64,000 nt of DNA from Defluviitaleaceae bacterium (GTDB lineage Bacteria > Bacillota > Clostridia > Lachnospirales > WQUN01). Location of the stretch: positions 46,867 to 110,866 of the forward strand of contig WRBD01000003.1 in NCBI GenBank assembly GCA_009779835.1. The letters are read 5' to 3'. This document shows positions 1 through 64,000 of this stretch, piece by piece. Within the stretch, counting starts at the first letter, position 1. Each line of letters opens with the position of its first letter. The notes under the pieces were generated by a model. That model had not been told where the DNA came from and made no database searches. It worked only from the letters and a program-made list of their open reading frames with translations. Made by a program: the position numbers and the translations under genes.

Positions 1-86
1 ATTTCGGACAAGCATCACGCGTAACGGGAATATCACCGGCGGATTTAAGTGTCTTGATGGTTTATGTGAAACAAAAAACGGGGTAG
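1..86 (+). CDS. mnmG: MnmG (GidA) tRNA uridine-modification protein, C-terminal end only
   Basis: Frame 3 from the window edge reads FGQASRVTGISPADLSVL and stops at TAG (84-86). The GQASR.(S/T)G(I/V)(S/T)PA.(I/L)S.L stretch is the conserved extreme C-terminus of MnmG, the FAD protein that works with MnmE to make the cmnm5U34 wobble modification on tRNAs. Only about 27 residues are inside the window. The position just ahead of rsmG fits the classic mnmE-mnmG-rsmG arrangement of Firmicutes. It is too short for the ORF track. Confidence 0.85.
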   Translation, partial: FGQASRVTGISPADLSVLMVYVKQKTG

Positions 87-153
87 CGCATATAGTAAGG
101 GGAAGGCAAAGTGTTTCCTCTGTACATATCCCGATTTATTAGGAGGAATCCCT

Positions 154-555
154 TTGTCTTTTCCAGAATTTCGTATAAAAAGTAGATTTTCAAAGCCTGC
201 GGTGTACAACGACGGAGGCGTAATTTTCATGGGATACAAACCGGAGCAACAGGTTATTTCGCGTTTTCTTGATGCGGTTATGACAAATCCGAATGACGCG
301 TGGAAGTTTGTAAGCAAAGTATATTCTCCGGGGCTGGATTTAAACGAGCTTCGCGAAGTGCTTGGTGTATGTGAAAAAATAAGAGTTAGCAAAGCATTTT
401 ATATGAACGACACAAATAATCGCTTAACACGTTCAATTTATGTAGAAAACCCGGCATTAGATTTACGGCGGCTTTTACATTTGCGAATGGTAAAAGACGG
501 CGGCGCATGGAAAATTTATGGTGTGGAGCAGGAAGAATGCAGAAAACAATCGTAG
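154..555 (+). CDS. Small NTF2-like hypothetical protein between mnmG and rsmG
   Basis: A 133-residue ORF, or 108 residues if it begins at ATG 229. Both starts have good ribosome binding sites: AGGAGG 8 nt before TTG 154 and GGAGG 10 nt before ATG 229, so the start is unresolved. The C-terminal half (LRMVKDGGAWKIYGVEQE) resembles the last strands of SnoaL/NTF2-like or DUF4878-type small domains, preceded by a helix-rich part (FLDAVMTNPNDAWKFVSKV). No signal peptide or membrane segment is seen. Its stop lies inside rsmG (19-nt overlap), so it is probably translated in the same operon. The fold is inferred from the sequence pattern; the function is unknown. Confidence 0.6.
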   Translation: MSFPEFRIKSRFSKPAVYNDGGVIFMGYKPEQQVISRFLDAVMTNPNDAWKFVSKVYSPGLDLNELREVLGVCEKIRVSKAFYMNDTNNRLTRSIYVENPALDLRRLLHLRMVKDGGAWKIYGVEQEECRKQS

Positions 556-1175
556 AAGCGTGGGCACGTGCAAACGGAATCGAAATAACTGAAGCACGGT
601 TAAACGCGCTTGCAACGTATCAAAATCGTGTTCTTGAAGTAAACAAGCACATGAACCTAACACGAATAACCGATGAAGAAGATTTCGCCGTAAAGCACAT
701 AATAGATTCACTGACATTGCTTCCGTATATCAAGCCGAACGCAAGTCTCATAGATATAGGAACGGGCGCGGGTTTTCCCGGGCTTGTGCTTCGTATTATG
801 AGGCAGGATTTAAAACTCACCTTACTTGATTCATTGCGCAAGCGGGTAAATTTTTTACAAGAAACGGCGGAAATACTGGGCGTGGCCGTTGAATGCATAC
901 ACGCCCGCGCCGAAGACCATGCGAAAACCCACCGCGAAAGCTACGATATATGCACCGCCCGCGCCGTGGCAAGCATGGACAAGCTTGCGGAATACGCACT
1001 ACCGCTAGTGAAAAAAGGTGGCATATTTCTCGCAATGAAAGGCCCCGAAATCTCAGAAGAACTGGATAAAGCAAAGCCTGCCATAAAAAAACACCGCGGG
1101 CAAATTGAAAAATTTGACATTGTTCAACTCACAGAAGGGTTGAATCATTCCATTATCGTAATCGGAAAAGTATGA
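537..1175 (+). CDS. rsmG: 16S rRNA (guanine527-N7)-methyltransferase RsmG
   Basis: RsmG (GidB) methylates N7 of G527 in 16S rRNA using S-adenosylmethionine; its loss is a known route to low-level streptomycin resistance. The 212-residue product has the usual N-terminal helical part with HMNLTRI near residue 40, the SAM-binding loop DIGTGAGFPG at residues 73-82, and a conserved ARAVA motif. The ORF track opens at 507, but ATG 537 is preferred: GGAG lies 8 nt upstream and MQKTIVEAWA is the normal family start. It overlaps the upstream NTF2-like ORF and completes the mnmG-rsmG operon. Length is typical. Confidence 0.96.
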   Translation: MQKTIVEAWARANGIEITEARLNALATYQNRVLEVNKHMNLTRITDEEDFAVKHIIDSLTLLPYIKPNASLIDIGTGAGFPGLVLRIMRQDLKLTLLDSLRKRVNFLQETAEILGVAVECIHARAEDHAKTHRESYDICTARAVASMDKLAEYALPLVKKGGIFLAMKGPEISEELDKAKPAIKKHRGQIEKFDIVQLTEGLNHSIIVIGKV

Positions 1176-1212
1176 TAAAATGCGACCGATACTAATTAAA
1201 AAGGAAAGAGGA

Positions 1213-2577
1213 ATGAACATGAAAAAAACTGCAAAAATTTTGATGGTGTTTGTGCTTTTCAGTTTAACTTTTATGACGATAAAAGTTAACGCGCTTGAAC
1301 CACCGTTGCCGGACTCTATACCGGTGTCTAACAGAGCGGAATTGGATGCGATGCGCAACATATGCCGCATTACTAACAGAAACGGGAATTTCCACTTAGT
1401 CAACGACATTGACCTTTCCGATGGAGCCTGGACACCCATACAGGGTGCGGCCAGTGAGTTTGACGGTACATTTGACGGACAGGGATTTGTTATACGCAAC
1501 CTATCGGTTACTCGTGGTAATTCTAATAATAATGCAGGCCTGTTTGCGCAAACAAGCAACAATACGGTTATAAAAAATCTTGGTTTGGAAAATGTTAATA
1601 TTGACATAAAAGTAGACAGCGGGCCAACTGTATCAGTGGGCGCGATTGTCGGTTTAAACAATGGAACAATAACAAATTCTTTTGTGACAGGGACTGTTTC
1701 AGGTGATTCTACCGGAACAGATGCGTACGCAGGCGGTATTGCCGGCAGTAACAACGGCACAATAAGTGACAGTTTCAGTGATGCAGCCGTTATCGTTTCG
1801 TCACGCGGAAGTGCCTCTGCCGGCGGAATTGTAGGCGATAACAGCGGTTCAATCAGGAACAGTTACAACACAGGCTCTGTAAATGTAAGAAGAGGAATGG
1901 CTGTTGGGGGAGTAGTCGGCGTTAATCGTGACGCAGGCGTAATTCTCAATGCATTTTGGAATTCGGACAGTCTCCAGGAAAGAATCGGAAACCAAATTCC
2001 CCTTGAGCAAAAGCAAGGTATAGGTCAAGGCACAGGAGACACAACGGGTATTTCTACGACGCAAATGCAAGTCGCTTTCTATTTCACCGAATGGAATTTT
2101 GAAACCGTTTGGGAACACGTCACCGGTGTAAACAATGGCCTGCCCGTATTGCGCGTCTTTCGCAATGTACCCGCTCCGGTGCCTACGCCTACGCCTCGGC
2201 CTGTGTTGCCGCCTGCCGGAGAACACATAAATGTAGTCATAAACAACAAGGTTCATGTCTTTGATGTACCCCCGCAAATAATAAACGGACGTACTATGTT
2301 GCCCCTTCGTGCTATAGGCGAAGCTCTTGGTATGACTGTTAATTTTGACCCGGCAACAAACACCGCAATTCTAGCCACTCCGGTCGCAAACATCACCCAT
2401 GTAATTCACAGCAACCAAATCAACGTAAACGGCACACTGCAAACCTTTGACGTAACTTCAACCATATACGAAGGCCGTACTTTGGTTCCCATACGAATGC
2501 TTGCCGAAGCCATAGATGCGGAAGTAGAATGGGATACCGCAACAAGAACGGCAATAATCACCTACTCCACAGAGTAA
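1213..2577 (+). CDS. Secreted GLUG-repeat protein with C-terminal copper-amine-oxidase-like domains
   Basis: The protein starts with a Sec signal peptide (MKKTAKILMVFVLFSLTFM, cleavage near KVNA). Residues roughly 50-270 contain GLUG-type repeats (NAGLFAQ, VGAIVGLNNGTI, AGGIAGSNNGTI, AGGIVGDNSGSI, VGGVVGVN), which form beta-solenoid surface domains. A short PTPTPRP linker leads to two copper-amine-oxidase N-terminal-like units, each with a GRTMLP(L/I)RA.GEALG-type motif (GRTMLPLRAIGEALG, GRTLVPIRMLAEAID). These units are common cell-surface modules in clostridia and are not catalytic. GAGG sits 7 nt before ATG 1219 and AGGAA 6 nt before ATG 1213; either start is possible. It follows rsmG closely but has its own binding site. 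Likely an exported cell-envelope protein. Confidence 0.85.
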   Translation: MNMKKTAKILMVFVLFSLTFMTIKVNALEPPLPDSIPVSNRAELDAMRNICRITNRNGNFHLVNDIDLSDGAWTPIQGAASEFDGTFDGQGFVIRNLSVTRGNSNNNAGLFAQTSNNTVIKNLGLENVNIDIKVDSGPTVSVGAIVGLNNGTITNSFVTGTVSGDSTGTDAYAGGIAGSNNGTISDSFSDAAVIVSSRGSASAGGIVGDNSGSIRNSYNTGSVNVRRGMAVGGVVGVNRDAGVILNAFWNSDSLQERIGNQIPLEQKQGIGQGTGDTTGISTTQMQVAFYFTEWNFETVWEHVTGVNNGLPVLRVFRNVPAPVPTPTPRPVLPPAGEHINVVINNKVHVFDVPPQIINGRTMLPLRAIGEALGMTVNFDPATNTAILATPVANITHVIHSNQINVNGTLQTFDVTSTIYEGRTLVPIRMLAEAIDAEVEWDTATRTAIITYSTE

Positions 2578-3734
2578 TCATCAAAATACCCGCGGACCAA
2601 AATAACAGGCGTACCTTTATCGCCGCTTCCGCCGACCAAGTCGCAGAGACTGCCGACAAGGTCGGCGTAAACGCGCGGTGTTGTTCCTTCGCTATACGCA
2701 TCGGGAGCGGCATTTTTTTCTTTTATCATCTTGGTTACGGCTTCGCGTTTTTCGTCACCACGAAGACTGCCAAAAACAGTATCAGCCGCCAGTTTCATTT
2801 TTATTTCCGTGGGCTTTTGCCCGAGACGTTCCGTATAACCGGGCGAAACTACGGGGTCTGCAAGCTCCCATATGCCGCAAACGGGGTCTTTAAACGCGCC
2901 GTCGCCGTAAACCATTACTTCGGGCGATATGCCTGTTTTTTCCCTAAAACCAGCCTGCACCGCGTTTACAAATTCTTGGGATTTATTCGGGAAAAGTTTT
3001 AGCGTGTCGTCAGTGGAAAGATTCGAGCCAAGTACGCCGTACAAAGAATTGAATCCGCTTCCGTTTACGCTTTCGCTTAAAATATCCGAAAGTGTGAAAA
3101 CCTTTTCCGCACCCGCTTTTAAAAGCCTTTCGCGTGTTCTGTTGCGGTTATGGATTTCCGCCACAAGTACATTTTTTGTATACTTTAAGATATCGCGCGG
3201 GTCGTTTGAAAAATACACGCTAATATTTTCGTTCACGTTCTCGTAAATCTCCACATAGTCCATGCCGGTGAAAGTGTGTTTGTATTTGCCCGCAACAGCT
3301 TGAAATTCCTTCGCCGTAACCGATTTCCCCGCAAGTTTGTCGGTAATTTCGTCAAGCAAATCTATATCAATTATCGGGTTTCCGACTTCATCGTGAGGAT
3401 AACTTAGCAATACATGAACCTTTTTTGCTCCAAGCGCGACACCTTTTAATATATTCAAAAAACGATTGCGCGACAAAATAGGGTATACAAGCCCAATCTC
3501 CGTGTCCCCGAATTTCGCACGGATATCGCTTGCGATATCTGAAATTTTGGCGAAATTACCTTCAGATTTCGCAACAATTGCTTCCGTTACGGCTATAATA
3601 TCGTTTTTGTCAAGCTTTTTGCCATCCGAGTCAATTACCCTTAAAACATTTTCGATAATAATTTCAACCAAATCTTCACCCGGGCTAATTATCGGAAGCC
3701 GGATTCCTGATGCAATAGTGCCTGTTAAACGCAT
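2562..3734 (-). CDS. CofE-like (coenzyme F420-0:L-glutamate ligase family) protein
   Basis: A 390-residue cytoplasmic protein resembling the CofE fold: SGIRLPIISPGEDLVEII at the start, then NDIIAVTEAIVAKSEGN, the conserved region that in CofE binds GTP and metal. True CofE adds glutamate to F420-0. Clostridia generally lack F420, and no cofC, cofD or F420-dependent gene is seen nearby, so the substrate is unknown here. The track start (3785) is rejected in favour of ATG 3734, which has AAGGAGCG 7-14 nt upstream and begins MRLTGTIA. The stop overlaps the 3' end of the convergent GLUG gene by 16 nt. Similar single-copy CofE-like genes occur in many Firmicutes. Confidence 0.75.
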   Translation of the reverse strand: MRLTGTIASGIRLPIISPGEDLVEIIIENVLRVIDSDGKKLDKNDIIAVTEAIVAKSEGNFAKISDIASDIRAKFGDTEIGLVYPILSRNRFLNILKGVALGAKKVHVLLSYPHDEVGNPIIDIDLLDEITDKLAGKSVTAKEFQAVAGKYKHTFTGMDYVEIYENVNENISVYFSNDPRDILKYTKNVLVAEIHNRNRTRERLLKAGAEKVFTLSDILSESVNGSGFNSLYGVLGSNLSTDDTLKLFPNKSQEFVNAVQAGFREKTGISPEVMVYGDGAFKDPVCGIWELADPVVSPGYTERLGQKPTEIKMKLAADTVFGSLRGDEKREAVTKMIKEKNAAPDAYSEGTTPRVYADLVGSLCDLVGGSGDKGTPVILVRGYFDDYSVE

Positions 3735-3771
3735 AATTTTCGCTCCTTGTTGTTTTGATTTAAGAAAGGTA

Positions 3772-3799
3772 TTGACAAAGTGCATGATTACTTTATAAT
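3772..3799 (+). promoter_or_regulatory. Sigma-A promoter of tRNA-Thr
   Basis: TTGACA (3772-3777), a 16-nt spacer and TATAAT (3794-3799), a consensus pair placed 14 nt before the mature tRNA 5' end. It lies in the region divergent from the CofE-like gene. Confidence 0.9.
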
Positions 3800-3812
3800 T
3801 TCATTTGCTTAC

Positions 3813-3885
3813 GCTAACGTAGCTCAGGTGATAGAGCAATTGATTCGTAATCAATAGGTCGGGGGTTTGAGTCCCCCCGTTAGCT
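3813..3885 (+). tRNA. tRNA-Thr (anticodon CGT)
   Basis: A complete cloverleaf: acceptor GCTAACG/CGTTAGC, D stem GCTC/GAGC, anticodon stem ATTGA/TCAAT with loop TTCGTAA (anticodon CGT at 3846-3848, reads ACG), and T stem GGGGG/CCCCC with loop TTTGAGT. The discriminator is T and CCA is not encoded. It has its own promoter and terminator, so it is a single-gene transcription unit. Confidence 0.95.
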
Positions 3886-3896
3886 CTCGATTTAAC

Positions 3897-3928
3897 AAGG
3901 CTTCCGATGTTTTAATGGAAGCCTTTTG
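3897..3928 (+). terminator. Rho-independent terminator of tRNA-Thr
   Basis: AAGGCTTCC / GGAAGCCTT perfect 9-bp stem with an 11-nt loop, followed by TTTTG, starting 12 nt after the tRNA. Confidence 0.85.
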
Positions 3929-4012
3929 TATTAATTTACTAAGTATTTGACTAAATTGTGTCTACTATTGTTAGTATCCGATTTTCTATTTTAGGGTCAT
4001 ATTTCGGCTCTG

Positions 4013-5548
4013 TCAACCAATGCATTTACAAAAATGATGCGCTAGGAAATTTTTATATTCATCGTAAACGGTTAATGTGTCGGTAAGTTCCAAGATATTG
4101 TCTCCTATGATTTCAATTGCTTTTTCATTGATGTTATCCGCAAGAATTTCAAGCATTAAACCTTTGCTGTCGGCAAAGGTTTTTATTTTATTAATATCAT
4201 CATTTTCGGAGAGAATCATTTTCAATGCGGCGAGTTCAGCATCTGATAACTGCGAGAAAAACTGTGCCCAAACATCCCCAAGCTCAGGGACCGGTTGTTC
4301 CTTTAAACCGGAATTGTCCGCACATGCAACCCGGGGCAAAGGGGTTTCATCCTCAACAATAAGTTTTTCCGTAATGTCTTCCGCTTCTACGCGGATTCTT
4401 TCTAAATTTTTCCGGTCTATGTTTACAATGATACGATTTTTTTCTGTGAAAAATTCTGCAATAGATTTTTCAATTACGTTTTCTATTTCGCGAACGGTAA
4501 CACCCATTCCGCCAAGTGCCGCGCTTGCTTTAAGCAAAGTTGACGGGTCGGCGGTTATTTTTGTTTTGAAATCTGCAACCGCTCGTACTTGGGCTTCGGT
4601 TTTTCTTATTATAAACGCCGCCAACTCTTTTTTATGTGCGTAGGGCGCGGTATGAAATGTCAGCCATTCATTGTTTTCGCATATAAAAATTTCCCCGCCG
4701 GGGAGTTCAATCTGCCTGTCTTTCTGACGCAACCACCGGTGAAATAATGCCCGCCGAAACGGAAACCACGGGATTTGTTGGTTGCCGGTGTGAACAAATA
4801 AATCTTTTACGCAGATACCCTTTTCCGCGCATAACGCCGCAAGTCCGCGACCGACGGCTTTAAAACAGTCATCCAAGAGTTTTGTGTTTTCCGCGCTTTC
4901 TGTGTAAAATTTTGATTTGCTTACATCGTAGGCGGAAATTTTATTCCACACGGAAACCTCTGCGTCTCCATCAAATAAAAACAAATCGCTATAAAATTCG
5001 CTCATATTATGTTCAGTAACGAATTCCGTAAAACTGTGCGGCAATTCGTAATAAACATGAAAATCCTTCAACCATTCGGGTAAATACTCATCAAGCACAA
5101 GGAATTTTTTTGAATACGCCCCTCGTAGCGCCCAAAGCCCCACCAAAGATTTAACGGGGCTTTCTTCGCCGATACACGCAAGAAGTTCATATATATACAA
5201 AAAAATATACGACAAACTCGTATCCAAAAATTCGCCGCGCCGTACCGCCGCCCGCCAAGTAAAATAAGTGCGCAGCCGCTCATAACCCATTCGCTGATAA
5301 CACGGGCAGTGCATGGAAAATTCTGCAAAACTTTCGTAGTTGTCCGTGAAATTTTCCATGAACTTCGCCTGTTTATAGAAAAGACGCGCATCATTCCATG
5401 TGTATGGGTTGTCTGAAGCCATGCCCCGCATATCATAAAATTTTTGACGGACAGGGTCTGTCGCGCCGCCCACTATTTGTGCATTAGGCGAAACAGTTTT
5501 CCGCTCAGACGGAGCTTCGGATATTTCAATTTCCGCGAAAATGTCCAT
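4013..5548 (-). CDS. TerB-N / TerB-C domain protein
   Basis: A 511-residue cytoplasmic protein. The N-terminal half matches the TerB-N domain: RLFYKQAKFMENFTDNYE, then CPCYQRMGYERLRTYFTWRAAVRRGE and SLSYIFLYIYELLACIG, the core signature of that family. The C-terminal third (ALGGMGVTVREIENVIEKSIAEFF and the acidic segment after it) fits TerB-C. Such proteins are usually found with superfamily 2 helicases or tellurite-resistance (ter) genes and are thought to take part in stress or defence systems; none of those partners is visible here. ATG 5548 is preferred over GTG 5557 because AGG lies 8 nt before it. Function is unproven. Confidence 0.8.
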   Translation of the reverse strand: MDIFAEIEISEAPSERKTVSPNAQIVGGATDPVRQKFYDMRGMASDNPYTWNDARLFYKQAKFMENFTDNYESFAEFSMHCPCYQRMGYERLRTYFTWRAAVRRGEFLDTSLSYIFLYIYELLACIGEESPVKSLVGLWALRGAYSKKFLVLDEYLPEWLKDFHVYYELPHSFTEFVTEHNMSEFYSDLFLFDGDAEVSVWNKISAYDVSKSKFYTESAENTKLLDDCFKAVGRGLAALCAEKGICVKDLFVHTGNQQIPWFPFRRALFHRWLRQKDRQIELPGGEIFICENNEWLTFHTAPYAHKKELAAFIIRKTEAQVRAVADFKTKITADPSTLLKASAALGGMGVTVREIENVIEKSIAEFFTEKNRIIVNIDRKNLERIRVEAEDITEKLIVEDETPLPRVACADNSGLKEQPVPELGDVWAQFFSQLSDAELAALKMILSENDDINKIKTFADSKGLMLEILADNINEKAIEIIGDNILELTDTLTVYDEYKNFLAHHFCKCIG

Positions 5549-5627
5549 TTTTTTCACCTGTGTTACATTTTAGCACTGTTTTTCCCTGCTTACAAGAAAC
5601 GTGATATAATACGCAAGGGTGAAAATA

Positions 5628-6179
5628 GTGAAAAACGGCAATGCGTACATTATGGTAGTTGTTGCGTCGTTGGCAGTGCTGACACTTGTTTTAGCGGTAC
5701 TTACAATTACGGCAACAAGCAGAAATATTACGGCGAGTTACGAAAATTTTTTCGGACTTTACGACATTGCGGTTACGGGAAACGAGCAAATATTTTATTT
5801 TATGGAAGAAAAATTTTTTGAACAACGCACAGCAGCACTTGCGTTGTCAGAAGCAAACGGAACTACATTTGTTAATGAAATTACAAAACTTTTGCGTAAC
5901 GAGCTTGATAATGCATTTGAGCTTATTTATTTTGAATATCATCGGCATGAGTGGGGACTTATTGTGGAATTCTCAGATTTGCCCGCAAGCGATTATACTT
6001 TAAGTGATGATTTCCGGGCGGTCACAACCGTTCGCGACAGACAGGGCGGCGGATTTTACATAGAAACAAGTATCCGTAAATATATAAACAATGTTGCGGG
6101 ACATGAAACCGTGGTTCGTTCGCGTATAAATTTTCTTGACGATTATGCTGTTGAAATGGTAGAGTTGTTGAGAATCTAA
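5628..6179 (+). CDS. Pilus/secretion minor-pilin-like membrane-anchored protein (PilX-like)
   Basis: A 183-residue protein with a short basic N-terminus (MKNGNAYIMV), one long hydrophobic helix (about residues 8-27) and a soluble extracytoplasmic domain. This layout, with the pseudopilin and prepilin peptidase genes in the window, suggests a PilX-type minor pilin of a type IV pilus or type II secretion-like system, but no classical GFTLxE motif is present. GTG 5628 is chosen because AAGGG lies 8 nt upstream; GTG 5619 overlaps it. TATAAT at 5605-5610 is a probable -10. It is followed 25 nt later by yqeG. Confidence in the pilus role is moderate. Confidence 0.6.
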   Translation: MKNGNAYIMVVVASLAVLTLVLAVLTITATSRNITASYENFFGLYDIAVTGNEQIFYFMEEKFFEQRTAALALSEANGTTFVNEITKLLRNELDNAFELIYFEYHRHEWGLIVEFSDLPASDYTLSDDFRAVTTVRDRQGGGFYIETSIRKYINNVAGHETVVRSRINFLDDYAVEMVELLRI

Positions 6180-6203
6180 GAATAGTTCTTAGGAGATAGA
6201 AAA

Positions 6204-6695
6204 ATGCTTGCGCCTGATTATTATTATGAATCGGTTTTTAAAATTCCATATGACGAATTGTGGAAGAAGAATATACGCGGTTTGATTTTTGATATAGACA
6301 ATACTTTAACGCGCTTCGATGAAAAACAACCGTCGGCAAAAGTAGTCGCGCTGTTAAACAGGCTTGAACGTATGGGCTTTCGAATTTGTCTGTGTACGAA
6401 CAACACAAACAGGCGTCTTGGTCATTTTAGCGAAAATTTGAATTATCCCGGAATCGCGAACTCGATAAAACCGTTTACACGCGGGCTTCGTTACGCGATG
6501 AAAACAATGGGAACAAAACCGGCGCACACCGTCATTATCGGCGACCAGCTTCTTTCGGATATTTGGGCGGGAAAAAATGCGAAAATTACCACAATTTTAG
6601 TAAAACCCATTTCAGAAAAAGATTTTATTTTGGTAAAACTAAAAAGAGTTGTAGAGCGTTTAATTCTTAAAAAATATTTTGAAAGTTTAAAATGA
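6204..6695 (+). CDS. yqeG: YqeG family HAD IIIA-type phosphatase
   Basis: A 163-residue HAD-superfamily protein. Motif I is FDIDNTLTRF near residue 29, motif II is the LCTNNTNRR segment, and motif III/IV is IGDQLLSDIWAGKNA. These, with the start ending in DELW..NIRGLIFDID, are typical of YqeG, a small phosphatase of unknown substrate that in Firmicutes often sits in a cluster with ribosome-assembly genes such as yqeH. Here it sits inside a pilin-type run instead. Its stop overlaps the next gene by 4 nt (ATGA), so the two are translationally coupled. The 5' SD lies inside a CTAAGAA-N3-TTCTTAG palindrome. Confidence 0.9.
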   Translation: MLAPDYYYESVFKIPYDELWKKNIRGLIFDIDNTLTRFDEKQPSAKVVALLNRLERMGFRICLCTNNTNRRLGHFSENLNYPGIANSIKPFTRGLRYAMKTMGTKPAHTVIIGDQLLSDIWAGKNAKITTILVKPISEKDFILVKLKRVVERLILKKYFESLK

Positions 6696-7144
6696 AAAAA
6701 AACGGCGGACTCACGCTTCTTGAGTTAACCGTAACAATGGCTGTTTTAATGGTAGTTGTTGGCGTGGTTTTAATCGGAACGCGCGGGGATAATAACGACT
6801 ATCGCGCACTTCACAACGCCGCTCTTGTGCTTCAATCAGATTTACGGTACGCGCAACGCAGAGCTGTTACGGAAGGTAGGCGAATAGGAATTCAATTTGA
6901 CCCTGTAAACAATCGTTACAGCATTATAACCATCGAACCCGAATTTCAAACTTTCCGCATCGTTTCCTTTGCGGACGGAATTGAACTTATTCATACGACT
7001 CATCAAGGCGAAAGGGTTATGTATCAGCCCCGCGGAACCGGAAACCCCGGAACGGTAATTCTGCGAAATGGACAGCATTCGCAAAGGATTACAACAACTT
7101 TAAGCGGCGGACAAGTCAGGACTTATGAAATAATTTCCGAATAG
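6692..7144 (+). CDS. Type II secretion / type IV pilus pseudopilin (GspH/FimT-like)
   Basis: A prepilin with the class III leader and methylation motif GLTLLELTVTMAVLMVVVGV: a short MKKNG leader, cleavage expected before L or T, Glu at +5, then a hydrophobic helix. The soluble part (LQSDLRYAQRRAVTEGRRIGIQFD) is the region typical of GspH/FimT minor pseudopilins. It would be processed by a prepilin peptidase such as the one at 50304-51110. It overlaps yqeG by 4 nt. No ATPase, inner membrane platform or major pilin gene is in the window, so the rest of the machine must lie elsewhere. Confidence 0.85.
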   Translation: MKKNGGLTLLELTVTMAVLMVVVGVVLIGTRGDNNDYRALHNAALVLQSDLRYAQRRAVTEGRRIGIQFDPVNNRYSIITIEPEFQTFRIVSFADGIELIHTTHQGERVMYQPRGTGNPGTVILRNGQHSQRITTTLSGGQVRTYEIISE

Positions 7145-7156
7145 ACGGAGGTAAAA

Positions 7157-7441
7157 ATGGAACTTGGAATGAGAAATTACATGGAGGATATTATTCGCAG
7201 TAAAATGCCGAGCGTTTTAAAAAATATGCCGGACATTTGCCGTTGCGAACGTTGCGAGATGGACAGGCTCGCATTCGCACTGAACAACAGTCCACCGAAA
7301 TATGTTGTCACATCAAAAGGCAAACTTTATGCAAAATTAAATATTCTGCAAGGACAGTTTGAAGTGGATGTTATCCGCGCAATCACAGACGCGGCGGTGC
7401 GCGTAGACAAACAACCCCGCCACGATGAAGATGATTTCTAG
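7157..7441 (+). CDS. ComFB-family late competence protein
   Basis: A 94-residue protein with the ComFB signature: N-terminal [11 protein letters not shown], then [32 protein letters not shown]. The CxCxxC cluster is a likely zinc site. In Bacillus comFB lies in the comF operon beside the DNA-uptake helicase, and cyanobacterial ComFB-type proteins have been reported to bind cyclic dinucleotides. The neighbouring pseudopilin genes and the diguanylate cyclase elsewhere in the window make a pilus-control role conceivable, but that is inference. GGAGG precedes the ATG. Confidence 0.8.
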
Positions 7442-7452
7442 GAGGATTATTT

Positions 7453-8010
7453 ATGATTTCAGCAGGTGATTTTAAAAACGGACTTACAATTGAATTAGAA
7501 GGCGGCATTTTTATTATCACAGATTTTCAGCATGTAAAGCCGGGGAAGGGCGCGGCGTTTGTGCGTTCTACTTTGAAAAATTTGGAAACAGGCTCAACTG
7601 TTGAGCGCACTTTTCGCCCAAGTGAAAAAATGCCCCGCGCGCACATAGACCGCCGCGATTTACAATACTTATACAACGACGGCACGCTGTACTATTTCAT
7701 GGACAACGAAACATTCGAGCAACTTGAAATAAACGCCGCCGATATCGGTGATTCACTCACCTTCGTAAAAGAAAACGATACGGTTCAGGTTCTCATGCAC
7801 AACGGACGCATTTTCGGCATAGAGCCGCCGCTTTTTGTTGAACTCGAAATAACCGAAACCGAACCGGGCTTCAAAGGCGACACCGCGCAAGGTGCCACAA
7901 AACCCGCAACCGTAGAAACCGGCGCCATCGTTAAAGTTCCGCTTTTCGTCAGCACCGGCGAAAAAATTAAAATAGATACCCGCACGGGCGAATATTTAGG
8001 CCGCGCTTAA
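7453..8010 (+). CDS. efp: Translation elongation factor P
   Basis: EF-P relieves ribosome stalling at polyproline stretches. The 185-residue protein has the standard three beta-barrel domains: an N-terminal KOW-like domain with the tip loop PGKGAAF (Lys32 is the residue modified in many species), then two OB-like domains and the C-terminal signature [23 protein letters not shown]. Start ATG 7453 has AGGAGG upstream and lies 11 nt after the ComFB gene, so it is probably cotranscribed. Several proteins here have proline-rich linkers that would depend on it. Length and sequence are typical. Confidence 0.97.
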
Positions 8011-8027
8011 TTTTCGCGAAATTTCCA

Positions 8028-8056
8028 GTATACAATTTCTCTCCGTGTTAATAATA
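8028..8056 (+). promoter_or_regulatory. Sigma-G-like forespore promoter of the SASP gene
   Basis: GTATA (8028-8032), a 17-nt spacer and AATAATA (8050-8056) resemble the sigma-G consensus GHATR-N17/18-CATNHTA, with one mismatch in the -10. The following GTAGC/GCTAC hairpin (8062-8082) would lie in the 5' leader. Assignment rests on the match plus the downstream spore gene. Confidence 0.5.
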
Positions 8057-8111
8057 GCATTGTAGCTTTTGATATATGCTACGAAACATGAACGAGGGGA
8101 GAAGATTAGTT

Positions 8112-8309
8112 GTGTCTAGGAATAGAAGTGCAGTTCCCGAAGCTAGAGCTGCTTTAGACGCTTTCAAATATGAAGTTGCAAGCGAAATAGGCGTGCCGCT
8201 TTCTAAAGGATACAATGGCGACCTCACATCTTACCAAAACGGTTCCGTTGGGGGCTACATGGTTAAAAAGATGATTGAAGCGCAAGAACGCCAAATGGCA
8301 GGTAAGTAA
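8112..8309 (+). CDS. Alpha/beta-type small acid-soluble spore protein
   Basis: SASPs coat and protect DNA in dormant spores and are degraded by GPR protease on germination. The 65-residue product begins MSRNRSAVPEARAAL and contains the family hallmarks: FKYEVASEIGV, which includes the GPR cleavage-site region, and GYNGDLTSYQNGSVGGYMVKKMI. The track start (8076) is rejected: GAGGGGAG lies 10 nt before GTG 8112, which gives the canonical N-terminus. This gene is direct evidence that the organism forms endospores. It is a single gene ending at a hairpin shared with the convergent DUF4340 gene. Confidence 0.95.
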   Translation: MSRNRSAVPEARAALDAFKYEVASEIGVPLSKGYNGDLTSYQNGSVGGYMVKKMIEAQERQMAGK

Positions 8310-8327
8310 CAAGACATAAAAAGGAAA

Positions 8328-8351
8328 GAAGGCGAGAGAAATCTCGCCTTC
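8328..8351. terminator. Hairpin terminator between convergent SASP and DUF4340 genes
   Basis: Perfect 10-bp stem GAAGGCGAGA / TCTCGCCTTC with GAAA tetraloop. The minus-strand side is followed by TTTCCTTTTT, a better U-tract than the plus side (TTCCC), so it serves the DUF4340 operon best and possibly both genes. Confidence 0.75.
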
Positions 8352-8355
8352 TTCC

Positions 8356-9771
8356 CTATAGTATGAGTTCTTTTAACGTGGTAATTAACCGCTCAACATC
8401 CCTGCGGTTTGTTGCGAAGATTATTTCGTTGCCGTCTATGCTTACGGCTAGGAAATTTGCATTGTGATTGTATAAGAGAATTTTTGTATCGGGGTTTTGA
8501 ATTCGGTGGTGTGTGATTATAATTTCAGGGGGCTCGATTGGTATGCGGGGTTCAATTACGGCATCGGCGCGAAGACTTATTATTTGGATGAAAATTCGCC
8601 GAAAGGATTCGGAATCTACCGGGATTCCGTTAATTGTTGGTGAGATTTCGTAGGTTTCGCGAGTGTGATTCATTGTTAGCATGAAGATGTTTTCTGTGGT
8701 TTCGATTGTTACGTGTTCAACATCGGCAATTGGAACCAGCGCAAGGGAACGCTCTGTGATATCAAGGGCTTGTAAGCCTTTTAGGCTTTGTACGTGGTGT
8801 GCTTCGGTGATGAAAACATGCGGTCGGTCGGCAAGTTTTATATAAATAAATTCCTCTCCATCGCGGGTGAATGTATCGCCGAAAATAAAATGAATATCAT
8901 TAAACACAAATTCAATCGCCGGATTTTCCAATCCGAATGGAGCCAAATCTTCGGGGTGAAGCTCCGCAAGTTCAAGCAGCTGCAACTGCGACATCGGGTG
9001 AATTACATATTCAATTAAACGCGAATGGCTTAAAGAAATTCCCGCAAGAGGTTCGTGCATAATTAATTGTTCGCCACCAACCTCTTGCATACCTTCAAGC
9101 GTGGGCGTGTCATTGCCTTCGCGTAGCCCCAAAACAAGCGGCATCGCGTCGCGTTCCGCAATCCTAATATAGATGGCATCGTGCGCACTGATTGGCGGAA
9201 GCGACATTTCCAGCATATCTCCAACTCCGAGCATTAATTTCTGCGCAACGGATTCGCAAATTAAATAAACTGCCGGGTCGTCGTCGAGTATAAAAAAATA
9301 TCGCAGACGGTTTGCGGTTGCGCTTCCCAGCTTAAAAATGTGGCGACTTCCGTCGTGATAAACCGCTTCGGCAATCAAAAGCGGCGGGTCTAGCCCGAAC
9401 TGCGAAAGCTCAAGCTCCTCCCTGTTTTCATGTGCAATCCACTGCGCAAAAAGCCACCACGAAGCGTGCGCCTTGTCACGCATACGCCGCTGCGAAAGAA
9501 TATATCCGCGTGAATCGGAATACTCCCATTTATCCGGATACGCGGTTAAATATGTTCTGTTTCCTTCGTAGTAAAAAGAAATTTCCGCAACATCCGCTCG
9601 TTCGCGATTAACAAGACGAATAGACGGAATTGGATTAAAAGACGAACTTGGATTATTTTCCTTGAATAATTCCTGTGAGCGGCGAACTTCTGAAAAATAA
9701 AAACCTATCATTAGAAGGGCTACAGTCAAAGTTATGCCCAAGGTTAAAAGGTGTTGTGTCTTTTTGCTCAT
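8356..9771 (-). CDS. DUF4340 membrane-anchored protein
   Basis: A 471-residue protein with one N-terminal membrane anchor (about residues 8-26) and a large extracytoplasmic beta-rich part. The pattern VAEISFYYEGNRTYLTAYPDKWEY, followed by repeated LELAELHPEDLAPFGLENPAIEFVF units, is that of DUF4340, found beside ABC-type (Gld-like) export components or alone. It is the last gene of a three-gene minus-strand operon. Its ATG overlaps the stop of the ECF S-component gene by 4 nt, so the two are translationally coupled. Biochemical function is unknown; the operon context suggests a role in solute uptake at the membrane surface. Confidence 0.75.
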   Translation of the reverse strand: MSKKTQHLLTLGITLTVALLMIGFYFSEVRRSQELFKENNPSSSFNPIPSIRLVNRERADVAEISFYYEGNRTYLTAYPDKWEYSDSRGYILSQRRMRDKAHASWWLFAQWIAHENREELELSQFGLDPPLLIAEAVYHDGSRHIFKLGSATANRLRYFFILDDDPAVYLICESVAQKLMLGVGDMLEMSLPPISAHDAIYIRIAERDAMPLVLGLREGNDTPTLEGMQEVGGEQLIMHEPLAGISLSHSRLIEYVIHPMSQLQLLELAELHPEDLAPFGLENPAIEFVFNDIHFIFGDTFTRDGEEFIYIKLADRPHVFITEAHHVQSLKGLQALDITERSLALVPIADVEHVTIETTENIFMLTMNHTRETYEISPTINGIPVDSESFRRIFIQIISLRADAVIEPRIPIEPPEIIITHHRIQNPDTKILLYNHNANFLAVSIDGNEIIFATNRRDVERLITTLKELIL

Positions 9772-10307
9772 GTAACAATTTGACCCCTATCCAGCTTTTT
9801 CAACAACGCCGTAAGTGGAATAATTAGAGTTGCTGCCGCGAAATTTCCTATTGCGTGAATTACATCAAAGGGCAAGCCCGCAGCAATCCATGCGAGCATT
9901 CCTTGAAAGCTTAGCCGAAAAAAAAACGCGTGTGCAGGTGCGTACAGCGTACCAAAAGAAAGCCCGTGCAATGCGCATAAAACCATGTAAAGCGGAGCTT
10001 GTACTTTGAGTGGTAAATTTACTTTTCCGGCAATCATGAACGTAAACCAAAGCGGCAACCACACATATAAATACGGCATCCACCAAATAGAAAAACCCCA
10101 ATATACGCCGTCGAGAAGGACGAAAACATAAATCGGGATTAACGCGCGGGTGCGGTATGTTATAGTAATCGACGCGATAAAAAGCCCTAAAACGTGTACG
10201 TTTGGAATCATCGCCATTAAAAGGCGCGACATAAACATAATCGCGCCAAGCATTGCAAAAATTGTTAAATCCCGAACCGACAGCTTACCTTGTAAAGACA
10301 AGCGCAT
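9768..10307 (-). CDS. ECF transporter S component (substrate-binding membrane subunit)
   Basis: A 179-residue integral membrane protein of about six helices. The first helices (LTIFAMLGAIMFMSRLLMAMIPNVHVLGLFIASITI) and the late AxGxPFDVIHAIGNF region are typical of ECF S components, which bind a vitamin and dock on a shared EcfAAT module. ATG 10307 is chosen over the track start 10355 (GAGGGG upstream). The partner DUF4430 lipoprotein overlaps it by 23 nt. S components next to DUF4430 (transcobalamin C-terminal-like) proteins suggest cobalamin or another tetrapyrrole, but this is inference. EcfA and EcfT are not in the window. Confidence 0.75.
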   Translation of the reverse strand: MRLSLQGKLSVRDLTIFAMLGAIMFMSRLLMAMIPNVHVLGLFIASITITYRTRALIPIYVFVLLDGVYWGFSIWWMPYLYVWLPLWFTFMIAGKVNLPLKVQAPLYMVLCALHGLSFGTLYAPAHAFFFRLSFQGMLAWIAAGLPFDVIHAIGNFAAATLIIPLTALLKKLDRGQIVT

Positions 10308-10698
10308 ATGCTGTCCCCTCTTCAATATAGGTTGAGTCAACGCCACTTGTCGCAAATTCGCCGTCTATATAAAACGCCCACCATGAACGGTCAGCGTTAT
10401 AATCCGCTGTTACGCCGTTAACAGTTGTTACCATCAGCCCCATCGAAGATTCTTCACCCTCGATAAGCCCAAGCGACAACAACGCCGCGCCGACTGTGGT
10501 TTCATCGGTGCTTACGTTCCACACGATTAAGTTATTTTCATCGTCTGTAACCTCAAGTCGAAATGTGGTTTCGCCATGACCTGTTTCAAAGGTTACGATT
10601 GGTTCGACAGTTGCGTTGACATTATTGACATAGTCGTCGTAACCGCATCCGGCAAATACAATCAGTGTGAACGCGAGTAAAGTCAAAAAAATTTTCAT
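10285..10698 (-). CDS. DUF4430 lipoprotein (transcobalamin-like domain)
   Basis: A 137-residue lipoprotein: signal peptide with lipobox LIVFAGC, then a single DUF4430 domain recognised by TTVGAALLSLGLIEGE and ADRSWWAFYIDGEFATSGVDSTYIEEGTAYALVFTR. The fold is the C-terminal domain of cobalamin-binding transcobalamin and intrinsic factor. ATG 10698 is preferred over GTG 10704 because GGAG lies 8 nt upstream. It is the first gene of the operon with the ECF S component and DUF4340 protein, and probably presents the ligand to the S component at the outer face of the membrane. Ligand identity is not shown by the sequence. Confidence 0.8.
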   Translation of the reverse strand: MKIFLTLLAFTLIVFAGCGYDDYVNNVNATVEPIVTFETGHGETTFRLEVTDDENNLIVWNVSTDETTVGAALLSLGLIEGEESSMGLMVTTVNGVTADYNADRSWWAFYIDGEFATSGVDSTYIEEGTAYALVFTR

Positions 10699-10721
10699 CT
10701 TCACTACTCCTCTCTTGTATA

Positions 10722-11840
10722 TTAGAAATACTGGTAGTAATCTGTTTTAATCATACCGTTAAAAAGCTTGCGCTTTGCGCGGGCATTTTTTTTGTACGCT
10801 GTTTCGAAAAATTCATCGGGGGTTATTACATACACATTCCATTTTGTCGGATTGAAAATGCGCCCAAGTTCGGCGTACAGGGCTTCGGCTTCTTTTATTT
10901 TACCCAAGCGTTCGCCGTAGGGCGGGTTGATTATCGCAATGCCCGTTTCACCGGGAAGAATTGTTTCTTTCACAGCACGGTTCTCGAAAATTATGCAGTC
11001 GTCAACGCCCGCAAGCTCAGCGTTTGCTTTTGCCAATTCCACTGCAGCAGGATCAATATCGGCGGCGTATATTACGGGTTCGGCGTCCGTCCGGATTTTT
11101 GAATACGCGGCGGCACGTTCGTCCTTCCATATTTTTTGCGGAATCCGCTGCCATTTTTCGCAAGCAAATTTACGCGCCAGTCCGGGCGCAATGTTTTTAG
11201 CCATTAACGCGGCTTCTATGGGCAAAGTTCCGCTTCCGCAACATGGGTCTAAAAACGGTTTTTTGCCGTTGTAACGCGAAATCTCTATTAACGCCGCTGC
11301 CATTGTTTCTTTCATTGGCGCGCGGGTTGCGCGGGCGCGGTAACCCCGTTTGTGCAGTCCGTTACCCGCGCCTGTTGTGTCAATCGTAAGCGTTACGACA
11401 TCTTTCAAAATCGCGGCTTGAATTGTAAATTCCGCGCCCGTCTCTTTGAACCATTCGATTTTATATTTTTGCCGCAGTTTTTCCACAACGGCTTTTTTTA
11501 CTATTGACTGAACGTCGGGAACGCTATATAAGCCCGAACGTACACTCTTGCCTGTAACGGTAAATTTTCCGTCGGCGGGAATCCATTCTTCCCACGGAAG
11601 GGCTTTTGTTTTTTCAAATAATTCGTCAAAAGTTGTGGCGGTGAATTCCCCCATTTTTAATAAAACCCTGTCGGCGGAACGCAACCACAAATTCGCACGG
11701 GCTATGCCTTCGTGCAAATTCTCCGACGTGAATTCGACCTTCGCGTCAAGACATTTTATATCGGAAAAATTTAACGCGGCAACTTCGCGCTTTACAACCG
11801 CCTCCAAACCGAACGCGGCTGTTGCAATTAAGCTTAACAT
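10722..11840 (-). CDS. THUMP-domain RNA methyltransferase (RlmL/YpsC family)
   Basis: A 372-residue class I SAM-dependent RNA methyltransferase. The N-terminal part (ATAAFGLEAVVKREVAAL) is the ferredoxin-like/THUMP region. The C-terminal Rossmann domain has LDPCCGSGTLPIEAA (SAM loop) and the catalytic INPPYGERLG motif typical of N2-guanine methylation. Family members such as RlmL methylate G2445 of 23S rRNA, so a 23S rRNA m2G role is likely. ATG 11840 is preferred over 11846: GAGG lies 8 nt before it. It is coupled to the small upstream ORF through an ATGA overlap. Confidence 0.88.
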   Translation of the reverse strand: MLSLIATAAFGLEAVVKREVAALNFSDIKCLDAKVEFTSENLHEGIARANLWLRSADRVLLKMGEFTATTFDELFEKTKALPWEEWIPADGKFTVTGKSVRSGLYSVPDVQSIVKKAVVEKLRQKYKIEWFKETGAEFTIQAAILKDVVTLTIDTTGAGNGLHKRGYRARATRAPMKETMAAALIEISRYNGKKPFLDPCCGSGTLPIEAALMAKNIAPGLARKFACEKWQRIPQKIWKDERAAAYSKIRTDAEPVIYAADIDPAAVELAKANAELAGVDDCIIFENRAVKETILPGETGIAIINPPYGERLGKIKEAEALYAELGRIFNPTKWNVYVITPDEFFETAYKKNARAKRKLFNGMIKTDYYQYF

Positions 11841-11842
11841 TT

Positions 11843-12082
11843 TCATTTCCTCAAAACCTGTGCATTCATAGAATTAATACATTTGTTCAAGTCTTCGGTT
11901 TGACGGTTTAATTCTTCGCGTTTAAAGTTATAAACGGCTTGGGTTATTTTTTTATTTGTAAAGTCGGCAATTAGAACCGCGCCTAATTTTGTCAATTCAA
12001 ATTGCCATGCTTGGCAGTATTTTCTTGCTTCATCGCGGCCTTTTTTAGCTTCCATGTTGTAACCTGCCACAGAGCGTGCCAT
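11843..12082 (-). CDS. Small hypothetical protein coupled to the RlmL-type methyltransferase
   Basis: A 79-residue charged helical protein (MARSVAGYNMEAKKGRDEARKYC...). AAGGAGAG lies 7-14 nt before the ATG, a strong binding site. Its stop overlaps the methyltransferase's first ATG (ATGA), supporting real translation. No domain, membrane segment or signal is recognised; heptad-like spacing of hydrophobic residues suggests a helical hairpin. It lies 13 nt upstream of the xylanase's 3' end in genome order, and probably belongs with the methyltransferase transcript. Function unknown. Confidence 0.55.
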   Translation of the reverse strand: MARSVAGYNMEAKKGRDEARKYCQAWQFELTKLGAVLIADFTNKKITQAVYNFKREELNRQTEDLNKCINSMNAQVLRK

Positions 12083-12094
12083 AAATGTCTCTCC

Positions 12095-13996
12095 TTACCT
12101 GTTTCTCCATCCGGTTGGGTCATAAATTGCCCAAAAAGCCGGTTTTGGATTATAGAACCTGTCAAAATGGGCTGCGGCATCCGAGCCTCGCCAGCTTGTT
12201 GCGTCTTCGCGCCCCCAAATTGTTACGCGGTCTATATAATCGGCGAATTCTTCATACCACGTGAAAAGCTGCGCATACATTTCGGCTTGACGTTCGGCTT
12301 GTTCGACAGTCATTGTGAACGGCGCCGGAACTACATTGCCAAAATGAATATCCAATTCGGTAACATGAATTCTTGCGCCTGTTTGAACGAAACGCTCTAT
12401 TGCGTCGCGTACATTATCAATGTTTGTGGCATGATTATAATGCGCCTGCATTCCTATTACTTCTATTAATAAACGCCCGTAATCCGGATGCTCCGGGTTG
12501 CCGTATGCCGGATTATTTTCCGCATCGTTATGCCAGCGTTCGTTTAATTCTTCCGTCATGTCCGCCATCGCGTTACGCTTGCGCGGTGCTTCTTCATTGA
12601 AATCGTTGTATATAAGAAACGCGGAAGGCGCGTAACGGCGCGCAAAAACGAATGCGTAATAAATATAATCGTATCCGCGTTCGCCCGCGTCAAAATCCGC
12701 GCCATTTGCAAACGCGTGATACCACGGCACATTATTACGCAGGGCGCGCTGCCATGTGTTCGGTTCGTAAATGGGGCTTCCTTCGGGCCTGTTAGTTACT
12801 ATATTCGGGCCGCCGCCATCTGTGAATGCTTCGTTTACAACGTCCCACGCATGAACGCGCCCTTCAAAAGAGCCCGCGTATTGCTCGATAAACCAACGCA
12901 AATTTTCTTTTGCTTCTTCGCGCGTTAAAGGCGCGCCTGTTTGCGGGTTGTGATACAGCCACGGCGAAGATTGCGAATGCCACACAAGCGCGTGACCCAC
13001 CATATAAAGCTCGTTTTCTTCCGCGAAATCAACGACGGCACGCGCGCCGTCAAGATTTAACGCGGCGGGACGCGAACGCTGATTAGGGCCGCCCGAAACC
13101 GAATCCACTTTCATAACGTTCTCAGCCGTAACCGCGTTATAGTGATGCAAAAACATTTCTATTACACCGCGCGGGTTTTCCCTGATTTGCTGAGGCTCAA
13201 TTATATTTCCAACAATAAAATAATCCGCGTAACGCTCCGCAAGCGACGGCAAAGTCAAATCCCATTCCGGCGTAGATGGCCGCGGGGCATTAGGATCTGC
13301 CGTGGCGGTCATTACAAGTGCGGAACCTGCTTCAAAAAACGGTTCTTTTCTTCCGTCCTCGAAATTATATTTCGCAATCACTTCGCCGGAAAGCGAAACC
13401 GTAAAATTATCAATATAGAAAGTTGTGTTCGCATTTGCGTTTGGTCCGCTGACATGTTTTACTAATTCAAGGTTATCGGGAACGCCATCGAAAGTTAAAT
13501 CCAATTCTCCCGTAAGCGTATGCCATTTCATTTCGGATTCAGTATTAAAAATTTCAGACACCACAACATGCTGCCATAAAGGCCCGCCCGTTTGCAATAA
13601 AAGCCTGACAGGGACATCGCTCTGCGTTACGGGAGTAAAAAGCTCAAAAGAAATTTCATATATATTCCCGCGCTGAAGCCCCAGCATCATAGCCGGAATC
13701 CCCACGCCGTCCCACTGTGTATTTCCCATTGTTTCAACTCTTAGCGAAATACTTCCCTCCGCCGGAACAAATTCCGGAATGGGGCGTGGGGTTGGCTCCG
13801 GCGGTTCGGGTGTTGCCGTCGGTTCGGGAACTTCCTGGTCGCCGCCAATGTCTTCAATTATCGCGGGTATTTCGGAATTTACATAAGAATCGTTTTCTTC
13901 TCCGCCATTGTTGCCTTTGTCACCGCAAGCAGCAACAAGCAAAAAAATAAACATCAACAAAACCAAAATTCGCCCGTCAAAAATTTTATTGCGCAT
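12095..13996 (-). CDS. GH10 endo-1,4-beta-xylanase lipoprotein with carbohydrate-binding module
   Basis: Hydrolyses beta-1,4 xylan bonds at the cell surface. The 633-residue protein has a lipobox (FLLVAAC), an acidic/proline linker (PEPTATPEPPEPTPRP), a beta-sandwich carbohydrate-binding module (residues about 75-220, CBM4/9/22-like), then a GH10 TIM barrel from about residue 260. Catalytic acid/base Glu is in DVVNEAF and the nucleophile Glu in HVTELDIHF; WHSQ and TIWG complete the active site. It is membrane-anchored rather than dockerin-borne. Its upstream region has a -35/-10 pair and a CTAAGAATTTTTCTTAG palindrome at the expected start of transcription. Evidence of plant-fibre degradation. 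Confidence 0.95.
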   Translation of the reverse strand: MRNKIFDGRILVLLMFIFLLVAACGDKGNNGGEENDSYVNSEIPAIIEDIGGDQEVPEPTATPEPPEPTPRPIPEFVPAEGSISLRVETMGNTQWDGVGIPAMMLGLQRGNIYEISFELFTPVTQSDVPVRLLLQTGGPLWQHVVVSEIFNTESEMKWHTLTGELDLTFDGVPDNLELVKHVSGPNANANTTFYIDNFTVSLSGEVIAKYNFEDGRKEPFFEAGSALVMTATADPNAPRPSTPEWDLTLPSLAERYADYFIVGNIIEPQQIRENPRGVIEMFLHHYNAVTAENVMKVDSVSGGPNQRSRPAALNLDGARAVVDFAEENELYMVGHALVWHSQSSPWLYHNPQTGAPLTREEAKENLRWFIEQYAGSFEGRVHAWDVVNEAFTDGGGPNIVTNRPEGSPIYEPNTWQRALRNNVPWYHAFANGADFDAGERGYDYIYYAFVFARRYAPSAFLIYNDFNEEAPRKRNAMADMTEELNERWHNDAENNPAYGNPEHPDYGRLLIEVIGMQAHYNHATNIDNVRDAIERFVQTGARIHVTELDIHFGNVVPAPFTMTVEQAERQAEMYAQLFTWYEEFADYIDRVTIWGREDATSWRGSDAAAHFDRFYNPKPAFWAIYDPTGWRNR

Positions 13997-14021
13997 AAAA
14001 CTCTCCTCACAAGTTTATTTC

Positions 14022-14072
14022 CTAAGAATTTTTCTTAGGAATTATACACCATTTCGGAATCTTTGTCGCGTT
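14022..14072 (-). promoter_or_regulatory. Xylanase promoter with palindromic operator-like element
   Basis: On the minus strand GCGACA, a 17-nt spacer (AAGATTCCGAAATGGTG) and TATAAT form a promoter. The palindrome CCTAAGAATTTTTCTTAGG (14022-14040 region) lies immediately downstream, where a repressor could block initiation. The same spacer plus a degenerate palindrome recurs near 19927-19975. Confidence 0.55.
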
Positions 14073-14083
14073 CTTTACATCTT

Positions 14084-16834
14084 TTACTGCGCAAGAACTT
14101 TCCGCTTACGAATAAACAATTTTAAAATTTCCACCGCAACAACTTGGAAGAGCGCGAGTGATATCATAATAATCCAGTGAATTCCGCTGACCGGAACGAT
14201 ATTGAAAATGTCCATAAGCGGCGGGAATACTGCAACAAAAAACGTAAACAAAACTACGCCGATAACCGCGTAAAAAACACCTTTGTTGCTTAAAAAGCCC
14301 GCCGTGAAAATGGATTGTTGAGTTCTTGTGTTAAAAGTATCTATTGACGAAGCCCAACTTAAAACAATAAACGCCATTGTCGTTCCTACCGCGAAGTTTC
14401 CGCCGTTTTGTAATGCCTCCAAAGTCCACGCGCCGCACCACGGAACATATAAAATATCGCCGGGCGACGCAGGAATAATTTGCACATACGAGCCGATTAA
14501 AAACGCGCTAAGTGTAATAATTGAAAAAGTAATTGCGCGAACGGTAATAAATAACCCTACGTTATGCGCGAAAACGCCCGAATTTTTCGGAAGAGGTTTG
14601 CGTTTCATTACGCCGGGTTCGGGCATTTCAAACGCGAGAAAAAAGCCCGGTATTCCGTCGGAAATTACATTGATTAGCAGTATTTGCAACGCGGTAATCG
14701 TGGTAACGCCAAGCGTTAACATTCCGAAAAGCAACACGAAAATTTCCGCAAAATTCACACCCAAGAGAAACTGAATTGTTTTTCGGATATTATCATACGA
14801 AGTTCGCCCCTCGGAAATTGCATCAACGATTGTGGCAAAGTTATCGTCGGTGATAATCATGTCTGCCGCGTTTTTTGAAACTTCTGTACCGGTAATTCCC
14901 ATTGCTGCGCCAACGTCGGCTGCTTTAAGTGCGGGCGCATCATTTACGCCGTCGCCCGTCATTGCGATAACTTCGTTGTGTTCTTGCCACGCGTGAACAA
15001 TCCGCAATTTATCTTCGGGACTTACCCGCGCATAAACCGAAATTCCGCGCACTTGCGAAATTAAATCGCTTTCGCTCATTGCCGATAGTTCCGCGCCGGT
15101 TATGGCACGGTCGCCCTCTTCGTAAATTCCGATTTCTTTTGCGATTGCTTTCGCGGTGACAATATGGTCGCCCGTTATCATTACAGTTTTGATGCCGGCT
15201 TCTTTTGCGCGCGCAACAGCCGCCGCGCTTTCGGGACGGGGCGGGTCAATCATTCCAACCATGCCACGGAATTCCTGTTCGCATTCAAGGGCTTCTATGC
15301 TTAAATCCGTGGGTTTCGTATCGAATTTTTTTACGGAAATCGCAATAACACGCAACGCTTTTTCCGCGAAAGAATCGTGAATTTGTTTTGCTTTTTTGTG
15401 AAGTTCAGGATATTTTTTCCAATCTACAGGAATTCGGTCGAACGCGCCTTTTGTTACTGCGATATAACCTTCTTCAGTGCGGTGAACCGTCGTCATTCGC
15501 TTGCGTCCCGAATCAAACGGAAGCTCGTGTACGCGTGGATATTCGCGTTCCGCCAGAACGCGGTCAAGCCCGATTTGGTGCAACAAACGAATTATTGCAA
15601 TTTCTGTGGGGTCGCCGATTGCGGTTTCTGTTTCGTAATTTTTGCCGTCGATGTTTTCATCGTGCGGAAAAATCGTTGCGTTACTGCACGAAGCTAAAAG
15701 TCCGACAAGTTTTTTTTGGTTGGAGTTGAATTCTTCTTTTGTGGAAATCGGTTCGTGGTCAACATGCCAAACCTGTTGAATTTTCATTTGATTAAGCGTA
15801 AGCGTTCCCGTTTTATCGGAACAAATTACGGAAGTGTTTCCGATTGTTTCGATTGCGGGAATTCGGCGAATAATCGCTTTTTTTGAAACAATATTAAAAA
15901 CGCCGTACGAAAGAATCATCGTAACGATAATCGGCAAAGTTTCGGGAACGGCGGCAACCCCAAGCGCAACCGCAAGAAGCAGCATTTCAATCGCGTCATT
16001 TCCCCAAAGTAAAAAGCCTACGAGAAACATTACCAAACCGCTTAAAAGCGCGATTAATGAAATGCGTTTCGCAAGTTGCTGTAAGCGAATTTGCAGCGGC
16101 GTAAGCATTTTTTTTGTTGAATTTAACAAGCGCGCAATTTTTCCCATTTCTGTGTCCATTGCCGTTGCAACAACAACGGCAGTTGCGCGTCCGCTCGTTA
16201 CCAAACATCCCGAATACACCATGTTAATTCTGTCGCCCAACGGAATCGTTTCGGAAATTTCTATGGTTGGATCTTTCTCTACGGGTTGACTTTCGCCCGT
16301 AAGCGCGGCTTCGTCAACCTGCAAAGAGCTTGCTTCGATTAACCGCGAATCCGCCGTGATAACATCGCCCGTATTTAATTCCACGATATCGCCCGGCACA
16401 AGTTGATTTGCTTCGATAATTTGTTTTTTTCCGTCACGAATTACCGTTGTTTTGAACGCGTTCATTTTTTTCAAGGCTTCGAGAGCTTTTTCCGCCTTAC
16501 TTTCCTGATATAACCCTAAAACTACATTTATTATTACAATTGACAAAATTATTAAAACTTTTACCCAATCGGTCGCGCTTCCGTAACCACCGTCCTGCGA
16601 ATTCAAAACTGCGGCAACGGACGCAATTATCGACGCAAATATCAATATCATCGTAGGAATTTCTAATAAATGATGTAAAATTTTTTGAAAAAGCGTTTCT
16701 TTTTTTTCCTCTTCAAATTCGTTAAGCCCGTATTTTTGAATTCGTGTAAGCACATCTGATTCACTTAAACCAAGTTTTGCGTTTGTTTTTAATGATTCAA
16801 TTATGTCGTTTATGTTTTCTTTTACCCATCTCAT
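14084..16834 (-). CDS. P-type cation ATPase (P2, calcium-type)
   Basis: A 916-residue ATP-driven cation pump. Visible in order: N-terminal cation-ATPase domain, A-domain TGES (about residues 179-182), M4 VPETLP (297-301) in place of the usual PEGLP, phosphorylation site DKTGTLT (Asp340), hinge TGDGVNDAPALKAADVG, and M6 NVISDGIPGF retaining the Asp of Ca pumps. The extra C-terminal helices are present. Ca2+ export is the most likely role; Mn2+ or Na+ cannot be excluded. The track start is upstream of the true ATG 16834, which has GGAGG before it. It is divergent from katG. Confidence 0.9.
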   Translation of the reverse strand: MRWVKENINDIIESLKTNAKLGLSESDVLTRIQKYGLNEFEEEKKETLFQKILHHLLEIPTMILIFASIIASVAAVLNSQDGGYGSATDWVKVLIILSIVIINVVLGLYQESKAEKALEALKKMNAFKTTVIRDGKKQIIEANQLVPGDIVELNTGDVITADSRLIEASSLQVDEAALTGESQPVEKDPTIEISETIPLGDRINMVYSGCLVTSGRATAVVVATAMDTEMGKIARLLNSTKKMLTPLQIRLQQLAKRISLIALLSGLVMFLVGFLLWGNDAIEMLLLAVALGVAAVPETLPIIVTMILSYGVFNIVSKKAIIRRIPAIETIGNTSVICSDKTGTLTLNQMKIQQVWHVDHEPISTKEEFNSNQKKLVGLLASCSNATIFPHDENIDGKNYETETAIGDPTEIAIIRLLHQIGLDRVLAEREYPRVHELPFDSGRKRMTTVHRTEEGYIAVTKGAFDRIPVDWKKYPELHKKAKQIHDSFAEKALRVIAISVKKFDTKPTDLSIEALECEQEFRGMVGMIDPPRPESAAAVARAKEAGIKTVMITGDHIVTAKAIAKEIGIYEEGDRAITGAELSAMSESDLISQVRGISVYARVSPEDKLRIVHAWQEHNEVIAMTGDGVNDAPALKAADVGAAMGITGTEVSKNAADMIITDDNFATIVDAISEGRTSYDNIRKTIQFLLGVNFAEIFVLLFGMLTLGVTTITALQILLINVISDGIPGFFLAFEMPEPGVMKRKPLPKNSGVFAHNVGLFITVRAITFSIITLSAFLIGSYVQIIPASPGDILYVPWCGAWTLEALQNGGNFAVGTTMAFIVLSWASSIDTFNTRTQQSIFTAGFLSNKGVFYAVIGVVLFTFFVAVFPPLMDIFNIVPVSGIHWIIMISLALFQVVAVEILKLFIRKRKVLAQ

Positions 16835-16985
16835 AATTCCGCCTCCGTATATAAAAAAATCATACTGCCAGAAAACAGCATATACACTAATTACTCTACC
16901 ATTTTTTGTAGGTGCTTGCAAATTTGGAAATGGAACTCATAACAAAGTCATGGAATACATTAATAAGAGTAAAAATGAAAAGTAA

Positions 16986-19166
<2,181 letters not shown>

Positions 19167-19171
19167 CTCTT

Positions 19172-19546
19172 ATGAAAATAAAAAATCTGTTATTGGTCGT
19201 TTTGGGCGTTGTTTCATTAATATTGGGTCTGGTAGGCATTATTTTGCCGGTATTGCCTACCACTCCCTTTGTTTTGCTATCAGCTGCTTGTTTTTCAACA
19301 AGCAACAAGAAACTCGACGATTGGCTACGTCGAAGCCGTATATTCGCCCCTTTCATTGAAAATTACCGCACAGGTCAAGGTATCAGCAGATTGCATAAAA
19401 TCGGCAGTATAACCTTTCTTTGGACAGGTTTGATTATTTCTATGTTAATCACGAGAACAACTTTTATTTTTGCCACTTTGAGTATAGTAGGGATAGGTGT
19501 CACCGTTCATCTTTTGATGATTAAAACGAAAAAAAAGGACGCTTAA
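19172..19546 (+). CDS. ybaN: YbaN (DUF454) membrane protein
   Basis: A 124-residue inner membrane protein. The signature is an N-terminal helix pair with LGLVGIILPVLPTTPFVLLSAACFS, followed by SNKKLDDWL and a C-terminal hydrophobic pair. This is the DUF454/YbaN family, of unknown function. It begins 5 nt after katG, so the two form a two-gene transcription unit and may have moved together. The 3' end lies inside a hairpin that terminates the opposing RNA transcript. Confidence 0.9.
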   Translation: MKIKNLLLVVLGVVSLILGLVGIILPVLPTTPFVLLSAACFSTSNKKLDDWLRRSRIFAPFIENYRTGQGISRLHKIGSITFLWTGLIISMLITRTTFIFATLSIVGIGVTVHLLMIKTKKKDA

Positions 19547-19557
19547 AAGTAAGCGTC
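19529..19557 (-). terminator. Terminator of the minus-strand structured RNA (copy A)
   Basis: Stem GACGCTTA / TAAGCGTC with a 4-nt loop; on the minus strand it is followed by CCTTTTTTTT, a strong U-tract. It would end the RNA initiated near 19867. The ybaN stop codon lies within the stem. Confidence 0.8.
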
Positions 19558-19579
19558 AAGGACTAGATAATGGTGACGA

Positions 19580-19867
19580 CATTCACCTTCTTTTATTTTC
19601 AGTTTTTTGATTTTTTAAGTAAAGCCGGAGTCACGTGCCTCCGGCGGGTTGCCGCAACGCGCATAAAAGGTGCATGCTTAGGTAGCGAAGCCGAGCTGGT
19701 ACCGGAGCCCGGTGCGCTACCCCCTTATATTTGCGTACGGCGGGTAATACAGTTGCAACATTACTCAGAGGCTAAAGCGGAATCGGTGCGGTTCGTTTCA
19801 AGGCGCGAGGCCCCTTCCGAAGTTGGCAAAACCCGTACATGGCTTAAAACGTCTGTTTGATTGTTGC
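19580..19867 (-). ncRNA. Unidentified structured RNA, copy A
   Basis: About 288 nt transcribed leftwards from TTGACG (19897-19902), 17-nt spacer, TATTGT (19874-19879). The copy at 57086-57369 is highly similar throughout. Hairpins visible in the RNA sense include GCCGGAG/CTCCGGC with loop GCACGTGA, GGTAGCG/CGCTACC enclosing ACCGG-GCT-CCGGT, and a 5' GCAAC helix with GTTGC. Differences between copies are indels and pair-preserving changes, so the 96-aa ORF here is not conserved. It does not match tmRNA, RNase P, SRP or 6S signatures that I know. A strong terminator lies 20-50 nt beyond its 3' end. Confidence 0.75.
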
Positions 19868-19873
19868 AAATAC

Positions 19874-19902
19874 ACAATACCTCTTTACGTGTAATTCGTC
19901 AA
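19874..19902 (-). promoter_or_regulatory. Promoter of structured RNA copy A
   Basis: On the minus strand TTGACG, 17-nt spacer, TATTGT, then 6 nt and the conserved GCAAC start. The copy B promoter has identical geometry. Confidence 0.75.
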
Positions 19903-19926
19903 CACTTATTTTTCACAAATGTAAGT

Positions 19927-19975
19927 TCAAAGAATTTTCTTAGAAGTTATACACCATTTCGGAATCTTTGCCGCA
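19927..19975 (-). repeat. Degenerate copy of the xylanase promoter/operator module
   Basis: About 50 bp (TTATACACCATTTCGGAATC and flanks) nearly match 14027-14075. On the minus strand it reads GCGGCA-17-TATAAC followed by a degenerate CTAAGAA/TTCTT palindrome, upstream of structured RNA copy A. It may be an additional regulated promoter for that RNA. Confidence 0.5.
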
Positions 19976-20008
19976 TTCTTTCATAAATATAATTTCGGGG
20001 TGGTTTAT

Positions 20009-20218
20009 ATGCGCGAGTTCATGTTTCTAATTTTTGAATTAATGACAGTTGCCGTACTGCAAATGATTCTTGAAAATATTTTAAATGAAACATCTCAAAA
20101 GCGCGTGGTAAAGTTAATAAATATCGCGTGTATATTAATTAGCTATTTCCTCTTGCTCAGATATGTGTATAATCATTTCATAGTAGAAATAACTTCCATG
20201 GTTAATTTTTATTTTTGA
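20009..20218 (+). CDS. Small hydrophobic hypothetical protein
   Basis: A 69-residue product (MREFMFLIFELMTVAVLQMI...) with two predicted membrane helices separated by NETSQKRVVK. GGGGTGG lies about 7 nt before ATG 20009, which is preferred over the track start at 20000. It ends 21 nt before argS and so may be cotranscribed with it. It is the only gene-like content of the stretch between the structured RNA promoter region and argS. No family recognised; a real gene is plausible but unproven. Confidence 0.4.
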   Translation: MREFMFLIFELMTVAVLQMILENILNETSQKRVVKLINIACILISYFLLLRYVYNHFIVEITSMVNFYF

Positions 20219-20239
20219 AACACGAAAGGAAAATGCAAA

Positions 20240-22018
20240 ATGGATTTTTACGAAAACTATGAATCGCTGGCAACAACAAATTTTAAGGGCGAGTTGGCGG
20301 AAATTTTAGCAACGCACACAAATCAAACCCCGGAAAAAGCATTAGCATCAATAGAAACGCCGCCGGATTCAACTATGGGGCATTTTGCGTTTCCGTGTTT
20401 TATGCTGGCGAAGGAATTAAAAAAAGCACCGCCCGCAATCGCGGCAGAAATTGCGGAAAAAATATCAAGCAACCGTCCCACTTGGATGGGACAGGCCGTA
20501 GCAACGGGTCCGTATGTAAATTTCTTTCTTGACCGTGCAGCGTTTGCCGACGCTGTCTTGCAAGAAGTAATGGCAATGGGTGTGGCATACGGCAGCGATG
20601 GCGACGGTCTTGGGCAAACTGTTCTTGTGGAGTATTCGTCACCGAACATCGCGAAGCATTTTCATATAGGGCATCTCGGCTCAACGATTATCGGAAAAAC
20701 GCTGGATAATATCTACCGCTTCTTGGGATATGAAGTCACAAGCATAAACCACATCGGAGACTGGGGAACACAATTTGGAAAACTAATCACGGCGTATTTG
20801 AAATGGGGCAGCGAGGAAGAAATCACAAAAACCGAAATTGACGGCCTTGTAAAGCTTTACGTAAAATTCCACGAAGAAGCCGACAACGACCCGTCTTTAA
20901 ATGATGAAGCCCGCGCTTGGGTAGTAAAAATGCAGAACGGCGATGAAGAAGGCTTGCGAATTTGGAAATGGTTCTGCGATTTAAGTATGAAAGAATATCA
21001 AAGAATCTATGACCGCCTAGATGTAAACTTTGATTTAACACGCGGCGAAAGCTATTACAACGGCAGGATGGAAGCAATAGCCGAGTCGCTTGAAAAAAAA
21101 GGTCTTCTGATAGAAAGCGAAGGCGCGAAAATAGTAAACCTTGAAGAATATAATATGCCGCCGTGTTTGATTTTGCGCTCCGACGGCGGCACACTGTACC
21201 CAACCCGCGACATCGCCGCAGCAATTGACCGATACGAAACATTTGAATTCATAAAATGCTTGTACGTAACGGGCAACGAGCAAAGCTTGCATTTCGCGCA
21301 GTGGATGAAAGTAGTCGAGTTAATGGGCTATCCGTGGGCTTCAGGTCTTGAGCATATCCCATACGGAATGTATCTTTTTGAAAGCGGAAAAATGTCAACA
21401 CGCCGCGGTGAAGTTATAAAAATGGAAGACCTCTTAGAAGAGGCTGTTGCGAAAACTTTGGCAATAATAAACGAAAAAAATCCAAACCTCGCAAACAAAG
21501 AAACCGTAGCGGCACAAGTTGGCGTGGGTGCGTTAAAGTTCAACAAGCTTTACAATTCCCGCATAAAAGACACCATGTTTGACTGGGACAGAATGCTAAA
21601 CTTTGAGGGCGAAACCGGCCCATATGTTCAATACACACACGCCCGTGCTTGCAGTGTTTTGAAAAAATCCCTACCCGACGACAGCCGAATGGATTTCGGT
21701 GCGCTGGGGCTTGCGTTAATCTCCGGCCCAACCTTCGATGCGTACTTGCTAACCGATGACGAAGCCTTTGACGTATTACGCCTAATCCACGACTTCCCCG
21801 AAAAAATAAAAGATGCCGCCGAAAAATACGAACCCTTTATAATAGCGCGTCAATTAGTCGCGCTTGCCCAAGCATACAACGCTTTCTATCATGAACACAA
21901 AGTCCTAACCGACGATGAACCAACACGCCGCGCCCGTCTTGCTCTAACCGCCGCGGTACGGCAAGTGTTAAAAACAGGGCTGGAATTATTGGGAATTTCC
22001 GCGCCTGTTGTAATGTAA
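20240..22018 (+). CDS. argS: Arginyl-tRNA synthetase
   Basis: Charges tRNA-Arg. A 592-residue class Ia synthetase: N-terminal additional domain (Arg_tRNA_synt_N), the catalytic Rossmann fold with SSPNIAKHFHIGHLGST (HIGH motif) and SINHIGDWGTQFGKLI, a degenerate KMSKS region (FESGKMSTRRGEVIKMED), and the C-terminal anticodon-binding DALR domain ending in LLGISAPVVM. The end is intact. AGGAAAATG-type binding site lies upstream of ATG 20240. No T-box leader was recognised. It converges with the ntpB remnant just downstream. Confidence 0.97.
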   Translation: MDFYENYESLATTNFKGELAEILATHTNQTPEKALASIETPPDSTMGHFAFPCFMLAKELKKAPPAIAAEIAEKISSNRPTWMGQAVATGPYVNFFLDRAAFADAVLQEVMAMGVAYGSDGDGLGQTVLVEYSSPNIAKHFHIGHLGSTIIGKTLDNIYRFLGYEVTSINHIGDWGTQFGKLITAYLKWGSEEEITKTEIDGLVKLYVKFHEEADNDPSLNDEARAWVVKMQNGDEEGLRIWKWFCDLSMKEYQRIYDRLDVNFDLTRGESYYNGRMEAIAESLEKKGLLIESEGAKIVNLEEYNMPPCLILRSDGGTLYPTRDIAAAIDRYETFEFIKCLYVTGNEQSLHFAQWMKVVELMGYPWASGLEHIPYGMYLFESGKMSTRRGEVIKMEDLLEEAVAKTLAIINEKNPNLANKETVAAQVGVGALKFNKLYNSRIKDTMFDWDRMLNFEGETGPYVQYTHARACSVLKKSLPDDSRMDFGALGLALISGPTFDAYLLTDDEAFDVLRLIHDFPEKIKDAAEKYEPFIIARQLVALAQAYNAFYHEHKVLTDDEPTRRARLALTAAVRQVLKTGLELLGISAPVVM

Positions 22019-22019
22019 T

Positions 22020-22939
22020 TTAATGTAAACAAACATTAGCGATTTCTAATGTTTCGTTCATCGTTCGGTTTTCGTGGAATTCTTGATGAAGGAATTCTTT
22101 CTCGAAACGGCGGGCGAAGTTTAATGAATTTTTTTCTTCTTCCGATAATTCGTCTTCACCTATTACAGAGGCAAGGGCGCGAGTATCTTCCGCCTCGGCG
22201 TAGGCTGCGAATAATTTCGCAGCTATGCCGGGGTGTTCTTTTGTTGTGAAGTTTTCGCCTATGCCATCTTTCATCAAGCGGGATAGCGAAGGCAATACGT
22301 TAATCGGCGGGTAAATTCCTTTCTGATGCAATGCGCGTGACAAAACAATTTGCCCTTCGGTTATGTAGCCGGTAAGGTCGGGGATGGGGTGAGTTATGTC
22401 TTCGCCCGGCATTGTCAGGATTGGAATTTGCGTAATTGAACCTTTTTTTCCGCGACGGATTCCGGCGCGTTCGTAAATTGAAGCAAGGTCTGAGTACATA
22501 TAACCGGGAAAACCTTTTCGCCCGGGAATTTCGCCACGCGCTGAAGATAATTCGCGCAGAGTTTCGGCGTAAGAGGTCATGTCCGTTAAAATTACCAGAA
22601 CGTGATAATCTTTTTCGTACGCAAGATATTCCGCGGCGGTAAGAGCAAAACGCGGCGTTGCCACCCGTTCAGTCGGCGGGTCGTTTGCCATGTTAAGAAA
22701 CATTACGGTGCGCTCGAACTGTCCGCTTTCGATAAACGAGCGGCGAAAAAATTCCGCCGTATCATGCTGAATTCCCATTGCGGCGAACACAACCGCAAAT
22801 TTTTCGCCATCCACACTTGACTGTACGGCAATCTGCGCCGCAAGTTTATCATGCGGCAGGCCATCCATCGAAAAAATCGGCAGTTTTTGCCCCCGAATCA
22901 GCGTGATTAATCCATCTATTGCAGAAAAGCCCGTATGTA
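22020..22939 (-). pseudogene. ntpB: V-type ATPase subunit B, downstream portion (interrupted, C-terminus lost)
   Basis: From the junction codon onward the frame reads [23 protein letters not shown] and continues through [27 protein letters not shown] and [20 protein letters not shown], all hallmarks of the V/A-type ATPase regulatory B subunit. The N-terminal 130 residues lie at 26577-26965 beyond an inserted element. The first 15 residues of the track ORF ([15 protein letters not shown]) are element sequence. The C-terminus ends [11 protein letters not shown], whereas family members continue GWELL..LP..EL.RI for about 30 more residues. Even after excision the protein would lack that tail. No other V-ATPase gene is adjacent. 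Confidence 0.85.
22031..22054. terminator. Weak hairpin between argS and the ntpB 3' end
   Basis: AAACATTAG / CTAATGTTT 9-bp stem with a 6-nt loop, 12 nt after the argS stop and inside the last codons of the ntpB reading frame. The downstream tract is only TCGTT, so termination efficiency is uncertain. Confidence 0.45.
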
Positions 22940-22963
22940 CGGGGTTAACAAAAATGATACACT
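22920..22963. other. attL-type junction of the ntpB element
   Basis: Chromosomal ntpB sequence up to the core TATGTA (22934-22939), then the element arm CGGGGTTAACAAAAATGATA. The arm pairs as an inverted repeat with the right-end arm. Confidence 0.75.
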
Positions 22964-23142
22964 TCCAACTGAAATGCAAAACATCGGTGTTCGCGCTGAT
23001 AAACTTTACGACAGCCGTGTTTGTCAGCTATCACAGTCTTGAAAAGTTTAGCCCCTTTCGCTCGACAGGGGAGCTATGACCCGGAAATGCGACACAGTTT
23101 TGTTATGGCAAATATTTTCCGAAGAAACATAAAGAGCGGTGA

Positions 23143-24477
23143 TTATAGCTGTTGTAACAACTTTTCCAAATACTCTATACCTTTTTCATAATACCCCGCC
23201 GCCACAGAAAGGATAGGTGCAAGCTGTTCGCTCCGAGCCTCATCAATGCCCCACGGCGAATCCCAAGAAATCAATGGTTTCGCCTTCGCAAGTTCGTCAG
23301 CTTCCTTCTCGAAACTCGTTGCGGCATATTCAAGATTATCCCGAAAATCAGGAGCGTATTTATTTGCAAGTTCACGTAAATATTTTACGGCAGCTCTCCT
23401 TACGGACGAATAAGTGTCATAGCAATAGGAATCGGCAAGACTTCGTTCTTTTCCTGTTTTTGAATAATCCTCAGCCCATTTACGATAAAATTCGATTCCT
23501 TCATATTCAAAATCTTGCTGTCCCTCAGTCAGCGTTTTCCGTGCATGAGCTATCGCGTTTTTCAATGAATTGATTTCTGCTTCTCTTTCATTAAACTCCC
23601 CAATTTTTCTATTAACAAGAACCGCCCCAAATCCGTGTACACTACTGGTTTTAGCCCTATCCCATGACTCGCGGTGATAATCTTCGCGTCCCTTGTGTGT
23701 TCCCCTGCCGATAAACTGCTTGGTATCGTTGTCATAGCCGCAAACTACGTCCCATTCTTCTGTTGTAAAGGCGTGCCAGACAAGGGCAGGTTTTCCGTTG
23801 TCTATGTGTTTTTTTACGGCTTCTATCATTTCATTTGTTTTATCGCTGCCGTCTTCGCCAACGCATGGATACCCCTGTATTTCATAACCCCACATTTTGA
23901 AAAAATCCGCATACATATAATCGCTAACACAAGTGGGTCTGCTTGGGCATCCGCCCGCAATTTTAAATACCGAACCGGAAACCCCTAAAATATATTCGGG
24001 AGAATACTTTTCGCCCATTGCGGATAAAATTATTCTCACCCCTTCAAACAATGGGTCATAATAACGGTACTTATCAACATTTACTAAAATCATATCACTA
24101 TCTCCTTTAATATGGGTTATTGTCAGCGTGAAATAAATACGGTCATATCGTTTTAACGGTGTTTTCTTCGCTAATGAAGGCGTAATGCCGTACAATCTCT
24201 TAAACGCTGTACCGAAAGCATCGGGAGATTCGTATTGGTATTTAAAAGCTATGTCGATTATTTTTGCGTCCGTTTTTAACAAGTCATCAGCCGCGCGCGA
24301 AAGCCTACGCCTGCGTATATATTCGGACACGCTTATTCCTGTCGCAAGAACAAAAAAGCGTTGGAACAACGAAACAGGGCATACCGTAATTTTTGCGATT
24401 TCATTATAATCAATATCTCCTGTTAGGTTTTTTTCGATATAGCCTATCGCTTGGTTTAAGTTTTCAACCCAATCCAT
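23143..24477 (-). CDS. AraC-family regulator with C-terminal C39-peptidase-like (BtrH-type) domain
   Basis: 444 residues. The first 105 are an AraC DNA-binding domain (YIEKNLTGDIDYNEIAKITVCPVSLFQRFFVLATGISVSEYIRRRRLSRAADDLL). The rest (GGCPSRPTCVSDYMYADFFKMWGY...GKPALVWHAFTTEEWDVVCGYD) resembles the papain-like/BtrH N-terminal domain seen in a group of clostridial AraC-type regulators, where it may sense small molecules. It is the main cargo gene of the ntpB element and reads opposite to the recombinase. A perfect 12-bp inverted repeat lies 44 nt upstream of its start and could be its operator. Target unknown. Confidence 0.75.
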   Translation of the reverse strand: MDWVENLNQAIGYIEKNLTGDIDYNEIAKITVCPVSLFQRFFVLATGISVSEYIRRRRLSRAADDLLKTDAKIIDIAFKYQYESPDAFGTAFKRLYGITPSLAKKTPLKRYDRIYFTLTITHIKGDSDMILVNVDKYRYYDPLFEGVRIILSAMGEKYSPEYILGVSGSVFKIAGGCPSRPTCVSDYMYADFFKMWGYEIQGYPCVGEDGSDKTNEMIEAVKKHIDNGKPALVWHAFTTEEWDVVCGYDNDTKQFIGRGTHKGREDYHRESWDRAKTSSVHGFGAVLVNRKIGEFNEREAEINSLKNAIAHARKTLTEGQQDFEYEGIEFYRKWAEDYSKTGKERSLADSYCYDTYSSVRRAAVKYLRELANKYAPDFRDNLEYAATSFEKEADELAKAKPLISWDSPWGIDEARSEQLAPILSVAAGYYEKGIEYLEKLLQQL

Positions 24478-24520
24478 GCGAACTCTCCCCTTTCGCGATG
24501 ATTATAAATCGCTTTAATAA

Positions 24521-24552
24521 ATAATACCCGTTAGAAGATGAACGGGTATTAT
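24521..24552. promoter_or_regulatory. Perfect 12-bp inverted repeat upstream of the AraC-type gene
   Basis: ATAATACCCGTT / AACGGGTATTAT separated by AGAAGATG. Neither side has a U-tract, so an operator or leader structure is more likely than a terminator. Between 24553 and 24708 I see nothing else. Confidence 0.45.
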
Positions 24553-24708
24553 AGGATTTTAATTTATTATATTATTATCGTACCGCGCAATACAATGGCA
24601 AAAAAGGATTACATAATAAAAATACTGTTACCAGTATATATCAACATACAGGGTGTTTTTAATAGTACGGTTCCACGCTAAAAATTATAATATTGATAAC
24701 AAACATAG

Positions 24709-24894
24709 GTTGACATAACCAAGGAAGCTTGCGGCGATGTAACCGATGTTCATAATCGAATGCCGGTTATCCTCCGCGCAAATCAAATAGAGCAGTGGCT
24801 TAATGGAAAACTTTCGCCCGATAATATAGCAAATATAAATTTTAATGTTTCTGTAACGCCCTGTGAAAATGAGTGTATACAGTTGAGTTTGTAA
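24709..24894 (+). pseudogene. SRAP (YedK/HMCES-like) C-terminal fragment
   Basis: The plus-strand frame VDITKEACGDVTDVHNRMPVIL and RANQIEQWLNG matches the C-terminal part of SOS-response-associated peptidases (TTEAN....HDRMPVIL..), proteins that crosslink to abasic sites in single-stranded DNA. The catalytic N-terminal Cys2 and most of the domain are missing; an in-frame TAG at 24706 precedes the fragment. It is a decayed gene inside the element. It is not in the ORF track, which lists a minus-strand shadow over it. Confidence 0.65.
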
Positions 24895-24954
24895 TAAGGA
24901 CAATCTCAGGCCTCATACCCTTTAACAAGTATTTTCATTAAAGGGTGACCAGAC

Positions 24955-25140
24955 TTGCGGAAGAAAAACGAGTACATATATGTTAGTGATGATGTCCCTA
25001 CGTTTACACAAGAACAGTATGCCGCCTTCATATTTAATTACCAAAGAGCCATACTTCTCGCTTTGGTAGAACGGAAACTACTTACATATCCACAATTTGA
25101 AAAATGTGTAGAGGCATTAAAACATCTGAAAAAAAAATGA
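24955..25140 (+). CDS. Small SHOCT-like protein upstream of the recombinase
   Basis: 61 residues starting at TTG 24955 with AGGGTGA about 9 nt upstream. The C-terminal half (FNYQRAILLALVERKLLTYPQFEKCVEALKHL) has the two-helix spacing of SHOCT oligomerisation domains. It is 16 nt upstream of the recombinase gene and in the same direction, so it may act as an accessory (directionality factor or regulator), which is inference only. Small ORFs of this kind are often seen beside clostridial serine recombinases. Confidence 0.55.
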   Translation: MRKKNEYIYVSDDVPTFTQEQYAAFIFNYQRAILLALVERKLLTYPQFEKCVEALKHLKKK

Positions 25141-25156
25141 TTATGGGGGTATCTTC

Positions 25157-26569
25157 ATGACAAGATACGAACGGATGAATCAAGAAAGGGCATTGTTTGT
25201 AGAAACCAAGAAACGTATAGCAGCTTACTGCCGCGTATCAACTGACAAGCGTGACCAAGCCAACTCATTCGAGAGTCAACAGAGGTATTTCAAGGATTAT
25301 ATCGAAAGAGAGCCGGATTGGGAGCTGTTTGAGATTTACGCCGACAAAGGTATTACCGGCACAAACACCAAGAAGCGCATTGAATTCCAAAGCATGATTG
25401 CCGCCGCAATGTCCGGGAGCATTGATTTAATTGTTACAAAAGAAGTTTCACGTTTTGCAAGAAACACGTTAGACAGCATATATTACACCCGCGAATTAAA
25501 GAGACAGGGTGTATATGTAATCTTTCTGAATGATGGCATAGACACACGCCAACCGGATTCGGAGTTTCGCCTAACACTAATGTCCTCTATGGCACAAGAT
25601 GAAAGTCGAAAAACATCAGAACGCGTAAAGTGGGGTCAAACACGGCGAATGGAGCAGGGCGTAGTTTTTGGCAAGAATTTACTGGGCTATGATGTTAAAG
25701 ACGGCATTCTTTCCATAAATGAAGAAGGCGCAAAGATTGTAAGGCTGATATTCTCAAAGTATGTACATGAACGAAAAGGCACGCAAACGATATCCCGTGA
25801 ACTTAGGGAGTCTGGGTACAAAACCATTACCGGAAACCCCAAATGGTCACGTCCCGCCGTTTGTAAGATTTTACGGAATGAAAAATACTGTGGTGACTTG
25901 GTTCAAAAAAAGACTTTCACCCCCGATTTCTTAACTCATGAAAAAAAGCGTAATAACGGAGAGGAAGAATTCATTATCATCAAAGACCACCACGAGCCAA
26001 TTATAAGTCGTGAGTTGTTCGAGAATGCCAATCGAATATTAGATGAAAATTCCGAATCTCCCGAAGGTAAATCTAAGAGTTCAAAACGCTACGCATTCTC
26101 CGGGAAAATTGTATGCGGCAACTGTGATAATAAGTTTGGAGCGCGTTTTCAAAAAAGGACGAATGGCAGCCAATACAAATATTGGCGATGTTTGGAAGCA
26201 AACCAGAACGGAAAGCCTAAAATAGATGATGCAGGTAACGCAGTAGGTTGTTCCTCTAAAATCATACGCAATGAAGATGCTGAAAATATCATGGCTCTTG
26301 TCTTGAGTAGTTTGAAAGTAGACAAGCAGTCCATAATCAATAGCACGATGAAGGCAATACAATCTATTTCCAAGCAACAGGAAGGGCTTATATTTGATAT
26401 AGCTAATGCGGTTAATGAAATAGTTGCCAATGAGGTTTTAGATGATACCTTTGTCCGAAATATCTTAGACCGCATAGTAATACATAGCAGCGATAACATC
26501 GAGGTGCATCTAAAGATGCTGCCCCACCATTGGCGATACGCTATATCAAAAGTGTGTCATTTACGTTAA
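25157..26569 (+). CDS. Large serine recombinase (integrase)
   Basis: 470 residues with the complete large-serine-recombinase architecture: resolvase catalytic domain (CRVSTD with Ser28, the nucleophile, then YADKGITGT and VTKEVSRFARNTLD), recombinase domain (GYDVKDGILSINEEGAKIVRLIFSKYV, W.R..V..ILRNEKYCGD), a zinc ribbon (CGNCDNKFG ... GCSS) and a C-terminal coiled-coil-like tail. Such enzymes integrate at attP x attB without homology and excise with a directionality factor. Start ATG 25157 has GGGGGT upstream. The 3' end abuts the right att site, consistent with it being the enzyme that acts on these ends. Intact and probably active. Confidence 0.92.
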   Translation: MTRYERMNQERALFVETKKRIAAYCRVSTDKRDQANSFESQQRYFKDYIEREPDWELFEIYADKGITGTNTKKRIEFQSMIAAAMSGSIDLIVTKEVSRFARNTLDSIYYTRELKRQGVYVIFLNDGIDTRQPDSEFRLTLMSSMAQDESRKTSERVKWGQTRRMEQGVVFGKNLLGYDVKDGILSINEEGAKIVRLIFSKYVHERKGTQTISRELRESGYKTITGNPKWSRPAVCKILRNEKYCGDLVQKKTFTPDFLTHEKKRNNGEEEFIIIKDHHEPIISRELFENANRILDENSESPEGKSKSSKRYAFSGKIVCGNCDNKFGARFQKRTNGSQYKYWRCLEANQNGKPKIDDAGNAVGCSSKIIRNEDAENIMALVLSSLKVDKQSIINSTMKAIQSISKQQEGLIFDIANAVNEIVANEVLDDTFVRNILDRIVIHSSDNIEVHLKMLPHHWRYAISKVCHLR

Positions 26570-26595
26570 CCATCTATGTATGTAATTTCGCGGAT
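26550..26595. other. attR-type junction of the ntpB element
   Basis: Element arm GTGTGTCATTTACGTTAACC, ATC, core TATGTA (26575-26580), then chromosomal ntpB. The recombinase stop codon (26567-26569) lies inside the arm. Confidence 0.75.
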
Positions 26596-26965
26596 AAATC
26601 CGTTCCACCGGGTTTAACGCCGCGCCGGATATTTCGCGTTTTTCTTCCGCGAAAACTTCTCCAAGACCATCACGCGGTCGCGCAAGCCCATCAAAAACCC
26701 GACCTAAAATTTCTTCAGAAAGCCGCATTTTCAAAAGCCGACCCGTAAACTTTACCTTTGTTTCATCCAGTGTAAGCCCGCGCGTTCCTTCAAACACAAG
26801 CACAACGGCGGTGTCGCCGTCAATTTGAATCACGCGCCCCGCGCGCGGTAATTCGTTCGGCACTTTCACAAAAACAATCTCGTCAAATACCGCGCCCGAA
26901 ACATTTTTCAAAACTACCAAACTGCTTTTTATCTCGTGAAGACCTTCGTATTCTATGCAAATCAC
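26577..26965 (-). pseudogene. ntpB: V-type ATPase subunit B, N-terminal portion (interrupted)
   Basis: EYEGLHEIKSSLVVLKNVSGAVFDEIV, FEGTRGLTLDETKVKFTGRLLKMRLSEEILGRVFDGLARPRDG and ALNPVERIYPRNYI are the beta-barrel and early nucleotide-fold region of NtpB. The frame then runs into element sequence (HRWLT stop). Together with 22020-22939 it gives about 434 residues versus roughly 460 normally. The start (GTG 26965) has AGGAG almost touching it, an abnormal spacing that casts doubt on normal expression. Upstream is a truncated P-loop kinase rather than ntpA. Confidence 0.85.
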
Positions 26966-26988
26966 TCCTATCTGAAAAATCCGGTGTG

Positions 26989-27360
26989 TTATTTCTCAAT
27001 CACTCTTTCAAGTAAAGTGACTTCGGGGTGAATAAAATCGCCTTCGATGATAATTGGTACGTTATCATCAACATGACGTTCCGCAATTGCTTTTAACGCC
27101 GGCGCGAATGCTTTACTTACATTAATTAACCAATTTTTGTTTCCTTCGATACCCAAATCCATCCAATTTTCTTTTTTTCCTTCAAACATTTCAGGAAACA
27201 TTTCCTGCGTTGTCATGGCAAAAAATGCTTCCGAAATATCATCTAACTCTAAAACATTTACCCCGTAATGTTTAGAAATTTCATAAGCGAGCGTTGATTT
27301 TCCCGTGCCGGAAGGCCCGCCGATAATTAAAACCGTCCAATTACGCTCGTTATCGCTCAT
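26989..27360 (-). CDS. P-loop kinase-like protein, apparently C-terminally truncated
   Basis: 123 residues with a Walker A loop (GGPSGTGKSTLAYEI) and EGDFIHPE, resembling small-molecule kinases such as 2-phosphoglycerate kinase-like proteins, which are usually about 200 residues. The frame ends shortly after the mid-domain motif IIIEGDFIHPEVTLLERVIEK, so the lid and C-terminal helices are absent. The stop lies 23 nt before the ntpB start, suggesting that a rearrangement joined the two. It may still be expressed, but activity is doubtful. Confidence 0.6.
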   Translation of the reverse strand: MSDNERNWTVLIIGGPSGTGKSTLAYEISKHYGVNVLELDDISEAFFAMTTQEMFPEMFEGKKENWMDLGIEGNKNWLINVSKAFAPALKAIAERHVDDNVPIIIEGDFIHPEVTLLERVIEK

Positions 27361-27406
27361 GCAATTTTCTCCTTTGAAAATATATTTTTCAAAGATTATA
27401 ACATGA

Positions 27407-28693
27407 TTACGTTCCGCAAAATGTTTTATATTTGCAATGGGTCGATTCGGGCGGTTGCGAATATTTTTCCGAATTTTCGGAAGGGTTGCACAAAGCCGCC
27501 AATAAATTATTCATTACGGAGAAATCCCCTTGTTCTGCGGCGGCAAGAGCTTCCTCTACATGATGATTCCGCGGAATAACAACCGGGGAAGGAAATGAAT
27601 TTGTGAAATCCAATTTATTTTTTTCCAATGAAGATAAAAATTCTTCAATTGTAAAGATATCTTCCGGCTCGTTGCTCGTGATTCCCAGCTTGGCACGCAT
27701 AACGCACAACCAATTTTCGTTATAACATTTCCAATAATTTTCAATTTCTTTTTCCGCCAACTCCACAGCTTTATTTTTATTTTCGTGAAGCAACGGCAAT
27801 AACGCCGTTGCAAACCGTGATAAATTCCATGCGCCTATGCCGGGTTGATTTTTATATGCGTAACGCCCCTCGGTGTCGATTGAACTGAAAACGGTATTTG
27901 GGTCGTAAATGTCCATAAACGCGCACGGTCCAAAGTCAATTGTTTCGCCGGAAATTGCCATGTTGTCGGTGTTCATTACGCCGTGGATGAAGCCTACGCT
28001 CTGCCATTTCGCAATCAACGACGCTTGGCGTTCGCAGGCTTTCCTCAGAAATGAAACATATTTATTTTCTTCATTTTCAATTTCGGGAAAATGCCGCTGA
28101 ATGCTGTAATCGGCGAGTGTGCGAACGTCTTCTGTTGTTCCGAAAGTGGAAATATAATCGAAAGTTCCCACGCGAATGTGGCTTGACGCAACCCGCGTTA
28201 AGACCGCGCCTTGTAAAATTTTTTCGCGGATAACTTTTTTCCCGGTAAGAACAACCGCTAACGAGCGCGTAGTTGGAATACCGAGATTAAACATCGCTTC
28301 ACTGATGATGTACTCGCGCAGCATAGGCAGTAAAGCCGCGTAACCGTCGCCGCAGCGGGAAAAAGGCGTTCGTCCGGAGCCTTTTAATTGAATATCAAAT
28401 CTTTTGCCGTCGGGTGTGATTTGTTCACCAAGTAAAACGGCGCGGCCGTCGCCAAGCATTGTAAAATGCCCGAATTGATGCCCCGCATATGCCTGAGAAA
28501 TCGGCTTCGCACCGGGCGGCAATTTTGCGCCCGAAAGTATTTCTGCAAAATTTTCTTCGTAATTTAACCCTAAATCTTTTGCAAGACTTTCATTAAAAAT
28601 AACCATTTTCGGATCGGGCGCAGTCTCCGGCTTTTGCTCACGGAAAAAAATTTCGGGAAGTTCAGAATAAGTGTGTTCAAGATTCCAGCTCAT
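27407..28693 (-). CDS. selO: SelO-type protein adenylyltransferase (YdiU)
   Basis: SelO is a pseudokinase that transfers AMP to proteins during redox stress. The 428-residue product has the family motifs [74 protein letters not shown] and the C-terminal YKTFCGT, which usually ends in a Sec/Cys-containing tail; here Cys is present in FCGT. Somewhat shorter than the E. coli protein but complete. It stands alone, with its own start and a divergent RumA-type gene upstream. Confidence 0.93.
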
Positions 28694-28827
28694 TTTAGGC
28701 TCATTCCTTTCATTAACATAGAATTAGCCTTACCAATTACGCCGTGAGTATTCCTAAACAGATTACACTTTTCTAAATATATGCTATTCTACGTTTGTTT
28801 TATTTTACAGACAGGGTGTGAATATGC

Positions 28828-29979
28828 ATGTGTGAACATTTCGGAAAATGCGGCGGCTGTACTTATTTAGATATTTCATATGAAGAGGAGCTTTCGCGCA
28901 AAAAGATTTTTTTAACGGAAACACTTGGCGAGTACGCGAAATTTTTCAATGTTTTGCATCCCGCGCCGAGCTGTGAAGGGTATCGAAATAAAATGGAATT
29001 CGCATTTGGCGACGAAGGTAAAGACGGACAACTCACGCTTGGAATTCGCAAAAAGCGCACCTTCTATGAAGTGGCGACCCCAACCGACTGCGTTTTAATT
29101 CACGATGATTTTAAAATAATTGTGCAATGTGTAATAAGTTTTTTTCGTGAAAATGGTGAAACATTTTTTCACAGAAAGCGGCACACGGGTTCTTTGCGGC
29201 ACTTGGTTTTGCGGCGCGGAGAATTTACGGGTGAAATTCTTGTACTTCTTTCCGCATCATCAAATTTGCAAACGCCGCTTAATTTATTTGCAGAAAAACT
29301 TCTCTCGCTCCCACTTGACGGAAAAATCACCGGAATTCTGCACGCAGAAAACGATGGCGTTGCAGACGCAGTTAAAAACGAAAATATTCAACTTTTACAC
29401 GGACGCGATTTCTACTACGAAAAAATATGCGGGTTAAAATTTAAAGTTTCCGCGTTTTCTTTTTTTCAAACAAATTCACGCGCGGCAGAAATTTTATATG
29501 GAGTTGTACGTGAATTTGCAGATACGGGCGCAACCGCATTAGATATGTATTGCGGTACCGGAACTATCGCGCAGATTATTTCTCCCGATTTTCAAGCGGT
29601 TATCGGTGTTGAACTTATCGAAGAAGCAATCATGGCAGCACGGGAAAACGCATCGCAAAATAATCTCACAAACTGCGAATTCCATGCAGGTGACGCATTC
29701 GCAATTTTAGAAAAACTCCCCCAAAGTCTTTCTTCCGATGTCATTATCGTAGACCCGCCGCGTGACGGTCTTCACCCGAAAGCACTTGCGAAAATCTCCG
29801 CGCTTAACGCGCCGCGAATAATTTATGTAGCCTGCAAACCGAAATCACTTGTTCGCGATTTACCCACACTTATTGATGCGGGTTACGCGCTTGAAAAAAT
29901 TGAAGCAGTGGATATGTTTCCGCGCACCCCGCATGTGGAGGCAATTGTTTTATTACAACGGGCAGTCGGTTTTATTTGA
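28828..29979 (+). CDS. 23S rRNA (uracil-5-)-methyltransferase RumA/RlmCD-like
   Basis: Makes m5U in rRNA. The 383-residue protein starts with the iron-sulfur cluster cysteines (CEHFGKCGGC) and has the Rossmann domain LDMYCGTGTIAQII, the VDPPRDGL motif and the catalytic Cys in YVACKP. The final EAVDMFPRTPHVEAIVLL is the TrmA/RumA family ending. There is no N-terminal TRAM domain, as in the shorter RlmCD-type subset. Whether it modifies U747, U1939 or both cannot be told by eye. Divergent from selO. Confidence 0.92.
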   Translation: MCEHFGKCGGCTYLDISYEEELSRKKIFLTETLGEYAKFFNVLHPAPSCEGYRNKMEFAFGDEGKDGQLTLGIRKKRTFYEVATPTDCVLIHDDFKIIVQCVISFFRENGETFFHRKRHTGSLRHLVLRRGEFTGEILVLLSASSNLQTPLNLFAEKLLSLPLDGKITGILHAENDGVADAVKNENIQLLHGRDFYYEKICGLKFKVSAFSFFQTNSRAAEILYGVVREFADTGATALDMYCGTGTIAQIISPDFQAVIGVELIEEAIMAARENASQNNLTNCEFHAGDAFAILEKLPQSLSSDVIIVDPPRDGLHPKALAKISALNAPRIIYVACKPKSLVRDLPTLIDAGYALEKIEAVDMFPRTPHVEAIVLLQRAVGFI

Positions 29980-30036
29980 TAAAATTAACTTGTATAATAA
30001 TTATCATCCCTTCATACTCTAACATAGGGTGATAAA

Positions 30037-30162
30037 ATGGGTATAAATTGTGAAAAGATAATTGGACTACACTATAAAACCACATCTGACAGAAAGAATA
30101 AACGGAGCGGCAGCAAAAAGCATCGCGATGTATCCGGCAATAATAATACACAGAATAGCTAA
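30037..30162 (+). CDS. Possible small ORF (41 aa)
   Basis: ATG 30037 with AGGGTGA 5 nt upstream encodes a short basic polypeptide (MGINCEKIIGLHYKTTSDRK...) and is absent from the ORF track. It is followed by a hairpin with a U-tract at 30174-30199. It may be a tiny gene, or only an RNA with a terminator. The remaining stretch to 30277 holds a T-rich segment, no further signal. Confidence 0.3.
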   Translation: MGINCEKIIGLHYKTTSDRKNKRSGSKKHRDVSGNNNTQNS

Positions 30163-30173
30163 CTGATGATTAA

Positions 30174-30199
30174 GGCGCGGGGCTTTGCTTCGCGCTTTT
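30174..30199 (+). terminator. GC-rich terminator hairpin
   Basis: GCGCG (30175-30179) pairs with CGCGC (30191-30195), followed by TTTTGT. Terminates the small 30037 unit or RumA read-through. Confidence 0.6.
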
Positions 30200-30277
30200 G
30201 TCTTGTATCCCGGATTCAAAACAATTGTATAACATTTTTTTTATTACACATCCTATATAAGAGAGGATGTGATTAAT

Positions 30278-30523
30278 ATGAATAATAGGCATCGAAACAA
30301 TTTAATTGAACAAGTCATAGAAGAATATTCAAATTTTATCGCAAGCAAGCATCAGCAACATTTCCATAATACTACAACCGGAATTACACCTGAAGCATAC
30401 TACACTACATTGCAAAATGCCGTGATTACAGAAATTAATAATGGTAAATTCGACAGTTGTCGCTCAGGCAGGGAAATTGTTAATAAAATTGCTGCTGATA
30501 AATCATTGCTTCCGAATTGGTAG
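30278..30523 (+). CDS. Small hypothetical protein
   Basis: 81 residues from ATG 30278 (the track starts at GTG 30269; GAGG is nearer-optimal for ATG). The product (MNNRHRNNLIEQVIEEYSNFIASKHQQ...) is a charged helical protein with no recognised domain. A second ORF of similar character (30550-30708) follows 26 nt later in the same direction, ending at a terminator, so the pair forms a small operon. AT-rich composition unlike the neighbouring core genes suggests accessory DNA. Confidence 0.5.
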   Translation: MNNRHRNNLIEQVIEEYSNFIASKHQQHFHNTTTGITPEAYYTTLQNAVITEINNGKFDSCRSGREIVNKIAADKSLLPNW

Positions 30524-30549
30524 TAACCTTCTCTTAAGAGGTGAGTCAA

Positions 30550-30708
30550 ATGTCTTATGTAAATCCCAAACTAAGATATCAATTTGAATCTTTGTCTATC
30601 CATTTAAAGAATTGTATTCTTAATAGAAATGTACGAATCGATTCCATTCATGACCTTATGGCTGTTTTAAGTGACATTATTGTTGAGGAATCAAGGGGCG
30701 GCGAGTAA
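30550..30708 (+). CDS. Small hypothetical protein (52 aa)
   Basis: MSYVNPKLRYQFESLSIHLKNCI... starting at ATG 30550 with AGAGGTGAG a few bases upstream; not in the ORF track. The protein is soluble and helical. Its last codons form the left arm of a terminator (GGGCGG/CCGCCC), which supports it being the last gene of a transcript. Function unknown. Confidence 0.5.
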   Translation: MSYVNPKLRYQFESLSIHLKNCILNRNVRIDSIHDLMAVLSDIIVEESRGGE

Positions 30709-30718
30709 CCGCCCTTTT
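30696..30718 (+). terminator. Terminator after the small 30.3-30.7 kb genes
   Basis: GGGCGG (30696-30701) / CCGCCC (30709-30714), 7-nt loop, TTTT tail. From here to 30940 there is no clear gene; a short frame (IIGILNECVSWINLADSIIAES) may be a remnant. Confidence 0.75.
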
Positions 30719-30939
30719 GCTATGAATGTGAATCAATAACATATAAGAATAAACATCCTGATTATAGGTATACTAAACGAGTGTGTCAGCTGGATTAACC
30801 TGGCGGATTCTATCATAGCTGAAAGTATCAGGGACGCATGGTATATAGATTTAGTACGATAAAGATGGGAATAATAATCATACTTTCGCGCAATACTATT
30901 CTCCAAGAACAAGTTTTTATCTAAAAAGGATGATTGACA

Positions 30940-31245
30940 TTGAAAAAAATAACATTAAATATAGCCGATAATATTGATGATAATGATGCAAAAAAAATAG
31001 CATCTTCACTTAATGATTTATCGGGTGTGGTGGCAGCAGATGTGGTAGCGAGTGAGTCAGTAGCCTATGCTTATGCCGGGGATCAGTTGGATCCTTTTAC
31101 CGCTTCAAATGCGGTTAGAGAGATAGGCTATAACGCGCATGTATTGAATAATGATTACATTACTGACGTGAAAGATTACAAGAAAGATATGTTCCCTCAT
31201 GCTGCGCCGGTTAAAACTATATTATCTGAAAAGATAAACAAGTAA
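30940..31245 (+). CDS. HMA-like domain protein lacking the metal-binding CxxC
   Basis: 101 residues. The order beta-alpha-beta-beta-alpha-beta (KKITLNIADNIDDNDAKKIASSLNDLSGVVAADVVASESVAYAYAGDQLDPFTASNAVREIGYNAHVL) follows the heavy-metal-associated fold, but the loop after beta 1 has no cysteines, so it is unlikely to bind copper or mercury through that motif. TTG 30940 is used with AAAGGA 9 nt upstream. An alpha/beta hydrolase follows 18 nt later in the same direction. Role unknown; a redox or regulatory partner of the hydrolase is only a guess. Confidence 0.6.
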   Translation: MKKITLNIADNIDDNDAKKIASSLNDLSGVVAADVVASESVAYAYAGDQLDPFTASNAVREIGYNAHVLNNDYITDVKDYKKDMFPHAAPVKTILSEKINK

Positions 31246-31263
31246 ACTATCAAGGAGTCCGCA

Positions 31264-31959
31264 ATGAACCATCCGGAAAATTCAATCCAAGATAATGTAA
31301 ACGTAATCATTCATGGCTTTGGTGGAACCACCAATGAAATTACGTACTTGCAAGAATATCTGGATAAACAGGGCATTAATACACATACGATAGTGTTAGC
31401 AGGTCATGGAGGTACCAAAAGAGATTTGCACAAAACATCTCATATGGACTGGATAAAGTCAGCAGAGACAGAAATATCTAAGCTAAGGGATGAGTATAGT
31501 AAAATCAACTTAATTGGATTTTCTATGGGTGGGCTTATCAGTGCTAATCTGTCTGCCTTATTCAAAATTGATAAGATTGTATTTATCAACACACCTATTT
31601 ATTTATGGAATCTGAAAATAAGCGCAAAGAATATTATAACCGACTTACGAAGCGGTGGCATGGAATATATCTCGTTCTTCCGGGATAGCGTCTCAAAGGT
31701 AAGCCCGAAGTCCGGTATTGATTTTTTAAGATTCCTTAGAAAAGCTAAAAGAGTTATCAAAAGCGTACAAAGCAAATGTATTATCCTTCAGTGTACAGAG
31801 GATGAAACCGTTCATTACAGAAGCGCAAAGTACTTAAAAGATAAATTAGGTGAAAAGGCTCTGCTGCGATACTACAAAGGCGGTTGCCATAATGTGTTTT
31901 TAAATGCAACAGATATAAGGGATTCTTTCTGCGATGATATATACCACTTTCTCATTTAA
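31264..31959 (+). CDS. Alpha/beta hydrolase (carboxylesterase-like)
   Basis: 231 residues of the alpha/beta-hydrolase fold. Oxyanion region IIHGFGGTTNE, nucleophile elbow GFSMGG (Ser87), acid in CTEDETVHYRSA and base in GGCHNVFLN complete the Ser-Asp-His triad. The compact form resembles Est30/thermostable carboxylesterases that cleave short-chain esters or monoglycerides. AAGGAG precedes the ATG. It ends at a strong terminator. Cotranscription with the HMA-like gene is likely. Confidence 0.85.
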   Translation: MNHPENSIQDNVNVIIHGFGGTTNEITYLQEYLDKQGINTHTIVLAGHGGTKRDLHKTSHMDWIKSAETEISKLRDEYSKINLIGFSMGGLISANLSALFKIDKIVFINTPIYLWNLKISAKNIITDLRSGGMEYISFFRDSVSKVSPKSGIDFLRFLRKAKRVIKSVQSKCIILQCTEDETVHYRSAKYLKDKLGEKALLRYYKGGCHNVFLNATDIRDSFCDDIYHFLI

Positions 31960-31960
31960 A

Positions 31961-31994
31961 AAAATGTACCCACATAAAAGTGAGTACATTTTTT
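31961..31994 (+). terminator. Terminator of the hydrolase operon
   Basis: AAAATGTAC / GTACATTTT stem with an inner CAC/GTG and a U-rich tail; read in both directions it is A/U-flanked. Confidence 0.8.
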
Positions 31995-32182
31995 CATATT
32001 TATCTGAAGTAGACTAGCTATTACTACAATACAAAACCATAACAGCTAGTCTGCCATTTCGTCTGCATTGCCGTCCATTTAGCCTGACACCTCCGATAAT
32101 TTCAAGTGCTAAGTAATCTAGCACAGTAATAGTATTATCTTTTTCTAAGAAATAATACTGGCAATAATAGGTTAGGATCTAC

Positions 32183-34258
32183 TCATTGCCTTGAAAGACC
32201 TTTTTTCTTTTTTTCCATTTTTTCTTCGTATAAAATGCTGTCTGCACTGAGCATTGCGGCTTCAAAGCATTCTTTTGTCAAGTCGTCCAGGATAACGCTG
32301 CCTATGCTGCCGGCAACAAGATATGGGTGCAATTTTTTTGCATTGTATTCATCTAATTTATCTCGGATTCTTTGTACCACAAGTTTGCCGTTTTCAACAG
32401 ATTTTACGGTGGAGAATACGGTAAACTCGTCACCGCCGAGTCTTCCAATTATGTCTTCCTCGCGTAAAACACTACGCAAAACTTGTGCGAACGCTGTAAT
32501 CGCAACGTCGCCTTCTTGGTGCCCGTAAGTGTCGTTTATTGCTTTTAATCCGTCCATGTCCATAAACATTAAAAACGGCAACACGCTTTGACTTCTGCGC
32601 AAATGCTGCATTCTGGAATACACAAACTGGAAGAACCCGCGTCTGTTAAACAAACCGGTAAGCTCATCGGTCACAGACAGCGTTTGAATAGTAGAAAGAA
32701 GCTCTGCACCTTTAATTGCGGCTGCTACGCTAACACGTAAACTTTCATACGAATCCAACGGAATATGACGCTCAAATGGCAGTAAAATAACCCCTACTTC
32801 TTCATCCTCGAAGGCAAGCGGAACGAAAAACATAGTGCGTCTGTAATAATCAAAATCGAAATGCTCAAATGTAGCATAATCGGAGAAAAGAATAGGATTC
32901 CAGCTATTATGCTTCACGTTAAACTTTTTGTCGCCGTCAAAACCAAGCAGTGTTTCAATTATACGGTTGGCATTCGTATCCGCGCTTTTAACCGGATTGC
33001 GGTAAACGCCGATTAACACCGTACTCAGCGATTGGCCCGGCAGCGATGAAAATAATCTATCAATCACAGCATCCATGTTAAACGTAAGAACCAAGCCGGT
33101 TGTTATTCGGCTCATGTAATTTCGCATACCGTCGTGCGCAACTTTTTGGTTCTTTTCTTCCTTATGAATAATATCGTGAACAAACGCCGTTGCGGAAAGT
33201 ATTGTAGAAATAGCAGATTGCGCACTCTCTCTTTCATCATTGTGACGCATATCCATGTTGATGATGTTTTGCGCTTTCTGCCACACAGATAAGTCTCTAT
33301 AAATATGATTGTATTTTGCCAAAGTTTCGTAGAATTTCAATAAAGACTTTTCCGGGCTGTATTCTTCTTCAATGCAACCACATGACTGGCGGTTTACAAA
33401 AACCGGTGGTACATATTTTATTTCTTCCACAGTTTCGCCTGAAACAATTCTAAGCAACATTTCCGCGCCTGTTTTCCCGATTTCAAAAAAATCCTGACGC
33501 GCTGTACTTAGCGACGGAATAAACGTAGCTGAAACAACGTCGTCGTCAAAACCTGTAACCGCAACATCGGCGGGAACTAAAATATCTCTGTTTCTTAGCC
33601 CGGTCAAGACACCCATTGCCATTTGGTCATTGCAAGCAACAATCGCGTCTACGGTAAGCCCGCGCACATCATAAAGCTCATCTGCAGCCTTTAATCCGCT
33701 TTCCCATATAAAAACACCCGGAAATATATAGTTTTCATCAACGTCTATTCCGTTATCCTCTAATGCTTTTTTGTAGCCGGAAAGTCTTTCTTCCGCTTCA
33801 GGATGACCGTCCGGCCCTTTCACAAAAGCAATTTTCTTTTTTCCGTGCGTTTTTATTAAATGTTCAACAGCGTTGTAAATTCCGTTAAAACCGTCCGCCA
33901 AAACACTAGGAATCCCCGGCATCGAATACGAAACAGATACCTTCGGAAGCTCATTGGGAAGTGTTGCCATATGTTCGCTGAACTTCTCAAGACCTACGTT
34001 TTGCGCCAAAAACCCGGACATTAAAATAACACCGTCTAAAATCTTGCTTGTTGAAATGGTATTGAAGCAAGTCTCAAGGAACGATGTAACACTGTTATCT
34101 TCGCTTTGATATGTTCCGATATACGCCGTCAAGTGGATATCATTCTCGTTGGCGAAATCCACTATTCCGCGCCAAATATCATGTTGATTGGTATTGTCCA
34201 TGGTAGAAAACATTACGCCAAAATGGAGCCTTTTCTTTTTTTGCGCCCCGTTTTCCAT
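32183..34258 (-). CDS. Diguanylate cyclase with LacI-type sensory domain
   Basis: 691 residues. The N-terminal half is a LacI-like periplasmic-binding fold (FGVMFSTMDNTNQHDIWRGI...ACNDQMAMGVLTGLRNR...VTGFDDDVVSA) without the usual helix-turn-helix and without a signal peptide, so it is a cytoplasmic ligand sensor. A GAF-like middle (residues ~370-520) leads to a GGDEF domain with intact RLGGDEF and the inhibitory-site RxxD (REED, five residues earlier). It should make cyclic di-GMP, regulated by a sugar-like ligand. Such sensors control motility and pili, both represented in this window. Confidence 0.85.
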   Translation of the reverse strand: MENGAQKKKRLHFGVMFSTMDNTNQHDIWRGIVDFANENDIHLTAYIGTYQSEDNSVTSFLETCFNTISTSKILDGVILMSGFLAQNVGLEKFSEHMATLPNELPKVSVSYSMPGIPSVLADGFNGIYNAVEHLIKTHGKKKIAFVKGPDGHPEAEERLSGYKKALEDNGIDVDENYIFPGVFIWESGLKAADELYDVRGLTVDAIVACNDQMAMGVLTGLRNRDILVPADVAVTGFDDDVVSATFIPSLSTARQDFFEIGKTGAEMLLRIVSGETVEEIKYVPPVFVNRQSCGCIEEEYSPEKSLLKFYETLAKYNHIYRDLSVWQKAQNIINMDMRHNDERESAQSAISTILSATAFVHDIIHKEEKNQKVAHDGMRNYMSRITTGLVLTFNMDAVIDRLFSSLPGQSLSTVLIGVYRNPVKSADTNANRIIETLLGFDGDKKFNVKHNSWNPILFSDYATFEHFDFDYYRRTMFFVPLAFEDEEVGVILLPFERHIPLDSYESLRVSVAAAIKGAELLSTIQTLSVTDELTGLFNRRGFFQFVYSRMQHLRRSQSVLPFLMFMDMDGLKAINDTYGHQEGDVAITAFAQVLRSVLREEDIIGRLGGDEFTVFSTVKSVENGKLVVQRIRDKLDEYNAKKLHPYLVAGSIGSVILDDLTKECFEAAMLSADSILYEEKMEKKKKGLSRQ

Positions 34259-34439
34259 ATCCCACGCTCCTAAAAAATTATAAAATGGAGATAGAGGTTT
34301 TTATACAATATCTCCAAAATTTTTCCATCATAAAACCAACCCAAAACGTCGGAGTGGATTTAATCTCCGCTAATGATAACTTGATTTACCGAATAAATCA
34401 ACAGTCAGTGAAGAAAAAATTCAATGAGGTATAAAAAAA

Positions 34440-34480
34440 TAAGCCTGCGACCGGGTAAAAAAACTGACCGCAGGCTTTTC
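34440..34480. terminator. Terminator of htpG
   Basis: AAGCCTGCG / CGCAGGCTT stem with flanking runs of A and T; on the minus strand it is followed by a T-rich tract after htpG's stop. The 34259-34440 stretch upstream of the cyclase holds no recognised gene. Confidence 0.75.
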
Positions 34481-34486
34481 TTTTAG

Positions 34487-36412
34487 TTATTTCTTCCCCG
34501 CAGCCATTTCCAAAATTTGATTGCTGCGCTTGATAAAACTTGTCATTTGCTCGGTGGGGAGGGGTTTATGGCTTAGCATCGCAAGGTCAAAGAGGTGGCG
34601 GGCGATTAAATCCACATCCGACTTGCGGTCGTCGCTTGTTGCTATTTCAATAAGCGTTTGAACCAGGGAATGATTTCGGTTAAGCACAAGGGTAAGGTCT
34701 TCCTCGAACATATTCGGTATATTTGCGCCGCCAAACATTTTTGACATCTCCTGCATACGGCGCGATTGCTCGGAAAGCAACATCACAGAGGAAATATCGG
34801 CAGATTTTAACTGCTCTACACTCACTTTTAATTTATCGTTCGCCAGAATTTCGCGGAACTTCGCTTCCAGTCCCTCAGGTTGGACAGATTCTTCGGCATT
34901 TTCCGCGCCATCCTTTAATGCGCTTGTGATATCAGAATCTATGCGGGTGAATTTTACTTCCGGTTCGTACATTTCCAAATAGCTCACAAAGGGCGTGTCA
35001 AGGTTTGTTGTCAAAAGAACCGCCGCAAGCCCCTGCTCTTTGAACATTTGAATGTATTGAGATTGCAATTGCTCGTTGGTTACGTAATGTACGGTTTTTT
35101 TAACAGGTGTTGCGTTTTCGCTTTCGGCGGGTGCGGGTTCGTCCCCGCTTTCCGCAGTGAATTCCTCAAGCGTTTGATATTTACCGTCTGTTGTTTTGTA
35201 CAAAACACTTTTTTTGATTTTATCGTAAAGCTCACGCTCTTTTATACAGCCGTACTTGATAAACGGCGCAATATCGTCCCAATAACCATTGTACGCGTCG
35301 CGGTCTTTCTTAAACAAACCATTTAATTTATCCGCAACTTTTCGGGAAATATATCCGGACATTTTCTTTACGGTTGCGTCATTTTGCAAGAAGCTTCGCG
35401 ACACATTAAGCGGGAGGTCGGGGCAGTCCATAACGCCTTTCAGCAACAAGAGATATTCGGGAATTACTTCTTTTATATTGTCCGCCACAAAAACCTGATT
35501 GTTAAACAGCTTAACTTGCCCTTCGATATATTCCAAATCGTGCTTCATTTTCGGGAAATATAAAATACCTTTGAGCCTGAACGGATAATCCATGTTCAGA
35601 TGAATCCAGAAAAGCGGCTCGTTGAAATCGGTGAAAACCTTACTGTAAAATGCTTTGTATTCTTCGTCGGTGCATTCGCTTGCGGGTTTCAGCCACAACG
35701 GAGAGGTATCGTTAATGGGTTTGGGAGGCTCAGGGGCTTCTTCCGATTTTTCAGCGTCCACGACTTCGTTTTCTTCCGCCGTTTTCACCTCGTCAACATA
35801 AATTGCAACAGGAACAAAGCCGCAATATTTCGTTAAAATTGCGCGAAGCTTCCACACATCCAAAAATTCTTCGCCGCTTTCGCCGATAAACAGCGTAATT
35901 GTTGTGCCGCGTGTGTTTTTTTCGCTCGCGCCCATTTCGTATTCTATGCCGCCGTTGCACTCCCAGCGCGCCGCTTCCGTGCCCTCTTTATACGAAAGAC
36001 TGTCGATTTGAACCTTGTCGCTAACCATGAATGCCGAATAAAATCCCAGCCCGAAATGCCCGATAATTTCGCCGGTGGCATCGGTTTTTTCCTTATACTT
36101 TTCCATAAACGCGTTCGCACCGGAAAACGCTATCTGATTAATATACTCGCGAATTTCATCCGCCGTCATGCCTATTCCGTTATCATCGAAAATAAGCTGC
36201 TTGTTTTCTTTGTCTACCCAAACTTTAATAAAAAATTCTTCGCCCTCGGGAATCTTTGCTTCTCCGAAATCCGAAAGCTTCTTTAATTTTGTAATCGCGT
36301 CCGCGCCGTTTGAAACTAATTCGCGCACAAAAATATCCATATCTGAATACAGCCACCGTTTTATTATCGGCAAAATATTCTCGCTATGGATTGACAGATT
36401 ACCTTTTTCCAT
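34487..36412 (-). CDS. htpG: Hsp90-family chaperone HtpG
   Basis: ATP-driven chaperone. 641 residues with the Bergerat ATP-binding fold: SDMDIFVRELVSNGADAI, DNGIGMT, GHFGLGFYSAFMVSD and RGTTITLFI. The middle domain carries FPLL-like DYPFRLKGILYFPK and DLPLNVSRSFLQND, and the C-terminal dimerisation domain is present. Between the N and middle domains there is an acidic linker (EEAPEPPKP). Length is normal. The gene is monocistronic, with a terminator at its 3' end and its start 75 nt past nspC's stop. Confidence 0.97.
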   Translation of the reverse strand: MEKGNLSIHSENILPIIKRWLYSDMDIFVRELVSNGADAITKLKKLSDFGEAKIPEGEEFFIKVWVDKENKQLIFDDNGIGMTADEIREYINQIAFSGANAFMEKYKEKTDATGEIIGHFGLGFYSAFMVSDKVQIDSLSYKEGTEAARWECNGGIEYEMGASEKNTRGTTITLFIGESGEEFLDVWKLRAILTKYCGFVPVAIYVDEVKTAEENEVVDAEKSEEAPEPPKPINDTSPLWLKPASECTDEEYKAFYSKVFTDFNEPLFWIHLNMDYPFRLKGILYFPKMKHDLEYIEGQVKLFNNQVFVADNIKEVIPEYLLLLKGVMDCPDLPLNVSRSFLQNDATVKKMSGYISRKVADKLNGLFKKDRDAYNGYWDDIAPFIKYGCIKERELYDKIKKSVLYKTTDGKYQTLEEFTAESGDEPAPAESENATPVKKTVHYVTNEQLQSQYIQMFKEQGLAAVLLTTNLDTPFVSYLEMYEPEVKFTRIDSDITSALKDGAENAEESVQPEGLEAKFREILANDKLKVSVEQLKSADISSVMLLSEQSRRMQEMSKMFGGANIPNMFEEDLTLVLNRNHSLVQTLIEIATSDDRKSDVDLIARHLFDLAMLSHKPLPTEQMTSFIKRSNQILEMAAGKK

Positions 36413-36485
36413 TTATGTCACTCCTTAGTGTATTTTTTTCAAATGGATTATAGAATAAATCAAAAAATATCGCAAGGTGTTTACC

Positions 36486-37613
36486 TCACGAAAGCCTGTT
36501 TTTAAAGTCCTCGTACCCAAAACGGCGCACAATTTGCACTTTACCGTTTGTGCGGCGAATTGCGATTGACGGTAGATTTATGCCGTTAAAGGTTGTATTT
36601 TTTACCATCGAGTAAATTGCCATGTCTTCGAAGATTATTTTTTTGCCCGGCGCAAGCGGGTTTTTGAAAGAGTATTCACCTATGAAGTCGCCGGCTAAAC
36701 AGGTTGGGCCGCCAAGCTTATATGTGTGGGGAAATTCGTTCGGTTTGCCCGCGTTGGTTATTTGAGGGCGGTATGGCATTTCCAAAACGTCGGGCATATG
36801 ACAGGCGGCAGATGTATCAAGAATTGCAATTTTACCGTTGTTGTCGATGACATCAAGAACCGTACATATTAAAAAACCCGCGTTAAGCGCGACGGCTTCG
36901 CCCGGTTCCAAATAAATTTCTATTTCGTATTTTTGTTTGAAATTTTTTATTATTGAAATAAGTTTTTCAATATCGTAATCTTTGCGGGTTATGTGATGCC
37001 CTCCTCCCATGTTAAGCCATGAAATCTTTTTGAAACAGCGCGCGAATTTTTTTTCCGCCGCTTCCAACGTGGCTTCAAGTGCGTCGGAATTTTGCTGACA
37101 CAGCGCGTGAAAATGGATTCCGTTTAATACATCGCTTTTCTCGAATTCATCAAAGCAGAAATTTTCTTGCGTCACACCAAGCCTTGAACCGGGAGCACAT
37201 GGGTCGTAGATTCCACCGCCTTGCGTGGAAAGCTCCGGATTTATGCGAATGCCGAAACTTTTACCGCTTTTTTCTGCGCGTTCCTTAAACCTGTCCCATT
37301 GCGTAAACGAATTAAAAATAATATATTCGCATAACGGCAACACCGCATTGAACTCCTCATCTGAATAAGCTGCGGAAAAAACATGATTTTCTTTTCCCAT
37401 GTATTCGTTGGCAAGCAAGGCTTCGTGCAAGCCGCTTGCGGTGGCTCCGTCCAAATATTCTCCGACTAACGGGTACAACAAAAACATCGAAAACGCTTTC
37501 TGCGCAAGTAAAATTTTGCAACCGGATTCATTTGCAACTTCACGAAGCGTTTTTAAATTTTCGGTTAATAACCTCTCGTCCACGATGTAACAGGGGCTTG
37601 GTAAAGCTTCCAT
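36486..37613 (-). CDS. nspC: Carboxynorspermidine/carboxyspermidine decarboxylase
   Basis: PLP-dependent decarboxylase of the alternative spermidine pathway. The 375-residue protein has the alanine-racemase-like barrel with PLP Lys39 in LAQKAFS, the motif FHALCQQN, GGGHHITRKDYD and the C-terminal GPTCLAGDFIGEYSF typical of NspC. Its partner carboxynorspermidine dehydrogenase is not visible in the window. The start ATG has AAGGATG upstream. It suggests that spermidine or norspermidine is made by this route. Divergent from the flagellin promoter region. Confidence 0.93.
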   Translation of the reverse strand: MEALPSPCYIVDERLLTENLKTLREVANESGCKILLAQKAFSMFLLYPLVGEYLDGATASGLHEALLANEYMGKENHVFSAAYSDEEFNAVLPLCEYIIFNSFTQWDRFKERAEKSGKSFGIRINPELSTQGGGIYDPCAPGSRLGVTQENFCFDEFEKSDVLNGIHFHALCQQNSDALEATLEAAEKKFARCFKKISWLNMGGGHHITRKDYDIEKLISIIKNFKQKYEIEIYLEPGEAVALNAGFLICTVLDVIDNNGKIAILDTSAACHMPDVLEMPYRPQITNAGKPNEFPHTYKLGGPTCLAGDFIGEYSFKNPLAPGKKIIFEDMAIYSMVKNTTFNGINLPSIAIRRTNGKVQIVRRFGYEDFKNRLS

Positions 37614-37670
37614 ATAATATACACATCCTTTTCTTAAATTTAATATAACATAAAGAAGTAAAAATATCTC

Positions 37671-37699
37671 TTGACGGATATATATTAAGAGAGTATATT
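37671..37699 (+). promoter_or_regulatory. Sigma-A-type promoter upstream of flagellin
   Basis: TTGACG, 17-nt spacer (GATATATATTAAGAGAG) and TATATT. Lies 200 nt ahead of the flagellin start. Confidence 0.5.
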
Positions 37700-37750
37700 A
37701 TTGGAAACATTTTCATGAAACGGTTTTCGGCAATAAGTAAAATTTACTAT

Positions 37751-37777
37751 TAAGTGTTTTCTCCCGGAAGCCGATAA
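37751..37777 (+). promoter_or_regulatory. Sigma-D (sigma-28) flagellar promoter
   Basis: TAAG, exact 15-nt spacer and GCCGATAA, matching the late flagellar consensus TAAA-N15-GCCGATAA. Transcription would begin near 37785, giving a 115-nt leader with a CGCGAAA/TTTCGCG hairpin at 37806-37846. Confidence 0.85.
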
Positions 37778-37900
37778 TGTTATTAGAAACAGAAAACATC
37801 ATGAGCGCGAAACATATAGGGGTACTAAGCTACTGTATCTTTCGCGGTCATGGTGACCAAATATAACAGGGGAACACCCTATCTTCAAGGAGGAAGAAAA

Positions 37901-39223
37901 ATGTCAAACATGGTAGTAAGGACAAACATTTTCTCACTTAACGCGCACAGAAATATGAAAAATGTTGGGCTTCAACAAAAAACAGCTTCCAACAGACTTT
38001 CCAGTGGCTACCGCATCAACAGCGCAGCCGACGACGCAGCAGGTTTAGCAATTTCTGAAAATATGCGCGCACAAATCCGCGGTCTTGACCAAGCATCAAG
38101 AAACGCACAAGACGGTCAAGCAATGCTTCTTACAACAGAAGGCGGCCTGGAAGAAATTGGTAACATGATGCAACGTGTACGTGAGCTTATGGTTCAAGCT
38201 CCCAACGACACAAACACCCAAGGTCAAAGAAACCTTATCGCCCAAGAACTTAACCAACTTGGTCGTGAAGTTGTCAGTATGCAAAATCGTGTTGAATTTA
38301 ACACCAACCGCGTACTTGCAATGGGGCCTGTCATGAAAACCTCTGTAATTGACGCCACAGGAAGATTGGCTATTGATGCCAATAATACACGCGTTATGGC
38401 AGCAACGCTTAATGAAATGCTGAACAGAACCATTGCGGCAAGGGACTTGGTCAGCGAAGTTAACATGGGAGATACAACTTCTCCGGATGCCGTGACACAG
38501 GCTCTTTCCCGTGCGAATATCGCTTTCGGTACGGTTCAAAATGATTTCGGAACCTTAATAGCTAATGGTAGCACCAACGTTGCTACTACCGCCCCAACTA
38601 TTGCAACAGCCGCAACATGGGCAACGAACGCTGCAACAACACTGAATAACTTGAATACCAGAATTGCTAACATTACTACTGCTTTGGCAAACTTGAATAC
38701 AACTCAAGGTCAAAACATGAGAAATACGTTTAATACCGAGTTCAGTAACGCACGGCAATTTGTGAACGCCAACTCATCGGGTCAAAACATCGCGTTTTAC
38801 CAAGTCGGAGCGAATGCTTCCCAAGGTATCTCTTTCGACTTTGAAACCGTATCGCGCGCTGTTTCAGCTGCGGGTTACACGATGCAAATGATGGGTTCCG
38901 CTATGGAAGCACCCGGTGCCGGCAGCGGTATTGGTAATGGTACACGTATTTCACACTATATAAGTTATCTTGACGCTTCCATAAACGACATCAGCAAAGT
39001 ACGCGCTAACTTGGGTGCGGTTCAAAACAGAATGGACTTCACCATGCGTAGCTTGGATATTTCCAGCGAAAACCTGCAAGATTCCGAAAGCCGCGTAAGA
39101 AACGCAGACGTTGCACGAGAAATGATGCGCTTCACCATGTCAAACGTGTTGCAACAAGCCGCTGTTTCCATGCTTTCACAAGCAAATCAAATGCCACAAA
39201 ACTTATTGCAGCTTCTTCGCTAA
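37901..39223 (+). CDS. Flagellin
   Basis: 440-residue flagellar filament protein. The conserved N-terminus (NIFSLNAHRNMKNVGLQQKTASNRLSSGYRINSAADDAAGLAISENMRAQIRGL) and C-terminus (VRANLGAVQNRMDFTMRSLDISSENLQDSESRVRNADVAREMM) build the D0/D1 core; a Thr/Asn/Ala-rich central domain offers many Ser/Thr sites for glycosylation. ATG 37901 is preferred over the track start: AGGAGG lies 6-12 nt upstream. It is the first gene of an island that includes FliB and seven glycan-related genes. A strong terminator follows at 39259-39300. Confidence 0.96.
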   Translation: MSNMVVRTNIFSLNAHRNMKNVGLQQKTASNRLSSGYRINSAADDAAGLAISENMRAQIRGLDQASRNAQDGQAMLLTTEGGLEEIGNMMQRVRELMVQAPNDTNTQGQRNLIAQELNQLGREVVSMQNRVEFNTNRVLAMGPVMKTSVIDATGRLAIDANNTRVMAATLNEMLNRTIAARDLVSEVNMGDTTSPDAVTQALSRANIAFGTVQNDFGTLIANGSTNVATTAPTIATAATWATNAATTLNNLNTRIANITTALANLNTTQGQNMRNTFNTEFSNARQFVNANSSGQNIAFYQVGANASQGISFDFETVSRAVSAAGYTMQMMGSAMEAPGAGSGIGNGTRISHYISYLDASINDISKVRANLGAVQNRMDFTMRSLDISSENLQDSESRVRNADVAREMMRFTMSNVLQQAAVSMLSQANQMPQNLLQLLR

Positions 39224-39258
39224 AATCTTACGAAGTTTTATACAATGCAATAATAAAG

Positions 39259-39300
39259 GTGAGAGGGACTGCCTTAGTGCAGTCCCTCACATCTATTTTT
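39259..39300 (+). terminator. Terminator after flagellin
   Basis: GTGAGAGGGACTGC / GCAGTCCCTCAC stem and ATCTATTTTT tail. It separates flagellin from the downstream modification genes, probably allowing high flagellin and lower downstream expression. Confidence 0.9.
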
Positions 39301-39340
39301 ATGAGAAAATATTTGGCAATAAATAAAGGAGAGTTTCCTT

Positions 39341-40543
39341 ATGGGAAATGCAAAAGTATTCTTGGCAGACAGTGTAATAGACTTTGCGTGTACCATGGGC
39401 GATTGCGAGGATAACTGTTGCCGAAACACTACTTGGAATATTAGTGTGGATGCCGATACATATGAGAAGTACATAAACATAGGCAGCGAGATAGGCCGCC
39501 ATATCGTAGACTGCATCGAAGGAAGTACGGAAATTGGGTACAAGTTTAAGGAATTTGAGCACGGTCACTGTCCATTGCTTACGGATGAAGGGCTGTGTTA
39601 TATCCACAAAAACTTAGGTGCGGAATACCTTTGCACAACCTGCACAACATATCCGCGTATATGGGAAACGCTAAATGGGAAATATGAATATTGGCTCTCT
39701 TTGTCCTGTCCGGACGTGGTAAGATGCGCCTTATACCGCAAGAAAAAAATCACATATACAGAACTCCCTTTTGAAATGGACATGCCGGTTTCGCCCGCAG
39801 AAAGCCACGAAGCCGAAAAACATAAAGTAAGACAGTTTCTTATAGAAATCGTGCAGCACCGTAAATTCTCAATCAAGGAAAAGTTAGTATATATTGGTTT
39901 GTTTATGCGCAGTGTAAGCAAGGTTTCCCTAATCGATAATTTTGAAAAATCCGTAAACGAGATAATTCGCCAATACCGAAGTCAAATGAAAATGAAGGGT
40001 TTTTTAGACAAGCTTATTACAGACATGGGAACGATGCATTCAGACAATCGAACAAATTTTTTCAAGATGTTGGCATCGGTGGCATCCGCTTCCGCCATTC
40101 CTCCAAAAAAAATTCCGGACGGCATAAAAAATTCAGAATTTTATAAACTTATGGCTGGGTTCTACAAAGATATAGAAGACGAAACAGCGGAAAAATATTT
40201 GGTTGATGCCTTTGACAGGCTTATAGTACCATATGTAAACGCTAACAGATATGTTTTTGAAAATTATTTGGCATATTCCTTGGTATCCACTAAATTTTTA
40301 CACAAGTCAGAAAATTTTGCCGAAGCTTTTTCCGGTTTTACGGGCGAATTTTTGACTATGCTCGTTTTTACAGCGGGAATGTTTCACAAAAATAAATATT
40401 TAACCAATGACGAAATGGTCGCCGGCATTTATTTGTTCCATCGCAGGGTAAGCCACAATGCAACCCTGCGCGAATCATTGGCAAAAGCATTCTCAAACGA
40501 CATTTTAAACCTTATGCTTGGCGCATTGGGCGGGATAAATTAA
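39341..40543 (+). CDS. fliB: Flagellin lysine-N-methylase FliB
   Basis: FliB methylates surface lysines of flagellin with radical-independent SAM chemistry using an iron-sulfur-type cysteine cluster. Here the cysteine motifs are FACTMGDCEDNCCRNT near residue 20 and CPLLTDEGLCYIHKNLG...LCTTCTTYPR around residues 80-110, arranged as in FliB. The 400-residue length fits. Position right after flagellin, the same orientation and the glycan genes that follow support flagellin as the target. Start ATG 39341 follows a GGAGAG binding site. Confidence 0.9.
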   Translation: MGNAKVFLADSVIDFACTMGDCEDNCCRNTTWNISVDADTYEKYINIGSEIGRHIVDCIEGSTEIGYKFKEFEHGHCPLLTDEGLCYIHKNLGAEYLCTTCTTYPRIWETLNGKYEYWLSLSCPDVVRCALYRKKKITYTELPFEMDMPVSPAESHEAEKHKVRQFLIEIVQHRKFSIKEKLVYIGLFMRSVSKVSLIDNFEKSVNEIIRQYRSQMKMKGFLDKLITDMGTMHSDNRTNFFKMLASVASASAIPPKKIPDGIKNSEFYKLMAGFYKDIEDETAEKYLVDAFDRLIVPYVNANRYVFENYLAYSLVSTKFLHKSENFAEAFSGFTGEFLTMLVFTAGMFHKNKYLTNDEMVAGIYLFHRRVSHNATLRESLAKAFSNDILNLMLGALGGIN

Positions 40544-40565
40544 AAACGGAAAAGATAGGTGTATT

Positions 40566-42512
40566 ATGCTTCTTTCAATAGGAATGATAGTCAAGAATGA
40601 AGAAAAAAAGTACCTGTTTGAATGCTTAAACAGCATACAGCCCATTTTGGAAGAAGTGGACAGCGAGTTAATTATTTTCGACACGGGTTCTACAGACGAT
40701 ACAATTGAAATAGCACGGGGGTACACTTCCGAGGTTTATGAAATAGAGTGGCGTGATGATTTTTCGTGGGCGCGAAACCATACTTTAGAGAAAGCGACCG
40801 GAGAATGGTTTATGTATGTTGATGCCGATGAAATTTTTACCGATGTTTCGGATATTATCTCGTTTTTTAACGGCGGCGAATATAAAAAATTCAAAAGCGC
40901 GAGCTACCGCTGGCGCAATGTTATCACAGATACAACATTTAACTACTCCCGCCCAATCAGACTTTTTAAAATGGAGAAAGATATACGGTTTGTGGGAAGG
41001 ATCCACGAAGCAATTCAGCATAAACAACCTTTAAAATATCTTGAAAGCATTGCGGACCATTACGGCTATTACTCTCAGGGCTTGCAGGGGCAGAAAAATT
41101 CCGCGCAAAAGCACGAGAGGAATGTGAAGCTGCTGCTGCAAACGCATAATGAAAACCCCAAAGACGCGAGGACAATTCACGCGCTTGCCAATACCTATCT
41201 TGCCGCGGGGGACAAGATAAAATTCAAAGAGTATTTGGATTTGGGCATGGAAGTGACAAATAGTGATGTGAATAACATTATGTATCATGTTTTTACCGAT
41301 TTGCTTGTAACATATTACAATGAAGTAAACGATAACGGCAATTTAATAAAAACAGCTGAAGAATACATCAAACACAATAAAATAAACCAATGTATTTTAC
41401 CTGTGTACTATTATTATACCTTAGGGTTGATATCAGCAGGCAGAAAAAAAGAGGCGGCGGAATCCGCATTTAAAACACTGGAGTATTTTGATTTAAACAA
41501 ACAAGGGAAGCTTGATTCCGAAGTAGGTTTATACACGGTTTTTCCGTCGGAGCTCACGGATAATCGTGCCGAGTGCGTTAAGATGCTTGCCGTTACAAAT
41601 GCGTTGTGCCATGAATTTGAAGCGGCGTTTAAATGGGTGGCGGAGTATGAAAACGAAACGGGCGAAAGAATTGACACCTTAATAATAGACGCGTATGTTG
41701 GGCATTGCATAGAAAACAAAGACGCGGCAGGCTTGCCGTTGTTGTACGGCTTCGCGCTTAAATACGGCGCGGGTTCCGAAATGTACGATAACATAATTTC
41801 CATATTGGAAAAACATATCTCTGCCGAAGCTAAACCTCATGTGGCGGAAGCAATGGTTAACGAGCCGTCACTTACCAAAGAGGAAGACGATTATATGCGT
41901 TTACAGCGTTTGCGTGCCACAGGAAACACTACAGAGTATAAGTCTCATCTTGATTATTTTTTAAAAACAAACAAACCATTCAACAACTTTTATAGCGATG
42001 TAATTTTCTTTGCCATGAAATGGAACAAAGATTTTTCCGGTTTTATTGAGAATGTATTTATAAGCGACTCTGCTAAATTCATCGAAAGTATATTTCTTAC
42101 CAACCACGGCTTTGCAGACATATTGTTAAGGTTTTTTGAAACGGAAAACCGATTTAACAAAAACCAAGCAATAAAAAGCGCACGAATAATCTCAAGCCTG
42201 TGTATGCACACTTTTATGAAAATAAGTGGAAACAATAATGCGGACAACGTTCGCAAAGTAGCATTGCATGAATTGGCAATGCGTTCCGGCCACAGATACC
42301 TAAGCATGGTATACAAACCGGATGTATATTGTGAAAGTGAGATAGTATCAGTCTCCGAAACAGAAGCGTATATTTTTTTCGCCGGAGAAGCTTTCATCTG
42401 CAAAGACAGTGGAGATATACTGGGCTATGTACGCGGCTTGCGTAAAGCATTGCAGTTTAACCCGGGCATGAACCGTATAATTCAGCTTTGCATGGAAAGC
42501 CTGCAATATTAA
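40566..42512 (+). CDS. GT2 glycosyltransferase with TPR-like C-terminus
   Basis: 648 residues. Residues 1-220 are a GT-A family 2 transferase: MLLSIGMIVKNEEKKYLFECLNSI, FDTGSTDDTIEIA and the metal-binding YVDADEIF. The remaining part is built of helical, TPR-like pairs (ARTIHALANTYLAAGDKIKFKEYLDLG). This architecture is common in flagellin glycosylation loci, where the helical part contacts the acceptor protein. It lies 22 nt after fliB and 14 nt before the first GT8. Probably first transferase of the glycan or a direct Ser/Thr transferase; the acceptor is inferred. Confidence 0.85.
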   Translation: MLLSIGMIVKNEEKKYLFECLNSIQPILEEVDSELIIFDTGSTDDTIEIARGYTSEVYEIEWRDDFSWARNHTLEKATGEWFMYVDADEIFTDVSDIISFFNGGEYKKFKSASYRWRNVITDTTFNYSRPIRLFKMEKDIRFVGRIHEAIQHKQPLKYLESIADHYGYYSQGLQGQKNSAQKHERNVKLLLQTHNENPKDARTIHALANTYLAAGDKIKFKEYLDLGMEVTNSDVNNIMYHVFTDLLVTYYNEVNDNGNLIKTAEEYIKHNKINQCILPVYYYYTLGLISAGRKKEAAESAFKTLEYFDLNKQGKLDSEVGLYTVFPSELTDNRAECVKMLAVTNALCHEFEAAFKWVAEYENETGERIDTLIIDAYVGHCIENKDAAGLPLLYGFALKYGAGSEMYDNIISILEKHISAEAKPHVAEAMVNEPSLTKEEDDYMRLQRLRATGNTTEYKSHLDYFLKTNKPFNNFYSDVIFFAMKWNKDFSGFIENVFISDSAKFIESIFLTNHGFADILLRFFETENRFNKNQAIKSARIISSLCMHTFMKISGNNNADNVRKVALHELAMRSGHRYLSMVYKPDVYCESEIVSVSETEAYIFFAGEAFICKDSGDILGYVRGLRKALQFNPGMNRIIQLCMESLQY

Positions 42513-42526
42513 CGGGGTGATGAAGA

Positions 42527-43612
42527 ATGAAAAAAAGAATAAATATAATGACCTCATGCGACGGCAACCTAGTGAAATATATTCTGCCGCAGTTGACTTC
42601 AATAAATAAAAACCTGAGTGACTACGATATACATTTTTATTTGGCACACAGCCGAATTTTTCCGAAAGAAGTACAAGCGTTAAAGTTATTTGCGCAGGAA
42701 AAAACAAGCATTACCTTTCACGAAGTAAAGGTAACAAAAAATATACCGTTTTATGAAAGCCTTGTAACCGGCGGCGGCGGGCAATGGCCTCAAGAAGCGT
42801 ATTTTACACTAAGGGTACAGGACTATATTCCAGATGATGTTGACAGGATAATGTATATAGACGCAGGTGATGTAATAATAAACGGGGATATTGCACCGTA
42901 TTATTTTGGCGACTTTGAAGGGAAGTCATTAATAGCTTCTCAAATGAATTTTAAAATAAATCCGTCTACCAATGAACGGGAACTTTACACAAAAAACGAT
43001 GTTTTAACAGTTGCTGCCTGTACGCTGTTTAACTCCGGCTCGTATATAATTAACATGGAAAAACTCCGAAAAGAAGGCTGTACGGTCAACGAATATGTAA
43101 AATTACGTGATACATTATTAAAAAACTCAAAAAACGGCCAACCGGCATACTTCGGCGACCAAGGGTTCTTATCCGCCGTCTTTGCGGGAGACATTAATTT
43201 TTTCGGATATCCGCAGTACAAGGATTCAAAATATATGCCGTATAATTTCAGAACATCTTATTGGGGGATGTTCGACGGAGAGCCTGATTATGAACCGGTA
43301 GTTTTGCACTATGCGATTATGTCCAAACCTTGGGTTGTGCGTTTTACCGAAAAAGATATAAATGCGGTTATTGACAAACCGGATTTTGTTGCCAAGCGGC
43401 TTACCGTACCGATACCGACCATAGCGTGTATGACACCGCAGCATTTAAGGCTTGGCGAAGTATGGTGGAAATACGCAAAGGAAACCCCCATATACGAGGA
43501 AGCAAACACAAGGGCGACAATCACCGCAGAAAGCTGGGTGAAACACTACTTACCTCTATGCGCCAGATATGTAGATGTATGCAATCAGATTGCACAGATT
43601 GAAAGAAATTAA
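42527..43612 (+). CDS. GT8 glycosyltransferase, tandem copy 1
   Basis: 361-residue GT8 (LgtC-like) retaining transferase. The DxD metal motif is in YIDAGDVIINGDIAPYYF, with FNSGSYIINMEKLRK and YFGDQGFLSAVFAGDINFFGYP, and the closing LHYA..SKPW typical of GT8. The first 60 and last 50 residues are nearly shared with the next three genes. It starts 14 nt after the GT2 gene. It adds a hexose from a nucleotide sugar; donor and acceptor cannot be read from sequence. Likely part of flagellin or surface glycan assembly. Confidence 0.88.
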   Translation: MKKRINIMTSCDGNLVKYILPQLTSINKNLSDYDIHFYLAHSRIFPKEVQALKLFAQEKTSITFHEVKVTKNIPFYESLVTGGGGQWPQEAYFTLRVQDYIPDDVDRIMYIDAGDVIINGDIAPYYFGDFEGKSLIASQMNFKINPSTNERELYTKNDVLTVAACTLFNSGSYIINMEKLRKEGCTVNEYVKLRDTLLKNSKNGQPAYFGDQGFLSAVFAGDINFFGYPQYKDSKYMPYNFRTSYWGMFDGEPDYEPVVLHYAIMSKPWVVRFTEKDINAVIDKPDFVAKRLTVPIPTIACMTPQHLRLGEVWWKYAKETPIYEEANTRATITAESWVKHYLPLCARYVDVCNQIAQIERN

Positions 43613-43630
43613 TTTTCCCGGTGACAAAGT

Positions 43631-44737
43631 ATGAAAAAAAGAATAAATATAATGACATCCTGCGACGACAACCTTGCTAAATATATTCTGCCGCAGCTTG
43701 TTGCCATAGACAAAAATTTACGTGAGTACGATGTGCATTTTTTTCTTGCACACAGCCGGGTCTTTCCGAAGAATATTAAACTGTTAAAAAATTTCGCAAA
43801 GGAAAAAACAAGCATTACTTTTCACGAGGCAAAGGTGTCAAAGAACATTTCATTTTATGAAAGTTTGGTAAGCGATGGCGGGCCTTGGCCCAGAGAAGCA
43901 TATTTTACCTTAAGGTTACAGGATTATATCCCGGACGACGTAGACAGGATAATGTATATAGATGCAGGGGATGTCATTATAAACGGTGATATTGCACCGT
44001 ATTATTTCGGTGGCTTTGAAGGAAAATCCATAATAGCGTCTATGCATGATTTCAAGTTAAATCCGGCTACCGATGAATATGAATTATATAATAAAGATGA
44101 TTTAATGCATATTTCAAAACACGGTTTATTATTTAATTCCGGCTCTTATGTGATAAACATGGACAAATTCCGAAAAGCCGGTTACTCGGTTTCAGATTAT
44201 TTTAGACTTCGTGATGCTTTGATTGAAAACAAAAAAACCGGTAAACTCGCTTATTTTGGCGACCAGGGTTTTTTAGCCGCCGCATTTGTTGAGGATGTTA
44301 AATTTTTCGGTTACCCGCAATATAAAGGCTCTCCGCATTATATGCCATATAATTTTTGTTCTTTTTATTACGAGATGAACAAAAGTGAACCGGATTATAA
44401 GCCTGTGGTTCTGCATCTTACAAGTCCTGTAAAGCCTTGGGTTGTGCGTTTTTCAGATGAGACAATAAGCATGGTTATTGATAAGCCGGATTTTGTGCAA
44501 AAACGTTTATGGGTAGTCGATTCTTGGGCCATCTCTACAATTACAGGCTTGATTCCGCAACATTTAAAGCTGTGTGAAATTTGGTGGAAATACGCGGAAG
44601 AAACCCCGATATACGAAGAAACAGATATAAAAGCACGAATCACCGCCGACACATGGATAAAGCATTATTTACCATTATGCACACAGTTTGTTGATACCTG
44701 TCATCAACTGGCTAAACTGAAAAATTTGGAGAACTAG
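43631..44737 (+). CDS. GT8 glycosyltransferase, tandem copy 2
   Basis: 368 residues, start ATG 43631. Same architecture as copy 1, with YIDAGDVIINGDIAPYYFGGF, LLFNSGSYVINMDKFRKAG, YFGDQGFLAAAFVEDVKFFGYPQYK and PVVLHLTSPVKPWVVRF, where His-Leu-Thr replaces the His-Tyr of the other copies. The 5' 100 nt are almost identical to copies 3 and 4. An 18-nt gap separates it from copy 1. Confidence 0.88.
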   Translation: MKKRINIMTSCDDNLAKYILPQLVAIDKNLREYDVHFFLAHSRVFPKNIKLLKNFAKEKTSITFHEAKVSKNISFYESLVSDGGPWPREAYFTLRLQDYIPDDVDRIMYIDAGDVIINGDIAPYYFGGFEGKSIIASMHDFKLNPATDEYELYNKDDLMHISKHGLLFNSGSYVINMDKFRKAGYSVSDYFRLRDALIENKKTGKLAYFGDQGFLAAAFVEDVKFFGYPQYKGSPHYMPYNFCSFYYEMNKSEPDYKPVVLHLTSPVKPWVVRFSDETISMVIDKPDFVQKRLWVVDSWAISTITGLIPQHLKLCEIWWKYAEETPIYEETDIKARITADTWIKHYLPLCTQFVDTCHQLAKLKNLEN

Positions 44738-44751
44738 CAAGGTGTGAGCGC

Positions 44752-45846
44752 ATGAAAAAAAGAATAAACTTAATGACTTCCTGTGATGATAACCTTGCTA
44801 AGTATATTCTGCCACAGCTTGTTGCCATAGATAAAAATTTACACGAGTACGATGTGCATTTTTTTCTTGCGCACAGCCGCATCTTTCCGAAGAATATTCA
44901 AATGTTGAAAAATTTCGCAAATGGAAAAACAGGCATTACATTTCACGAAGTAAAGGTGACAAAAAATATCTCGTTTTATGAAAGCTTGGCAAGTTTAGGC
45001 GGACCGTGGCCGAGAGAGGCGTATTTTACCCTGCGGTCACAGGATTACTTGCCCTGTGACATAGACAGAATTATGTATATAGATGCCGGCGACGTGATAA
45101 TACATGGTAATATCGCGCCGTATTATTTTGATGACTTTGAGGGAAAGTCCTTAATTGTAACCCCATCGCGATACAAAATAAATCCCGTGACCAATGAGCG
45201 GGAGCTTTTTACAAAAGATGATATGTTTTTGGTGTCCAAGAAAGGTACACCGTTTGGCTCGGGCTCGTTTGTAATGAACATGGGTAAAATCCGAAACGAG
45301 GGCAGTACGGTTAACGATTATGTACACTTGCGCGAAGCGCTTAAGAAAGAAAGGAAACCCGGTGAGTTTGCATTTTTTGGCGACCAAGGTTTTTTGGCGG
45401 CAGCCTTTGTAGGGGATGTTAAATATTTTGGCTATCCGGAACATAAAGATCACCCATGTTATACGCCGTATGACTATACAATGAGTTATTCGATACAGTT
45501 TGAAGGTGAGCCGGACTATGAACCTGTGGTTCTTCATTACATGATTCCGACCAAGCCTTGGGTTGCTCGTTTTTCAGAAGATGACAAAAAAAATATAGAT
45601 ATCTTGGATTTTGGTGTGATTGACCTAAGCATACCTATAATCAGCAAAGCCGATTTCACCCCCCAAGCCTTAAAATTAGCGGAGGTATGGTGGGAATACG
45701 CAAAGGAAACTCCCATATACGAAGAAACAAAAACAAGAGCAGCTATCACCGCCGCTACATGGGTAAAGCATTATTTACCCATGTGCGCGCAATATGTCAA
45801 AGCCCTTCATCAAGTTGAAAAACTAAAAAATCCCAACAAGGCGTGA
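44752..45846 (+). CDS. GT8 glycosyltransferase, tandem copy 3
   Basis: 364 residues, start ATG 44752, 14 nt after copy 2. DxD is YIDAGDVIIHGNIAPYYF; FGSGSFVMNMGKIRNEG and FFGDQGFLAAAFVGDVKYFGYPEHK follow. The middle third is the most diverged (SRYKINPVTNERELFTKDDMF), which may alter the donor or acceptor. The N-terminal block ARQ-free LAKYILPQLVAIDKNLHEYDVHF is identical with copies 2 and 4 apart from single changes. Confidence 0.88.
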   Translation: MKKRINLMTSCDDNLAKYILPQLVAIDKNLHEYDVHFFLAHSRIFPKNIQMLKNFANGKTGITFHEVKVTKNISFYESLASLGGPWPREAYFTLRSQDYLPCDIDRIMYIDAGDVIIHGNIAPYYFDDFEGKSLIVTPSRYKINPVTNERELFTKDDMFLVSKKGTPFGSGSFVMNMGKIRNEGSTVNDYVHLREALKKERKPGEFAFFGDQGFLAAAFVGDVKYFGYPEHKDHPCYTPYDYTMSYSIQFEGEPDYEPVVLHYMIPTKPWVARFSEDDKKNIDILDFGVIDLSIPIISKADFTPQALKLAEVWWEYAKETPIYEETKTRAAITAATWVKHYLPMCAQYVKALHQVEKLKNPNKA

Positions 45847-45850
45847 GCGT

Positions 45851-46948
45851 GTGAAAAAAAGAATAAATATAATGACTTCCTGCGATGATAACCTTGCTAA
45901 ATATATTCTGCCGCAGCTTGTTGCCATAGACAAAAATTTGCACGAGTACGATGTGCATTTTTTTCTTGCACACAGCCGTATTTTTCCGAAAAATATTCAA
46001 ATGTTGAAAAATTTCGCAAATGAAAGAACAAGTATTACTTTTCACGAGACAAAAGTGACAAAGAATATTTCGTTTTATGAAAGTTTGGTAAGCAATGGCG
46101 GTATGTGGCCGCGTGAAGCGTACTTCACCTTAAGGGTGCAAGACCATATCCCCAACGATGTAGACAGAATAATGTATATAGACGCGGGGGACGTCATTAT
46201 TAACGGGGATATTGCACCGTATTATTTTGGTGATTTTGAGGGAAAATCCATAATTGCTACCCCTTATATTGGATTTAAAGAAAACCCGGTGACAAAAGAG
46301 TTGGAATTGCACACAAAAGACGATATGCTGAAAGTTGCAAAGAGTGATTCACTGTTTAACTCCGGCTGTTATGTAATAAACGTGGATAAATTTAGAAAAG
46401 AGGGCTACACACTTGACGATTATACACGATTGTGTGGAATATTGGTGGCAAACACGCAATTAGGGGAATATTCATATTTTGGTGACCAGGGCTTTTTGTC
46501 TGCCGCGTTTTGTGGCGATATAAAATTTTTCGGATACCCGAAACACAAAGATCCTTCGTACATGCCCTATAATTTTACGTCATTTTATTGGCATCAATTC
46601 ATAGAGCGCTCGGATTACAAGCCTGTGGTTCTGCACTACGCGACTATGGTAAAACCATGGGGTTTACGTTTTTCTGATGAAGTGATAAACATGGTTTTTG
46701 ACAAACCGGATTTTATGGCAAAGCATCCTGTCGCGGCCAAAGATGCCGCAACCATACCAATAACGTGTTTGCACCCAAAAACTTTAAGGCTTAATGAAAT
46801 TTGGTGGAAGTACGCAAACGAAACACAGATATACGATGAAGCGAATACCCGGGCAAGAATCACCGCCGAAAGTTGGATGAAGCATTACTTGCCGCTGTGC
46901 GCACAACATATTGAAGTTTGCCATAACGGAGGAATTTATGATGAATGA
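45851..46948 (+). CDS. GT8 glycosyltransferase, tandem copy 4
   Basis: 365 residues, GTG start at 45851, 4 nt after copy 3. It carries YIDAGDVIINGDIAPYYFGDF, LFNSGCYVINVDKFRKEG and YFGDQGFLSAAFCGDIKFFGYPKHK. Its last codons (CHNGGIYDE) overlap the FkbM-type gene's start and contain that gene's ribosome binding site, so the two genes are coupled. The shortened C-terminus relative to copy 3 comes from this overlap. Confidence 0.88.
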   Translation: MKKRINIMTSCDDNLAKYILPQLVAIDKNLHEYDVHFFLAHSRIFPKNIQMLKNFANERTSITFHETKVTKNISFYESLVSNGGMWPREAYFTLRVQDHIPNDVDRIMYIDAGDVIINGDIAPYYFGDFEGKSIIATPYIGFKENPVTKELELHTKDDMLKVAKSDSLFNSGCYVINVDKFRKEGYTLDDYTRLCGILVANTQLGEYSYFGDQGFLSAAFCGDIKFFGYPKHKDPSYMPYNFTSFYWHQFIERSDYKPVVLHYATMVKPWGLRFSDEVINMVFDKPDFMAKHPVAAKDAATIPITCLHPKTLRLNEIWWKYANETQIYDEANTRARITAESWMKHYLPLCAQHIEVCHNGGIYDE

Positions 46949-48041
46949 AGCTGAAATAACAGCAATACACACATTTATTGAGTATGGTCTTTTTAATATA
47001 GCATTGGATTTATTGACCATGCACGGGCAAAACAACTCAAAAGACCCTGCACTTCCGCCTTTGTTTGTCCTGCTTCAAGAGCGGATTTCCTTTGCCCAAG
47101 CCGCGGAAAGTGAAGCGGTTGACCCGGGTTTTTATGAATTGATGGAGCGCATCGCCAACCGCTCCGAGGATGAAATATTTACTATGATTTTGAATAATTT
47201 TGTGGATGCTTCCGATGAAATCAAGACAGGGCTGATTATATATTGCACAAGTTTTCAATCGCTTAATTGTTGGGGGAGACTTGACCCTGCAAACAGTGAT
47301 TATCACGACTTTCGCCTTCGCGCAAGCATGGTTAAAAATCATTACGATGATTTGATGTGGCTGCATGAAAGGCTTGCAGATGCCCGCAGCAAAAACGTGC
47401 TGTATGCGGTGCTTGCCAATTGGATTGACTTGGACTGTACCACATTTGAAAAATACAGGGAGCGTGTGTATCCCGAATATTATGACCCTTCTGTTTTTAA
47501 AAAAAATTTTGACGAGGTGTTTTTAGACCTTGGTGCGCTTGGCAGCAGTTCGATGCACTTTATTTGTTCAAACATGGGCAGGTATAAGCGCATTTATTGC
47601 TACGATATAACACCCTCGACTGTCGATGAATTGAAGTGTATCTATAAAAATGCAGAAAATGTAATAATTAATCAAAAAGCGGCATGGAGTAGCTCCGGAA
47701 CAATGTATCTGAAAGAGTTTCCGAGAGGCGAGGCGGGAAATCAAGTGGCAAAAAACGGCGAAATTGCCGTGGAAACCGTGATGATAGACGATGATATTTC
47801 CGAACCCATAACCTTTATTAAAATGGATATAGAAGGCGCGGAAAAAGAAGCCCTGCGCGGCTGTACACGGCAGATACGGGAAAACCGCCCAAAACTCGCT
47901 ATCTGCACATACCACGGATACGAGGATATTTACGCCGTCCCGCGTTTGATTGATGAAATCGCACCGGGATATACCTTTTATATGCGTTACCACGGCACAC
48001 GTAACTGTATCGCAACGGAGTTTTCTTTGCTGGCCGTGTAA
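46938..48041 (+). CDS. FkbM-family methyltransferase
   Basis: 367 residues; N-terminal helical region followed by a SAM-dependent Rossmann domain with VFLDLGALGSSSMHF, the AAWSSSGTM segment and the FkbM signature FIKMDIEGAEKEALRGC near the C-terminal half. FkbM proteins O-methylate sugars or polyketides. Here it closes the glycan gene run, so capping or decorating a flagellin-linked sugar is the simplest reading. ATG 46938 or 46941 are both possible; GGAGG lies 5-8 nt before. The gene ends at a terminator that merges into the patatin RBS. Confidence 0.85.
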   Translation: MMNEAEITAIHTFIEYGLFNIALDLLTMHGQNNSKDPALPPLFVLLQERISFAQAAESEAVDPGFYELMERIANRSEDEIFTMILNNFVDASDEIKTGLIIYCTSFQSLNCWGRLDPANSDYHDFRLRASMVKNHYDDLMWLHERLADARSKNVLYAVLANWIDLDCTTFEKYRERVYPEYYDPSVFKKNFDEVFLDLGALGSSSMHFICSNMGRYKRIYCYDITPSTVDELKCIYKNAENVIINQKAAWSSSGTMYLKEFPRGEAGNQVAKNGEIAVETVMIDDDISEPITFIKMDIEGAEKEALRGCTRQIRENRPKLAICTYHGYEDIYAVPRLIDEIAPGYTFYMRYHGTRNCIATEFSLLAV

Positions 48042-48077
48042 TTTAATTTTACCGATTAAACAGATAAAAACCAAAAG

Positions 48078-48130
48078 AACCCCCTATGCCGTATTTGAAT
48101 AGGATAAAAAAACGGCAAGGGGGGTTTTTT
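48078..48130 (+). terminator. Terminator after the glycan operon, overlapping the patatin RBS
   Basis: Nested stem AACCCCC / GGGGGGTT with inner GCCGT / ACGGC and TTTTTT tail. The GGGGGG strand is also the only ribosome binding site of the patatin gene that starts at 48131. Confidence 0.75.
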
Positions 48131-49123
48131 ATGAAAATCGGATTGGCACTTTCAGGCGGGGGGATTCGGGCGGCGATTTTTCATTTAGGAGTGTTGGAAT
48201 ATTTGGCAGAGACGGGGCTATACGGAAAGATTACCAGTATTTCGTCGGTTTCGGGGGCAAGCATTTGCATTGGGCTTATTTTTGCGGCAAATAAAAATAA
48301 ATGGCCGACGGCGGTGGAATTTCAAAAAAATATTCAGCCGCTGGTTCGCCGTTTAATTATTGGGGAAAATATTCAACGCGCCGCTCTTGTTCGTTTGCCA
48401 TTTTCGCCGCTAAAATGGCGGCATCGAGTGGAAATGCTTGCCGATATGCTTGAAAAAAAATGGGGGATAACGGGAGATTTGCAAGACTTGCCGTCGTTTC
48501 CGTTTTGGGAAATAAATTGCACTACTTTTGAAACGGGCAATAGGTTTCGTTTTCGCAGAGATTACATGGGTGACCAAAAAATCGGATATGTGCAGAATCC
48601 GAATTTACCGATTTCGCATATGATTGCAGCATCGGCGGCATTTCCTGTTTTGATAGGCCCGTATGTACTTAAAACCGCCGGGCTGCGCTTTACGAAAGAT
48701 AAAAAAGGCAAACTGCCCGAAGACGAGGTTTTGGATGAATACACCCTTTGGGACGGCGGCGTTTACGATAATCTTGGGCTTGATGCGTTGCATAAAATTG
48801 GCACGGGTCTTGACCGGGAAATAAATTTTGCGATTGTAAGCAACGCAGGCGCGGCAATCGGGGAGCAAGGGCGTAGCAGACCCGTACAAAATTTACGGAG
48901 ACTTTTGGATATTGCAACATCGCAATCGGATGCACTCCGCACACGCGATTTTATTTCTTCCATTGTACACAATCAAAAAGGGTTGTATCTGAAAATCGGA
49001 CACAACCCGGAAAATGAATTTGCGCGAAATTATCCGACAACTTTAAATTCACCATCGGAGAATGATTTCCGCATAATTTTTAATAATGGTTACGAAACCA
49101 TGAAACAGGCGTTTACACGTTAA
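48131..49123 (+). CDS. Patatin-like phospholipase with altered nucleophile motif
   Basis: 330 residues from ATG 48131 (the track start lies inside the terminator). Oxyanion motif LSGGGIRA and the dyad Asp in DGGVYDN are present. The nucleophile elbow, normally GxSxG, reads SVSGASICIGL: Ser44 is kept, but the following Gly is replaced by Cys. Patatins deacylate phospholipids. The change could lower activity or reflect a subfamily. Its ribosome binding site is buried in the preceding terminator hairpin. Its 3' end overlaps ychF by 11 nt on the opposite strand. Confidence 0.78.
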   Translation: MKIGLALSGGGIRAAIFHLGVLEYLAETGLYGKITSISSVSGASICIGLIFAANKNKWPTAVEFQKNIQPLVRRLIIGENIQRAALVRLPFSPLKWRHRVEMLADMLEKKWGITGDLQDLPSFPFWEINCTTFETGNRFRFRRDYMGDQKIGYVQNPNLPISHMIAASAAFPVLIGPYVLKTAGLRFTKDKKGKLPEDEVLDEYTLWDGGVYDNLGLDALHKIGTGLDREINFAIVSNAGAAIGEQGRSRPVQNLRRLLDIATSQSDALRTRDFISSIVHNQKGLYLKIGHNPENEFARNYPTTLNSPSENDFRIIFNNGYETMKQAFTR

Positions 49124-50207
49124 ACCGAATTAAAAGCACGTCGCCGTCTTTTACTATATATTCTTTGCCTTCCACGCGCACTTGTCCTTTTTCTTTTGCG
49201 GCGGCGTAGGTTCCTGCCGAGATTAGGTCGTCGTAGGCAACGACTTCGGCGCGAATGAAACCGCGTTCAAGGTCGCTGTGAATTTTTCCGGCGGCTTGCG
49301 GGGCTTTCGAGTTGCGCCGGATTGTCCATGCGCGTACTTCTTTCGGGCCTGCGGTTAAAAAGCTTATTAATCCTAAAAGTTCGTATCCGGCGGATATTAA
49401 ACGGGCAAGGCCGTTTTCGCTTATTCCCATATCCGCAAGGAACATTTCTTTTTCTTCCGCGTCGAGGGTTGCGATTTCGGCTTCGAGTTTTGCGCATGAA
49501 ATAAAAAGTCGTGTGTTTTCCGATTCCGCGAATTCTTCAAGTGCTTTTAACGCGGCATTGCCCGCGCCGTTTTCGATATCGCTTTCGGAAATATTCGCGG
49601 CGTACAACATCGGTTTTTGTGTAATTAATGTGAAACTTTCTACGAGTTTTAAATCGTCCTCGTCATCCCAAACAAGGGAACGTGCGGGTTGTCCCTCTTC
49701 TAGCGTCTCTTTTATTTTTGTAAGGATTTCTTCCTCACGTTTGAAGGATTTATCGGTTCTTGCGGTTTTTTGAACCTTAGCAAGCCGCCGTTCAAGCATT
49801 TCAAGGTCTGCGAAAATTAATTCAAGATTTACTGTTTCGATATCGCGAACGGGGTCGATGGTTTCATGTACATGCGTGACGTTTTCATCTTCGAAGCAAC
49901 GCACAACATGGACAAGCGCGTCCACTTCGCGTATGTGTGAAAGAAACTGATTCCCCAATCCTTCGCCCTGAGACGCGCCTTTTACAAGCCCTGCGATGTC
50001 AACCATTTCAATTGCGGCGGGTACCACAGACTTAGCATTGTAAATTTCATTAAGTTTTCCCAATCGCTCATCGGGGACGGGAACGCGTCCAACGTTTGGG
50101 CTTACTGTGCTGAACGGATAATTTGATGCTTCCGCACCTGTTTGCATAATTGCGTTGTATAATGTACTTTTTCCCGCGTTCGGCAGGCCTACTATTCCTA
50201 ATTTCAT
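49113..50207 (-). CDS. ychF: Redox-regulated ATPase YchF (Obg family)
   Basis: 364 residues. N-terminal P-loop GLPNAGKSTLYNAI, switch region MVDIAGLVKGASQGEGLGNQFLSHIREVDA, the ATP-selective NISESD (NKxD equivalent NxxE form) and the C-terminal TGS-like domain ending ...EGKEYIVKDGDVLLIRFNV are all typical of YchF, an ATPase associated with ribosomes and the oxidative-stress response. Full length. It converges with the patatin gene and is divergent from the prepilin peptidase. Confidence 0.96.
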   Translation of the reverse strand: MKLGIVGLPNAGKSTLYNAIMQTGAEASNYPFSTVSPNVGRVPVPDERLGKLNEIYNAKSVVPAAIEMVDIAGLVKGASQGEGLGNQFLSHIREVDALVHVVRCFEDENVTHVHETIDPVRDIETVNLELIFADLEMLERRLAKVQKTARTDKSFKREEEILTKIKETLEEGQPARSLVWDDEDDLKLVESFTLITQKPMLYAANISESDIENGAGNAALKALEEFAESENTRLFISCAKLEAEIATLDAEEKEMFLADMGISENGLARLISAGYELLGLISFLTAGPKEVRAWTIRRNSKAPQAAGKIHSDLERGFIRAEVVAYDDLISAGTYAAAKEKGQVRVEGKEYIVKDGDVLLIRFNV

Positions 50208-50303
50208 TTTAAATTTCCTCTCCGGTACAATTTTTCAACGAGAATTATAGCATGAAAAAACTTTTTTTGTTACAATACAATTACAAATTTTGGGGAGGTA
50301 GCC

Positions 50304-51110
50304 ATGCCGGATTTATTTATAATTATTTGTGCCGGATTGTTTGGGCTTTGCTTTGGTTCGTTTGCGAATGTTGTAATTTATCGTTTGCCAAAGAATCTTT
50401 CCATTATAACTCCGCCGTCGGCTTGCCCTTTTTGCGAAAAACGTTTAAATCTTTTAGAACTGATTCCCGTTTTAAGTCAGCTTTTTTTGCTTGGAAAATG
50501 CCGCGAATGTAAAACAAAAATAAGTCTGCGGTATCCTTTGGTAGAGCTTCTTTGCGGGCTGCTTTTCGCGGCGATGGCGCATTACTCCCCTACCCTTTCC
50601 GTTTTGCCGCTTTCGGTTTTCGCGTTTGTGCTTCTTGTGATTTCTTTTATAGACGCGGACACACAGGAAATTCCCGACGGGCTTGTGATAATCGGTGTGA
50701 TTGCGGGAATAATTTATGTTGCCGGCGGGCATTTTTTCCCCGAGCTTTTCCCCTGCCCTCCACTTTGGCATAACGCGCTGATTGGCGTTATTGCAGGTGC
50801 CGCGCCGCTTTTAATCATCGACAGAATTACGCTTCTCGTTTTGAAAAAAGACGGATTCGGTTACGGCGATGTAAAACTTATGGCGATGGTTGGATTGTTC
50901 ATCGGCTGGCGAATGATGCTTCCAGCATATCTTTTCGCGCTTTTTTCCGCTACGTTTTTCATTATATATTTAATGATAACAGGGAAAACAAAACGCGGTG
51001 CGTATATAGCATTCGGGCCGTTTCTTTGCGCCGGAACGCTTTTCGCACTTTGGTTTGGCGAGTATGTGTTTGCTTTGTATGATTGGTATATAGCTTCATT
51101 AGCTATTTAA
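50304..51110 (+). CDS. Prepilin peptidase (PilD/ComC family)
   Basis: Bifunctional leader peptidase and N-methyltransferase for type IV prepilins. 268 residues with about seven helices: N-terminal GLCFGSFANVVIYRLP, the tetracysteine site CPFC (41, 44) and CREC (66, 69), and the catalytic aspartates in FIDADTQEIPD (Asp117/119) and GFGYGDVKLM (Asp189). GGGGAGG lies upstream of ATG 50304. It is 43 kb from the pseudopilin gene at 6692 but is the only processing enzyme seen. Monocistronic. Confidence 0.95.
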   Translation: MPDLFIIICAGLFGLCFGSFANVVIYRLPKNLSIITPPSACPFCEKRLNLLELIPVLSQLFLLGKCRECKTKISLRYPLVELLCGLLFAAMAHYSPTLSVLPLSVFAFVLLVISFIDADTQEIPDGLVIIGVIAGIIYVAGGHFFPELFPCPPLWHNALIGVIAGAAPLLIIDRITLLVLKKDGFGYGDVKLMAMVGLFIGWRMMLPAYLFALFSATFFIIYLMITGKTKRGAYIAFGPFLCAGTLFALWFGEYVFALYDWYIASLAI

Positions 51111-51259
51111 ACGTAATAAAAAAAGCGGAATTGTTATTTGAAATTCGGAACGGGAAGCTATGTAATTAAAAAAAACAATTGTTTTTACAGTCCCAATATG
51201 TGGTTGCGGCAATTATGGTCGTATATGCTATAATTAAAGCATAAAATAAATTACAGTGC

Positions 51260-51286
51260 TAAATGTGACGGCAAATGAAATGATAA
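51260..51286 (+). promoter_or_regulatory. Sigma-D-like promoter of the large flagellin
   Basis: TAAA, 15-nt spacer, AATGATAA: the -35 is perfect and the -10 keeps GATAA. Spacing matches the 37751 promoter exactly. A weak TATAAT at 51229 has no good -35 partner. Confidence 0.55.
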
Positions 51287-51319
51287 AAAGCGGTTTACTC
51301 GCAAGATGGTTGGAATGTT

Positions 51320-53836
51320 ATGAATATAAATACAAACATACCGGCAATTAATGCGCACAGAAATCTTACGAATATCGGAACGCGACAAGCGACAGCATCA
51401 CGGCGGCTTTCAAGCGGCTTCCGTATAAATTCCGCCGCGGACGATGCCGCAGGGCTTGCTGTTTCCGAAAAAATGCGCGCGCAAATCAGAGGGCTTGACC
51501 AATCGCTCCGTAACGCACAAGACGGGATTGCTTTAATTCGCACTGCCGAAGGCGGAATTGCAAGCATAAACGAAATGATTATTCGTATGCGCGAACTTGT
51601 TGTACAAGCCGCAAACGATACATCTTTTCATCCGGGCAAAATAATTATTATTGACGATGAAGAAATACAACATCATTCCAACAGAGATATGATTCAATGG
51701 GAAATAAATCAACTCATTGAAGAAATTGACGCGCTTTCTAAGAGAGTGCAATTCAACACGCGGAATTTATTAAGCGGAGATTTCGCAAAGAAACCACCGG
51801 TCGAAATATACCGCCCGATTATTTTGCCAACGTCTCAACAACTTGCACACAGCGTTATGGCAACGCTTGACCCCGCGCCTGTTTCTCCGTTTAACATTCC
51901 GCCTGTGCCTACAATTATTATTGATTCATCCAATTTCCGCCCGAATGCCGTATGCCCCAGCGGGACGTGGAGTGCAAGCGCGGGTGTGCTTACAATTCAT
52001 AACAGTAACGAAATAATTGAAATCAGAGATACGGATTTATTCGAGTATGGTTTTGAGATTGACCGCATTGTAGTAGCATCGGGTGCAGCCGCAAACATTA
52101 TTTTAAATAACGTGAACATTAACACAAGCACAGGCGCGGCATTAGATATGCGCGAAGCAACTGTGAATTTGTGGCTTGCGCACGGCAGCACCAGTAATAT
52201 GGAAACCACTCACAAAGACCGCGCCGGAATTGAAACAACGGGCGGCAGTCTAACAATAAACGGCACAGGCACACTTTACGCATACGCCACTTGTACTGAG
52301 AATGATGGTGACGATAGCGGCGCGGGGATTGGCGGCGGACTGAACGGAGACAGCGGGAATATTACTATACACGGGGGAAATATCACTGCGCGCAGCCGCG
52401 GTAATGGTGCGGGCATTGGCGGCGGTTCTTATGGAAGCGGCGGCAATATCACAATAACCGGAGGGAATATAACTGCTGTGGGCGGCGACGACGGCGCGGG
52501 TATTGGCGGCGGTTCTTACGGAAACGGCGGTAATATAACGATAACCGGAGGAAATATAAGTGCCGAAAGCAGCTTTGACGGCGCGGGTATTGGCGGCGGT
52601 TTTTACGGAAACGGCGGTAATATAACGATAACCGGAGGAATTATTACTGCATACGGTAGCGCTTTTGGTGCGGGAATTGGCGGCGGAGAACACGGTGACG
52701 GCGGTGATATCACAATAACCGGAGGGAATATAACTGTTCACAATAGCCACAGTAACAATTTTGGTGCGGGTATTGGCGGCGGTTTTCTCGGATACGGCGG
52801 TAATATTAAAATAAGCGGCGGAAATATATTTACCGAAAGCATCCAAGGCGCGGGAATCGGTGGCGGCATGGGTGGAAACGGCGGAATAATAAATATTTCA
52901 GGCGGAATTGTTATGGCAACAAGTGACAGTGCGGCGGCTGTTGGCGGTGGGCAGGATATTGCCGATTGGCTTATTCCGCCCGGCTTGGGTGCGATTTTAA
53001 CAATTTCCGGTGGCGTACTTGAACTTCTTCACCCTCACGACTGGATTGGCGGCGGTGACGAACAAGACCCTGTATCGGGCGGTCGTCACGGCATGACAAC
53101 ATACATCAACGGAAATTTATCATTTCTCGGCAATGCGCCCAAAATTCTCGCCGGCGTTTTTAACAGCATCGGCAATACGCTTTCTTCATATAAAATTCTT
53201 CTTGACACAAATTTACCGCCGCATCAACCCGTGTCGTTTTTGCTGTATACAAGCGGCGACTACAGAAGATTTGATGTAATAACCGACAGCAACGGCGAAG
53301 TTTTTGTATGGCTTACCGAACCGCCTACAGACCCGCCGATAATTATTGCCCCGGACAATAACGATAACAATAACAACGCTCGTGTTCCCAGACCCACGCC
53401 GCAAACGCCGGGCGATGGTTTGTGGATTCAAACCGGCGCGAACGCAAATCAAGGCTTGCGTTTGTACATTGAAGCAACGGATGCTTTAACGTTGGGGCTT
53501 ATTGATGTTGCGGGAAATCCCGTAATCAGCGTTCTTCATGAATCCGGCGTTAATATTTCGCCATTGCTGCAAATTTTAGACGATGCACTTACACACACAA
53601 ATATAGTTCGCGCAAATTTGGGTGCTGTGCAAAACCGTTTGGAATTTACTTCGGAAAGTGTTTTAATTTCTTCCGAAAATTTAAACGAAGCCGAATCACG
53701 CATCCGCAACGCAGATATGGCGCGCGAAATGATGTTCCTTTCCGGAATAAAAGTTTTACAGCAAGCGGCTGTTTCCATGCTTGCGCAAGCTAATCAACTT
53801 ACAAATTCCGTATTACAACTGCTACAGGATATTTGA
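51320..53836 (+). CDS. Oversized flagellin with beta-helix-like repeat insert
   Basis: 838 residues against about 300-450 in usual flagellins. Residues 1-150 (NINTNIPAINAHRNLTNIGTRQATASRRLSSGFRINSAADDAAGLAVSEKM) and the last ~95 (VRANLGAVQNRLEFTSESVLISSENLNEAESRIRNADMAREMM) are canonical D0/D1. Between them lies a linker, about eight repeats of GAGIGGG..GNGGNITITGGNITA (residues ~330-560) that should fold as a right-handed parallel beta-helix, a further beta domain, and a Pro/Asn-rich stretch. It would decorate the filament surface. The start has only a weak SD. A terminator follows. Confidence 0.9.
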   Translation: MNINTNIPAINAHRNLTNIGTRQATASRRLSSGFRINSAADDAAGLAVSEKMRAQIRGLDQSLRNAQDGIALIRTAEGGIASINEMIIRMRELVVQAANDTSFHPGKIIIIDDEEIQHHSNRDMIQWEINQLIEEIDALSKRVQFNTRNLLSGDFAKKPPVEIYRPIILPTSQQLAHSVMATLDPAPVSPFNIPPVPTIIIDSSNFRPNAVCPSGTWSASAGVLTIHNSNEIIEIRDTDLFEYGFEIDRIVVASGAAANIILNNVNINTSTGAALDMREATVNLWLAHGSTSNMETTHKDRAGIETTGGSLTINGTGTLYAYATCTENDGDDSGAGIGGGLNGDSGNITIHGGNITARSRGNGAGIGGGSYGSGGNITITGGNITAVGGDDGAGIGGGSYGNGGNITITGGNISAESSFDGAGIGGGFYGNGGNITITGGIITAYGSAFGAGIGGGEHGDGGDITITGGNITVHNSHSNNFGAGIGGGFLGYGGNIKISGGNIFTESIQGAGIGGGMGGNGGIINISGGIVMATSDSAAAVGGGQDIADWLIPPGLGAILTISGGVLELLHPHDWIGGGDEQDPVSGGRHGMTTYINGNLSFLGNAPKILAGVFNSIGNTLSSYKILLDTNLPPHQPVSFLLYTSGDYRRFDVITDSNGEVFVWLTEPPTDPPIIIAPDNNDNNNNARVPRPTPQTPGDGLWIQTGANANQGLRLYIEATDALTLGLIDVAGNPVISVLHESGVNISPLLQILDDALTHTNIVRANLGAVQNRLEFTSESVLISSENLNEAESRIRNADMAREMMFLSGIKVLQQAAVSMLAQANQLTNSVLQLLQDI
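52300..52995 (+). repeat. Tandem in-frame ~29-residue repeats in the flagellin gene
   Basis: Seven to eight units of about 87 nt, each containing GCGGG(T/C)ATTGGCGGCGG and AT(A/C)ACGATAACCGGAGGAA-type segments. They encode GAGIGGG and GGNITITGG blocks. The repeats are diverged at third positions, so they look selected rather than recently expanded. Confidence 0.85.
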
Positions 53837-53850
53837 AAAATATTTAACGT

Positions 53851-53876
53851 AAAAAAGCGGCTACGCCGCTTTTTTA
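53851..53876. terminator. Bidirectional terminator after the large flagellin
   Basis: AAAAAAGCGGC / GCCGCTTTTTT with a TAC loop, symmetrical with poly-A/poly-T flanks, serving both the flagellin and the convergent cyclase gene. Confidence 0.92.
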
Positions 53877-53894
53877 TTTTTTTACGGTTTTTGA

Positions 53895-54464
53895 TTAATT
53901 CTCAATCAGTACCGCTCTCACGGGCGAGCCGTCCGAGTCTTTCATGTTAAGCGGAAACGCCGAAAGAGTATACTCTCCTGTATTTACATTGGATAAATCC
54001 AAACCTTCCAGCGGAATTATTTCTTTTTCCAGTAAAATCAAATGAACATCCAACGGGTGTTCCATGCTTCCGACACTTTGACTCTCTACACCGATTAATT
54101 TTACATGGGAATTTGCGATTAAAACAGCCGCGCTTTCCGTTAACTCATTTTGACCTTTGAAAAGCAAGCGTTTATGGCAATTTTTTAAAATGTCAGCTAT
54201 TTCAGCATCACCGATAGTTCCTTCAAATTCCACGACTGTACATTTTCCGTAAAATGTAGATAAGTCTAATTCATGAATCGCTTTCCCATTTGAAATAAAA
54301 TGATTCGGGGCATCAATGTGTGTTCCGTTGTGAACGCTCATTGAAATATTTGTTAAATTAAATTTATCGTGCTCCACGGAAGCAACCCGTTCGTACATAG
54401 GCAATTTGTCGCCGGGATACACCCGGCAAGAAAATAATTCTTGTGTGATATCAATAATTTTCAT
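53895..54464 (-). CDS. Cyclase/kynurenine-formamidase-family metal hydrolase
   Basis: 189 residues with the family's zinc motif HNGTHIDAPNHF near residue 48, plus the conserved start IDITQELFSCRVYPGD and HPLDVHLILLEKEIIPLEGL. The fold hydrolyses amides or lactones (kynurenine formamidase, and several unknown substrates). ATG 54464 is used because GGAGG lies 9 nt upstream; the track TTG is too close. It is the last gene of the ATP-grasp operon, overlapping no gene, 5 nt after the membrane protein stop. Substrate unknown. Confidence 0.82.
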   Translation of the reverse strand: MKIIDITQELFSCRVYPGDKLPMYERVASVEHDKFNLTNISMSVHNGTHIDAPNHFISNGKAIHELDLSTFYGKCTVVEFEGTIGDAEIADILKNCHKRLLFKGQNELTESAAVLIANSHVKLIGVESQSVGSMEHPLDVHLILLEKEIIPLEGLDLSNVNTGEYTLSAFPLNMKDSDGSPVRAVLIEN

Positions 54465-54469
54465 TTTAC

Positions 54470-55771
54470 TCAACCTCCAAATCCACTTCCATAACCTCTG
54501 TGCCCGCGATACCCATGCCCGCCATAACCGCCGAGTCCACTTCCGCCATAACCGCCGTAACCCCTGTATCCCCTAAAATGTCTGCGGTGGCTGTGGGCTA
54601 CGCCATAATGATAATCATCTAGTTCATCTAACGAACATAAATATTCATCGTTATCTAAACTATGCAATTTTTCATACGCCATAACACCGCGTATCAGCAG
54701 AACAAGAAAACATATAGGCGCGGCAAGCAAAAACAAACCAAAGCCTTCAATCCATTCCATCAAATTGTTAGTCACTGAGTAATATACAACATATATATAA
54801 AACACCGCTGTATCAAAGCCAAAGAAAGATAACGCAGCCGGCATTAGAACACGCCGCTTTTGCGACAGGAAATATAATGCTACATACGCGCCTGTCAATA
54901 TAACGGCAAACACATCCCCGACAATTTCCGGCACCCAAAGGTATGTCAACCACATAATGCTTGGGGCTGTCCAAAATATCGGTTCCTCATGACCAAAAAA
55001 CATAAAGAACAAATTTATAAGAGCCACGCCAATAATAAGTAACAAGCCAAATCTTGCGTTTTCAAATTTGCGAACATCTTCCCGCATTGGTGGAATTATA
55101 ATTGAGCTTGTGTTTAACGAATTCGTTGCTATACCCTGGGCGTTTGGTTGAAACGGCTGTCTTTCGGTGTATGTTTCGATTTCAATTCCACTGTCTTTAT
55201 AGCTTTCAATTATCGGCAGTAAATCATTGCGCGTTTCACCATTTGTCCAAACCATTACACTGTTGATGCTTGCTTGTTTCATATATTCCGCATTGGGCAT
55301 ATCTTCAAAGTCTAAGCTCCAACGATTGTCGTACACTTCCGAGTTTTCAAGAAGAACCATGTCGCGGTTATAATCCAACAAAAACGCAGGCGGGGCATCA
55401 TGCCTGATTGTTGATTTCCGCATATACCCTGCCCCCTCTTTTAGTGCATCAACAATTGGGGTATTGTCAATTGCTTGGAGTAAAGAACCGATTTTTTCTT
55501 CATGTACGCCGTTGTACAGCGGCACCGGCCTGAACCCCTGTTCAGCCAGCGCAATCCCGCTTTCCACGCCGGATGCACCGGGCAAGTCTACAATAATTGC
55601 CGTGGTTTGATTGTTTAACTGGGCAATCTCTAACGGAAGGGGCGGCATTCTAAAAGTTCCGTCGCCAATTAAATATCCTTGAATGTTTGTAAACAATGCC
55701 GGTTTTGCAAATTTTGTCCAGCGTTCCTGCCACGGCGGTGCCCATATTTCAAACAAATCCCGTCCGTTCAT
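54470..55771 (-). CDS. Membrane protein with Gly/Tyr/Arg-rich C-terminal tail
   Basis: 433 residues. The first 220 are cytosolic alpha/beta-like, starting NGRDLFEIWAPPWQERWTKFAKPALF. Then come about four membrane helices (LLLIIGVALINLFFMFFGH, WLTYLWVPEIVGDVFAVILTG, FYIYVVYYSVTNN, GLFLLAAPICFLVLLIRGVM). The tail is a low-complexity GYGGYGGSGLGGYGGHGYRG run ending GSGFGG. I do not recognise the family. Its start overlaps the ATP-grasp gene stop by 1 nt, so it is operonic with that enzyme. It may belong to an envelope-maintenance system. Confidence 0.7.
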   Translation of the reverse strand: MNGRDLFEIWAPPWQERWTKFAKPALFTNIQGYLIGDGTFRMPPLPLEIAQLNNQTTAIIVDLPGASGVESGIALAEQGFRPVPLYNGVHEEKIGSLLQAIDNTPIVDALKEGAGYMRKSTIRHDAPPAFLLDYNRDMVLLENSEVYDNRWSLDFEDMPNAEYMKQASINSVMVWTNGETRNDLLPIIESYKDSGIEIETYTERQPFQPNAQGIATNSLNTSSIIIPPMREDVRKFENARFGLLLIIGVALINLFFMFFGHEEPIFWTAPSIMWLTYLWVPEIVGDVFAVILTGAYVALYFLSQKRRVLMPAALSFFGFDTAVFYIYVVYYSVTNNLMEWIEGFGLFLLAAPICFLVLLIRGVMAYEKLHSLDNDEYLCSLDELDDYHYGVAHSHRRHFRGYRGYGGYGGSGLGGYGGHGYRGHRGYGSGFGG

Positions 55772-56916
55772 TATGCACCCCTTACTAAAATTGGAATCTC
55801 GCTTGCGTCTTCATCAATTTTTGGCGAACTGCTTACCCTTGCATAACACCCGGAAAATTCGCCGTCTGTTACAAACATACCCACATTTACATGAAGCCCG
55901 TCTAGCGGTACACTTTCAAACATCTTTTGTGCGACCCATTGAGTCGGGTTTTCATGTGCGGCTTTGCGAATTTCGTTTTCTTCTTGTGATGACATTGTTC
56001 CGGGTATATTAATGCCCTCACCTACCCTGCCAAACGCAGGTTTCAGAATCCAACCGTTATGGTCGGTTAAAGTACTTGCGCATTTTGTTTCGGGAAGCAG
56101 TTTCTTCCATGTTGCAACGTCCACGCCCAACCTGTCCCATACCAGCGGTAATCGCTTAGATTGCGTTAAAAGCGCGATTGGGTGGTTGCACGACGGTGTT
56201 TCGGAATTTACAAAGCTTAACCAATCAACGCCTTTTGTAAATTCCATCCACTCTACGGGGAAGTATCTGATTATTCCGCCTATATCAAGAGCCTTGTTGT
56301 TTTGCCATTTTATATTCTCCGGCGATGCATACATGGAGTTGTATCCAAAAGTTTCAAGCAAGTCGCCAAGGTAGTGCAGTATTTGATAATCTTCCACAGT
56401 GTGAGTATCATGCAGGTATGCGATTATACAACTTTTCGGGAAAATTTGCGATACTTTTTTTGCAAATACTTCGCCAAAACAACCGCACTTACCATACCCG
56501 GGGAAATAGACCTGCGCCAATTCCGGCAAAATAGATGCTTCGGGATACCCTGCAGGAACGTCGCTGTTTACTTCCGAAATTCGCCAGCCGTCTGTTGTCG
56601 GGTGAAAGTCGAAACGCATGAAGCGTATATGTGCTTTCGGTTTACAATTGCACAGGGCGTAGGTCATTTCTTGTGAAATTCCCGTTTCAAGAACAAGCCC
56701 CGGATTTTTTTGCAATGCACATTCCATTGCAATTGTTTCGTTATACAGCGCGACAGCGTCTTTAATTAAAGATGAGATTTCGTTTGGCTCAAATAATAGA
56801 ACCTTATCGCTTATTGTGCTTTGTTCCCCCGCTTGTAAGTCCCATTTGTATCCATCGAACATTACGTTCATGCGGTATTGCGGGTAATGCTCTTCGGGAA
56901 TGCTTTTTATTTTCAT
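55771..56916 (-). CDS. Glutathionylspermidine-synthase-like ATP-grasp protein
   Basis: 381 residues with the GSP-synthase ATP-grasp fold: RFMRFDFHPTTDGWRISEVNSDVPAGYPEA, a central DIGGIIRYFPVEWM, the ATP-binding WILKPAFGRVGEGI and the C-terminal QWVAQKMFESVPLDGLHVNVGMFVTDGEFSGCYARVS. E. coli relatives lack glutathionylspermidine activity (YjfC type) and sit with membrane proteins of unknown role, as here. Glutathione is rare in clostridia, so a different amide ligation is likely. Upstream is the structured-RNA copy B region and a CCATATATGG palindrome. Confidence 0.8.
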   Translation of the reverse strand: MKIKSIPEEHYPQYRMNVMFDGYKWDLQAGEQSTISDKVLLFEPNEISSLIKDAVALYNETIAMECALQKNPGLVLETGISQEMTYALCNCKPKAHIRFMRFDFHPTTDGWRISEVNSDVPAGYPEASILPELAQVYFPGYGKCGCFGEVFAKKVSQIFPKSCIIAYLHDTHTVEDYQILHYLGDLLETFGYNSMYASPENIKWQNNKALDIGGIIRYFPVEWMEFTKGVDWLSFVNSETPSCNHPIALLTQSKRLPLVWDRLGVDVATWKKLLPETKCASTLTDHNGWILKPAFGRVGEGINIPGTMSSQEENEIRKAAHENPTQWVAQKMFESVPLDGLHVNVGMFVTDGEFSGCYARVSSSPKIDEDASEIPILVRGA

Positions 56917-57050
56917 CTATTTACCTCATTATATTATGTACTTTAACTTCGCGCCCTTTTATCACAATGTACCATATATGGCGCATTTCTTCAATCTCTA
57001 TTGCAAGGAAGACGCGGATTTGTTGCATAAACCGGATGAATAAACATGTA

Positions 57051-57079
57051 TTGACAAGATACTCATTGCGTGATATCAT
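57051..57079 (+). promoter_or_regulatory. Promoter of structured RNA copy B
   Basis: TTGACA (57051-57056), 17-nt spacer, TATCAT (57074-57079), then 6 nt to GCAAC at 57086. Copy A has the same geometry. The stretch 56917-57050 between this and the ATP-grasp gene has no gene; it holds that gene's leader. Confidence 0.8.
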
Positions 57080-57085
57080 GGATTC

Positions 57086-57369
57086 GCAACAGTCGAACAG
57101 ACGTTTTATGCTATGTACGGGTTTTGCCAATTTCGGAAGGGGCTTCGCGCCCTGAAACGAACCGCACCGCTTCCGCTCTAACCTCTGCATTATGTTGCAA
57201 CTGCTTTACCCGCCGCACCACATAAAAGGGGGTAGCGCACCGGGCTCCGGTACCGGCTCGGCTTTGCTACCCACGCATGCACCTTTAATGTGCGTTGCGG
57301 CACCCGCCGGGGGCACGTGACCTCGGCTTTACTTAAAAATTAAAAACCGCAAATAAAAGTAGATGAATG
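57086..57369 (+). ncRNA. Unidentified structured RNA, copy B
   Basis: About 284 nt, in inverted orientation to copy A and highly similar over its whole length, with single-base indels that break any shared reading frame. In the RNA sense GCCGGGG/CCTCGGC (57306-57327), GGTAGCG/TGCTACC with the inner ACCGG/CCGGT hairpin, and GCAAC/GTTGC (57086-57090 with 57194-57198) form. No U-rich terminator is obvious after the homology ends; a short GAATGC/GCATTC hairpin follows. The RNA family is not recognised. Confidence 0.75.
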
Positions 57370-57422
57370 CAACGACAAGCATCGCCAGCGCATTCGTCGC
57401 GCTTCGTGTGCACACCCCGTTG

Positions 57423-58364
57423 TCAAGGCACCGGAAAGACACACAATTCCGCCTGCTCTTGAGGTTCGTTAATTTCCATCTTATCAAGTGCATTTTCACT
57501 GTGTTTTGATGTATCCTCCACAGGATATGAACCTATCAACTCCACAGTCGTAGTAAACAGTTCCTCAAACATTGAAAAATCCCCGGCACTCCATGCTGCA
57601 ATGTTATTTTCATTTTGCAAATCTACGGCAACTGTTTCGGTAAATTTTAGCATATCACGGACGTTGATTTCTGTCCCAGGCCCTAATTCTTCGGCAGTAA
57701 GTCCTGATGAATCATTGTTTTCGTGTGCGAGAATAGGCAATGTTAGCCTAAAACGATTGCTACCCTGTGCCCAGTACAAATTGCGTGTGGATTCGTAAAA
57801 TAAATACTTTCCATCAATAAAATCTTTTTCCGTAAAACCGAATTGTCCCATAATGCCATTAAGTGGAGAATTATCCCCCCATGACTCCAAATCTTCATAT
57901 GTCCAACGAGTAACCATAAGCTCAAAATACTGATGATTGCGGAATGCATCGCTCCACGTTTCCCAAGTAACTTCTTCCGCAATAGGAATATACCAAATAG
58001 TTATGAATGTTTTATGAACCCTGATTTCGGCAATATGAAATTCCTCCGGAACGTTTGCAAGCAGATGAATTGTATCAAGTGATGCGAAATCTATATATTC
58101 CGTTATAATTTCGGTTTTTAAATCCGGGGAGATTCTGCCTTCTCTTGCTGCAGCATAATCATATAAAAACTCGTCAAGCGAAGTAAACCATAAGCGATTT
58201 ATTCGCGGGTCAGAAGAATACCTTCGCACTTGTGACGTATCATCCGTATGATATGAAGCCATAGATTCCTCAGTCGCGGCATTTTCGGGTTCATATTCCA
58301 TACACCCTGTTATTGATAGTAGTGCAAAAAGCATGGCGAGCATTGTTAAAAATCGTTTTAGCAT
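57423..58364 (-). CDS. Lipoprotein of unknown function, paralog 1
   Basis: 313 residues after choosing ATG 58364 (AGGAGG 10 nt upstream; the track start is too early). Signal peptide with lipobox SITGC. The body contains FTSLDEFLYDYAAAREGR, DTIHLLANVPEEFHIAEIRVHKTFITIWYIPI and LTAEELGPGTEINVRDMLKF. It aligns end to end with the next gene, a tandem duplicate. The C-terminal 40 residues (SKHSENALDKMEINEPQEQAEL) are unique. The family is unknown to me; the paralogs probably sit at the outer membrane face and may bind a ligand. Confidence 0.7.
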   Translation of the reverse strand: MLKRFLTMLAMLFALLSITGCMEYEPENAATEESMASYHTDDTSQVRRYSSDPRINRLWFTSLDEFLYDYAAAREGRISPDLKTEIITEYIDFASLDTIHLLANVPEEFHIAEIRVHKTFITIWYIPIAEEVTWETWSDAFRNHQYFELMVTRWTYEDLESWGDNSPLNGIMGQFGFTEKDFIDGKYLFYESTRNLYWAQGSNRFRLTLPILAHENNDSSGLTAEELGPGTEINVRDMLKFTETVAVDLQNENNIAAWSAGDFSMFEELFTTTVELIGSYPVEDTSKHSENALDKMEINEPQEQAELCVFPVP

Positions 58365-58443
58365 AATACATAGCCTCCTAAAAAAAGGGGGAAGCCGAGT
58401 ACACACAAACCCGAAAGGAATGTTTCTACCCGGCTTCTATGCC

Positions 58444-59292
58444 TTATTCAAATTCCGTAGTTGTGATTATTTCGTATTGCAACATTTCCTCAATCATTGT
58501 AAAATCCCCGGCGCTCCATGCTGCAATGTTATTTTCATTTTGTAAATCTACGGCAACTGTTTTTGCAAATTTTAGCATATCACGGACGCTCATTTCTGTC
58601 ACAATCCCTAATTCTTCGGCAGTAAGCCCTGATGAATCATTGTTTTCGTGTGTGAGAATAGGCAATCTTAGCATAAAACGATTACTGCCCTGCATCCAGG
58701 ACAATTTGCGTGTGCGTTCGCAAAATAAATACTTTCCATCAATTAAATCATTTTCCGTAGAACCGGTTTGCCGCATAATGCCATCCATAGGAGAATTGTC
58801 CTCCCATGACTCTAAATCTTCATTTGTCAAACGAATAACCAGAAGCTCAAAATATTGATGATTGGAGAACGCATTACTCCACGTTTCCCAAGTAACTTCT
58901 TCAGCAATAGGAATGTACCAAATACTTATTGCTGTTTCATGAACATGGATTGCGGCAATATGAAATTCCTCCGGAATGTTTGCAAGCAGATGAATTGTAT
59001 CAAGTGATACAAAATCTATATTTCTCATTATTGCCGCAGTGTTCAAATCCGAAGAATCTCTGCCTTCGCGTGCCGAAACATAAACATCTAAAAACTCGTC
59101 AAGCGAAGCAAAGCTTAAATGATTTATTCGCGAGGAAGAATATATAGGTTCACTATATTGAGAGACATCCTCTGCATGGCTTGAAGTCACCGGTTCTGTA
59201 TTTGATGTGCTTTCGGATCTGTATTGTATGCACCCTGTTATTGTTGATACCGTAAAAAGCATTGCGAACATTGTTAAAAATCGTTTTAGCAT
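58444..59292 (-). CDS. Lipoprotein of unknown function, paralog 2
   Basis: 282 residues with lipobox STITGC. Very close to paralog 1 over most of its length: LSFASLDEFLDVYVSAREGR, DTIHLLANIPEEFHIAAIHVHETAISIWYIPIAEEVTWETWSNAF and NNDSSGLTAEELG. It starts with the same leader and SD (AGGAGGCTATATATTATG). The intergenic spacer is also similar. The two clearly arose by tandem duplication, and the dockerin peptidase gene precedes them in the same orientation with a 59-nt gap. Confidence 0.7.
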   Translation of the reverse strand: MLKRFLTMFAMLFTVSTITGCIQYRSESTSNTEPVTSSHAEDVSQYSEPIYSSSRINHLSFASLDEFLDVYVSAREGRDSSDLNTAAIMRNIDFVSLDTIHLLANIPEEFHIAAIHVHETAISIWYIPIAEEVTWETWSNAFSNHQYFELLVIRLTNEDLESWEDNSPMDGIMRQTGSTENDLIDGKYLFCERTRKLSWMQGSNRFMLRLPILTHENNDSSGLTAEELGIVTEMSVRDMLKFAKTVAVDLQNENNIAAWSAGDFTMIEEMLQYEIITTTEFE

Positions 59293-59351
59293 AATATATA
59301 GCCTCCTAAAATTATATTATCCTGCAATCAGGCGGGTCACATTATGGGTGA

Positions 59352-60323
59352 TTATTTAGCACCGAAAGATGCTATGTCTTTTAAGCAAGTATCGCACCAT
59401 TCATCGAAGCTAAGTCCATTCATCACGCAAGCTTCACCGGGCCTGCATCTATCATCGCGTGCGCCAAGCAGATGTGATATTTCATGCGCAGTAAATACAA
59501 GATGCTTCGTAAAATCATACGTAAGCGATACAATCATATCATTGCCCCCATGAACTGCCAATCCAGCCACTTCAAAATGAGGCGGGTTTGCATTTGAGTC
59601 GAACCGGCATATCCGGTAGTTAACAAACCTAAAGGTATTTGTATTGCTCTCGGAAAATAGACCCATTAAATGCCCTGCCGACCTGTGGTGGGGGCGGGTA
59701 TGGCAATTTGAGCCATTTTGATTTAATAGTCCTCCACATCTTCGGGGGTCACAGATTGCATTATTTTCGGGAACAGAGCAACCGTCAATCATATTAAGGT
59801 CATTTGACAAGTTAATAGATTGTCGGATTAAATTTACATTTAAATTATTCCTGAATCCGGGCTTTATATAGTCCAAAACATTTATTGCTCTGCTAACGTT
59901 CGCTTCACCCCCGTCAGGATTTACAAAAATTCTGTAGCTCATATTTAAAAGGGGAATAGGAGTAGGCGTTGGTCTTGGGGTGGGAGTAGGAATGGGCGTT
60001 GGAGCAGGTCCAAGAGTTACCCTATGCCCCACTAACGCCCTTGCGATAAGTACAACGTCAGCTACATCTATCCGCCCATCCATATTAACATCAGCAGCCC
60101 GTTTGTTGATTCTATTACAATTACCAAGCCTACAAGGGTTGAGCAGATATTGCGCAAGAGCCGTCGCGTCATCACTTGTAATGCGGCCATCCCCATTAAT
60201 ATCACCCCATAGAATTCCACCCATAGAATATCCCTCACCTCCCGACTCTATAGCTAACAAAACGCCGGAAAACACTAGCGTAACTGTCAGCGCAAAGACA
60301 AGGAAATTCTTAGTCATTTTCAT
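59352..60323 (-). CDS. Secreted dockerin-bearing metallopeptidase
   Basis: 323 residues: signal peptide (about 1-25), two dockerin-type calcium loops (DINGDGRITSDDA at 41-53; DVNMDGRIDVADV at 78-90), a Pro/Thr linker (PTPIPTPTPRPTPTP), then a peptidase domain with H280-E-I-S-H284-L-L-G-A-R-D290. This is an HExxHxxGxxD zinc site, with Asp as the third ligand, as in snapalysin-like metzincins. CVMNGLSF is a plausible Met-turn. The dockerin at the N-terminus suggests binding to a cohesin scaffold, possibly a cellulosome, not in this window. Confidence 0.85.
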   Translation of the reverse strand: MKMTKNFLVFALTVTLVFSGVLLAIESGGEGYSMGGILWGDINGDGRITSDDATALAQYLLNPCRLGNCNRINKRAADVNMDGRIDVADVVLIARALVGHRVTLGPAPTPIPTPTPRPTPTPIPLLNMSYRIFVNPDGGEANVSRAINVLDYIKPGFRNNLNVNLIRQSINLSNDLNMIDGCSVPENNAICDPRRCGGLLNQNGSNCHTRPHHRSAGHLMGLFSESNTNTFRFVNYRICRFDSNANPPHFEVAGLAVHGGNDMIVSLTYDFTKHLVFTAHEISHLLGARDDRCRPGEACVMNGLSFDEWCDTCLKDIASFGAK

Positions 60324-60436
60324 TTCAAAACCTCCTACTTTTGTATATTCGCGTCACAATTAATGCGTGATTCGCACAGTGTGCAGTCAATATACACCAA
60401 GATGATGCATTTGCAAAGGTTTTGTTTGCTTTTATC

Positions 60437-60466
60437 TTGACGCTAACACATTTAATAGTGTATAAA
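60437..60466 (+). promoter_or_regulatory. Promoter of the queuosine transporter unit
   Basis: TTGACG (60437-60442), 18-nt spacer and TATAAA (60461-60466). Transcription would begin near 60473, just before the riboswitch. Confidence 0.65.
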
Positions 60467-60481
60467 TAAGAAAAATTATAT

Positions 60482-60523
60482 AGACAGTTCGAGACCATCC
60501 TGTCGTAAAACAAAACTACGGAT
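60482..60523 (+). promoter_or_regulatory. preQ1-I-like riboswitch
   Basis: P1 stem GACAG (60483-60487) / CTGTC (60500-60504), loop TTCGAGACCATC, then the A-rich tail GTAAAACAAAAC and CTACGGA. TTCG in the loop can pair with CGGA at the end to form the pseudoknot. The layout and the AACAAAAC tail match preQ1 class I aptamers such as the Thermoanaerobacter one. A terminator follows at once and a queuosine-precursor transporter gene is downstream. Confidence 0.75.
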
Positions 60524-60526
60524 TGC

Positions 60527-60553
60527 AAATGCCTTTGGCATTTCTGTTTTGTT
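60527..60553 (+). terminator. Riboswitch-controlled terminator
   Basis: AAATGCC (60527-60533) / GGCATTT (60537-60543), followed by CTGTTTTGTT. The 5' side overlaps the sequence next to the aptamer, so preQ1 binding should favour termination. Confidence 0.75.
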
Positions 60554-60587
60554 GTGCCTCGTGCTGTTTATGCAGGAGGTATTTTTT

Positions 60588-61265
60588 ATGAAATCTTCAC
60601 CGCTTTTAATGTACTTATCCGTGATGTTTGTTGCCGTGTTGGTAATTTCCAATGTGATAGCAAACCACATGATTCAGCTTGGGCCGTTTTCGGTTGACGC
60701 GGGAACACTTACGTTTCCCGTAACTTATATTTTATCCGACGTTATATCGGAAGTGTATGGATATAAGTGGTCGCGGCGAATCGCTTGGACGGCATTGGGA
60801 CTTAACGCCGCGTTTGCGCTTCTGATTATTCTTATAGTGCGACTGCCACAACCGGAATGGTATGACGGAATTTATTTCGCAAACGCGCTTTCAAATTCAT
60901 GGCGGATAGTAATTGCATCGCTTCTTGCGTTTTGTATCGGCGACCTTGTGGACGACAGAATCTTTCGTTATTTCCGCGAAAAAAATCGTGTGAAGTATGA
61001 AGGAAAAGAAAATATGCGCGGTTTTGCGTTTCGCGCACTTATTTCGTCGTTAGCGGGGCATATTATTGATTCAAATATTTTTGTATTCATAGCTTTTGCG
61101 CCCGTTGTTTTCCTTGCAGACACCGGAATTCCCTGGTACGCATTGCCCGGAATGATTCTTGTAAATATTTTATTAAAATGGGGATATGAATGGGCGGTTA
61201 TTCCAATCACCTACCGCGTTACAAAATGGGTCGGCACGAAAGAAGATAATTTTGCAGATAAATAA
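60588..61265 (+). CDS. Queuosine precursor transporter (YhhQ family)
   Basis: 225-residue membrane protein of about six helices. The signature SNVIANHMIQLGPFSVDAGTLTFPVTYILSDVISEVYGYKWSRRIAW and LAGHIIDSNIFVFIAF are typical of YhhQ/QueT-like VUT proteins that import preQ0, preQ1 or queuine. GGAGG lies 9 nt before ATG 60588; the track start is upstream and artefactual. The preQ1-type aptamer and terminator upstream give it a matching regulatory logic. It is probably followed by read-through weakly to guaB, which has its own promoter. Confidence 0.92.
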   Translation: MKSSPLLMYLSVMFVAVLVISNVIANHMIQLGPFSVDAGTLTFPVTYILSDVISEVYGYKWSRRIAWTALGLNAAFALLIILIVRLPQPEWYDGIYFANALSNSWRIVIASLLAFCIGDLVDDRIFRYFREKNRVKYEGKENMRGFAFRALISSLAGHIIDSNIFVFIAFAPVVFLADTGIPWYALPGMILVNILLKWGYEWAVIPITYRVTKWVGTKEDNFADK

Positions 61266-61280
61266 TTTTTGCGGTATAAT
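61251..61280 (+). promoter_or_regulatory. Promoter of guaB
   Basis: TTGCAG (about 61251-61256), 18-nt spacer and TATAAT (61275-61280), 30 nt before the guaB start. The -35 lies in the last codons of the transporter gene. Confidence 0.6.
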
Positions 61281-61309
61281 GTCCCAAATTCATTTGGGAG
61301 GTGTCTGCA

Positions 61310-62812
61310 ATGGCTTTTTATTACGAAAAAGAGTCGCGCACATTCAACGAGTATTTGTTGGTTCCGGGGTATTCTTCCATCGAGTGCGTCTCGAAAAATG
61401 TGTCTCTGAAAGTGCCACTTGTTAAACACTTACGCGGCGAAAATCCTAAGCTAGAATTAAATGTTCCGCTGGTTTCGGCAATAATGCAATCGGTATCTGA
61501 CGACAAGATGGCGATTGCGCTTGCGCGAGAAGGCGGAATTTCTTTTATCTTCGTGTCGCAGTCCGTAGAGAGTCAGGCGGCAATGGTGCGCCGCGCGAAA
61601 AATTATAAGGCGGGTTTTGTGCAAAGTTCGTTGAATGTACACCCGAATCAAACCCTTGCAGACATTTTAAAATTAAAAGATGAAACGGGTTACACAACCG
61701 TTGCGGTTACGGAAGACGGCACAACCGGCGGAAAATTTGTGGGACTTATAACAAGCAAGGATTACCGTGTAACCCGAATGTCGCCCGATACTCCCGTTTC
61801 CGAATTTATGATGCCTCTTGAAAAATTAATTACTGCGTGGGAAGGCACAACTTTAAGCCAATGCAATGATATTATTTGGGACAACAAATTAAACGTGCTG
61901 CCCATTACCGACCACGAAGGACGGCTTGCGTCGTTTGTTTTCCGCAAGGATTACGACAGCCACAAAGAAAACAAACTAAGTCTTTTTGATGATAGCAAGA
62001 GGTACTTGGTAGGCGCGGGTGTAAATACTCACGATTACGAACAGCGCATTCCCGCGCTTGTTGAAGCGGGCGCGGATGTTCTTTGCATAGATTCTTCCGA
62101 AGGTTTTTCCGAATGGCAAAAGCGTGTACTGTCTTTCGTTCGCGAAAAATACGGCGACACGGTAAAAATAGGTGCGGGCAATGTTGTATGCCGCGAAGGT
62201 TTCCGATTCCTTGCTGAAAGCGGCGCGGATTTCGTGAAGGTAGGTATAGGCGGCGGCGCGATTTGTATTACCCGCGAAGCCAAAGGAATAGGGCGTGGAC
62301 AAGCAACGTCGATAATGGAAGTTGCTGCCGCACGCAATGAATATTTCAACGAGACAGGAATTTACGTGCCAATCTGCTCTGACGGCGGTATTGTTCACGA
62401 TTATCATATTACGCTCGCGCTTGCGATGGGCGCGGATTTTTGTATGCAGGGCCGCTACTTCGCCCGCTTCGACGAAAGCCCCACAAAGCGCGTAAACATC
62501 GGCGGTAACTATATGAAGGAATACTGGGGCGAAGGAACCGAGCGCGCCAGAAACTGGCAACGCTACGAGGGCGGTGGTGCTTTACCGTTCGAGGAAGGCG
62601 TTGACGCATATGTACCCTACGCCGGAAGTCTGCGCGACAACTTAAATATAACTTTAAGTAAAATAAAAGCCGCAATGTGCAACTGTGGTGCTTTAACCAT
62701 TGCGGAATTCCAAGCAAAATCCCGCCTAACCCGCGTTTCACCGTCCAGCATAATCGAGGGCGGAGCGCACGATGTTTACTTGAAAGACAGCGGCATAACG
62801 TCGCGGGCATGA
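61310..62812 (+). CDS. guaB: Inosine-5'-monophosphate dehydrogenase
   Basis: NAD-dependent oxidation of IMP to XMP, first committed step to GMP. 500 residues: catalytic barrel with [27 protein letters not shown], two CBS domains in the middle (about residues 110-220), the catalytic Cys319 in [29 protein letters not shown], and SDGGI with the flap region [15 protein letters not shown]. The GGGAGG SD lies 8 nt before ATG 61310; the track GTG is too close. The stop overlaps tadA by 4 nt. The loop is GGGAIC rather than the usual GPGSIC. Confidence 0.95.
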
Positions 62813-63273
62813 CAACCGATATTTTTTATATGCAAGAAGCCCTGGCGGAAGCGCGCCGGGGCTTTGACATGGGCGAAGTGCCAATCGGCTGTGTGATTGT
62901 GTATGACGGGCAAATTATCGGACGTGCCGCAAACGAACGCGCCACCCGCAAAAATGTACTTTTTCACGCGGAAATTACGGCAATCAATCAAGCCTGCGAA
63001 GCTCTCGGAGACTGGCGGCTTGAGGGTTGCCGTTTGTATGTAACGCTCGAGCCTTGCCCCATGTGTGCCGGCGCGATTGTTCAGGCGCGTATTCCTGTTG
63101 TAATTTTCGGCGCGAAAAGCCCCAAAGCCGGTTGCGCCGGTTCCATTTTAAATCTTTTAAACGAGCCGCGGTTCAATCATCGCGCCGAAATAATTTCCGG
63201 CGTATGCGAAGATGAATGCGCGGCTTTAATGTCAGAGTTCATGCGGACACTTCGCACGGCAAATAAATCCTGA
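62809..63273 (+). CDS. tadA: tRNA-specific adenosine deaminase TadA
   Basis: Zinc enzyme that converts A34 to inosine in tRNA-Arg(ACG). 154 residues with HAE (His53, Glu55) and PCPMC (Cys83, Cys86) zinc motifs and the [12 protein letters not shown] segment conserved in TadA. It starts by the ATGA overlap with guaB, so its translation is coupled to it; the track start lies inside guaB. In many Firmicutes a small SRP RNA gene follows tadA, but none is recognised in the gap here. Confidence 0.93.
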
Positions 63274-63340
63274 TAATATACATAAACATCATACTCAAAG
63301 AATCGGTACAGCACCGCAAAAATATATATATTTTGACATA

Positions 63341-63358
63341 ATATCTTCTTGAAGATAT
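63341..63358. promoter_or_regulatory. Perfect 8-bp palindrome near tadA 3' end
   Basis: ATATCTTC-TT-GAAGATAT. No U-tract on either side, so it may be an operator or a weak terminator for tadA. The rest of 63274-63457 holds no other gene that I support. Confidence 0.35.
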
Positions 63359-63457
63359 GTCGAATACAACATATTTGAGTTTAATACCGGTTTCACCGGA
63401 AACATTATAGAAAAATGGAGGTTATTCTTCATTTTTTTCACCCCTGTCCTGCCTTTT

Positions 63458-63895
63458 CTAGGGGCCACCTCCCTTGCGTACATGAACTTCGATTAGGTTT
63501 CCGTCTCCGTCAAAACCCCAAGTAACACCTACTCTTATTACATCAATAAATAATAAATTATGCCAAGAGCGGTAATGCCCAATGCCCGCAGACACTGACA
63601 TTTCCCCAATTACAGGAAAACGGGGTTCTACACCCGGCGGTGGAGGTCTTGCCGTTGTTTGACGATAAAACCCCCTTTCGTAATCAACAGAAGGTCTACT
63701 CCAGTCATCTCTGCTTTCAATAACCTTAATAACATCCTCTATATTTGTTCCCAATGGCGTGATTCTTAAGATATAATTCCTTACCATATCTAAGGGCCTC
63801 CGTTTAGGGGTTATTAACATAGGCATAAATGTAACCAATGTTATAAAAATTAACAGAGACAATACAATCACAATAAATTTCCTCCATGTTTTCAT
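63458..63895 (-). CDS. Small exported/membrane-anchored hypothetical protein
   Basis: 145 residues with an N-terminal membrane segment (FIVIVLSLLIFITLVTFMPML) and a soluble part with DVIKVIESRDDWSRPSVDYERGFYR and GFDGDGNLIEVHVRK. GGAGGGTGAC lies upstream of its ATG 63895, just after the previous gene's stop. No family recognised. It is the downstream partner of the partial gene at the window end, in the same direction. Confidence 0.6.
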   Translation of the reverse strand: MKTWRKFIVIVLSLLIFITLVTFMPMLITPKRRPLDMVRNYILRITPLGTNIEDVIKVIESRDDWSRPSVDYERGFYRQTTARPPPPGVEPRFPVIGEMSVSAGIGHYRSWHNLLFIDVIRVGVTWGFDGDGNLIEVHVRKGGGP

Positions 63896-63901
63896 ATCAT
63901 G

Positions 63902-64000
63902 TCACCCTCCAAAAAAGCTAGCTGGAACAGGATTATTCCAACCATGAGCTGTTTGTGATAAACCTCCGGGATGAAGATTTGTATAGTGAAGCAAACCGGA
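63902..64000 (-). CDS. C-terminal end of an unknown protein (partial)
   Basis: Frame on the minus strand reads SGLLHYTNLHPGGLSQTAHG and then GWNNPVPASFFGG before TGA. It enters from beyond the window. The His/Pro/Gly-rich ending hints at a secreted toxin-like or polymorphic-protein tail followed by its small partner, but this is speculation. The next gene's SD lies within this one's last codons. Confidence 0.45.
   Translation of the reverse strand, partial: SGLLHYTNLHPGGLSQTAHGWNNPVPASFFGG

Follow-up and report, generated by a model that had tools for sequence, protein, structure and literature searches.

The window, by which we mean the whole stretch of 64,000 nucleotides of Defluviitaleaceae DNA analysed here, holds two members of what is, on comparison of genomes, a previously undescribed RNA family of ~250 nt, with about eighteen copies in the source genome. 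Both the fold and the self-complementarity of two hairpin loops are kept while the letters change, which suggests that the RNA works as a pair or a larger assembly. The family, its copy number, fold and strand, its linkage to an operon and its conserved palindromes can be read from the genomes themselves; transcription and pairing between loops of different molecules are what we infer from them. Taken as a whole, the best explanation, to which we give a probability of about two in three, is a structured RNA family that would be transcribed from its own promoter and would form a kissing-loop homodimer or larger assembly. The self-pairing loops are its most interesting feature, above the compensatory changes in the stems.

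The two window copies, at 57040-57345 on the plus strand (copy B) and ~19580-19910 on the minus strand (copy A), form one repeat with 87% identity over 295 bp (Table 1). Aligned copies share a common layout: a promoter-like TTGACA-17 nt-TATNNT, ~250 conserved nt, the terminal hairpin and an A-rich stretch. The promoter-like sequence, whose activity is predicted, lies upstream and in the same orientation in 16/16 full copies of the source genome, and points to transcription of the RNA from its own promoter in the sense that this promoter defines. In about ten copies of this genome the RNA is followed by an RBS-like AGGAGG, which only some of them have intact, and by the opening ~16 codons of a small gene, ORF1. 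A scan found downstream terminators in 6/18 copies, compared to 11% of control stretches, which is suggestive only. As separate observations, most copies (for example L015, L057 and L065) contain a palindrome, ACACG-NNN-CGTGT, between the -35 and -10 boxes that resembles a repressor site, and in three G034 copies the upstream sequence resembles a sigma-28 promoter instead.

Table 1. Features of the two RNA copies in the window (positions count from its first nucleotide).
Feature	Position	Strand	Detail
Putative sigma-70-type promoter, copy B	57051..57079	+	TTGACA 57051-57056, 17-nt spacer, TATCAT 57074-57079
Structured RNA, copy B	57086..57335	+	ends approximate; start inferred from promoter
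5′ domain, copy B	57086..57198	+	conserved; P1 GCAAC/GTTGC closes inner helices; basis of model R1
44-nt hairpin, copy B	57228..57272	+	10-nt apical loop TCC-GGTACC-G; self-complementary hexamer 57249-57254
Terminal hairpin, copy B	57306..57327	+	loop G-CACGTG-A; self-complementary hexamer 57314-57319
ORF1 remnant, copy B	57363..57409	+	first ~16 codons of 69-aa ORF1, from alignment of copies
Promoter-like sequence, copy A	19874..19902	-	TTGACG, 17-nt spacer, TATTGT
Structured RNA, copy A	19610..19867	-	ends approximate
44-nt hairpin core, copy A	19681..19721	-	loop hexamer GGTACC 19698-19703
Terminal hairpin, copy A	19624..19645	-	loop hexamer CACGTG 19632-19637
Intrinsic terminator downstream of copy A	19529..19557	-	GACGCTTA-CTTT-TAAGCGTC then T8

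BLAST recovered 19 matches in the source genome, 16 full and three partial, the full copies being 82-91% identical, and a covariance model of the 5′ domain (R1) found 18 copies in this genome (G000). Across the family, the model was positive in 9/38 Defluviitaleaceae genomes, with 60 copies in G004, ten in G031, six each in G034, G036 and G061, five each in G029 and G002, and three in G021. Beyond the family it was negative in all the genomes sampled, under stricter filters, from the order (392) and the class (391). When the GTDB species genomes (257 Gb) were scanned for a pattern, 57 stretches were returned, all of them in Defluviitaleaceae MAGs. By our reading of their isolate names, which match a published MAG study (PMC7024585), the carriers are of termite-gut origin. 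Comparison of the whole window with Rfam 15 yielded only tRNA at gathering score; for the RNA region at a relaxed threshold, the best weak match was a 29-nt leader model below cut-off, and 11 homologous loci from eight genomes matched no family to E 0.1. The covariance models of OLE, GOLLD, ROOL, HEARO and raiA were among those unmatched at gathering score.

The earlier note on this DNA had been concerned with the terminal hairpin and the 44-nt hairpin, and held that compensatory changes between both window copies support an RNA fold and its sense strand. The sequences are as it described them. The terminal hairpin reads GCCGGGG-GCACGTGA-CCTCGGC in copy B and GCCGGAG-GCACGTGA-CTCCGGC in copy A, so that, from copy A to copy B, pair 6 goes from A-U to G-C and pair 5 from G-C to G-U; the 44-nt hairpin shows two changes in the same direction, a G-C to G-U and a U-A to U-G. 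The further statement that every change keeps pairing only in the promoter-defined sense holds for the G-U changes and fails for the A-U to G-C change, which pairs on either strand, and the sense strand is hence marked by the G-U changes only. All seven pairs of the terminal stem are kept, and none is broken, in the 16 full copies of the source genome, where the central pair is GU in six, AU in five and GC in five, and another pair is GC in 15 and AU in one. This conservation exceeds chance. Variation without compensation, which the earlier note had named as evidence against the fold, does occur for part of this stem in two related genomes, G034 and G029, where the lower three pairs are largely lost and GGGG/CCCC alone is kept. 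The terminal hairpin does not have the form of an intrinsic terminator, since it is followed by TTTACTTAAAAA and no U run. The claim was right in substance and understated in scope: the hairpin is a small part of a larger RNA.

Indeed, the RNA fold is upheld on a much wider alignment. In eight genomes, compared across genera, 95.2% of the cells of the 5′ domain are paired and 13/24 pairs have changed on both sides, and none of 500 shuffles equalled the domain in paired cells, in double-changed pairs or in covariation score. When the partner was shifted by 1 to 3 columns, the paired cells fell from 95% to 31-41%. The 44-nt hairpin has 87% of its stem cells paired, compared to 54% (maximum 66%) when arms were swapped between copies; one row of this test (GGCGACGACG TTGAGCTCA) is an unrelated chance match and leaves the result unaffected. 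The helices are supported by covariation beyond phylogeny, as befits a structured RNA. RNAalifold predicted 61 pairs on the 16 full copies of the source genome, while folding of single sequences was modestly better than that of shuffled ones (z = -1.64). The sense strand was likewise upheld, with -72.3 kcal/mol for the promoter-defined strand against -49.9 kcal/mol for the opposite one. Furthermore, G-U variants occur at 23 pairs and A-C variants at nine, which indicates selection on one RNA strand. Genomes differ in the loop that closes the inner hairpin of the 5′ domain (UUCG, GAAA and others).

Several structural variants were observed. At least 20 G004 copies (L203, L208-L211, L213, L217, L219-L222, L224 and others) have the same ~104-nt long-hairpin insertion in the 5′ domain, flanked by GCCATC and CAGGAAGG; one such insertion folds alone at -47 kcal/mol. 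Five RNAs (L023, L024, L075, L078 and L195), which we call class II, share the 5′ domain and have a different 3′ half that carries GATATGCGCATAT in all five copies, from three genomes. In class II, the partner TGACCAAGGC of the GCCTTGGTCAG stem is present twice, as if two folds compete.

The evidence for assembly lies in the loops. A palindromic hexamer occupies the aligned position of the 44-nt hairpin loop in 85 of 86 distinct copies of class I, the sole exception being a G024 copy with AGATCC. The hexamer was masked in the search model; the training rows of the model had been chosen by their palindrome pattern, and the copies later found in G031, G036, G061 and G004 had not. Five distinct palindromes were found. 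Every copy of the source genome has GGTACC, and G004 has CGGCCG; GGATCC is the hexamer of G021, G029 and G034, and GAGCTC that of G031 and G036. G061 alone has three variants over three copies (TGGATCCA, TGGGCCCA and TGAGCTCA), one copy having GGATCC, one GAGCTC and one GGGCCC. A different hexamer drawn at random would be a palindrome with a chance of 1.5%. Because copies within a genome share ancestry, 85/86 does not amount to 85 independent events, and what counts independently is the small number of different hexamers. The terminal loop behaves similarly, with CACGTG in the source genome, CCCGGG in most relatives and TCCGGA in one orthologous pair, and is shortened to GGCC in G021; an automatic scan scored 37/86 terminal hairpins, a lower bound given that in many copies it picked a GNRA hairpin or a terminator. 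Since the central bases of such a hexamer are adjacent and have no way of pairing with each other in a single molecule, their symmetric covariation points to pairing between molecules. The loop of the 44-nt hairpin thus shows the sequence signature of a symmetric kissing loop, namely bases that covary as a palindrome without intrachain pairing.

The RNA can be compared with several known systems. OLE is about 600 nt long, raiA is a structured RNA of Clostridia that occurs both alone and near a gene, and the retroviral DIS is a short stem with a self-pairing 6-nt palindrome flanked by purines in its apical loop. GOLLD and ROOL are not known to occupy tens of loci in a genome. Few RNA homo-oligomers occur in nature, and outside viruses OLE, ROOL and GOLLD alone are well supported (PMC12286853). 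Cryo-EM showed OLE to be a dimer and GOLLD a 14-mer, ROOL and GOLLD are RNA-only homo-oligomers with symmetric kissing loops, and raiA was resolved as a monomer (PMC12286853). The symmetric kissing loop of OLE has internal bases that switched in evolution between the palindromes GGCC, GAUC and AGCU, and palindrome switching in symmetric loops has been argued for the kissing loops of both OLE and GOLLD (PMC12286853). Our RNA resembles OLE as a structured bacterial RNA with a loop that switches between palindromes, although the dimer, seen for OLE, is here a prediction, and it differs in being less than half as long, in having two palindromic hairpins near its 3′ end and tens of copies per genome, and in lacking an Rfam match to the OLE model. 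With GOLLD and ROOL it would share symmetric kissing loops, here predicted from sequence, but it is much shorter, occupies many loci per genome and has no Rfam match to them. The likeness to the DIS (for a general review, see PMC7357161) is the apical 6-nt palindrome flanked by purines; the DIS, however, belongs to viral genomic RNA and ours to a bacterial small RNA, there is no homology, and the dimer is only predicted here. Like raiA, the RNA is structured, found in Clostridia and both solo and gene-adjacent, whereas raiA is monomeric and our RNA has no Rfam match to it.

We propose that an RNA of ~250 nt would be made from its own promoter, with the terminal hairpin as its last element, and would fold into two domains, of which the 5′ one is closed by GCAAC/GTTGC and the 3′ one consists of two hairpins. 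The hexamers of both apical loops would then each bind their counterpart in another molecule, as symmetric kissing loops of a homodimer or larger assembly. Most copies stand alone and a minority form the 5′ leader of an operon of ORF1 (69 aa) and a DUF2922 gene (70 aa). Tentatively, and with less confidence than not, we also consider that this could be a new class of natural RNA-only homo-oligomer, with tens of loci per genome and two self-complementary loops driving assembly, in which different palindromes within a genome may sort copies into separate assemblies (GGATCC, GGGCCC and GAGCTC in G061).

The linkage to this operon raises the main alternative, namely that the RNA is a duplicated cis-acting leader, its solo copies being functionless, decaying remnants and the loop palindromes a by-product. 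In the source genome a single copy (L015) precedes an intact ORF1 followed by the DUF2922 protein (E 1.1e-9), and the order RNA-ORF1-DUF2922, with intact operons directly after the RNA, recurs in G021, G031, G034, G061 and G004; nine or so copies without the ORF also retain its first ~16 codons. Yet leader copies are a minority and most RNA copies stand alone (RNA to ORF1 copies are 18 to 1 in G000 and 60 to 11 in G004). A riboswitch or cis-regulatory leader would lie consistently upstream of one gene, which this RNA does not, a minority of copies elsewhere being so placed. Decay should strike every part alike, but in the source genome the RNA and promoter are kept and the ORF is gone. Moreover, solo copies in G000 and G004 share a 3′ end, TTTACTTA, unlike operon copies, some copies (among them copy A) have a terminator of their own at the frequency given above, and orthologous copies without the ORF persist between G031 and G036. 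We consider this alternative unlikely, if the strongest of those weighed.

Regarding the operon itself, ORF1 matched no Pfam or NCBIfam family above cut-off, with one of 12 members touching DUF1659 at E 0.19. Its AlphaFold model has a beta-beta-alpha-beta fold (pLDDT 86) and no significant match in the PDB, and the protein hence gave no hint of RNA binding. In other genomes, a different conserved leader (around GTCCCTGC), unmatched by model R1, lies upstream of ORF1 and DUF2922 (ORF1 of L107, L108, L109, L113, L115, L118, L120 and L125).

Far less probable is a non-autonomous mobile element of the MITE or REP type, whose hairpins would serve transposition at the DNA level. The many dispersed copies per genome, some of them truncated (L017, L018), and the many G004 copies that end at contig ends would fit such an element. 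The alignment, however, shows neither terminal inverted repeats nor a consistent outer boundary, no match was found in the viral, phage and plasmid collections searched, viral contigs included, and the identity between full copies argues against a recent burst. In addition, six out of six G036 copies have an orthologue in G031 (72-95% over 482-1812 bp, several extending into the flanks), so that they resemble resident genes more than recent insertions, and the excess of G-U over A-C variants reflects selection on RNA. Slightly weaker still is the idea that a dimeric protein binds the loop palindromes at the DNA level, the hairpins being secondary. Palindromic hexamers are typical of such sites and the promoter spacer of many copies holds a further palindrome, but the loop palindromes vary from genome to genome and sometimes within one, unlike a site that a single protein reads, and the stems show the covariation of RNA helices. 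The hexamer also does not share its centre with the stem around it (usually 3 nt, hexamer, one purine), a layout that fits a kissing loop more readily than a symmetric site in DNA.

As for what a kissing-loop RNA of this kind would do, the operon linkage leads us to a weak working guess, less likely than not, that the small proteins whose genes follow the leader copies use it as a scaffold or are drawn off by it as a decoy. High copy number, the coexistence of solo and leader forms and the link to DUF2922 operons pose a new question, that is, what such assemblies do. A short RNA of this length that has two self-pairing loops and many paralogues, and whose palindromes are swapped in nature, is a directly testable system: it is easy to transcribe, and its natural variants are ready-made compensatory mutants.

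Other genes were noticed along the way. In both G031 and G036, an RNA copy (L189 and L198) is followed by a serine-recombinase-like gene (MxYGYCRVST...). The window encodes an 838-aa flagellin (51320-53836, plus strand) whose conserved ends are separated by a large glycine-rich insertion, and a further flagellin is encoded shortly downstream of RNA copy L007. Beside copy B, two similar adjoining genes for predicted lipoproteins (57423-58406 and 58444-59292, minus strand) are apparently a tandem duplication. A 323-aa secreted protein (59352-60323, minus strand) shows, by eye, dockerin-like repeats and an HExxH-type metalloprotease motif.
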